DNA of 35,306 nucleotides from Prochlorococcaceae cyanobacterium jk18x1bzbins.87 (GTDB lineage Bacteria > Cyanobacteriota > Cyanobacteriia > PCC-6307 > Cyanobiaceae), in the NCBI GenBank assembly GCA_022826535.1, contig JAJDUS010000001.1:1-35306 (forward strand). The letters are read 5' to 3'. The position numbers were made by a program, and so were the translations under genes. Positions 1 through 35,306 of this stretch are shown piece after piece. Below the pieces are notes generated by a model. It made no database searches. It saw nothing but the letters and a program-made list of their open reading frames with translations, and was not told the DNA's origin. Positions within the stretch are counted from its first letter, which is position 1. The number at the start of each line of letters is the position of its first letter.

Positions 1-15
1 CCCTCGTCTGTCCTG

Positions 16-410
16 CCCTGATCCGGAACCGGGGTTCGCCATGCCATGGACCAGGGGGACAATGGATTTCCAGCCTCGCCAAGACACCCTGGCCCCTCCC
101 CAAACGCTGCACATTCGCTGGCCCCTGGCCCTCCTCGCCCCAGGCTTTGTTCCGTGGGAGCTGTCCCCACCGGCTCAAGGCTGGGCCGGTGGCAGTACGG
201 CCCACCAACACCCCCCTCTCCTCAGTTGGCAGGTGCTGGTGCATCCCCCCTTCCCCTGGTGGACAAGCTGCTGCTGAGAAAACGATCCATAGATCGAGCC
301 CCTCTTGGCCAAGCTGAAGCGGGGAATGGGATTGGAGCACAGCCGCCACTGGTCCCCCATCAATGCTTTCCCCCATACCCCTGATTTCCCCTGAACTGAT
401 CCGGAACCGG
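16..410. repeat. Pair of short direct repeats flanking an IS remnant
   Basis: A 15-base string, CTGATCCGGAACCGG, occurs at 18-32 and again at 396-410. The two copies bracket the IS982-type fragment. The second copy is followed by GGATCAG at 425-431 and 431-437, which can pair with its CTGATCC end. The copies could be remains of an element end, a small dispersed repeat, or part of a read-out hairpin downstream of sufS. No gene is supported in 1-254. Confidence 0.35.
255..390 (+). pseudogene. IS982-type transposase, C-terminal remnant
   Basis: One frame reads LVDKLLLRKRSI. After a frameshift near 285-290 the next frame reads EPLLAKLKRGMGLEHSRHW followed by SPINAF. This is the pattern I know from the C-terminal end of IS982-family DDE transposases (LLxKRSIIExxFxxLKxxMxLEHSRHRSPxNAFVH). 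No upstream catalytic part is visible and the frame is broken, so it is a dead 3' fragment. A second, longer remnant with the same signature lies at 19402-19870 on the minus strand, so the family has been active here before. Family assignment is from memory of the motif. Confidence 0.5.
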
Positions 411-446
411 AATCCCTCAATTTTGGATCAGGATCAGGACATCGGA

Positions 447-1736
447 TCACCCCAGGGGAGGCTCCCTGTCTTGCCGTAGGAGGTGTACCGCCTCCTGGAG
501 TTCATGGGCAAGGCGATCAATCTCCTCCATGGTGTTGGTGAAGCTGAGACTGGCCCGGGCCGTTGCCGTCACCTGGAGCGCTTTGTGCAGGGGTTGGGTG
601 CAATGGTCGCCGCTGCGAATGCAGATGCCGGCGCTGTCCAACAGGGCGGCCACATCATGGGCATGGGCCCCGGCCACGGTGAAGCTGGCCAGGGCGCCCC
701 GGTCTGGCTGCTTCCGGGGAGGAGGGCCATAAATGGTGAGACCATCAATGGCCTGGAGGCGGTCGAACAGGTGGCGGGTGAGCCGCTGCTCCCAGGCGTG
801 GATTGTCTCCAGCCCCAGGGCGGAGAGGTAGTCCAGGGCTGCTGCCAGGCCAATGGCTTCCCCGATGGCAGGGGTCCCCGCTTCAAATTTATGGGGCAGT
901 TCTGCCCAGGTACTGGCCTCCAACTGCACCGCGGCGATCATCTCTCCTCCCCCCAGGAAGGGGGCCATGGTCTCCAGCAGATCCCCGCGGCCCCAGAGAA
1001 AACCAATCCCTGTGGGGCCGCAGAGCTTATGGCCGGAGCCCACGTACCAGTCACAGCCCAGGGCCTGCACATCCACAGGGCGGTGGGGAAGGGCCTGACA
1101 GCCATCCACCAGCACATGGGCGCCAACGCCGTGGGCCATGGCGGTGATCTCCGCAGCAGGATTGAGGCAGCCCAGGGTGTTGCTCAGATGGACAAAGGAG
1201 ACCAACCGGGTGCGTTCATTGAGCAACTGTTTGAGGTGGTCCAGATCCATCTCCCCTTGGGGGGTGATGCCCCCATGGCGCAGCACGGCACCGGTGCGCT
1301 GTGCCACCAGTTGCCATGGCACCAGATTGCTGTGGTGTTCCATCACACTCAACACCACTTCATCGCCGGGCTTGAGGTGCTCCAGTCCCCAACTGTAGGC
1401 CACCAGGTTGATGGCCTCGGTGGCATTGCGGCTGAAGACGATTTCCCTGGCGTCAGCGGCGCCAATGAAGCGGGCCACTGTGGCGCGGGCTGATTCAAAG
1501 GCCTCTGTGGCCCGGGCGCTGAGGGTATGGGCGCCACGATGCACGTTGGCATTGTGGCAGCGGTAGTACTCCACCAGGGCATCAATGACTTGCCGGGGCT
1601 TCTGGCTGGTGGCGGCGTGGTCCATGTAGACCAGGGGTTGCCCCTGCAACACCTGCTCCAGCAGGGGAAAGTCAGGGCGGGTCAAACGGGCCAGATCAAG
1701 CTGGCGCTCCGTGGCAGCGCTCATGGTGGTGGTCAT
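447..1736 (-). CDS. sufS: Cysteine desulfurase SufS
   Basis: This PLP-dependent group II cysteine desulfurase takes sulfur from L-cysteine to form a persulfide for iron-sulfur cluster assembly on SufBCD. The 429 residues match the usual family length. Visible motifs are VMEHHSNLVPWQ, the PLP-lysine segment YVGSGHKLCG (Lys237), and RSGDHCTQPLH with the persulfide-forming Cys379. The N-terminus is slightly extended before the conserved R-x-DFP block. The start codon overlaps the sufD stop by 4 bases (1733-1736), which indicates translational coupling. It is the last gene of ftrC-sufB-C-D-S. No separate SufE is seen in the window. Confidence 0.97.
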   Translation of the reverse strand: MTTTMSAATERQLDLARLTRPDFPLLEQVLQGQPLVYMDHAATSQKPRQVIDALVEYYRCHNANVHRGAHTLSARATEAFESARATVARFIGAADAREIVFSRNATEAINLVAYSWGLEHLKPGDEVVLSVMEHHSNLVPWQLVAQRTGAVLRHGGITPQGEMDLDHLKQLLNERTRLVSFVHLSNTLGCLNPAAEITAMAHGVGAHVLVDGCQALPHRPVDVQALGCDWYVGSGHKLCGPTGIGFLWGRGDLLETMAPFLGGGEMIAAVQLEASTWAELPHKFEAGTPAIGEAIGLAAALDYLSALGLETIHAWEQRLTRHLFDRLQAIDGLTIYGPPPRKQPDRGALASFTVAGAHAHDVAALLDSAGICIRSGDHCTQPLHKALQVTATARASLSFTNTMEEIDRLAHELQEAVHLLRQDREPPLG

Positions 1737-3007
1737 GGTTGATCCGGGGTTGGAATCTCAAGAAGGCTCCGGAGTGAGGGCCAGGCCAGAGCCGCCCTGG
1801 GCAGCCGTTGCAGGATCTCTTCGCAGAAGCCTCGCTGGAGCAGGCGGGAGGCTTGCTCCCGGCCGATGCCCCGGGATTGAAGATAGAAAAGTTCATCATC
1901 CTGGAGGCAACTGACCGTGGCCCCATGGGCGCATTGCACATTGTCGGCCACGATTTCCAGCTGAGGCTTGGTGTCAATACGGGCCCTTGTGCTGAGCAGA
2001 AGATTGCGACTCAGTTGGCTGGCGTCCGTCTCCTGGGCTACCCTTGGGACCACAACGCGGCCATTGAAGACGCTATGGCCCCGATCATCGGCAAGGGCCT
2101 GGTGGCGTTGCCGCAGTTGGCCCTCCGGGCCATCAAAATAAACCGTGCTATGGGTATCCAGCAGGGACTGCCCCCGGGCCACCGCCAGACCGTGCAGATG
2201 GGTCTCCGCCCGGCCTTGGGACTGGCGGATGAAGGGCTCATCACGGCTCAGCCCCCATCCCCAGGTCACATTGGTGCGGCGATAGACAGTGCGGGGGGAT
2301 TGGGTCAGGAAGCTGCTGGCCAGGAAGGTGGCCCCTGGGCAACCCCAGGCCATGGCGGCCTCCTCAAGCTGGGCGCCATGCCCCAACCGGGCTTCCACCA
2401 TGGGCAGCACCGCAGCCTGGGCTGTTGCCGCCACGTACCAACTGAGGCAAAACTGGGCGCCGGGCTGTAACACCAGGAGCAGATGAGGGGCCAGCCAGGC
2501 TTGGGGCTGCTCCACCTGAATCGCCAACTCCAGATGAATGGGATCGGGCCCACTCACCTGCAGGCCAAGGGACGGGCCAGGGGTTGCCCCGTTGAGTTGG
2601 GCCCCCAAGGGCAATGGTCCTGAGGACACCACGGTCTGGGCCACCTGTCCTCGGGTGATGTCCCCGGTGGGCAGGGGCATGAGGCCAGGGGGCCAGGGGG
2701 GGATCTCCCCCTGGGGGCTGAGCCAGTGGCCGCGGCTGTCAAGCTGGAGGGAGAGCCGTTGTCCAGACGGTTGGTCCGAAGGCGCTGGGGCCTCCGGCCA
2801 AGGGGGCGGGGCGGTTTGGGTATGGAGGCGGGTGGGATCCAGTTGGGTCAAGCAACGCAGATCCGTCAATCGCCATGCCTCACTGCGGCTCGTGGGCCAG
2901 CGCCAATCACGGGCACGGATCCATTGGGCAGCGGAATGGCCATCCCGCTGGGCCAAAACCTGCAACAACGTCTCCAGCCAGGGCTGGGATTGGGTGGCAT
3001 TGCTCAT
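1733..3007 (-). CDS. sufD: Fe-S cluster assembly protein SufD
   Basis: SufD is the scaffold partner of SufB and SufC in the SufBCD complex and is needed for iron acquisition and cluster assembly in the cytoplasm. The 424-residue product has a poorly conserved, Pro/Gln/Trp-rich N-terminal half. Its C-terminal half carries the SufB/SufD family signature, including the [20 protein letters not shown] segment near the end. It overlaps sufC by 4 bases upstream (3004-3007) and sufS by 4 bases downstream, so sufC, sufD and sufS are translationally coupled. Confidence 0.95.
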   Translation of the reverse strand: MSNATQSQPWLETLLQVLAQRDGHSAAQWIRARDWRWPTSRSEAWRLTDLRCLTQLDPTRLHTQTAPPPWPEAPAPSDQPSGQRLSLQLDSRGHWLSPQGEIPPWPPGLMPLPTGDITRGQVAQTVVSSGPLPLGAQLNGATPGPSLGLQVSGPDPIHLELAIQVEQPQAWLAPHLLLVLQPGAQFCLSWYVAATAQAAVLPMVEARLGHGAQLEEAAMAWGCPGATFLASSFLTQSPRTVYRRTNVTWGWGLSRDEPFIRQSQGRAETHLHGLAVARGQSLLDTHSTVYFDGPEGQLRQRHQALADDRGHSVFNGRVVVPRVAQETDASQLSRNLLLSTRARIDTKPQLEIVADNVQCAHGATVSCLQDDELFYLQSRGIGREQASRLLQRGFCEEILQRLPRAALAWPSLRSLLEIPTPDQP

Positions 3008-3828
3008 GGCTGGGGCGCCTCCGACCCGTCGGTTCCATCAATCCAGTCATATCCCCGTTGCTCCAGCGCCATGGCCAAATCCTTGCCACCGGTGCGCAGA
3101 ATGCGACCCTCCGCCATCACATGGACAAAATCAGGGGTGATGGCCTCCAGCAATCTCTGGTAGTGGGTGATCAGGAGGGTGGCGGTGGTGGGCAGGGCCA
3201 GTTGCCTGACCCCATTGGCCACAATGCGCAGGGCATCAATATCAAGACCAGAATCCGTCTCGTCCAGGATGGCCACCAGGGGTTCCAATAGGGCCATCTG
3301 CAACACCTCATTGCGCTTTTTCTCCCCGCCGGAGAAGCCCTCATTGACGCTGCGCTCCAGAAACACCGGATCCATCTGCACAATGGCCATGGTCTCCCGC
3401 ACGTGGTCTTCAAATGTGAAGGTGTCCAACTCCTCCTGCCCCCGGTGCTGGCGCCGTGCATTACAACTCACCCGCAAAAACTCCAAATTGCTCACGCCGG
3501 GGATTTCCACGGGATATTGAAAGCCCAGGAAGACGCCGGAGCGGGCCCTGTCCTCTGGCGAGAGAGCCAGCAGATCCTGGCCCCTGTAGTGAATACTCCC
3601 ACCAGTGACGGTATAGGCAGGGTGGCCGGCAATCACTTTGGAGAGGGTGCTTTTCCCGCTGCCATTACGCCCCATCAGGGCATGGATTTCACCGGCGCGA
3701 ATCTCTAGGGATACACCGCGCAAAATCTCATTCTCCTCGACGCAGACGTGGAGATTCTCAATGGAGAGCAGCACATCTCCGGTTTGGATGGGCGCTTCAC
3801 AGAATGGGGTGGTCTCAGTGGACGTCAA
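3004..3828 (-). CDS. sufC: Fe-S cluster assembly ATPase SufC
   Basis: SufC is the ABC-type ATPase of the SufBCD scaffold. ATP binding drives the rearrangement that exposes the cluster assembly site at the SufB-SufD interface. The 274 residues show a Walker A loop GRNGSGKS at 53-60, the ABC signature FSGGEKKR at 165-172 and the Walker B/D-loop ILDETDSGLD at 187-196, which is the SufC-specific form. The N-terminal 20 residues before LLSIENLHV are a short extension. A gap of 53 bases separates it from sufB, while it overlaps sufD by 4 bases. Confidence 0.97.
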   Translation of the reverse strand: MTSTETTPFCEAPIQTGDVLLSIENLHVCVEENEILRGVSLEIRAGEIHALMGRNGSGKSTLSKVIAGHPAYTVTGGSIHYRGQDLLALSPEDRARSGVFLGFQYPVEIPGVSNLEFLRVSCNARRQHRGQEELDTFTFEDHVRETMAIVQMDPVFLERSVNEGFSGGEKKRNEVLQMALLEPLVAILDETDSGLDIDALRIVANGVRQLALPTTATLLITHYQRLLEAITPDFVHVMAEGRILRTGGKDLAMALEQRGYDWIDGTDGSEAPQP

Positions 3829-3881
3829 GGGCCTAATCGGGAACAGGGAATCGATGGGAGAAAGACAAAATCCGGCAGGGC

Positions 3882-5324
3882 CTAGCCAACAGAACCTTCC
3901 AGCTTGAGAGCCAGCAGCTTATCCGCCTCAGCGGCAAACTCCATGGGAAGCTGGTTAAATACGTCCCGACAAAATCCACTCACCAGCATGGAGACTGCTG
4001 CCTCAGGCTCAATGCCCCGGGACTGTAGATAGAAAAGCTGATCCTCTGAAATGTTGCAGGTGCTGGCCTCGTGCTCAATGGTGGCTTCCGGTTGGCGCGA
4101 TTGGATATAGGGGTGGGTATTGGCTGCCGCCTGATCCCCAATGAGCATGGAATCACACTGGCTGAAGTTGCGGGCTCCACGGGCTTCGGGGCCCATATTG
4201 ACCAGACCCCGATAGGTATTGACGGAGTTGCCGCTGCTGATGCCTTTGCTGATAATGGTGGAGCGGCTCCCAGGACCAATGTGAACCATCTTGGTGCCCG
4301 TATCCGCCTGCTGGTGATGATTGGTCAGGGCTACAGAATAAAACTCACCGACGGAATCCTGGCCCCGGAGCACGCAACTGGGATATTTCCAGGTGATGGC
4401 TGAACCCGTTTCCACCTGGGTCCAACTGATGCGGCTGCGCTGGCCCTTACAGAGGCCCCGCTTGGTGACGAAATTATAGATTCCCCCCTTACCATTCTCG
4501 TCGCCAGCATACCAGTTCTGAACGGTGGAGTACTTGATGGAGGCATCATCCAGGGCCACCAGCTCCACTACTGCCGCATGCAACTGGTTGGTATCGAACA
4601 TGGGGGCTGTGCATCCTTCCAGGTAGCTGACGCTGGCCCCCTCCTCGGCGATGATCAGGGTCCGCTCAAACTGTCCCGCGTCATCGCTGTTGATGCGGAA
4701 GTAGGTGGAGAGTTCCATAGGGCACTGCACCCCCTTGGGAATGTACACAAAGGAGCCATCGCTAAACACCGCGGAATTGAGCGCTGCGAAGAAGTTATCC
4801 CCAATGGGAACCACGGATCCCAGATAGCGCTCCACCAACTCCGGGTAATTTTTGATGGCTTCCCCCATGGAGCAGAACACCACGCCGTGCTCCGCCAATT
4901 TCTGCTTATAGGTGGTGGCAATGGACACACTGTCAAACACCGCATCCACAGCCACGTTGCTGAGACGCTTCTGTTCACTCAGGGGAATGCCCAGCTTGTC
5001 AAAGGTCTCCAAAAGCGCAGGATCCACCTCCTCCAGACTGGCTTTCTGCTGCTTTTGGCGGGGGGCCGAGTAGTAGACGATATTCTGATAATCAATGGAG
5101 GGATACTTGAGGGCAGCCCAGTTGGGCTCTTCCATGGCTTGCCACCGGGCATAGGCCTTGAGGCGAAACTGCAGCAGAAAATCCGGTTCCTGCTTCTTGG
5201 ACGAAATCAGGCGCACCACCGACTCATCCAGACCCTTGGAGATCTTCTCTGTCTCAATATCTGTGACAAAGCCGTAGCGGTAAGGTGTCTTGTTAAGGGC
5301 CTCTACGGCGGCGGCGCTGCTCAT
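3882..5324 (-). CDS. sufB: Fe-S cluster assembly protein SufB
   Basis: SufB is the core scaffold of the SufBCD complex and receives persulfide sulfur from SufS. The 480-residue length is typical of the cyanobacterial and plastid (Ycf24) form. Highly conserved blocks are visible, including [16 protein letters not shown], the [12 protein letters not shown] cysteine segment, and the C-terminal [20 protein letters not shown] block that parallels the SufD tail. The gene lies 18 bases downstream of ftrC and begins the suf part of the operon. Confidence 0.98.
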
Positions 5325-5342
5325 TGGGGAATGGGGGAGGGG

Positions 5343-5696
5343 TCAGTTGGCGAGGGCCTGGATGGTTTCCGTGGTGATGGTCTGGTTGTCGCCGCGGAAG
5401 GGGCTATCTTCCGTGAGAAACAACATGCAGTGGCATTCCATGCGTTCACGCATGGGCACACAGGGGCAGTTCCAGAAGGACTGGGCCGCTTCCGCAGGTT
5501 TGCTTTCGTAGTGGCGGCATGGGCAGAGGGGGGCGCCAAGCTGGTCTTTGTGGGCGGCCAGACCCTTGAGGACCACGGCGGTGACGCCGGGATCACTGCA
5601 GAAGTAGGTGCCGGTGCGCTGGGCGTAGGCCTGGGCAAATTTGCGCAGGGTCTCCAGGCTCTCGGGGCTGGGCTGAAGGTCTTGGTCTGAATTCAT
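5343..5696 (-). CDS. ftrC: Ferredoxin-thioredoxin reductase catalytic chain FtrC
   Basis: FtrC is the beta subunit that carries the 4Fe-4S centre and redox disulfide. It passes electrons from photosystem-reduced ferredoxin to thioredoxin. The 117 residues include the characteristic cysteine pairs CPCRHY, NCPCVPM and MECHCMLF, plus the upstream TYFCSDP. The gene is the first of the ftrC-sufBCDS run and is divergent from sufR, so it probably shares the suf promoter. An iron-sulfur enzyme gene is thereby placed under likely Fe-S responsive control. The alpha (variable) chain is not in the window. Confidence 0.96.
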   Translation of the reverse strand: MNSDQDLQPSPESLETLRKFAQAYAQRTGTYFCSDPGVTAVVLKGLAAHKDQLGAPLCPCRHYESKPAEAAQSFWNCPCVPMRERMECHCMLFLTEDSPFRGDNQTITTETIQALAN

Positions 5697-5746
5697 GGGC
5701 AGCAGAGTAACGAAACCGGTTTGTTTCCTAACTAGACTACAACCCG
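5697..5746. promoter_or_regulatory. Divergent ftrC-suf / sufR promoter with candidate SufR operator
   Basis: The short divergent region contains GAAAC-N6-GTTTC at 5712-5727, whose centre AAACCGGTTT (5713-5722) is a perfect 10-base palindrome. The 5-6-5 spacing matches the geometry known for cyanobacterial SufR operators (CAAC-N6-GTTG type), although the arm bases differ. TAACTA at 5729-5734 could serve as a -10 element for sufR. Binding by SufR is inferred from position and symmetry, not shown. Confidence 0.5.
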
Positions 5747-5776
5747 ATGCACGGCCCTGTGGCCGCTTCCCGTGTG

Positions 5777-6430
5777 ATGTCGTCAGAACCAGTCACATCG
5801 ACCCGTGAGGCCGCGTTGACCATCCTGCTGCGGTTGGGCCAGGCCACAGCAGGGACCATGGCCAGCCAGTTAGGGGTCTCTGTGCAGGCAACGCGCCGCC
5901 ACCTGCGGAGCCTGGAACAGGAAGGGTTGGTGGAAAGCCCCTGTAACACCACCGGACTGGGAAGGCCCAGCAACCTCTGGCGGCTGACAGACCAAGGCCG
6001 AGACCACTTCCCCGATGGAAGCCAGGAGTTTGCCCAAGGGCTCCTCCACACCATGGCCAACTGTCTGGGGACCGATCAATTGCAGAACCTCCTGGGCCAA
6101 CAGGCCACTGCCCAGGCCCAGCGCTATCGCCGTCTCCTGGGGGATTACCCCCTGGAGAAGCGTCTACAGCGGCTGGTGGAACTGCGCCGTCGGGAAGGGT
6201 ATGTGGCGGACTATCAACCTTGTCAAGACCGACACAACTGGCTGCTCACCGCCTTCCATTGTTCTGTGGGCCGCATTGCCCAGCAGTTTCCCGTGATCTG
6301 CAGCCAGGAGTTGCAGCTTTACCGCATCATCTTCCCGGATTGCCATGTGGAGCGGGTTCACTGGATCCAGGAGGGTGATCACCACTGTGGCTTCCGCATT
6401 CAGCAGAACACCCCCGCCAAATGCTTCTAA
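5777..6430 (+). CDS. sufR: Fe-S responsive repressor SufR
   Basis: SufR is a DeoR/ArsR-like winged-helix repressor that in cyanobacteria binds an iron-sulfur cluster and represses sufBCDS when cluster supply is adequate. The N-terminal domain has ILLRLGQATAGTMASQLG followed by VSVQATRRHLRSLEQEGLV, a typical helix-turn-helix. The C-terminal half has four cysteines spaced x12, x12 and x13 (about 6228-6345), matching the cluster-ligand pattern of the family, plus another Cys near the end. I chose ATG 5777, the start before SSEPVTSTREAAL. An in-frame ATG at 5747 would add ten residues of weak character and run into the operator region. The gene is divergent from ftrC-sufBCDS. Confidence 0.93.
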   Translation: MSSEPVTSTREAALTILLRLGQATAGTMASQLGVSVQATRRHLRSLEQEGLVESPCNTTGLGRPSNLWRLTDQGRDHFPDGSQEFAQGLLHTMANCLGTDQLQNLLGQQATAQAQRYRRLLGDYPLEKRLQRLVELRRREGYVADYQPCQDRHNWLLTAFHCSVGRIAQQFPVICSQELQLYRIIFPDCHVERVHWIQEGDHHCGFRIQQNTPAKCF

Positions 6431-6459
6431 GGGGGCGGCACACTGAACATCACCCCCCC
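6431..6459. terminator. Possible convergent hairpin between sufR and the coiled-coil gene
   Basis: A GGGGG run at 6431-6435 and a CCCCC run at 6454-6458 can pair across the 29-base convergent gap. There is no T-run, so termination activity is only a guess. Confidence 0.2.
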
Positions 6460-6864
6460 TCAGCGCTTCCGCAGGAAGCGCAGAAACCACCTCTTCAAGG
6501 GAAAGCTGCCCTGGGGAGCGGGGGTGCCCCCCACAAGACGGGCCAGGAAGGCCTTGGCCTCAACTTTGGACTGTACCAACTGGAACGTTTGGGGATTCCG
6601 CTTGCTGGGCCGTTGACCATCTACAAGGTCAAGGCGCTCTTCGAGACGGGACAGGGGACCGCTCAGACGCTCCAGACGGTCCAGGTAGGACTCGATGCAG
6701 TCCATGAACCCTTCCAGGCGCTTCAGACGGGCAAGGTGCTCCTCCAGATCGGCGGGGGAAATCTCCAGCCGTTCAAGTCGCTCAACGCGCGCTTCCAGGC
6801 GTTCAACTTTGGCCAACAATTGATGGTTGGGAATCGGCATGGATGCCATTGGGTGTTCACTCAC
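6460..6864 (-). CDS. Small coiled-coil protein of unknown function
   Basis: The 134-residue product is dominated by Leu/Arg/Glu heptads from about residue 15 to 80, for example VERLEARVERLERLE and LDRLERLSGPLSRLEERLD. These predict a long parallel coiled coil. The C-terminus is basic and aromatic (KRWFLRFLRKR), suggesting contact with membrane or nucleic acid. I do not recognise a named family. It is convergent with sufR and lies 52 bases downstream of the glutathione reductase gene, so it may be cotranscribed with it. The heptad pattern favours this strand over the overlapping plus-strand frame. Confidence 0.65.
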   Translation of the reverse strand: MSEHPMASMPIPNHQLLAKVERLEARVERLERLEISPADLEEHLARLKRLEGFMDCIESYLDRLERLSGPLSRLEERLDLVDGQRPSKRNPQTFQLVQSKVEAKAFLARLVGGTPAPQGSFPLKRWFLRFLRKR

Positions 6865-6916
6865 TCCAGCTTAGTCATCATGCCCACCAATTCTGCCCTG
6901 GAGGCCAGCCCCAATC

Positions 6917-8293
6917 TCATCCCATGGTCACGAATTCCTCGCTGATGCTGGGGTGCAGGGCCATGGTGCGATCAAAGTCCGCCTTGGTGGCCCCCATCCC
7001 CAGGGCAATGGCGGCCATCTGAATAATCTCGGCGCTGTGCTCCCCCACCATGTGGCAGCCCAAAACCCGCTCCTGGAGACCCAGCACCAGCTTCAAATGA
7101 CAAGGGCTACCGGTTTTGGGCAGGGCCCGGGACAGGCTGCGGAAACGGGCCTCACACACCCGCACCTGATCCCCATGACGCTGCCTGGCCGCCTCCTCCG
7201 AGAGACCGACCGTGGCCAACTCCGGCTGGGTGAACACCGCACTGGCCACCAGGCTGTGGTCTGTGTGGCGGGGGGTCTGGCCAAACCGGGAATCCGCAAA
7301 GGCGCGCCCCTCATCCACGGCCACGGGTGTCAGGTTGATCCGATCCGTCACATCCCCTACGGCAAAGATATGGGCCACATTGGTGCGTTGGTCACCGTCC
7401 ACGGGGATGCGTGGCCCCGCCACCGCCACGCCAGCCGCCGCCAGATTCAATCCATCCAGCCGCGGCGTGCGGCCGGTGGCCAGGAGCACGGCTTCCGCCT
7501 CCACGGTGCTGCCATCGGAGAGTTCCACCCGACGGCCGGTGGTGGTGCTGCTGATGGCCTGGGGAGACACCCCCTTGCGCACTACCAGACCTTTCTCCAT
7601 CATCCCCGCCTCCACACTGGCCACGCAGCCCCGATCAAATCCCCGCAGCAACTGACGCCGCACAATCTGGGTCACGGCGACCCCCAGCCCCCGCAGGATG
7701 CAGGCGAATTCGCAGGCAATGTAGCCGCCGCCAATGATGACCATGGAACTGGGGAAGCGCTCCAGGAGAAAAAGGTCATCACTCACCAGGGCCAGTTCAG
7801 CCCCAGGGAGATGGGGACGCACCGGTTGTCCCCCCACGGCAATGAGGATTGTCTCCCCCCGGAGCACCTGCTCCCCCACCAGCAGGCGCTGGGCATCCAG
7901 GAACCGACCCCATCCCCGCACCAGCACCACACCAGCCCGGTTGAGGGCCGCTTCATGGATGCCGTTGAGGCGATCCACCTCGCGGCGCACATGGTCCAGC
8001 AGCACATGGGTCTGGGGCGCCACAGGGGGCACCGGCCAGCCATAGCTGGGCCCATCCGCCAGTTGCTCCCCCACGGCTGAGCCATAGACCAGAAGCTTCT
8101 TGGGGACACAGCCACGGATCACACAGGTTCCCCCCACTCGGCCACCTTCCACAATGGCCACAGAGGCCCCATGGGAGGCGGCCCGCTTTGCGGCGGCCAG
8201 GCCTCCGGAGCCGGCCCCCACCACCACCAGGTCAAAGCATCGCTCGTCTTGATGCACCATTGTCTTGCTGCTGCCCCTATTGTTCCTGTTCAC
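6917..8293 (-). CDS. gor: Glutathione-disulfide reductase
   Basis: This FAD-dependent oxidoreductase reduces glutathione disulfide with NADPH. The 458 residues show the FAD fold VVVGAGSGGLAAAKRA, the redox disulfide GGTCVIRGCVPKK (CxxxxC), the NADPH-binding GGGYIACEFACILRGLG followed by arginines, and the second FAD motif FAVGDVTDR. The C-terminal HPSISEEFVTM holds the interface His-Glu pair of glutathione reductases. The N-terminal MNRNNRGSSKTMVHQDERC is longer than needed, and the start may be the ATG at MVHQDERC (8260). It likely supplies reduced glutathione to the glutaredoxin system, including Grx4 encoded at 28645-28968. Confidence 0.95.
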   Translation of the reverse strand: MNRNNRGSSKTMVHQDERCFDLVVVGAGSGGLAAAKRAASHGASVAIVEGGRVGGTCVIRGCVPKKLLVYGSAVGEQLADGPSYGWPVPPVAPQTHVLLDHVRREVDRLNGIHEAALNRAGVVLVRGWGRFLDAQRLLVGEQVLRGETILIAVGGQPVRPHLPGAELALVSDDLFLLERFPSSMVIIGGGYIACEFACILRGLGVAVTQIVRRQLLRGFDRGCVASVEAGMMEKGLVVRKGVSPQAISSTTTGRRVELSDGSTVEAEAVLLATGRTPRLDGLNLAAAGVAVAGPRIPVDGDQRTNVAHIFAVGDVTDRINLTPVAVDEGRAFADSRFGQTPRHTDHSLVASAVFTQPELATVGLSEEAARQRHGDQVRVCEARFRSLSRALPKTGSPCHLKLVLGLQERVLGCHMVGEHSAEIIQMAAIALGMGATKADFDRTMALHPSISEEFVTMG

Positions 8294-8354
8294 CGTTGTG
8301 GCGCCATTAGGTGCGCTGTAATAAGTTCTGATCCTGAAGCTCCCCCCCTTCCTG

Positions 8355-8942
8355 ATGGCGCCGCCCCTGCCGCCAGAGGCCTATCTCTGGTTCAAGACCT
8401 TCCACATCATTGGGATGGTGGTCTGGTTTGCCGGCCTCTTTTATCTGGTTCGCCTCTTTATCTACCATGTGGAGGCGGATACCCTCAACCCTGATGCCCA
8501 GGCGGTGCTCAAGCCCCAGTACAGCTTGATGGAGAAACGACTGGCCAATATCATTACCACCCCCGGAATGGTGGTGACGGTGGCCATGGCCATTGGTCTG
8601 TTGGCGACCAATCCTGGCTGGCTGAACCAGGGGTGGTTGCATATCAAACTGGCCTTCGTCGCCCTGCTGCTGGCCTACCACCTGTTCTGCTATCGGTTGA
8701 TGGGGCAGTTGAAGCAAGGGGTATGCAACTGGAGCAGTGGCAAACTGCGGGCCCTCAATGAAGCGCCCACACTGCTGCTGGTGGTGATTGTGATGCTTGC
8801 CGTCTTCAAGGCCCAGTTCCCCACAGGTCCTGCCACATGGTTGGTGGCGGCCCTCGTTGTTTTCATGGCATTGGCCATTCAGCTTTATGCACGTAAGCGT
8901 CGACGGGATGCGGAGCAGCAGGCCCTCTCCCAGGGTCCCTGA
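8355..8942 (+). CDS. hemJ: Protoporphyrinogen IX oxidase HemJ
   Basis: HemJ is the membrane protoporphyrinogen IX oxidase used by most cyanobacteria (UPF0093 family) for heme and chlorophyll synthesis. The 195 residues contain about four to five hydrophobic segments. The conserved blocks include KTFHIIGMVVWFAGLFYLVR, whose His is a heme ligand in the family, then LFIYHVE, and YSLMEKRLANIITTPGM. The C-terminus is basic (ARKRRRDAEQQ). The gene is divergent from gor across about 60 bases, and the downstream PHP-domain gene begins inside its 3' end. Confidence 0.95.
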   Translation: MAPPLPPEAYLWFKTFHIIGMVVWFAGLFYLVRLFIYHVEADTLNPDAQAVLKPQYSLMEKRLANIITTPGMVVTVAMAIGLLATNPGWLNQGWLHIKLAFVALLLAYHLFCYRLMGQLKQGVCNWSSGKLRALNEAPTLLLVVIVMLAVFKAQFPTGPATWLVAALVVFMALAIQLYARKRRRDAEQQALSQGP

Positions 8943-9597
8943 TGGTTGCCCCCTCTTCCACCCCCTGACAACGGTTCTGGCAACGGTTAACCGCCATAGC
9001 TGCCCTGAGCGGTGCAATTTTCACTGCCACACCACATGCAGTGACGGCAGCCTGACGCCTGGGGAGTTGGCCACCCAGGCTGTTGACCTGGGGCTGGAGC
9101 ATCTGGCCATTACAGACCACCACAGCCACCAAGCCTACCCCCTTGCTCAACAAACCCTGACGGCGCTGCAACAGCAGGGTCGTCCCATCCCCAAGCTTTG
9201 GCCCGGCGTTGAGATCAGTGCTGTTCTCCACACCTGTCTTGTTCATATCCTTGCCCTGGGCTACACCACAGAAGTGCCCCTGATGCCTTACCTCCAGGGG
9301 GAAGCTGCCCATGGGGAGGCATTGGAGGCCTCGGCCGTGGTGAGCGCCATTCATGCAGCCGGTGGTCTGGCCGCACTGGCCCATCCAGCCCGCTACCGCC
9401 TGGATTTCCGCGTTCTGATCCGGGCGGCCCAGCACTTGAAGTTTGACGCTGTGGAGACCTGGTATGACTACGAAATGCTGCCCCAGTGGCATCCATCCCC
9501 CTTGATCTGCGACGACGTGGATCAACTGCGCCAGCATCTTGGGCTGCTGGCCAGTTGTGGGACAGACACCCACAGCGCCAATCTGAGGAGTCGCTGA
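8908..9597 (+). CDS. PHP-domain metal-dependent phosphoesterase
   Basis: This is a PHP-superfamily protein, a family of metal-dependent phosphoesterases that includes RNase AM/TrpH-type nucleases. Metal-ligand motifs are in order: NFHCHTTCSDGSL, AITDHHS, the Glu in PGVEIS, AALAHPARY and the terminal SCGTDTH. The substrate cannot be read from sequence. Few start codons are available in frame. ATG 8908, 35 bases inside the hemJ end, is the best ATG and gives 229 residues. Non-ATG initiation nearer LTTVLATVNRHS is possible. The overlap suggests cotranscription with hemJ. Confidence 0.85.
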   Translation: MRSSRPSPRVPDGCPLFHPLTTVLATVNRHSCPERCNFHCHTTCSDGSLTPGELATQAVDLGLEHLAITDHHSHQAYPLAQQTLTALQQQGRPIPKLWPGVEISAVLHTCLVHILALGYTTEVPLMPYLQGEAAHGEALEASAVVSAIHAAGGLAALAHPARYRLDFRVLIRAAQHLKFDAVETWYDYEMLPQWHPSPLICDDVDQLRQHLGLLASCGTDTHSANLRSR

Positions 9598-9697
9598 CGG
9601 TGGCGCACCGCCTTTGGGCATCGTTGCAAAATGACTGGAGCAGCAACGGCGCCCTGGATTTTCTCTAAAGTTATTTTATTGTTTCTCTCCCCGGCCC

Positions 9698-10186
9698 ATG
9701 GGACTGTTTGACCGGTTTCGCGCCAAGCCCGGCCAGGCTGAAAAGTCCAGCGATGAGGCATTCTTCCTGGACAATGACACGGCGCAGACCGTGGGCGATA
9801 TGTCCTACCTGCGCTCCTCCAACACCATCCGCCACACCTTTCCAAAATCAGCCTCCTCGCCGGAAGGGGGGGAGTTGATCCAAGAGGTGGGCGCCATGGA
9901 TTCCCGTGTGACCAAGGCCACGGGTGGAGTGCCCGAGGCCAGGGCAGCCGCAGGAAACAGGAGTCCAGCGGCGGTGACCGCCCCCACCCCAGGCGGCAAG
10001 GTGCGCAAAACCTTTGCCCAGGCCATGAGCCCCCAGGAGCTTGCCCAGCGGCTACGGGGTGGTTCCGTGAAAGGGAAGAAAGCTGCCACCCCCCAGCAGG
10101 GGCGCGCTGTGCCCAAGACCGCAGCCAGCAAAAAGCCGGGCGCCATTGATCCCTTTCGCTCCATGGTGCGGGATGTGACCAGCTAG
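9698..10186 (+). CDS. Conserved cyanobacterial hypothetical protein
   Basis: The 162-residue protein starts MGLFDRFRAKPGQ, followed by a conserved-looking acidic block (DEAFFLDNDTAQTVGDMSYL) and SSNTIRHTFPKS. The rest is low-complexity and rich in Ala, Lys, Pro and Gly, ending AIDPFRSMVRDVTS. I recall similar short proteins in marine picocyanobacteria but no function. There is no signal peptide or membrane segment. The gene is convergent with cobN and overlaps its stop by 4 bases (10183-10186). The conserved N-terminal block and C-terminal tail argue that it is a real gene. Confidence 0.7.
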   Translation: MGLFDRFRAKPGQAEKSSDEAFFLDNDTAQTVGDMSYLRSSNTIRHTFPKSASSPEGGELIQEVGAMDSRVTKATGGVPEARAAAGNRSPAAVTAPTPGGKVRKTFAQAMSPQELAQRLRGGSVKGKKAATPQQGRAVPKTAASKKPGAIDPFRSMVRDVTS

Positions 10187-13100
10187 CCCCGCTCCAGATC
10201 AGCATCCACTTGGCGCACCAGCGCTTCGAGGGCCTGAATCTCCTTCCCGTCGGCTTCCTGCCAGAGGCCACGGCGATGCGCTTCCAACAGCCGCTCCCCC
10301 ATCTCCTGGAGCGCCCAAGGATTGCTGTGCTTCAGAGCAGCCCGGCTGCTGGGCTCCAGGAGCCACTGCTGCGCAATGGCGCCATAGGCCCAATCCGGCG
10401 CCGCCCCGGTGCTGGCGTCATAGGCAAACAGGTAGTTCAAGCTGGCGCTCAACTCAAAGCCACCCCGATACCCATGGCGACGCATGCCCTCCAGCCAGCG
10501 GGGATTCAGCAGGCGTGAGCGAATCACCTTATCCAGCTCACGGGCCAGGCGATGCACCCGCGGGCGCTGGGGTCGGGCATGGTCTCCAAACCAGAGGGCA
10601 GGCCGCTGGCCCCGCAGATGGGTTACCGCCGCCGCCAGCCCCCCCTGGAATTGGTAGTAGTCATCAGAATCCAGCAGGTCGTGCTCCCGGTTGTCCTGAT
10701 TGTGGAGCACCCCATCCACCTGCCCCAGCCGGTTGCAGAGCCCATCCCGGTCCTGATGCACCTCCAGTTCACCGGTCCCGCTGCTGCTGTAGCGCCATTG
10801 GCTCCAGTTGAGGAAGGCGGTGGCCAGATCCCTGGTGGTCTCCCATGCGCCACTGTCCATCAGACCCTGCAAACCAGCGCCGTAGGCCCCCGGCGCTGAG
10901 CCATAGATCTGCCCCAGGCTCTCACCAGTGGTCTGCTGTAACAGCAGGCCAGCCCGGTGAATCAGATCCACCAGATTGGGGAATGCATCCCGAAATAACC
11001 CGGAAATCCGCAACGTCACATCCACCCGCGGGCGGCCCAGTTGGGCCAAGGGGATCACCTCCAGATCCACCACCCGCCGTTGCTGGCCATCCCACACAGG
11101 CCGCACCCCCATGAGGGCCAAGGCCTGGGCAATCTCATCACCGCCATTGCGCATGGTGGCTGTGCCCCAGACACTCATGGCCAGATGACGCAGGGGTTCC
11201 CCCTGTTGCTGCTGGTGCTGCTCCAACAACAACTCCGCGGCACGGCGCCCCAGATCCCAAGCCGCTTCCGTGGGCAGACCCCGCAGGTCGATGCTGTAGA
11301 AGTTCCGCCCCGTGGGCAGCACATTCAGGCGGCCACGGGTGGGGGCTCCAGCAGGACCCGGGGGAATCCGCCCCCCCGCCAAACCACGAAGAAGGGACTG
11401 TTGCTCCTGGGATGGGCAGGCATCCAGCCGGGGTGCCACCTCAGCGGCAACCCGCTCCAGGCAGTGGCGGCTCCGGGGGCCTGGCGCCATGACCTCACCC
11501 TTCAACAACGCCAGGCCCCAGCCCTCCAGCATGGCCATGGCATCACCGGCACAGCGGGCCGTGGCGGGAAGATTCAGCCGTTGCCGGTCTTGGGCACTGA
11601 GCGTCGCCCCCTCTTCGCTGGTCCAGGGATCCAGCGCCAGGCCAAGATCCATGGCCATGGCCTGGGTGAGACCAGGCTGGTCCCCCTGTGGGCAACGGGC
11701 CAACGCCAGCAGCAGCTCCAGCCGCTGCTGCGGCTCCGGCGCCACCCCATAGCAGTGCAACCCCGTGCGGATCTGGGCCTCTTTCAATTCGCAGAGGTAG
11801 CCATCGGCCTGCTCCAACCGTTGGTCCAGGTCTCCTTCAGCCTCCAGGTGGAGCGCCGCCAGCAGTGCGTCCAGTTCCTGGCGCAACCCCGGGGCGCGGC
11901 TGCTCCCCAACTGCAGCGCCTGCCAGTACTCATCCAACCGTTGCTCCAGGACAGCCTCCTGGCCATGGAGACCAGCCCGGGCCAGGGGTGGGGTGAGGTG
12001 GTCCAGGATCAGGGCCTGGCTACGGCGCTTGGCCTGGGCCCCCTCCCCCGGATCATTGACAATGAAGGGATAGAGATGGGGCAACGGCCCCAGGGCCAGA
12101 TCGGGGAAGCAATTCCCAGAGAGGCCCACCCCTTTGCCCGGCAGCCATTCCAGGTTGCCATGCTTCCCGAAGTGGATCACCCCGTCAGCACGGTGAACCG
12201 TTTGTAGCCAGTGGTAGGTGGCCAGGTAGTGGTGGGTGGGTGGTAGATCCGGGCTGTGGTAGCTGAGTTGGGGATCCCGCTCATAGCCGCGGCTGGGCTG
12301 AATCAGCACCACCACCGCCCCAAAACTGCAGCCATGGATGGCAAAGCCCTCCGCCTCCAGATGTTCATCCTGGTCTGGTGGTCCCCAGCGCGCCAGCACC
12401 CCTTGGCGGGCGGGGAGGGGGAGCTGGGAAAACCAGGCTTCATAGGCGTCCAAGGGCAAGTGGGCCATGGGCGCCAGGGGCAAGCTACGGGGATCATTGC
12501 TGCGCCCAAGGGTGAGCTTGCGGATCAGATGATCCCCATCGCCGGGTAACTCCCCGGCCACGCCATAGCCTGCCGCCACCAGCCAACCCAGACAGGCGGC
12601 CACACTGGCTGGGGTGTCCAGGCCTACGCCATTGGCCAAGTGGCTGTTGCGGGTAGGGTAGTTGGCTAGAACAATGGCCAGGCGCCGCTGGTGCGGCGGC
12701 GTGGTGGCCAGGCGCAGCCAGGCCTGCGCCCATTGTCCGCACCAGACCAGCCGCTCCACCACCGGGGTGTAGCGAAACAACGGGCAGTCCAGTTGGGGGT
12801 GGCGCTGCTGCACCTCCTTGAAACTCACCACCCGCCCCAGGAGCCGCCCGTCCAGCTCCGGCAACACCACCTGCATCCCCAGATCCCGGGGACCCAAGCC
12901 CACACTGCTCTCCCGCCAAGCCCTCCGGGAGCCGCTGCTGCAGACCATCTGGAGTACGGGGCAATCCAGCTCATCCCAGAGGGTGACGGCATCCTCTGCA
13001 GCCCCTGCCGCCGCAAATCCTGTGGTGGTGAGCACCAGTTGCACCCCCTGCTGGCGCCAAAGGGCCACAATGCCGGACTGAATCCCGGGTGTGCGCAGGC

Positions 13101-13776
13101 CACTGATCAGCAGCGCCTTGGGGGCCAGGCCCACGGCCCGCAGGCGGGCCGTGGTGGCATCCACCAGGGCAAAATCGCCTGCCTGGGCCAGGGCGCGATA
13201 GAATAGAATCCCCACTGCTGGCCCCTGGTCATCCTGGCGCCAGTCATGGGGGAGGGGATCCGCCAGGGGCACTGGTTGGGGGAGTTGGGGCTCAACCCCT
13301 GCCGCCAGCCCCTGCAGCGCCGCCGCCACACCCGCCAGATTCTCAGGCCCACCCCAACGGAGGGCATCCCCCAAGGCCCGGGTCAGCTCTGGCGACGTGG
13401 TGCTGAGGCTTTCCAGCGCCGGATCCGGCGCCACTCCATCCAGCACCACCAGACACCCTCCAGCAGTCTGCCACTCCTGTAAACGCTCCAGGCCGTAGCT
13501 CCATGCGCTGCGACCCCCCAAAAGGCGCAACAGCACCACCCGGGCTGGGGCCACGGTGGTGCGAAGGTAGTGATCCACCACGGCGGGATGGGCCAGGGCG
13601 GCAATGTTCAGACCCCGCATGGGACAGGGCTGGGAGGTACGCTCCAGGACGGTGGCCATGGTGGCCAGGTCCGTATCCGAGGCAGTCAGCATCAGGATGG
13701 GGGCGGGATCCTGTTCCACCAGCAACGGGCCAGCTTGGCCGTCGTCAACGCCGGGAAGGGCTGCGAGACGATGCAT
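10183..13776 (-). CDS. cobN: Cobaltochelatase subunit CobN
   Basis: CobN is the large subunit of the ATP-dependent cobalt chelatase that inserts cobalt into hydrogenobyrinate diamide in cobalamin synthesis, and it is homologous to ChlH/BchH. The 1197 residues include the diagnostic HFGKHGNLEWLPGKGVGLS motif, the upstream AIVLANYPTRNSHLANGVGL block and a C-terminal portion with NLVDLIHRAGLLL and DDYYQFQGGLAAAVTHLRG. The length and N-terminal sequence fit CobN better than ChlH. The gene is divergent from ilvE, with 34 bases between starts. The CobS/CobT partners are not in the window, and in cyanobacteria the Mg-chelatase ChlI/ChlD subunits are thought to serve instead (family knowledge). Confidence 0.93.
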   Translation of the reverse strand: MHRLAALPGVDDGQAGPLLVEQDPAPILMLTASDTDLATMATVLERTSQPCPMRGLNIAALAHPAVVDHYLRTTVAPARVVLLRLLGGRSAWSYGLERLQEWQTAGGCLVVLDGVAPDPALESLSTTSPELTRALGDALRWGGPENLAGVAAALQGLAAGVEPQLPQPVPLADPLPHDWRQDDQGPAVGILFYRALAQAGDFALVDATTARLRAVGLAPKALLISGLRTPGIQSGIVALWRQQGVQLVLTTTGFAAAGAAEDAVTLWDELDCPVLQMVCSSGSRRAWRESSVGLGPRDLGMQVVLPELDGRLLGRVVSFKEVQQRHPQLDCPLFRYTPVVERLVWCGQWAQAWLRLATTPPHQRRLAIVLANYPTRNSHLANGVGLDTPASVAACLGWLVAAGYGVAGELPGDGDHLIRKLTLGRSNDPRSLPLAPMAHLPLDAYEAWFSQLPLPARQGVLARWGPPDQDEHLEAEGFAIHGCSFGAVVVLIQPSRGYERDPQLSYHSPDLPPTHHYLATYHWLQTVHRADGVIHFGKHGNLEWLPGKGVGLSGNCFPDLALGPLPHLYPFIVNDPGEGAQAKRRSQALILDHLTPPLARAGLHGQEAVLEQRLDEYWQALQLGSSRAPGLRQELDALLAALHLEAEGDLDQRLEQADGYLCELKEAQIRTGLHCYGVAPEPQQRLELLLALARCPQGDQPGLTQAMAMDLGLALDPWTSEEGATLSAQDRQRLNLPATARCAGDAMAMLEGWGLALLKGEVMAPGPRSRHCLERVAAEVAPRLDACPSQEQQSLLRGLAGGRIPPGPAGAPTRGRLNVLPTGRNFYSIDLRGLPTEAAWDLGRRAAELLLEQHQQQQGEPLRHLAMSVWGTATMRNGGDEIAQALALMGVRPVWDGQQRRVVDLEVIPLAQLGRPRVDVTLRISGLFRDAFPNLVDLIHRAGLLLQQTTGESLGQIYGSAPGAYGAGLQGLMDSGAWETTRDLATAFLNWSQWRYSSSGTGELEVHQDRDGLCNRLGQVDGVLHNQDNREHDLLDSDDYYQFQGGLAAAVTHLRGQRPALWFGDHARPQRPRVHRLARELDKVIRSRLLNPRWLEGMRRHGYRGGFELSASLNYLFAYDASTGAAPDWAYGAIAQQWLLEPSSRAALKHSNPWALQEMGERLLEAHRRGLWQEADGKEIQALEALVRQVDADLERG

Positions 13777-13810
13777 GGGAAGATCAGATCACACGACCAC
13801 CGTCACCACA

Positions 13811-14731
13811 ATGCATGGGTTTCTTCCCTACGTCTGGTTTGAGGGCAAATGCCAACCTTTTGCCGAGGCGAAGCTTTCCATCGCCACTCATGCCCTCCAT
13901 TATGGCACAGCAGCGTTTGGCGGCCTGCGGGCCATTCCGGACCCCAGCGGCGCCCATCGGATGCTCTTCTTCCGTCTGGATCGCCACGCCCATCGCCTGA
14001 GCCAGAGCGCCGGCTTTCTCAACACATCCCTATCCAGCGGGGACATTATTGCCGGTGTAGATGCGGTGATCAAAGCCAACCGGCCCCGGGTCCCCATTTA
14101 TCTTCGCCCTTTGGTGTACACCAGTGATCTGGGCATTGCCCCCCGCCTCCACGCCATCGAGACGGACTTTCTGATCTATGGGCTGGAGCTGGGGGACTAT
14201 CTCTCCCCGGAGGGGGTGAGTTGCCGCTTCAGTTCCTGGACACGGCAGGAGGACCGCTCCCTGCCCCTGCGGGGCAAAATCAGCGGCGCCTATATCACCT
14301 CATCCCTGGCCAAAACCGAGGCCGTCAGCAGTGGCTTTGATGAGGCCATCCTGATGAATAGCCAGGGGAAAGTCTGCGAAGCCTCGGGGATGAACATTTT
14401 CATTGTTCGGGATGGGGCGCTGCACACGCCGGGGGTGAACCAGGACATCCTGGAGGGCATCACCCGGGCCAGCGTCATCGCCATGGCCCGGTCCATGGGA
14501 TATGAGGTAGTGGAGCGGGCCATTGACAAGACGGAACTGCTCCTGGCGGACGAGGTGTTCCTCACCGGCACCGCCGCCCGCATCACCCCGGTGCGCCGTA
14601 TTGAAGCCACGGCCTTGGCCACCAGTCGCCCCATCATGGAAACCCTCCGCCAGCGTCTCCAGGGTATTATGGAAGGGCGGGACGAAGAGTTTCGCCATTG
14701 GGTTACGGGGATTTCCACAGGTGGCGCCTAA
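13811..14731 (+). CDS. ilvE: Branched-chain amino acid aminotransferase IlvE
   Basis: This class IV PLP aminotransferase performs the last step of leucine, isoleucine and valine synthesis. From ATG 13811 it has 306 residues, the normal length. The N-terminus MHGFLPYVWFEGKC is the family start, whereas upstream in-frame ATGs run into the divergent cobN 5' end. Visible motifs are ALHYGTAAFGGLRA, YLRPLVYTSDLGI, the PLP-lysine segment LRGKISGAYITSSLA, and CEASGMNIFIV with GITRASVIAMA. In many marine Synechococcus a B12-dependent methionine synthase gene follows ilvE (my recollection), but none does here. Confidence 0.95.
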   Translation: MHGFLPYVWFEGKCQPFAEAKLSIATHALHYGTAAFGGLRAIPDPSGAHRMLFFRLDRHAHRLSQSAGFLNTSLSSGDIIAGVDAVIKANRPRVPIYLRPLVYTSDLGIAPRLHAIETDFLIYGLELGDYLSPEGVSCRFSSWTRQEDRSLPLRGKISGAYITSSLAKTEAVSSGFDEAILMNSQGKVCEASGMNIFIVRDGALHTPGVNQDILEGITRASVIAMARSMGYEVVERAIDKTELLLADEVFLTGTAARITPVRRIEATALATSRPIMETLRQRLQGIMEGRDEEFRHWVTGISTGGA

Positions 14732-15030
14732 ATTGACCACCGACTGCCCTGGGTACAAACCCTGTTCTTCAGGACGGCTTTTCTTGGGTCGTGTCTCGAA
14801 GATGGTAGAAGCTGAAGGGAAGGTAATCCCCGCAACCACCCCCAATGGTGGCTGGGACCCCGCCAGGAGATCAGGTGCTGCCCTCACGGCTACGAGGGAA
14901 AGGGAGACGACGCTGATGGAGAGATCAGCAGCACTGTGACAGGCTATTTCCCTCCATGCAGAGGTCCCCGCGGCAACGGCTGGTCCCTTTGTCCTGGTGG
15001 ACTGGTCTGGAACGGAGGGTAAGGCCGGCT
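14732..15030. other. Convergent intergenic region without a supported gene
   Basis: The 299 bases between the ilvE and gpgP stops hold no convincing gene. A small hairpin CCACC-N6-GGTGG lies at 14836-14851. Pieces resembling parts of a cobalamin riboswitch (AGGTGCTGCC near 14871, GCACTGTGACAGG near 14932) occur in the wrong arrangement and with no gene downstream. Frames across it give no recognisable domain. Confidence 0.5.
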
Positions 15031-15882
15031 TCAGTGGATCGGGTCAGGTGGTGCCAGCCATGTGGCCACAGCATCTGCCCAGCCCACAGCATGGGGCGCG
15101 GCGGCCAGGTGGTAATCACCCGCTGTGATGGCGGGCTGAAGGCGGGGATGGGGACCATTGGCGCCGGGAATGACAATGGCTTGATCCGCCCCATCCAGAA
15201 GCGCTGTGTCATTGGGAGAATCCCCCAGGGCCAACACTGCGCGACGTCGGGGATCAGCACGACGCAACGCCGCCAGGGCCAAGCCTTTGTCGCTGCCGGG
15301 GGCAATCAGATGGGCAAAGCGATTTCCCTGTAACACCTTGAGACCCCGTGCCGCCGCCAAGGCCTCCACCCTTTCAATGGGCTGATCCGTTGCGGGCACA
15401 AAAGGCACGCTCCAGCAGCGCCGTGCCGCCAGGGCGGCCCCTTCGGGCGAGAGTCCGGTGCGGGCCATGATGTCCTCCTGGGACAGATCCTCCAGGGGAA
15501 AAAATCGGGTATCCAGCTCTGCAGCCAGGGCATCCAGCAGGGGCCGCAGCCGCTGACTGGGCCAGCCCAGGGGCATGACAACACCCCCGCCAGGATTGGG
15601 GTGATGGGGGTTCCCTGGTTGCCAGCCCTCCGGGTGGGGGAAGTGGATGGCGCCACCATTCTCCACAATGTAGGGGCTACTGAGGCCTGCGGTGGCCTGG
15701 AACTGCTCCACCTCCTCAGCCGTCTTGCTGGTGCAGGGAATGACGGGAACGCCCTGCTGCTCCAGGCGCCGCAAGAGGGGCGCTGCCGGGGAAAAGTCAT
15801 AGGCATGGTCCAGCAGGGTGCCATCCAGATCGGTAACCACCATCCACTGGCTGGCCACGGTGGGGGCTGAAGGGGTTTGCAT
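15031..15882 (-). CDS. gpgP: Glucosyl-3-phosphoglycerate phosphatase (MPGP-type HAD)
   Basis: This HAD-superfamily phosphatase of the mannosyl/glucosyl-3-phosphoglycerate phosphatase group releases glucosylglycerate from its phosphate. From ATG 15882 it has 283 residues. Upstream in-frame codons would overlap the preceding gene's end and lack conservation. Motifs are WMVVTDLDGTLLD (Asp18 nucleophile, Asp20), the motif II segment IPCTSKTAEEVEQF, IVENGGAIHFP typical of the MPGP subfamily, and the C-terminal acidic motif ALGDSPNDTALL. It lies 7 bases downstream of the GH13 gene. Glucosyl rather than mannosyl specificity is inferred from the adjacent gpgS-like gene. Confidence 0.88.
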   Translation of the reverse strand: MQTPSAPTVASQWMVVTDLDGTLLDHAYDFSPAAPLLRRLEQQGVPVIPCTSKTAEEVEQFQATAGLSSPYIVENGGAIHFPHPEGWQPGNPHHPNPGGGVVMPLGWPSQRLRPLLDALAAELDTRFFPLEDLSQEDIMARTGLSPEGAALAARRCWSVPFVPATDQPIERVEALAAARGLKVLQGNRFAHLIAPGSDKGLALAALRRADPRRRAVLALGDSPNDTALLDGADQAIVIPGANGPHPRLQPAITAGDYHLAAAPHAVGWADAVATWLAPPDPIH

Positions 15883-15889
15883 GGTATGC

Positions 15890-17632
15890 TCAGGCTGTCT
15901 GAAGCCAGAGTGCCTCGTAGGGGGTGAGCGCCAGCCGCTGACCCGCAATGGTGCGTTGGCTGAGCTGCTCTCTCCAGCATCCGCTGTGCTGGGGGGCCAG
16001 CAGGGAAAGATTCAACTCCACAGCCTCTTCACGGAAACTCTGCACCACCCATACGGTGCTGGGATCATCCCTGTAGCCCCGCTGCAGAATGACCATATCG
16101 CTCCGTTCAGGGCTCAGCACCGTCATGGGAGCCTTTGAATGAAATGCAGGGAGTTGGGCGCGAATGGCCAGGGCGTGGGCCATGAGGATGCGGATGATGG
16201 CCGCAGGGCTGTCGGTGCTCTCCAGATCCTGGCGCACTGCCTGGAGATCAAACTGGGGCCGGTTCAGGTCACGGCGTCGGCCAGTCTTGCAGTAGGTGGG
16301 GTGATCATTGCTGGCAGCCAGGAGGGTGGGCAGATAGAAGGCCGGCACGCCAGGCAGGGCCATCACCAGCAACTGGCTGGCCAGGAAACGCTCCAGCTGA
16401 AGGCGTCGTGGGGTGGTTGGGGGACCCGCCATGGCGCTCCACCAGGCAATATTCAGCTCATAGGGGCTCAAGGTGCCGTCCGCCTCGGTGCGGTGACTGA
16501 CCAATCCCCCCCGATCTTCACAACGCATCAGCAAGTTGTAGAGTCGCTCCGGGCTGATGAGTCCCTCCGCAGGACGCAGGCCGATGCCGTCATGGGAGGC
16601 GGTGAAGTTCAGCATGGTGCTGCCCTGGGGCAGTTGAGGCCAACGGGCCAGCCAGCGGTTGATCAGGTCGCAGTTGTTGGAGAGGAGGGCCTCCAATAGC
16701 AGGGGCGGCAAGGGAAAGTTGTAGGCAACATGGGCCTGGTCGCCACTGCGCACGTAGGACAGATTTTCCTCTTCCGGAACATTGGTTTCCGTGAGCAGAA
16801 CACCGTTGCAGGTGTATTGCTCCAGGAGGAGGCGAAGGGCTTGCACCAGGATCCGGGTTTTGGGGCGGTGCATGCAGTTGGTGTAGGGATCTTTCCACAG
16901 AAAACCAATGGCATCCAACCGAATCCAGGTGGCACCTTGTTCCACGTAGGTGTGCATCAACTGGGCAAAGGCCTCCAGCACCTCCAGCCGGCTCCAGTCC
17001 AGGTCCACCTGGTCTGGCCCGAAGGTGGTCCAGACCGGCCGCAACCCCTGGCGGGTCTCCATCAGGGTGAACAGCACCGAACTGCGGGGCCGCACCACAT
17101 TGTCCCACCCCTGCAGGTCTGTGGGCGCCATCACCATGGACGCTCCAGGCTCCAGGCCATGGCGGAACTGCTGCACCCAGGGATGAGATGCGGAGACATG
17201 GTTGACCACCAGGTCCGCCATGAGCTGGCGACCATGGGCCAACTCCCGTAGATGGCGCCAGTCCCCAAAGTGGGGCTCCAATTTGCTGTGGTCACAGACG
17301 GCAAACCCCCGGTCACTGGATGAGCGCAAAAACGGCAGCACATGGAGAACAGGCAGGGGAACTGCGCTGTAGTCCTTTGACAAGAAGCGATTCAGCACCG
17401 CCAACGTGGGGGTGTCAGACGCGGTGATGGTATCGGCATAGGTGATGAGAATGGCGGTGGACTGATCCCAGCGCTGGCAGGTTGTCGACCGATCAGGGGG
17501 TAACCCTCCGGGAAGTAATCTGCTCAAACGGGCCTGGAGGTCCGGTTGGGGATAGATGCTGCGCAGTAAGAGGGCCAGCTTTTGGCTGGCGGCTGCTGTT
17601 CCCTGGTGACTTGCAGCCTTGATCTCTGGCAC
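15890..17632 (-). CDS. GH13 sucrose-phosphorylase-like enzyme, probable glucosylglycerate phosphorylase
   Basis: This GH13 subfamily 18-like alpha-glucosyl phosphorylase has about 580 residues. It carries the four GH13 regions: DLVVNHVS, WIRLDAIGFLW with the nucleophile Asp near residue 238, LLTETNVPEEE with the acid/base Glu near 281, and FTASHDGIGL with the transition-state Asp near 348. ITYADT near the N-terminus is typical of sucrose phosphorylases. I chose GTG 17632, preceded by an AAGG. A longer frame to 17782 would run 72 bases into divergent gpgS. The GpgS/GpgP neighbours suggest glucosylglycerate as substrate, as in the described glucosylglycerate phosphorylases. Sucrose phosphorylase is the alternative. 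Confidence 0.83.
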   Translation of the reverse strand: MPEIKAASHQGTAAASQKLALLLRSIYPQPDLQARLSRLLPGGLPPDRSTTCQRWDQSTAILITYADTITASDTPTLAVLNRFLSKDYSAVPLPVLHVLPFLRSSSDRGFAVCDHSKLEPHFGDWRHLRELAHGRQLMADLVVNHVSASHPWVQQFRHGLEPGASMVMAPTDLQGWDNVVRPRSSVLFTLMETRQGLRPVWTTFGPDQVDLDWSRLEVLEAFAQLMHTYVEQGATWIRLDAIGFLWKDPYTNCMHRPKTRILVQALRLLLEQYTCNGVLLTETNVPEEENLSYVRSGDQAHVAYNFPLPPLLLEALLSNNCDLINRWLARWPQLPQGSTMLNFTASHDGIGLRPAEGLISPERLYNLLMRCEDRGGLVSHRTEADGTLSPYELNIAWWSAMAGPPTTPRRLQLERFLASQLLVMALPGVPAFYLPTLLAASNDHPTYCKTGRRRDLNRPQFDLQAVRQDLESTDSPAAIIRILMAHALAIRAQLPAFHSKAPMTVLSPERSDMVILQRGYRDDPSTVWVVQSFREEAVELNLSLLAPQHSGCWREQLSQRTIAGQRLALTPYEALWLQTA

Positions 17633-17710
17633 AATCCTTGGTTGCAAGTGCTGATGACGGTAGATTGCCCATAACGTTGCCAAGTCACTGGCCCATTTGC
17701 AGGGGTTTCG
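17633..17710. promoter_or_regulatory. Divergent promoter region of the glucosylglycerate cluster
   Basis: This stretch of 78 bases lies between the GH13 start (GTG 17632) and the gpgS start. AGGGG at 17701-17705, five bases before ATG 17711, is a strong ribosome binding site for gpgS. Promoter elements are not clearly readable. The arrangement would allow joint salt or nitrogen control of both transcripts. Confidence 0.45.
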
Positions 17711-18925
17711 ATGGATTTTCTTCAGGACGCCATTAGCACTGTTCACAATCACCGCCCCATTGATGCCAAGCAGGAGCAGCACTTCAATGAGCAGTTGGCC
17801 CAGCGTCAGGCCTGTGTCTTGATTCCTTGCCTCTTTGACGAGTTGCGTCGTCCTGCCCTGTCATTGACCCGGGATGTGCTGGCTCGCTTTTCCAACCTGA
17901 GCCAATTGGTGATTGCCCTGGCCGCAGAGCATCAGGATGAGGTGGACCAAACAAAGGTCTTTTTCCAGGAGATGCCCTGCCCGGTCCAGGTGCTGTGGAC
18001 CAATGGGCCCGTGCTGCGGGACTTTATGGCCCACACCCATGATGCTGGCCTGGATGTGTTGGGGCCGGCCGGCAAGGGTTGGGCTGTGTGGGTGGGCCTG
18101 GCGGCCGCCACCCTGGAAGCTGAGCTCATTGCCCTGTTTGATGCGGATATTCGCACGTTCAATCCCTCCTATCCCGTGCGGATGCTGAGCCCTCTGCTGG
18201 AGCGCCAGTTCGGTGTGGCCTATGTAAAAGCCTTCTACAGCCGGCTCTCCCTGGAGGAGAACCGCATGCATGGGCGCGCCACCCGGCTGTTTGTGATGCC
18301 CATCCTGGATGCCCTGCAGCAGTTGGTGGGTCCAAAAAATTTGCTGAGCTACCTGCACGCCTTCCGCTACCCCCTCTCCGGAGAGTTTTCCTTTACCGCG
18401 GATCTTGCCCTGAACCTGCGTGTTCCCTGTGACTGGGGACTGGAGATGGGCCTCTTGGCCGAGGTGTACCGCAATCTCACCATCAGCCACATCGCCCAGG
18501 TGGATCTGGGGGTGTTTGACCACAAACACAAAGGCATTGGTACGGCGCGGATGGAAGGTCTGCAACGCATGTGTTCAGAAATCCTTGCCTGCTTAATGCG
18601 CGCATTGATGGAGCATGAGTCCATCGCCCTGAGCCGGGAAGAGGCAGCCACCCTGGAGGTGCTCTACCAGCGGATTGCCAAGGATCGTGTGCGACAGCAC
18701 CATCTGGATGCCGCCATCAATGGCCTCCCCTATGACCGCCATGCCGAGGAGTCAATCGTCAACTGCTTTGGGAAGCTGGTTCGGCCCTGCTGGAATGATT
18801 TCATGGATGCCCCAACAGGGTTCCGCCTACCCAGTTGGACGCGGGCCCTGGCTTTTAACCCTAACCTGCGCCAGGAGGTCGTTGCCGCCGCAACCAGAGG
18901 CACCGCCACCATCCAAATACCCTGA
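17711..18925 (+). CDS. gpgS: Glucosyl-3-phosphoglycerate synthase (GT81)
   Basis: This glycosyltransferase makes glucosyl-3-phosphoglycerate from NDP-glucose and 3-phosphoglycerate, the first step to the compatible solute glucosylglycerate. It has 404 residues with a GT-A fold. The metal-binding DxD is LFDADIRTF (Asp144, Asp146), preceded by VLGPAGKGWAVWVGLA, and the acceptor-side YPLSGEFSF follows. The start has a good ribosome binding site (AGGGG). It is divergent from the GH13-gpgP pair, so synthase, phosphatase and likely phosphorylase form one locus. Confidence 0.9.
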   Translation: MDFLQDAISTVHNHRPIDAKQEQHFNEQLAQRQACVLIPCLFDELRRPALSLTRDVLARFSNLSQLVIALAAEHQDEVDQTKVFFQEMPCPVQVLWTNGPVLRDFMAHTHDAGLDVLGPAGKGWAVWVGLAAATLEAELIALFDADIRTFNPSYPVRMLSPLLERQFGVAYVKAFYSRLSLEENRMHGRATRLFVMPILDALQQLVGPKNLLSYLHAFRYPLSGEFSFTADLALNLRVPCDWGLEMGLLAEVYRNLTISHIAQVDLGVFDHKHKGIGTARMEGLQRMCSEILACLMRALMEHESIALSREEAATLEVLYQRIAKDRVRQHHLDAAINGLPYDRHAEESIVNCFGKLVRPCWNDFMDAPTGFRLPSWTRALAFNPNLRQEVVAAATRGTATIQIP

Positions 18926-19016
18926 GCGCCTTTTCCTGGGCCGCAAGTTCGGTAACACCAGATACAAAATCTAATCTATGGCTGTGGATTAATCTAAAAA
19001 TCCCTGCCAGCCCCGT

Positions 19017-19220
19017 GTGGAGTGGTGTTATCACAACCAATCCGATGCCCTAGTGGTCCTCCGGTCCGATGAAGAGGACTTCTATATGGAGAAAGTTGTA
19101 TTTCCATTCGATATGGTCAGTTTTGAGGCTCCAGCCGCAACGAAGGTTTTTATTTGGGGATATTCCAATGGTAGCGTAGAAATTATCGATAGCTTTATTG
19201 TGGGTGAGTCAAATTTGTGA
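19017..19220 (+). CDS. DUF1830 family small protein
   Basis: The 67-residue product matches the pattern of the cyanobacterial DUF1830 family: a WCYHNQSD start corresponding to CCYxNxT, a middle EKVVFPFDMVSFEAP and a terminal I-D-S-F block. Function is unknown. The start is GTG 19017, since an in-frame stop at 18990 rules out a long N-terminal extension. The N-terminus looks a few residues short for the family. Base composition is clearly AT-richer than the gpgS gene upstream. Confidence 0.6.
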   Translation: MEWCYHNQSDALVVLRSDEEDFYMEKVVFPFDMVSFEAPAATKVFIWGYSNGSVEIIDSFIVGESNL

Positions 19221-19235
19221 TCTGATATTCTGATC

Positions 19236-19285
19236 CCTATCATTCCCACGCCCTTCTCCCCATTCTCACGGAAGCGGGGATCCAC
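19236..19285. repeat. REP-like dispersed repeat element
   Basis: The stretch contains CATTCCCACGCCC followed by GAAGCGGGGATCC. It resembles the dispersed bacterial element whose core is TCATTCCCGCGAAAGCGGGAATCC. Its minus-strand reading (VDPRFRENGEKGVGM) is the pattern such elements produce when mistaken for protein. The arms are imperfect, so this copy looks decayed. Only one copy is seen in the window. Confidence 0.4.
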
Positions 19286-19401
19286 CATCTCAATCATCAA
19301 TAAATCTGCCCCCTCTGTAGAACTTTTCAATGCCAGTTTGATGATGAGAGTATATCTTACTGTCCAAGTCATATTATCAGTTTATTTGTGATTTTTCCAC
19401 A

Positions 19402-19870
19402 TCACCTCTGGAGAGATTCAGGGACGCCAAGGATGGGGACCAAGCTCATCTTGGCCTTGGGTTGGGCCAGGATCAGGGCCGCCAGGCAGGAGAGGATCTG
19501 GACAAAGGCATGGTGGCAGACCAGTGGCGCCTGTGCTCCAACTCATCTCCGACTTCAACTTGTCCAAGACGGTTGCGATGATGGATCATTTTTGCAGCAG
19601 GCGCTTATCCAGCAGCAGCATGAGGTGTGGTTGTCTTCATGGTGGGGTGGCCAGTGATCAGAAGCAGGCCACGGCACCACAGGCGCTTCATGGGTGAATG
19701 GGAAATGGATCCCTGATCAGCGAATGCCTTGGCCGGGGAGTATGATGGCCCTCTGGCGCGGTTGATGACCAGCGGTATTGGTGCTTGCGATCTTGAGACC
19801 ATGATCTGGCCCTGATGGCCGCTGTGCAGATGGAGCTTGAACCCCTAGAGTAATCCATGGTGGCCCGTTA
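19402..19870 (-). pseudogene. IS982-type transposase remnant
   Basis: Read on the minus strand with several frame changes, this stretch gives GFKLHLHS, FADQGSISHSPMKRLW followed by RGLLLITGHPTMK, then LLLLDKRLLQK, a stop, SIIATVLDKLKS, a degenerate EHRRHW and ILSCLAALILAQPKAK, ending GVPESLQR with a stop at 19402. This is the order of the middle and C-terminal parts of IS982-family DDE transposases (FADRGYISxxLxxxLxxRGxxLITxxRxNMK ... LLxKRSIIExVFDxLK ... SRHRS). At least three frame breaks and an internal stop make it non-functional. The 255-390 fragment has the same tail. Confidence 0.65.
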
Positions 19871-19948
19871 TTGGGCCGGTCATTGGACCACCGTGTTGCG
19901 GCTGATGTGTGGATTGTGATATGCTGCAGGCTTGCTGCTGTCGGTAAA

Positions 19949-20281
19949 ATGGATGTCGGTTTTCTCCTGATGAAAACAATGGAGAATGTTGGCCCATTGG
20001 CTTCTCTGGTTGGTACCCATTGGTTAAAGAATCTTGTGGTGGCGCCCCTCGTTCACGCCTTGGTTGTTGTGGTTGGTGCTCTGGCCGCATGTGCTGTCGT
20101 GGTCGTGATCGTTTTGGTGGTCTTGTGGAACAAGCTGAACAAGCGGTTTGATGAGCTGAAGGCTGAAATCCAGGAACTCAGAGCAGCGCTAGTGGTAAAT
20201 ACAAGCATACCAACAACAAAGACCACCAACTGCTTGGGGGAGAAGCAGGATTTCATAGGAAGTGAAAAGAAACTGCCCTAA
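19949..20281 (+). CDS. Small single-pass membrane protein with coiled coil
   Basis: This 110-residue protein of unknown family has an N-terminal stretch of about 30 residues, a long hydrophobic segment of about 28 residues around ALVVVVGALAACAVVVVIVL, then KRFDELKAEIQELRAAL, a short amphipathic coil, and a polar tail. The topology suggests a membrane anchor with a cytoplasmic coiled coil. ATG 19949 is taken as start; ATG 19970 or 19979 would also keep the membrane segment. No clear ribosome binding site is present. It lies in the AT-richer, IS-scarred patch and is convergent with another small membrane gene. Confidence 0.5.
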   Translation: MDVGFLLMKTMENVGPLASLVGTHWLKNLVVAPLVHALVVVVGALAACAVVVVIVLVVLWNKLNKRFDELKAEIQELRAALVVNTSIPTTKTTNCLGEKQDFIGSEKKLP

Positions 20282-20301
20282 CCTGACAGGGAAAGAAGCT
20301 C

Positions 20302-20541
20302 CTACCTCCAATGGAAGAGATGACAAAGAAAATGGTACACCTCATCGAAAAGGATGCCTAGCCCGAAACCCAGGGTGAGGGTGAGAAACCTTTCAACCAT
20401 CCCCATGGAGCCTTTGAGGTTGTCAGATAGACCTTTCTTCTGCTGAAACTCAAATTTTGTCCTTTGTGTTCCGTTGGCCCCAGCTTCCACTTGCGCAGAA
20501 CTGACGTATGTTTCTTGAGCGCTATTTAATTTCTCCAGCAA
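20302..20541 (-). CDS. Small tail-anchored membrane protein (putative)
   Basis: The 79-residue product has a polar N-terminal part (EKLNSAQETYVSSAQVEAG), then a hydrophobic C-terminal segment around ERFLTLTLGFGLGILFDEV and YHFLCHLFHW, giving a tail-anchored layout. The start is TTG 20541, since no ATG is in frame back to the stop at 20569. It is convergent with 19949-20281, with 20 bases between stops. No family recognised, and it may be a fragment. Confidence 0.35.
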   Translation of the reverse strand: MLEKLNSAQETYVSSAQVEAGANGTQRTKFEFQQKKGLSDNLKGSMGMVERFLTLTLGFGLGILFDEVYHFLCHLFHWR

Positions 20542-20888
20542 AGAGAAAGTGAAGGGCCTTGGGTCAGTTCAGGGACGGGAACGATGTCAGGCTTTAGGTT
20601 CGGACATGGTTGTGGAAGCATCAGCGCCCATTGTACCATATCCCAAGGCCTCCCTGGAAATGATGCCTTCCTTCCTTGTCCAGTTGAGTGAAGGGGAGTG
20701 GGGTTCGCCGCTTTTTACCCAGATAACCTCTCCAACATCCCCGTTCACCCCTGGGGCCGTCGGCCACCTCACCGGGCCGGTAGTCCCTGGCTGACCGGAA
20801 AGCCTATCTGGTGTCGGCCTCTTAGAGAAAAAATGGAAGAGCTGAGCTTATATGGCCTTGCCACTCGGCACAGTTCTCCAGCGTTTCC
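20542..20888. other. Intergenic region without a supported gene
   Basis: These 347 bases lie between the putative tail-anchored gene and the stop of the M3 peptidase fusion. I see no recognisable protein, RNA or repeat. Frames on both strands are short and of no known pattern. Confidence 0.5.
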
Positions 20889-21520
20889 TTAAAAGCCCAA
20901 GATTCCACTACTGACACCATGGGCAACAGCGGAGGTGCCATGGGCCAAGCCATGACCAATTCCCGCTGCTCCGTGGCCTAGAGCCTGGACCCCAGCACCC
21001 AGACCATGGGTAACAGAAGAAGTGGTATGGGCCAAGCCATGACCGATGCCCACCGCTCCATGGCCTAGAGCCTGGACCCCAGCACCCAGACCATGGGCAA
21101 CAGTGGAGGCGCTATGGGACAAGCCATGACCAATTCCCGCTGCTCCATCACCTAAAGCCCGTGTCCCGGCACCCAGACCATGGGCAACAGCGGAGGCGCC
21201 ATGGGACAAGCCATGACCGATGCCCACCGCTCCATGACCTAGAGCTCGTGCCCCAGCACCCAGACCACCATGGGCAACAGCGGAGGCGCCATGGGACAAG
21301 CCATGACCAATTCCCGCTGCTCCATGACCTAGAGCTCGTGCCCCAGCACCCAGACCATGGGCAACAGCGGAGGCGCCATGGGACAAGCCATGACCAATTC
21401 CCGCCACTCCATCACCTAAAGCCCGTGTCCCGGCACCCAGACCATGGGCAACAGCGGAGGCGCCATGGGACAAGCCATGACCAATTCCCGCTACTCCATC
21501 TCTAAAAGTATGCATGGTGC
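20889..21520 (-). repeat. Seven tandem 87-base coding repeats (29 residues each)
   Basis: Tandem units starting with ACCATGGGCAACAG or a close variant lie at 20916, 21003, 21090, 21177, 21267, 21354 and 21441. The period is 87 bases except for one 90-base unit with an in-frame ACC insertion that adds a Gly. On the coding strand each unit encodes 29 residues of the form GxxGIGHGLSHGASAVAHGL plus GAGxxALGH. The unit period is a multiple of three and all copies stay in frame. There are no spacers. Confidence 0.9.
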
Positions 21521-24101
21521 GGGAAATATAATCACTAAAGGCATGAAATCGAGCATAGAAACTCCATACAATCCACAGGACGATAACACTCACAATACTC
21601 GTGATTGGATTCCGCATAAGCAAATTACCCACTGCTGGTACAATATATTTGATAACTCTCCAGAGCAGATTTATGGCTTTCGGTAAAATGAATCCAATGA
21701 TTTTCGGCATTGTTTTGTACAGAAAAGGTTTAAGAATATCCTTCCATAATTTTCCTGTTAGATTCAACAGCAACTCTATGACTCCCCGTAGATTGGTTCG
21801 GATCATTTGGAGAGTGGGAGCCTTCTGTGGACCCATTTCGGGGTTTTCCCTTTGCCTTGGCTTCTCTTGTGGATCCTTGTTCCCATTATTCTGGACAGGG
21901 CTTTGTCCTGGAGAAGCAGGCACTCCTTGGCCAGCAGCAGGTGGGTTACCTGATGAGCCACGGGTAGCCCCACGTAAACGCTGGCCTATACCATGAATGA
22001 TCTCATTAACCAAGCCGGAGTGGCGCAGCAGAGCTTCCGTAGACGGTTCACGCCCACGGAAGGCGCGGAACACCTCCCCAGCGTGCTGGCTGCCCCCCAG
22101 GCTTAGCACCGTGTCCCGGTAACGTTTGCCCAGGGTGCGGATGGCCGCTTCGTTCTCCAAGCCAACGGCTTCAAAGGCGGAGAAGGCATCCGCACTCAGC
22201 ACCTCGGACCATTTATAAGCATAATATCCGGCGTCATATCCCTCTGCAAACAGATGCTCGAAGCTGCAGATGGTGGCGTCTTCGGCAATGGGGGGCAGCA
22301 TGGCCATGGCGGTGGCAATGCGGCGCCATGTTGCCTCTGGCGCTTCCCCACTGCCAGGCCGCCAGCGGTCATGTAATTCCAGATCACCCTGGGCAAAGCT
22401 CAACTGTCGCAACATCGCCGTGCCCGCCATGAAGGTGCGGGCGGCCCTGATTTTTTGAAACTCCGCCTCTGGCAGGGGCGCTCCGGTTTGCCAGTGGCGG
22501 GCCATGGCCCTGATGGTGGGCTGGTCATAGCACCAGTTCTCCATGAACTGGCTGGCTAGCTCGATGGCGTCATCCTCCACCAGGTTGAGGCCAGCGGCTT
22601 GGGGCCGATTGATGGTGGTGAGCATATGCTGCAGGCCATGGCCAAATTCATGGAACAGGGTTCGCACTTCCATGAAGGTCATCAAGCTGGGGGTACCATT
22701 TACTGGCGGCGTTTGATTACAAATCAGGTAAGCCACGGGGTGAACCAGCCGGCCATCCTGATCCCACTGGCGCACCAGACATTCATCCATCCAGGCCCCA
22801 CCGCGTTTTTGTCCAGGTCGTGCGTAGGGATCCAGATAGAAGGCGGCGATGGGGGTGTTCTGCTCCTGATCCACCACCTGGAAGAAACGCACGTCCCTGT
22901 GCCATGTGGGAGCTTCTCCATCGGCGGCCAGGATGCGGATATCAAATAGTCGTTCACAGAGGCCAAAGAGTCCCTCCAACACTTGCTCAAGGGGGAACCA
23001 GGGGCGGAGGGCTTCGCTATCCAGATCAAAGCGGCGGCGGCGCAGTTGCTCGCTCCAGTAGGACACATCCCAGGGTTTCAGGCGCTCCCCTTGGGGGGCG
23101 CCCATCTCCTTGGCCAACCGGCCCAGTTGCTCCAACTCCACAGCCGCTGCTGGCCGGCTGGCGCGGCGTAGTTCCTCCACCAGCCGCTGAATCTCTTCCA
23201 CAGACCCGGCCATCTTGCTCACCAGGGACACCTGGGCCCAGGTATTGTATCCCAGCCGTTGGGCTTGCTGATGGCGCAGGGTCAGGATCTCGTGGATGAG
23301 GGGATGATTGTCCGTATCCCCAGCGGAGGCCCGGCCCACATAGGCCCGGTAGGCTTGTTCCCGTAGGTGTTGCTGGCGGCTATAGCGCAGAAAAGGTCCA
23401 TAACGGGGCAGGTCCAATCCCAACTGCCATGGGCCAGCCGCAGCGGTGGCCCCCCTGTGGCCCGCCTCACGGGCGGCGGCGGCCATGAGTTCCCGTAGAC
23501 TCCCAGGCAGGCCATCCACCTGCTGAGGATTGTTGAGCAAGAGGCTCCAGGCCTTGGTGGCATCAAGGACATGGTTGCTGTAACGGGTGGACAACTCCGC
23601 TAGGCGGGTGCTGGCGGCATTAAACGCTTGGCGCCGCTCCGGTTCCAGACCCACCCCCTGCAACTCCATGGCCTGCACCGCCGCCGTCAGGATGCGCTGT
23701 TGCACCCCATCCAATGGCAGCAGACCCTCCTGGCGCCGTTGTTGCAACTGCCGCAGGGCTTTGTAGAGGGGCCCGCTTTGGCCCAGGCGATTGTAAAAGC
23801 GCACCACGGCAGGTTGTTGCTGGCGATGCACTTGGCGCAGGGCATCGCTATCGCAAACCCCCATCAGGTGATTCACCACACCCCAGGCCCAGCGGAGCCG
23901 CTCCTCAATGTGATGGAGAGGATCCATCACCTGCTCCCAGGTGGGGGCATCCAGGGTGACGAGCCTGGCTTCATGGTGGGCAAGGGCCCCCTCCAGTTGC
24001 CGCAGGAGTTCCGGCATCCCTGCTCCAATGGCATCAGGGGTGAACCGCCCATAGGGGGGGAGGCCCTGACCCAAGAGCAGGGGATTGGTGGTGCTGGTCA
24101 T
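20889..24101 (-). CDS. prlC: M3 oligopeptidase A with C-terminal membrane/repeat extension
   Basis: This is a thimet-oligopeptidase-family zinc metallopeptidase that degrades cytoplasmic peptides. From ATG 24101 (MTSTTNPLLLG, the family start) it has 1070 residues. Zinc site RTLFHEFGHGLQH lies near residue 482 with a downstream Glu in NLVEDDAIELASQFMENW; SYEHLFAEGYDAGYY-like sequence follows. The M3 domain ends near residue 697 at GREPSTEALLRHSG, where related proteins normally stop. An extra 370 residues follow in frame: a Pro/Gln/Asn-rich linker, hydrophobic amphipathic stretches, a likely transmembrane segment (SIVSVIVLWIVWSFYARF, about 834-852), then seven Gly/His/Ala repeats. The AT-rich linker/membrane part is compositionally unlike the peptidase part. 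A lost stop codon fusing two genes is an alternative. Confidence 0.88.
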   Translation of the reverse strand: MTSTTNPLLLGQGLPPYGRFTPDAIGAGMPELLRQLEGALAHHEARLVTLDAPTWEQVMDPLHHIEERLRWAWGVVNHLMGVCDSDALRQVHRQQQPAVVRFYNRLGQSGPLYKALRQLQQRRQEGLLPLDGVQQRILTAAVQAMELQGVGLEPERRQAFNAASTRLAELSTRYSNHVLDATKAWSLLLNNPQQVDGLPGSLRELMAAAAREAGHRGATAAAGPWQLGLDLPRYGPFLRYSRQQHLREQAYRAYVGRASAGDTDNHPLIHEILTLRHQQAQRLGYNTWAQVSLVSKMAGSVEEIQRLVEELRRASRPAAAVELEQLGRLAKEMGAPQGERLKPWDVSYWSEQLRRRRFDLDSEALRPWFPLEQVLEGLFGLCERLFDIRILAADGEAPTWHRDVRFFQVVDQEQNTPIAAFYLDPYARPGQKRGGAWMDECLVRQWDQDGRLVHPVAYLICNQTPPVNGTPSLMTFMEVRTLFHEFGHGLQHMLTTINRPQAAGLNLVEDDAIELASQFMENWCYDQPTIRAMARHWQTGAPLPEAEFQKIRAARTFMAGTAMLRQLSFAQGDLELHDRWRPGSGEAPEATWRRIATAMAMLPPIAEDATICSFEHLFAEGYDAGYYAYKWSEVLSADAFSAFEAVGLENEAAIRTLGKRYRDTVLSLGGSQHAGEVFRAFRGREPSTEALLRHSGLVNEIIHGIGQRLRGATRGSSGNPPAAGQGVPASPGQSPVQNNGNKDPQEKPRQRENPEMGPQKAPTLQMIRTNLRGVIELLLNLTGKLWKDILKPFLYKTMPKIIGFILPKAINLLWRVIKYIVPAVGNLLMRNPITSIVSVIVLWIVWSFYARFHAFSDYISRTMHTFRDGVAGIGHGLSHGASAVAHGLGAGTRALGDGVAGIGHGLSHGASAVAHGLGAGARALGHGAAGIGHGLSHGASAVAHGGLGAGARALGHGAVGIGHGLSHGASAVAHGLGAGTRALGDGAAGIGHGLSHSASTVAHGLGAGVQALGHGAVGIGHGLAHTTSSVTHGLGAGVQALGHGAAGIGHGLAHGTSAVAHGVSSGILGF

Positions 24102-24944
24102 CAAATCCTGGATCTGCGGCGCCTTCAGGCAGAGTGTATTGAACTGGAGAGGTTCAGGGTCGCGCCTCTGGCCCGGAATCAACGGGGAGCCTGTGCCCAC
24201 TCTCCAAAATACGGCTTGGGGAAACAGGCGGTCGTCTCCTGTTGTCGCCCCATGATCCGTGGGACCTTGACCTGGAAGCAGTGGGGCCGGGGCAACGCCA
24301 TGGCAGAACTGGTCACTGACGACAAAGCGTTGGTCGCCCATACCAACATCCTGGTGAAGCGTGAAGCACAGGTCGTCCCGTCTTCCCATGCCATGGCCTG
24401 CACGGTCCCTGTTACTGCTGTGGCTTGTGATCAGGAAACAGACCCACGACAGCCCCACCACCGCCGTTGGCCGAGGAGCGCAGACGTCAGGTGGGCAATG
24501 GTGCTGGGCTTCTAACTCGCCGTTGCCGTTGCTCAGGGTGGCAATTGCGTCTCTCGGACCGGCGTCCCACTGTTCACTGTGAACGCCGGGGACAGCGGTG
24601 GAACAGTCGACATGGACATTGGGTTCTGCTCCACCAACACCGTGGCGTGGTTGCCGTGGACTTCCGAGATGCTGCAAGAAGTGGCTGGTGAACGGGAAGC
24701 CCATGGGTCATTGCAGTCCTCCAGCGTCGATGCCGTGTTGCTGGCACCGCCCGCAAGCTGGCTGAGCCCAGCCACGGTGGCGATCACCGCAAGGGATGGA
24801 AGCACACGGAACGAACGCTTGATCTCCGTGGCTTCAGTTCAGGGATCATGACACTGGAGTAAATCGGATTGGCCCATTTTGTGTGACCCACCCGTTTCAC
24901 ACCACGTTCCTGAGCGAAGAAGGGATGGCAAGTCCTGACCCTGA
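24102..24944. other. Gene-poor region between the M3 peptidase and the LuxR-type regulator
   Basis: About 840 bases separate the M3 start from the regulator stop. An open minus-strand frame continues upstream of the M3 start to 24704, but its composition and lack of recognisable domains argue against coding. The only gene-like item is the short exported-protein candidate at 24533-24805. The plus strand has frames but nothing recognisable. Confidence 0.5.
24533..24805 (-). CDS. Possible small exported protein or remnant
   Basis: The frame from GTG 24805 gives 90 residues beginning with a signal-peptide-like stretch, LPSLAVIATVAGLSQLAGG, and basic residues (EIKRSFR) lie just upstream in frame. 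The mature part has two cysteines and ends VNSGTPVRETQLPP. An in-frame stop upstream and no ATG leave the start unclear. It lies between the LuxR-type gene and the M3 peptidase on the same strand. It may be the front of a longer exported protein broken downstream. No family recognised. Confidence 0.3.
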   Translation of the reverse strand: MLPSLAVIATVAGLSQLAGGASNTASTLEDCNDPWASRSPATSCSISEVHGNHATVLVEQNPMSMSTVPPLSPAFTVNSGTPVRETQLPP

Positions 24945-25685
24945 TTAATGCACCGCATGTCTGGCTGAAGGCCAGGATACCAACCCCAAGGCAATGGCCT
25001 GAACCGCGGCCTGGGTGCGGTCACGGGCGCCCAGCTTGTCCAGTAGCTGGCCCACATGGGTTTTAACGGTGCTGATCCCGAGGCATAGCTTCTCACTGAT
25101 TTCCCCATTGGAGCATCCGTAGACAATCAGTTGCAGGACTTGTCGTTCTCGGGGCGTGAGCTTGTGGTCCTGCCGGGGACCGCTGAAGTCACCGCCGTTC
25201 CACTGCCCGTTGGTTACCGCCGAATCCCTGTAGGTGCCACCACTTTGAACCACTTTCAAGGCTTGAAAGATGGCGCCGGCATTCACCGAAATGGCGCCAA
25301 GGATGCCATCACAATAAGCCTCCATCGTCTTCCTGGCATATTGAGAATCAAAAGAACAGCAAATCAAGAGAATTTTTGGCGCGGCAGGCAGGCGTTTGGC
25401 TTGGGAGATGAGGGCAAGCGTGTCTTCTTCAACAAGAGGCTCAATGCAAACAAGCAGTTGAGGCTGTCTGGAGCGGATCAGAGCAAGGCCGTGGGTTGCG
25501 CATGTGGATAGCTCCAGTGTGGTCAATGCCTGGGGAAACAGGGCAACACTGGTGATCAACACAAGGCTGAGGATGTCCTGGTCACCACAGACCATCACCA
25601 TGGGGGCCCCTGCCGGAGGTTCAGGGCGTGTGGTGCGGTCTGCAGTGGGGGAAGGCTCCTGGAGGGAGAAGGCGCACAAAAGCAT
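24945..25685 (-). CDS. LuxR/NarL-type regulator with degenerate receiver domain
   Basis: The 246-residue DNA-binding protein has an N-terminal CheY-like fold at about residues 29-150 and a C-terminal LuxR helix-turn-helix at about 177-238. The HTH is LTPRERQVLQLIVYGCSNGE followed by ISEKLCLGISTVKTHVGQLL. In the receiver, the position of the phospho-acceptor Asp reads PQLLVCIEPL (hydrophobic), the acidic pair is replaced by CGDQD, and the conserved Lys is absent. Phosphorylation control is therefore unlikely. ATG 25601 (MVMVCGDQD) is an alternative start that removes a Pro/Thr-rich leader. The target is unknown. Confidence 0.85.
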   Translation of the reverse strand: MLLCAFSLQEPSPTADRTTRPEPPAGAPMVMVCGDQDILSLVLITSVALFPQALTTLELSTCATHGLALIRSRQPQLLVCIEPLVEEDTLALISQAKRLPAAPKILLICCSFDSQYARKTMEAYCDGILGAISVNAGAIFQALKVVQSGGTYRDSAVTNGQWNGGDFSGPRQDHKLTPRERQVLQLIVYGCSNGEISEKLCLGISTVKTHVGQLLDKLGARDRTQAAVQAIALGLVSWPSARHAVH

Positions 25686-26292
25686 TGAGTGTGGAGGGTG
25701 GGTATCTAATGATAATCAATTATTCAGATCCATATGAGATTCAAGAAGATGTAATTTGCAAAGGGACTGATGCCGCACAGTGCCGAAACTCTGCAAACTC
25801 CTCTTGGACACTGGGTTTTGGCAATATGAAGCAAGCCCTGAGGCTGCCGTTTTCAGGGACTATGTGCCAGTCACAGCTCAAAACGTCCATCCAGACTTTA
25901 GTTTTGACTAGTCTCAGATGAGTCTTATTTTCTAAATCCCTGTTTTGGCTGTCCTTGTCGAGAAAAAGCTAGTGCTGAAGAGGTTTCTCAGCCTTGGCAC
26001 TTTGCTACATAAGCCCCTTTGCAAACCCCAGAACATGGCTCCCGTCACAACTTCAGACATGGGCTTGGGGATTGTTCTGACTGGCTTTATCAATGTTTCA
26101 TCCTTGCCAGCCAGATGGCACTCCTCTCCCGGTTCCTGAGAACAGCCCTTCCGTCAGCCTTGACGACCTCGACCGCCGCTCAGCGGTCCGCCCTGGGTCC
26201 CGCCAGGATACTGTGGCGTTAGGGTCAGGACTCATAATGTTAGGCATGATCCTCTCACCAGAGGGGGACCCCCAAGAGAGCACCAGGAGGAG
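25686..26292. other. Intergenic region without a supported gene
   Basis: Roughly 600 bases upstream of both the LuxR-type gene and the IS5-type remnant. The first 400 bases are AT-richer than the surroundings (around TAATGATAATCAATTATTC at 25708) and may contain the regulator promoter. I recognise no gene, RNA or repeat in it. Confidence 0.45.
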
Positions 26293-27013
26293 ATGGTTGA
26301 TGGCCCAGTTGTTAGGCTCAGCGCGGAGCAGGTTGCCCGCATCCGCCCCTTTTGCCCCAAGGAACGGGGTGTGAAGCGGGTCGATGCCCGCAGGGTGTTG
26401 CGCAGCAGCATCCCTGTGACCCGGAGCGGTCTGCGCTGGGTGGATGCCGGCGGCTGATGCCCCCCCACCCCACCCCACCCCCCCACAACCCTCTACAGCC
26501 GTTGCCGCCGCTGGTCAGACAAGGGTGTTTTTGATCTGATCTTTTCTGAGTCATCAGCGTCCGATGCCACAGAGCCAGAGGTCCTGATGATTGACGCCAC
26601 TGATCTCAAAGCCCATTCCACGGCGTCCAGCCTCAACAAGGGGGGCATGAGCAGCAAGCTCCATGGGATCTGCCACAGCAAAGGTGGTCCCCTGCGGCTC
26701 CACCTGCCTGAGGGGCAACGCAGTGACTTCACTGGTGCTGATGGGGTGCTGAAGGATTGCCGCCTGCGGCCGCAGTGGTTGGAGATCAAGGGTCAAAATC
26801 CGCAAGATGCTGGCCCAGCAGAGCATCCCGCCCCACCACTGCCGCAAGAAACCAGTCCATGACCATAAGAGGCTGTATTGAATGGGCCACAAAATCGAGA
26901 CTCTCTTTTCCCGGCTGAAGGACTGGCGGCCCATTGCAACCCGCTGCGACCGCCTGCGCCCACCTCTTCCGTTCTGCCATCCTCCTGACCGCCATTGTCC
27001 TCTTCTGGTGATG
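26293..27013 (+). pseudogene. IS5-type transposase remnant
   Basis: From ATG 26293 the frame reads VRLSAEQVARIRPFCPKERG, as in the N-terminus of IS5-family transposases. It then passes a C-rich tract (26460-26485) and continues with RCRRWSDKGVFDLIF, VLMIDATDLKAHSTASSLNK (catalytic Asp region), GGMSSKLHGICHSKGGPLRL and a shortened middle. It ends GHKIETLFSRLKDWRPIATR followed by CDR, matching the RNxIExMFxRLKDWRRIATRYDR end of the family. Stops, frame changes and an internal deletion make it dead. No terminal inverted repeats were identified. Confidence 0.7.
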
Positions 27014-27346
27014 AGGCCTGACCCTAAGGCGGGCCATGTGCCCGGTAGAGATGTGGAGGCTCAAGTGCGCACTGAAGGCAGGCAGCGGTCCCTGGGGTGC
27101 GGTTCAGGTGGCGTTGAGGCGAGGGGGCAGCCATGCTTCAATCCCGCCCCGCCCCAAAGCAATCCCGGTCCAGAAGGCCCCTCCAGGGGGGACGACATAC
27201 CGCTGCAATCTTGTTGCACTGCACACCGTCATCCCATGGATACGGGAGAACCATGGTCAATACCTTCATGGTCCATGGGCTTGATCCCCAGCGAGGAATT
27301 GCCACAGGACAGGGCCTCACCACAATGCCCACCACTCCCCAGTGCC

Positions 27347-28117
27347 CTATGAAGGACCAGCCGCAGCGCCACTCTTGCGCAGGCTGGCCTCCATGGCCTG
27401 TCGGTTCAGCCCATCCAGACCAAAACGATATCCCTGCTGCCGCACGGTCTGAATCACGCCGCCTTCTCCTCCTAGTCCCGCCTGCTCCAACTTGCGCCGT
27501 AAGGTCAGCACCTGGGTATCCACGGAGCGGGGACCGCCACTATGGGGTGGCCAGGCCATGCGCAACAGCTCTTGACGACTGCGGGTTACGCCAGGAGGCA
27601 TCAGCAGCGCACAGAGCAAAGCGAACTCCCGTGGACTCAACTCCACAGGCTGATCCCTCAGGGTAACCCGTCGCAGGAGCAGATGCACATCCAACGGTCC
27701 CACGCTGACCCGTTCCTGCAAGCTGTTGGTGCGACGCAATAAGGTGCGACAGCGGGCGGCCAACTCTTCCAACCCAAAGGGTTTGCATAAAACATCATCA
27801 GCGCCGCCGTCGAGCAACTCCACGGTGGCCTCCGTGGCTGTGCGTGCTGTGAGAATCAACGCACGACAGCCCAGGGATTCCGCAAGACGCAAGCCGGTTG
27901 AATCCTCCAAAAGTTCTGTGGTCACCAGCAAGTCAGGCCTTTCGTTGGCACAGACCTGCATGGCTTGGTGGGCGGTGGAGACACCAGCGGTCAAATAACC
28001 ATCTTGCCGCAAACGCTGGGCAAGGACAACCCGGAGCGCTGGATGAGCCTCCAGCACAAGAATGCGAGCTGCTGGGGTCAGCAAAGCATGCTCGGTTGCG
28101 CTAAGGTTGGACTCCAA
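27347..28117 (-). CDS. OmpR/PhoB-type winged-helix regulator with degenerate receiver
   Basis: The 256-residue protein has a receiver-like domain at about 17-125 and an OmpR-type winged helix at about 140-235, including ELSPREFALLCALL, SVDTQVLTLRRKLEQ and IQTVRQQGYRFG. In the receiver the phospho-acceptor position is Thr (PDLLVTTELLEDSTG instead of DLVLLD). The acidic pair is Glu-Ala (LVLEAHPALR), while the Lys-Pro pair (CKPFG) is kept. It probably acts without classical phosphorylation. The start is TTG 28117, as an in-frame stop closes the frame 24 bases upstream and no ATG exists. It is divergent from the DUF6761 gene. Confidence 0.85.
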   Translation of the reverse strand: MESNLSATEHALLTPAARILVLEAHPALRVVLAQRLRQDGYLTAGVSTAHQAMQVCANERPDLLVTTELLEDSTGLRLAESLGCRALILTARTATEATVELLDGGADDVLCKPFGLEELAARCRTLLRRTNSLQERVSVGPLDVHLLLRRVTLRDQPVELSPREFALLCALLMPPGVTRSRQELLRMAWPPHSGGPRSVDTQVLTLRRKLEQAGLGGEGGVIQTVRQQGYRFGLDGLNRQAMEASLRKSGAAAGPS

Positions 28118-28325
28118 GCCAGGCTGTAGCAGGTAGGGTTAAGCTATCCGCAGAAAGGATGCAGGTGCTCCATATGGCTGGTTAAAATGAGTGTAAGATT
28201 GAGTTTTGTAAAGGGACCAAGAGACGCTGAAGGGGTTCTTCACCGTCAATGTCCCCGCCAACCAGAAAAAACACCGGAACCAATCCCTCCGGACCAATTT
28301 GATCCTCCAAACCTCCACAACACCA
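28118..28325. promoter_or_regulatory. Divergent promoter region, OmpR-type gene / DUF6761 gene
   Basis: About 200 bases between divergent starts, AT-richer than the flanking coding sequence, with GGTTAAAATGAGTG around 28180 as a possible -10 region. No operator repeat or riboswitch was recognised. Confidence 0.3.
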
Positions 28326-28589
28326 ATGACGGCCCTTCAAGACCCCGATGCCATCCGTCACTTCCAGGCCCTCTGCGATGGGTGCCGTGACCTGGCCAGC
28401 CGTGGCTGCAATCCTTCCGAGCTGCGCCTCTACGCGGATGGCTATCTCCATTGCTTGTGTCGCGGTCAGCAGTTGAATCCCATGACGCAGCAGCGGTTGG
28501 AGGATTTGATTGGTCGTTGGATCCTTGATCCCTCCAGCAGTATCTGGCCGGAAGGGCACAACCATGGCCTTCATCCCCTTCTCAACTAG
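28326..28589 (+). CDS. DUF6761 family protein
   Basis: The 87-residue product from ATG 28326 (MTALQDPDAIRHFQALCDG) matches a small cyanobacterial family, DUF6761. Conserved features are the LRLYADGYLHCL block and the C-terminal LEDLIGRWILDPSS. Function is unknown. The longer in-frame start at 28299 adds residues that are not conserved. It is convergent with grx4 across 55 bases, and in marine picocyanobacteria it is often seen near grx4 and bolA (recollection). Confidence 0.8.
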   Translation: MTALQDPDAIRHFQALCDGCRDLASRGCNPSELRLYADGYLHCLCRGQQLNPMTQQRLEDLIGRWILDPSSSIWPEGHNHGLHPLLN

Positions 28590-28644
28590 CACATTTCGCC
28601 CAAGCACTCCATGCCAGGGGCCCGGCGGGGCTCAATGGGGGGAT

Positions 28645-28968
28645 TCAGGAGGCCAGGGCCACGGCCAGGGTCTCCCGCAGTTCGCCGGAGTTGTACATCT
28701 CAATGAGGATATCGCTGCCACCAAGGAATTCACCCTTGAGATACACCTGAGGAATGGTTGGCCAGTTGGCATAGTCCTTGATTCCTTGGCGAATCTCCGG
28801 ATCCGAGAGCACGTCAAATGTTTCGTAGGGGAAGCCGAGGGCATTGAGAACCTGCACCACGTTGTTGGAGAATCCACACTGGGGCATGAGCTTGCTTCCC
28901 TTCATAAAGACGAAAACGGAGCTGCTGGAGACCAGGGTTTCAATGCGTTGCTTCAGGGCAGGATCCAT
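28645..28968 (-). CDS. grxD: Monothiol glutaredoxin Grx4/GrxD
   Basis: This 107-residue monothiol (CGFS-type) glutaredoxin binds or transfers a 2Fe-2S cluster together with glutathione and often with BolA. It contains FMKGSKLMPQCGFSNNVVQV (active-site CGFS), TIPQVYLKGEFLGGSDI (glutathione/cluster binding) and the terminal GELRETL. It lies just downstream of bolA on the same strand, 76 bases apart, fitting the well-known Grx4-BolA partnership. It links functionally to SUF, GSH reductase and SufR elsewhere in the window. Confidence 0.96.
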   Translation of the reverse strand: MDPALKQRIETLVSSSSVFVFMKGSKLMPQCGFSNNVVQVLNALGFPYETFDVLSDPEIRQGIKDYANWPTIPQVYLKGEFLGGSDILIEMYNSGELRETLAVALAS

Positions 28969-29044
28969 GACATTGGGAATGGGGAGAGTGGTGACCAGGG
29001 AAGCTGAGACTCATCCTTCAGGGACTGTGTCTCATGCAATTCCC

Positions 29045-29281
29045 CTAGGCTGGCGGCGCCGTTGTTGTCAGGGCCAGGGCGTGAATGGCGGCGCTGGCAA
29101 ACTCATTCTTGAGTGCAGCATAGACAAGTTGATGCTGACGCACCCGGGAGAGACCGGCGAACGCTGCTGAGGTGACAGAGACTTGCAAGTGGTCTCCGGA
29201 GCCGGTGAGATCTTCAACGGCCACATGGGCATCGGGAAGGGCTGCACAGATGGCGGCCTCAACAGCGGCTGGCATGACCAT
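29045..29281 (-). CDS. bolA: BolA family protein
   Basis: This 78-residue BolA/IbaG-type protein has a conserved cluster-ligand/nucleic-acid segment [14 protein letters not shown] and a terminal [11 protein letters not shown]. BolA proteins form 2Fe-2S-bridged heterodimers with CGFS glutaredoxins. ATG 29281 ([10 protein letters not shown]) fits the family start; the frame also offers a TTG at 29290. It sits upstream of grxD as a likely two-gene operon. Confidence 0.92.
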
Positions 29282-29316
29282 GGTCGGCAAAGCGCATCGG
29301 CAAAGCAGGCTTAACT

Positions 29317-29859
29317 TTAGCCGGGTCCCTCGTAGGTGGTTTCGGCAAAGCCCAACTCCACCAATTGTTGATAGGCCTGGATACCCAGCGGATTGGTGGC
29401 TGTCGTGAGCTTGATGACCTCCACCAGCAACGGGACGGCCACCTCGGGCTGCTCCAAACGACGGTGGAGGGCGGCGAGGCGAAGATCGGCTTCCGCTTGT
29501 AGCGTAATGGAGCGGCGACCTTTGGTGTCCATTTCCCGGGGCACACGGGCGTCCAAGCCGCGGAAGGCGCCACTGAGGTCACGATAGAAGCCTGCTAATG
29601 CACGGGCTGCACCGCGGGCTTCATCGTAGCGTTTGCGGGCCGCCTCCAGATCTCCCGCCGCGACGGCCTCATCCCCCTGACTCAGGAGGCGCTCCACGGT
29701 GCCGGGGTTAAAGCTTCCCTCTTCGGACTGAAGGGCCTTGACGGGCTCCGATGGGTCTTGATCTTGTGCAAAAGCCCCATGGGCAAGCGGCAGAACCATG
29801 GCGACCGCCAGAGCCATGGACATGAAGCAGCCGGCAGGGGATTGCCAGAGGTTGCGCAT
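29317..29859 (-). CDS. Exported TPR-like protein of unknown function
   Basis: The 180-residue product from ATG 29859 has a signal peptide: MRNLWQSP, then a hydrophobic [17 protein letters not shown] ending before QDQDP. The mature part is helical with repeated Ala/Leu/Arg patterns ([39 protein letters not shown]), resembling TPR-type helix pairs. Similar proteins occur in picocyanobacteria without a known role. The longer frame to 29949 adds a second hydrophobic stretch and is less likely. It lies 36 bases upstream of bolA and may be the first gene of that operon. Confidence 0.75.
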
Positions 29860-29989
29860 CGGCAGGGAAGACAATGACGCAACCCATGATACGGGATGAA
29901 ACAGAACCACCACCCAATAGACTGCTGCCCGGCTCATCCGCCAAGGCAAGGAAGCTGTGGAGGTGTCCTATGGCACCGGCAACGGCCTT

Positions 29990-30975
29990 CAGCCCACGCA
30001 ACAAGAAAGCAGGTCACCTGTCCCCCTAGGGTAGCAGATACCCCATGGCCGACCCAGTGCGCACTGACCATTCAACACTCTACTGCCAAGGCCCTCGAAG
30101 CAGCATTCAAGGCCTTCTTCGCCAGGATTGGCAAATCCCCGCACTTCAAGGTGCGAGGGCGTGACGCACCCTCCTTCGGGGTTCTCCAGGACATCCAGGC
30201 TCAAGGAGGATAGCTCCCCCACGCTGGGCTGGTTCCGCCTACGGGGCGCCAACCCCCACGCCGAGGGCAGCCGGCCAAGGCTACGGTCAAGTGTGATGCA
30301 GGCAAGTGGTATGCCAAGGTGGTGTAGGTCGTCCAACACAACCCAATTCCACAACAATCTGGTGGCAGGGATCCACCACAACGTGGGCAATGTGGCTGTC
30401 GCCTGTTGCGATGGCGCCAGCGAAGTGATCCCAGCCCCTGGGTATTCCGGCTGGAGACACGGAATCAAACGCCATCAGCGCAATAATGTGGCTCGCAAAC
30501 AGAAGGGCGGCAAGCGCCGTGCCAGAGCCAGGTATCCCCTGGGAGGCAAGCAGCACCAGCTTGCGTGTGTGCGCAAGACTTTACTTCATCACAGCAGTCG
30601 GCACATCACCGGCAACGCCACCGCAGTGGTGCTGGAAGACTTGAAGGTGCAGAAGATGATCGCCTCTGCTGCGGGCACGGTGGAGAACCCCGGCAGGAAC
30701 GTTGCGCAAAAAAGTGGCTTGAATCGGGGCAATCTGGCCCAGGGCTGGGGTCTGCTCAAGCAAATGCCGGATGACAAGGCTCGGCAGAGGGTAGCGGTGA
30801 ATCCCGCCTACACCAGCCAGACCCGTCCTGCCTGTGGCGGGGCTGAGCAACGATCACGGATTTCCGCCAGGGACCACCACTGTGTGGCCTGCGGCCGCAT
30901 CCATGTAGACTCCATACAGCCCTCAACCCTGTGCGGAACACCCTGGGCGCCGGGTTGGAGCCACTCAGTGGAGCA
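29990..30975 (+). pseudogene. tnpB: Decayed TnpB (IS200/IS605-type) gene
   Basis: Fragments in successive frames follow TnpB order: HSTAKALEAAFKAFFARIGK then SPHFK (N-terminal), ATVKCDAGKWYAKVV, VVLEDLKVQKM with SAAGTVENPGRNVAQKSGLN (RuvC Glu region), VAVNPAYTSQTRPACGG, and HHCVACGRIHVD (zinc-finger cysteines). At least two frame changes and stops are visible, and the terminal RuvC Asp segment (DxNAAxNIL) is lost or scrambled (HVDSIQPSTL). The protein is therefore inactive. No TnpA gene is present. It interrupts the space between the bolA group and the CobW gene. Confidence 0.82.
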
Positions 30976-31193
30976 ATAGCCTCTGGGACAGGGCAACTGC
31001 ACGGCGAGAGACGCTTCACGTCAGTGGCACCACAGACCCGCGACACTGTGGAGCCGGTGCTTCGGCGCCACGATGCAGATGCATCAGTCCCAAAAGTAGT
31101 CTCCATGCCATCCAGGGTCACTTGGCAGGACAGAAGAGCCGCCCTAAGATGGATCCTTGGCTCACCACAGCAGCGCCCACCAGGCCCGGCACC

Positions 31194-32294
31194 ATGACAA
31201 TCCATCACCAGCCCCCGGACACCACGCCAAAGACCGGAATTCCGGTCACCATCCTGACCGGGTTTCTGGGAGCTGGGAAGACGACGCTGCTCAACCACAT
31301 CCTCACCAACCAGCAGGGGCTCAAGGTGGCTGTGCTGGTCAATGAGTTCGGGGAAATCGGCATTGACCATGACCTGATTGTGACCACCAGCGACACCATG
31401 GTGGAATTGAGCAACGGTTGCATTTGCTGCTCCATCAATGGGGAGCTGATGGATGCCATTGATCGGCTTCTGGTCCAGCCCCAACAGTTGGACTACATCA
31501 TTGTGGAGACCACCGGCCTGGCGAACCCCTTGCCCGTGGCCATGACCTTTTTGAGCAGTGAGCTGCGGGATGAGTGCCGCCTCGACTCCATCATCACCCT
31601 GGTGGATGCAGAGAACTTTTCCCTGGATCTGCTGACGGGTGAAGTGGGCCGTCAACAGATTATCTACGGCGATGTCCTGCTGCTCAATAAAATTGATCTG
31701 GTGAGCGAGGAGCGGTGGAAAAGTGTGGAACAGGCCCTCCTGGACGTCAAGCCGGATGCCCGTATTCTCCCCTGTCGCCGCGGCAACATTCCCCTGGGAC
31801 TGCTGCTCAGCGTGGGGCTGTTCGATTCCGATCGCTGGCTACAAACTGAAGACCCGACACCGGACCATGATGGTCACCACAGCGGGGATCACCACCACAG
31901 CCATCACGGCCACGACCATCACCATCACCATGTTGGGGAGGGGGATCCATCCGGCACCATTGAGGGGTTCACATCCCTCTCCTTCCGCAGTGACCAACCC
32001 CTGGACCTGCGGTGCTTTCAACACTTTCTCGACAATCAGCTTCCCCAGACGGTGTTTCGCGCCAAGGGCATTCTCTGGTTTCGCCAGAGTGAGCGGCGCC
32101 ACCTCTTCCATCTTGCCGGCAAACGCTTTTCCATCGACGACGATGACTGGCCCTCCACCCTGCCCCGCAGTAACCGCCTGGTGCTGATTGGCCGAGATCT
32201 GAACCGGACCACCCTGCGGCAGCAATTGGAAGCGTGCCGCGTTCGTACAGGGGCAGGGGCAGGGGCGGGGATGGATTCTCCTGAAATCCCATGA
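31194..32294 (+). CDS. CobW/COG0523 G3E GTPase with His-rich metal-binding loop
   Basis: This G3E-family GTPase is of the CobW/ZNG1 metallochaperone type. From ATG 31194 it has 366 residues. Walker A is GFLGAGKTT (23-31), the metal-site motif is NGCICCSINGEL (Cys75-Cys79 region), then VETTGLANP and the guanine-specificity NKIDL (165-169). A low-complexity loop at about 224-246 has 14 His within 23 residues, suggesting zinc, nickel or cobalt binding. The C-terminal CobW domain (DQPLDLRCFQ, KGILWF) is intact. ATG 31149 is a possible earlier start. It overlaps the permease gene by 4 bases (ATGA at 32291), so the two are coupled. The delivered metal is unknown. Confidence 0.92.
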   Translation: MTIHHQPPDTTPKTGIPVTILTGFLGAGKTTLLNHILTNQQGLKVAVLVNEFGEIGIDHDLIVTTSDTMVELSNGCICCSINGELMDAIDRLLVQPQQLDYIIVETTGLANPLPVAMTFLSSELRDECRLDSIITLVDAENFSLDLLTGEVGRQQIIYGDVLLLNKIDLVSEERWKSVEQALLDVKPDARILPCRRGNIPLGLLLSVGLFDSDRWLQTEDPTPDHDGHHSGDHHHSHHGHDHHHHHVGEGDPSGTIEGFTSLSFRSDQPLDLRCFQHFLDNQLPQTVFRAKGILWFRQSERRHLFHLAGKRFSIDDDDWPSTLPRSNRLVLIGRDLNRTTLRQQLEACRVRTGAGAGAGMDSPEIP

Positions 32295-33877
32295 TGCAAG
32301 GGCGTCCCTTTCTGATCATCCTGGTGCTGGCCATTGCAGGCCTGGCCCTTGCTCCCGTGCTGATGGTGCTGCTGCTGGCGCTGCGGGATCAGGGCATTGT
32401 GGAAGGCATCGGTGTGGGGGTGATCAACACACGCCAACTCAGGGGCACCATCGGCCTTTTGGCCACCGTCGGCCTTGGGGTGACCCTGCTGGGGGTGGCC
32501 ACCGGCTGGGTCACCGCCTGTTGCCATTTCCCTGGCCGTCGCTTTCTGCGTTCCATTCAACTCCTGCCCCTGGCCACGCCGGCCTACCTGCTGGCGGCCA
32601 CCCTGGTGGATCTGGGCTCGATCCAGGGATGGCGTGTCTATGGATTTGCCTGGGGCGTGGTGGTGCTGAGTCTGGCCAACTATCCCTATGTCTTCCTGCT
32701 CACGACGGATAGCTTTTCCCGGTTGGGCCAGCGGCAGTTGGAGGCCTGTCGCACCATGGGCCTGGGGCCTTGGGGAAGTTTTTTGCGGGTGGCGTTGCCC
32801 CTCACCCTGCCCGCCATTGGGGCTGGCATTGCCCTCAGTGGCATGGAGGTGGTCAATGAGTTGGGCGCCGTGGAACTGCTGGGCATCCCCACCCTCTCCT
32901 ATGGCATCCTCCAGCGTTGGCAAGAGCAGGGCAACCCCACCAGCGCCGCCCAGATGGCCCTGGTCACGTTGATTGTGGTGGCCAGCCTGATTGCCTTGGA
33001 GCGCTGGCTCCGCCGCCGCAGTCGCCGTTGGGCCCTGGATGGCCGTGGTGAAACATCCTTGACGTGGCCATTGGCGGGGTGGCGGGCCGGCACCGCCCAG
33101 TTGATTTGCGCTCTCCCCCCTGTGGTGAGCCTTGGCGTGCCCCTGCTGTGGATGAGTCAGCGCTGGCAAGGCACTGTGGAAGCCCCTGGCGAACTGCTCA
33201 AGCTGACGGGGAATACGTTGATTCTGGCGTCGGTGGCGGCGGCCCTCACCGTGGCCGTGGCCCTGCTACTGGCGGTGGCGCGCCGCTGGATCCGTCAACC
33301 CCTGTTGCAACGCCTGGTGTTTATGGCCTCCATGGGTTATGCCATTCCGGGAACGGTGTTGGCCCTGGGTTTGCTGGTGCTGGGCGGTTCTCTGGGCTGG
33401 ACGCCCCTGACCCTCCTGGTTCTGGGCTACACGGACCGCTTCATGGCCGTGGGCCGCGGTGGCTTTGATGCCGCCCTGGAGCGGATCCCCCCCACCATGG
33501 AGGAGGCCGCCACCAGCCTGGGCAGCACCTGGTGGCAAACCCTGCGGCGCATCCATTTCCCCCTCCTGGCTGGTCCCCTACGGGTGGGGACTCTGCTGGT
33601 GTTTGTGGACACCATCAAGGAGTTGCCCCTCACCTTTGCCCTGCGGCCCATGAACTTCGACACCCTCTCCGTGCGGGTGTTCCAATACGCAGGAGACGAG
33701 AGATTGAATTCCGCCCTGGGGCCAGCGGCCCTGATCCTGACCCTCGGCCTGGTGGCCTCCTTCGCCATGATGCGCACCACGGAAACCTTGGCATCTCGGG
33801 AGGCGCTGGAACCAGGGCTGGACGGGAGAAAGGACGTCCCCCAAGGGGGCCTTGGGCAATTGGAGAAGCAGTTTTGA
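32291..33877 (+). CDS. futB: Ferric-iron-type ABC transporter permease (FutB-like)
   Basis: The 528-residue inner-membrane permease has two fused MetI-like halves and about twelve hydrophobic segments. It is the FbpB/SfuB/FutB type that works with a periplasmic Fe(III)-binding protein and an ATPase. EAA loops are visible in each half: EACRTMGLGPWGSFLRVALP and EAATSLGSTWWQTLRRIHFP. LPLTFALRPMNFDTLSVRVF is typical of the iron group. The charged C-terminal tail after residue 500 may be altered, as a TnpB fragment begins within about ten bases of the stop. Iron specificity is by family; coupling to a CobW GTPase leaves another metal possible. FutA and FutC genes are not in the window. Confidence 0.88.
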   Translation: MMQGRPFLIILVLAIAGLALAPVLMVLLLALRDQGIVEGIGVGVINTRQLRGTIGLLATVGLGVTLLGVATGWVTACCHFPGRRFLRSIQLLPLATPAYLLAATLVDLGSIQGWRVYGFAWGVVVLSLANYPYVFLLTTDSFSRLGQRQLEACRTMGLGPWGSFLRVALPLTLPAIGAGIALSGMEVVNELGAVELLGIPTLSYGILQRWQEQGNPTSAAQMALVTLIVVASLIALERWLRRRSRRWALDGRGETSLTWPLAGWRAGTAQLICALPPVVSLGVPLLWMSQRWQGTVEAPGELLKLTGNTLILASVAAALTVAVALLLAVARRWIRQPLLQRLVFMASMGYAIPGTVLALGLLVLGGSLGWTPLTLLVLGYTDRFMAVGRGGFDAALERIPPTMEEAATSLGSTWWQTLRRIHFPLLAGPLRVGTLLVFVDTIKELPLTFALRPMNFDTLSVRVFQYAGDERLNSALGPAALILTLGLVASFAMMRTTETLASREALEPGLDGRKDVPQGGLGQLEKQF

Positions 33878-33883
33878 CCCATG

Positions 33884-34058
33884 GCTGTTCGCCGTTGTCC
33901 ATCAGGCAATGGCCATGTCCCGAATGTGGGGCCACCCACGACAGGGGCGCCAATGCTGCTAAAAACATCCTTGCCGCTGGGGTAGCGGTGAGGCAAAACG
34001 GACGTGGAGCCAGGCATAAGACCACTGACGCGGATCCCCACGCCAGGGAATTGTGAAG
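33884..34058 (+). pseudogene. TnpB C-terminal remnant
   Basis: The frame reads QWPCPECGATHDRGANAAKN followed by ILAAGVAV, the last zinc-finger cysteines and final RuvC motif of IS200/IS605 TnpB (family form DxNAAxNIL, here GANAAKNIL with the Asp replaced). It continues RQNGRGARHKTTDADPHA to a stop. Everything upstream is missing. It lies directly after the FutB-like stop codon, so an element inserted at or near the end of that gene and later decayed. Confidence 0.75.
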
Positions 34059-34676
34059 ACATTGTAATGAAGCTTGCCAAAAACTTGGGTGAGGGGTCTA
34101 GAAAATACTTTGAAGAAGCTCACTCCCCCTTGCCTCAGCCAACCCTGTTGATAAAAGGCCTGCAAAGCCTCAAAGCGAATTCACAAAAAGCTGACGCTCC
34201 CCTCTTTGAGCAGCAAGCCCTGCAGGAAGCAGGCGCAACAATACAAATAGGTAAAGAATTGTTACAATCCCCCCCACCCCCCCCGAAAAACATTCCTTAA
34301 CTCTTGGCTGCTGCTGAGGCGGTCTCTCGGTCTCAACCCCTCAGGTTCCCAACAAACACACAGCTCCTCCTCCCACACCACAAAACACCCGGCAGAAACT
34401 ACAACACCGGTCACATCCCCTTCAATCCACTCAGCAGGGGAAGCACAAAAGAAGGCAACACCCCACCAGCACACCCCCAGCCTGAAAGCGGGGCCGGACG
34501 TCCCGCCTCAACTCCATCAAGACGCCACACACAGAAGAAAAACGGACTTCCACAGTCACTGTCCGGGGGAGGACCTTCAACCATGGCTTCTTCCCAACAA
34601 AACGTTGGTGGCCACAGGGTCCCCAGGGAATACCAAACCCTTGCAAAAACGGGTAACGCCCATCCTCAAGGCCTCC
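34059..34676. other. Low-coding region upstream of the surface-protein gene
   Basis: This stretch has no confident gene. A frame from ATG 34067 to 34300 encodes 77 residues with a helical look but no known family. Bases 34269-34284 form a tract of C runs interrupted by one A. From 34251 a frame stays open into the exported protein gene, but its His/Pro/Thr-rich translation before 34677 looks non-coding. Any promoter for the downstream gene should lie here. Confidence 0.4.
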
Positions 34677-35306
34677 TTGACCCTTGACCCCAACCATGGA
34701 ACAGGGGCCTCTGCTGCTCCTGAACCCCAATCCTCTCCCACACACATTTCCACGCGATCTCCTCAAGCGTCTCCCCTGTCCTGGTCTGCTTCTGCATCAC
34801 TGGCAGCGTTAGCAATTTTATCTTTAGGTGCTCCGGCTCTTGCACATCATTTTAGATATACTTCTTCTGGTCACCCACTTTATAATCAAATACTACCTAC
34901 ATGCACTGCACAAATGCTGAATGCAGCTAAAGTGTTTGGCGACAGACTTTCAAGCAGGCGAGATGGATATACTCTCCATAGATACGCAGTTCATTCTAGG
35001 ATAGATGGAGTGACATATTTCAGAGTCTGTCATGAAGATAAGAACCGCCCCCCCATCGTAACAAACAGGCACTTCTCCATCACACGTCAGGTGAGGCTGG
35101 ATGTCCTCAAACGTGCGATCCTCGACTTTAACCTCGATAACCATTTCCGTGATCCTGACGGCGATGCCCTCTCCTACACTGCAACCAGCAGCCATCCTGA
35201 CATTGTTAGAACACTGGTTAAAGGCAACACACTCACCATCGCCGCCATCGGAAGAGCAACATTCCGCATTATAACCATTACAGTAACCGCAGATGACGGG
35301 AAGGGG
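34677..35306 (+). CDS. Exported Ig/cadherin-like domain protein (partial, continues past window end)
   Basis: One frame is open from 34251 to the window edge. A signal peptide is visible: SWSASASLAALAILSLGAPA then LA before HHFRYTSSG. The region from about 35045 reads NRPPIVTNRHFSITRQV, then LDNHFRDPDGDALSYTATSS, HPDIVRTLVKGNTLTIAAIG and ITITVTADDGKG. That is the hallmark of cadherin-like/Ig-like repeats of bacterial surface proteins (FxDPDGDxLxYTAxSS ... LTIxAxGxGTxTITVTAxDxxG). No ATG is in frame before the signal peptide. TTG 34677, preceded by AAGG at a spacing of five bases, is the best start. Part of the mature N-terminus is AT-rich. It is likely an exported adhesion or matrix protein; the C-terminus is unseen. 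Confidence 0.7.
   Translation, partial: MTLDPNHGTGASAAPEPQSSPTHISTRSPQASPLSWSASASLAALAILSLGAPALAHHFRYTSSGHPLYNQILPTCTAQMLNAAKVFGDRLSSRRDGYTLHRYAVHSRIDGVTYFRVCHEDKNRPPIVTNRHFSITRQVRLDVLKRAILDFNLDNHFRDPDGDALSYTATSSHPDIVRTLVKGNTLTIAAIGRATFRIITITVTADDGKG

Follow-up and report, generated by a model that had tools for sequence, protein, structure and literature searches.

An open frame at a cyanobacterial contig end probably begins an autotransporter-like display protein with an exchangeable head

Introduction

Which protein is begun by an open frame that carries a putative export signal and runs off its contig within an Ig-like domain? The stretch of DNA analyzed here (the window; 35,306 nucleotides) covers contig C74 completely, one of the 145 contigs of a 2.49-Mb genome. 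Because base 35306, at which the frame is interrupted, is the last base of the assembled contig, the interruption is an assembly break and not the end of a gene. A first-pass annotation of this DNA had read the frame as the start of an exported surface protein with an Ig/cadherin-like domain and had expected a long array of such domains. From the comparison with a paralogue and with relatives in other genomes, we consider it likely that the stretch represents the 5′ portion of a gene that encodes an autotransporter-like display protein of the outer membrane and belongs to a family in which heads are exchanged over a common stalk and barrel.

Results

The frame (34605-35306, plus strand) has no stop codon up to the window end. 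Its first ATG, GTG, or TTG codon is the TTG at 34605, and an in-frame ATG is absent, as the first-pass annotation had noted for the part preceding the signal peptide. The TTG start that it proposed agrees with this absence, while the start codon itself is unsettled, as a clear coding signal was looked for in the substitution pattern of the leader and none was seen. Extended upstream, the frame stays open for 352 codons, beginning without a start codon at 34251 next to a TAG stop at 34248-34250. From the TTG, a leader continues into a signal-peptide-like segment (34605-34844, plus strand) ending in LAILSLGAPALA. On reading the sequence, the hydrophobic stretch ends with APALA ahead of HHFRY, and we infer signal-peptide cleavage before HHFRY. 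The segment is followed by a head (34845-35042) and an Ig/cadherin-like domain (35043-35306), both on the plus strand, the latter truncated by the contig end ahead of its final strand. The motifs DPDGDA (at 35151) and TITVTA (at 35274) are present as claimed.

The Ig-like domain of the window matches most of the Big_9 (PF17963) and Cadherin_4 (PF17803) profiles; however, its scores of 19.5 bits (cut-off 23.6) and 19.0 bits (cut-off 25.1), respectively, lie below the curated cut-offs, and it is present as one copy and not as an array. Two relatives from genome G008 reach the Big_9 cut-off (C71, 29.5 bits; C47, 23.6 bits). The model of a close relative (L007), which shares 73% identity with the window in their common part, has seven strands, and Foldseek with this relative's Ig model gave Ig-like and cadherin domains among the matches (E 5e-4 to 1e-2). 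Judged from the relative's model, the prediction that the window domain is an Ig-like β sandwich is supported. Together, the signal-peptide-like segment, the Pfam matches, and the fold of the relative uphold the view of an exported protein with an Ig/cadherin-like domain.

The genome holds a diverged second copy of the gene (89% identical in DNA across about 500 bases), and relatives also occur in sister genomes; thus, the observation goes beyond chance. The paralogue at the start of contig C57 is 82% identical in protein over the 176 residues shared, with an Ig domain 91% identical to that of the window. It forms one 731-codon frame comprising a head, one Ig domain, a helical-looking, glutamine-rich linker, and, C-terminally, a barrel of roughly 373 residues, and this frame reads past the stop that relatives have after NDNR-FLQLR-DL. 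Large frames downstream on the same contig (L005:9420-16596) look, from reading their translations, like a methyltransferase and a helicase/restriction subunit.

We scanned nine proteins singly against the Autotransporter family (PF03797; cut-off 26 bits). Three of them passed, namely, the CAP-headed G008 C62 (37.2 bits), the leucine-rich-repeat (LRR)–headed G176 C72 (36.8 bits), and G149 C22 (32.5 bits), and G149 C38, whose barrel is 62% identical to that of C57, was narrowly below the cut-off (25.3 bits). The other five gave no PF03797 match, and neither did the barrel proteins examined in separate scans (C57, G008 C47, G008 C74, the partial G008 C71, and G063 C22); G008 C74 passed OMP_b-brl (34.3 bits, cut-off 28.7). 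A profile built from six barrels, in which the row of the frameshifted G008 C71 is partial, had no match among PDB sequences. The comparison of C57 with G149 C38 over 321 codons gave a barrel dN/dS of 0.20, indicating purifying selection. An autotransporter-type barrel is thus well supported by sequence for the family, and the window copy would carry one as well. The C-terminal anchor that the first-pass annotation had suggested looking for is found in the relatives, while the window's own 3′ half was sought in its assembly and not found.

The linker-barrel DNA of C57 matches three further places in the genome: contig C65 (71%), contig C61 (82%), and the last 48 bases of the window. The C61 match covers the 3′ end only and runs off the contig; this orphan end is one possible candidate for the continuation of the window gene. 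Contig C65, which harbors a damaged family member, also carries an 820-codon subtilase-type protein (L059:548-3007; Peptidase_S8, 63.8 bits), the C-terminal part of which is barrel-like by eye.

The survey for the barrel covered 201 family genomes taken from a larger group, with 10 from the window's genus and 191 others. The barrel was present in 10 genomes, that is, in 9 of the 10 of the genus (seven matches with E below 1e-70, two at about 1e-7 only) and in 1 of the 191 others, G049, whose protein carries FN3 repeats as heads on a related barrel. A more distant barrel gave 10 matches in the gammaproteobacterial genome RHO2_bin_50 and none in five other genomes queried beside it. The barrel distribution, together with general background on these organisms, suggests that the genus is the sponge symbiont ‘Ca. 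S. spongiarum’; the organism carrying the window is probably a sponge-dwelling cyanobacterium.

Three kinds of heads were found over one base: two-cysteine/His, LRR, and CAP (62.6 bits in G008 C62, cut-off 21.1). The G149 genes on contigs C1 and C7 have LRRs ahead of the same Ig domain as the window; both run off their contigs just past this domain (L035 and L039), and their barrels would lie beyond the contig ends. In a tree built from 12 Ig domains, the window, C57, and these two LRR-headed genes form one group (99/99), and the same-headed G149 C38 falls outside it. Ig identity to the window is 77 to 78% for the LRR-headed genes as compared to 44% for G149 C38. The 5′ DNA of the window also changes its kin, between 34747 and 34752. 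A leader stretch (34672-34747, plus strand) is 85 to 88% identical to LRR-type leaders (G149 C1, G149 C7, and C115), and the following signal-peptide stretch (34752-34852, plus strand) is 80% identical to that of the HHFKY-headed G149 C38. The best reading of these comparisons is that heads have been exchanged by recombination between family members over a common stalk and barrel.

On the minus strand of G149 C38 (L064:3-5038), one C15 element is followed by two exported LRR frames and then by the HHFKY-Ig-barrel gene. Contig C115 (L006:139-3407) carries two exported LRR genes and, at its start, a broken mosaic leader, the DNA of which is common with the window.

The C-terminal remnant of a TnpB-like transposase (33886-33969, plus strand; PF07282, 27.6 bits, cut-off 26.3; residues 119-146 of window:33532-34053) sits between the upstream ABC permease gene and the Ig gene, and 33894-34025 matches contig C87 at 71% DNA identity. 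Two exported LRR genes on contigs C115 and C9 of this genome share the region at 34238-34481 (plus strand) with the window, at about 70% identity. No RNA family was found within 33800-35306, and a simple scan of 34060-34860 found no sigma-70 promoter. As the barrel of the window copy was not found, this copy could be a truncated pseudogene, a decayed recombinant near the transposase remnant that is not expressed. In line with such decay, the remnant lies just 5′ of a gene with a chimeric 5′ end and no in-frame ATG, the assembly yielded no continuation, the C65, C61, and C115 copies in the same genome are broken or partial, and several relatives are frameshifted. Yet, the 352-codon frame is free of stops, and the signal-peptide stretch at 34752-34852 has kept its second codon positions (1 change in 34). 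Moreover, the contigs of both LRR-headed G149 genes also stop shortly after the Ig domain, which would be explained by a repeat that follows there and breaks the assembly. We consider the pseudogene unlikely and favor a gene for a display protein.

The head of this putative display protein comprises 66 residues, begins with HHFRY, and contains two cysteines. The description of this part as AT-rich and unfamiliar holds, although its length had been put at about 75 residues; 34845-35052 has 41% G+C as compared to 60.6% for the whole window. Heads of the same type occur at six loci in three genomes, and a head profile run against the 201 genomes found nothing beyond the six loci that built it. 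The head matched neither known families nor PDB sequences; in the predicted fold of the whole mature fragment, its confidence was low, and no significant structural match was obtained. The head dN/dS between the window and C57 was 2.28, which is not significant (Fisher p 0.13), and a value above 1 was therefore dropped as a signal of selection.

Four residues, H1, C20, C62, and H63, are invariant in all six aligned heads, a pattern that would allow for a disulfide and for a metal or ligand site. If the N-terminal histidine and the CH motif bound metal, the head itself might be a metal site or an enzyme, with the Ig domain and barrel as a mere carrier. However, H1 may be kept merely because the exchanged signal-peptide DNA ends there, as an unrelated CAP head also begins with HH, and the lack of a structural or family match and the low model confidence likewise speak against this explanation, which we regard as improbable.

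Among 10 relatives, nine have one Ig copy, some of these nine being cut by contig ends or frame breaks, and one, G008 C62, has two. The long multi-Ig/cadherin adhesin array expected by the first-pass annotation could draw on this two-copy relative and on the position of the Ig domain at the cut end, but it is very improbable because C57, so close to the window in its Ig domain, carries just one Ig copy ahead of its linker and barrel.

Ahead of the leader, the element AAAGAATTGTTACA is followed by a C7-A-C8 tract (34253-34284, plus strand), possibly a length-variable promoter or leader element. In the 10 genus genomes, the exact 14-mer has five copies, each of them adjacent to a G/C run at least 7 long, while 1.0% of positions in genus sequence are no more than 20 bases away from a run of this kind. 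Because the five sites share homology in part, they do not represent five independent events. The runs are C7AC8 in the window, C15 in G149 C38, C8 in G164 C151, G15 on the other side in G149 C47, and G51 running into the contig end in G008 C3. The latter contig (L175) starts within this G51, which is either a sequencing artefact or an extreme tract. Six sites differ from the 14-mer by one mismatch; the one in G114 has a C6 tract, and the other five lack runs of 6 or longer. When the pattern was lengthened to reach from the element to CTTAA, 11 matches were obtained in the 201 genomes. C tracts accompany all four matches in the genus and none of the seven outside it, which are spread over 6 of the 191 other genomes; since a reversed control pattern also matched in other genomes, these seven look like background. 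The genes 3′ of the element, where read, encode an exported LRR protein (G149 C38), a protein with a sub-threshold SLH match (G164), and the window protein; the frame downstream of the G149 C47 site does not appear to be exported. Counted by eye, TTRTTA and AACATT stand 18 apart in C115 and C9, and 24 apart in the window.

Phase-variable outer-membrane protein genes can carry a C or G tract in the promoter, for example, opc and porA of Neisseria. Similarly, the window gene has a cytosine tract upstream; no promoter was recovered there by the simple scan. Between paralogous or related loci, the tracts are of different lengths (one assembly per genome). The inspected frame breaks in G008 C71, C65, G114 C88, and G063 C104 are not in long runs and thus do not support phase variation. 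The only such break at a long run is in G149 C1, where a G11 tract (L062:5690-5700) interrupts the frame after the signal peptide and before the LRRs; the sister gene in G149 C7 lacks this tract. A length-variable promoter is, on the sequence pattern, a fair idea and not a finding, and the hint at phase variation given by this genus-specific element with its C tract is unproven. Recombination would swap the two-cysteine/His, LRR, and CAP heads over the Ig stalk and barrel, and single surface-protein genes would be switched on and off by a promoter element that is specific to the genus and carries a C tract of variable length (AAAGAATTGTTACAAT-Cn); such a surface-variation system is a doubtful proposal at this stage. 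G/C runs in general were set aside as a sign of contingency loci: runs of 8 G occur at 178 + 182 places in the 2.49-Mb genome, a count near the expectation for 60% G+C by estimate and not by a computed control.

Discussion

In the display protein that we favor, the signal peptide would export the product, and the missing rest of the protein, as seen in the paralogue, would comprise a helical linker and, at the C terminus, a barrel of some 370 residues that inserts in the outer membrane. On this barrel, the small two-cysteine head and its one Ig-like stalk domain would be exposed at the cell surface. Sequence comparison shows different heads over this common stalk and barrel, exchanged, on the best reading, by recombination, and, judged from the kinds of heads and the genera having them, they would most likely bind or sense surfaces of the host or of neighbors.

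The predicted layout resembles that of type Va autotransporters (PF03797), which have a signal peptide, an N-terminal passenger, a linker, and a C-terminal barrel, and relatives of the window gene pass the family cut-off. On the other hand, the nearest complete copy, C57, lacks a PF03797 match. Outer-membrane barrels usually end in an aromatic residue, whereas the barrels of this family end in NDNRxFLQLRxDL, without the usual terminal aromatic residue.

FN3 proteins with cadherin and autotransporter domains are described for ‘Candidatus Synechococcus feldmannii’ and ‘Ca. S. spongiarum’ SP3 (PMC6506613), and the general kind of protein is therefore already known. As in the window family, eukaryotic-like adhesion domains are joined there to an autotransporter domain in cyanobacterial sponge symbionts and are rare or absent in free-living kin, according to the parts of that source consulted; the FN3 repeats on the related barrel of G049 resemble these proteins. 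In contrast, the same parts contain no mention of heads swapped over one Ig domain and barrel, of a two-cysteine head, of barrels carrying CAP or LRR heads, or of C tracts. Relative to them, the head-swapping stalk-and-barrel family, the two-cysteine head, and the C-tract element are what sets the present case apart.

How photosynthetic symbionts escape being eaten by sponge cells, and how they bind them, is an open question. Head variation on one base may let a microbe vary what its host sees, and a head-changing family on one membrane base provides named candidates for this question. The C-tract element, in turn, would make on/off switching testable from the tract lengths in existing sponge metagenome reads.
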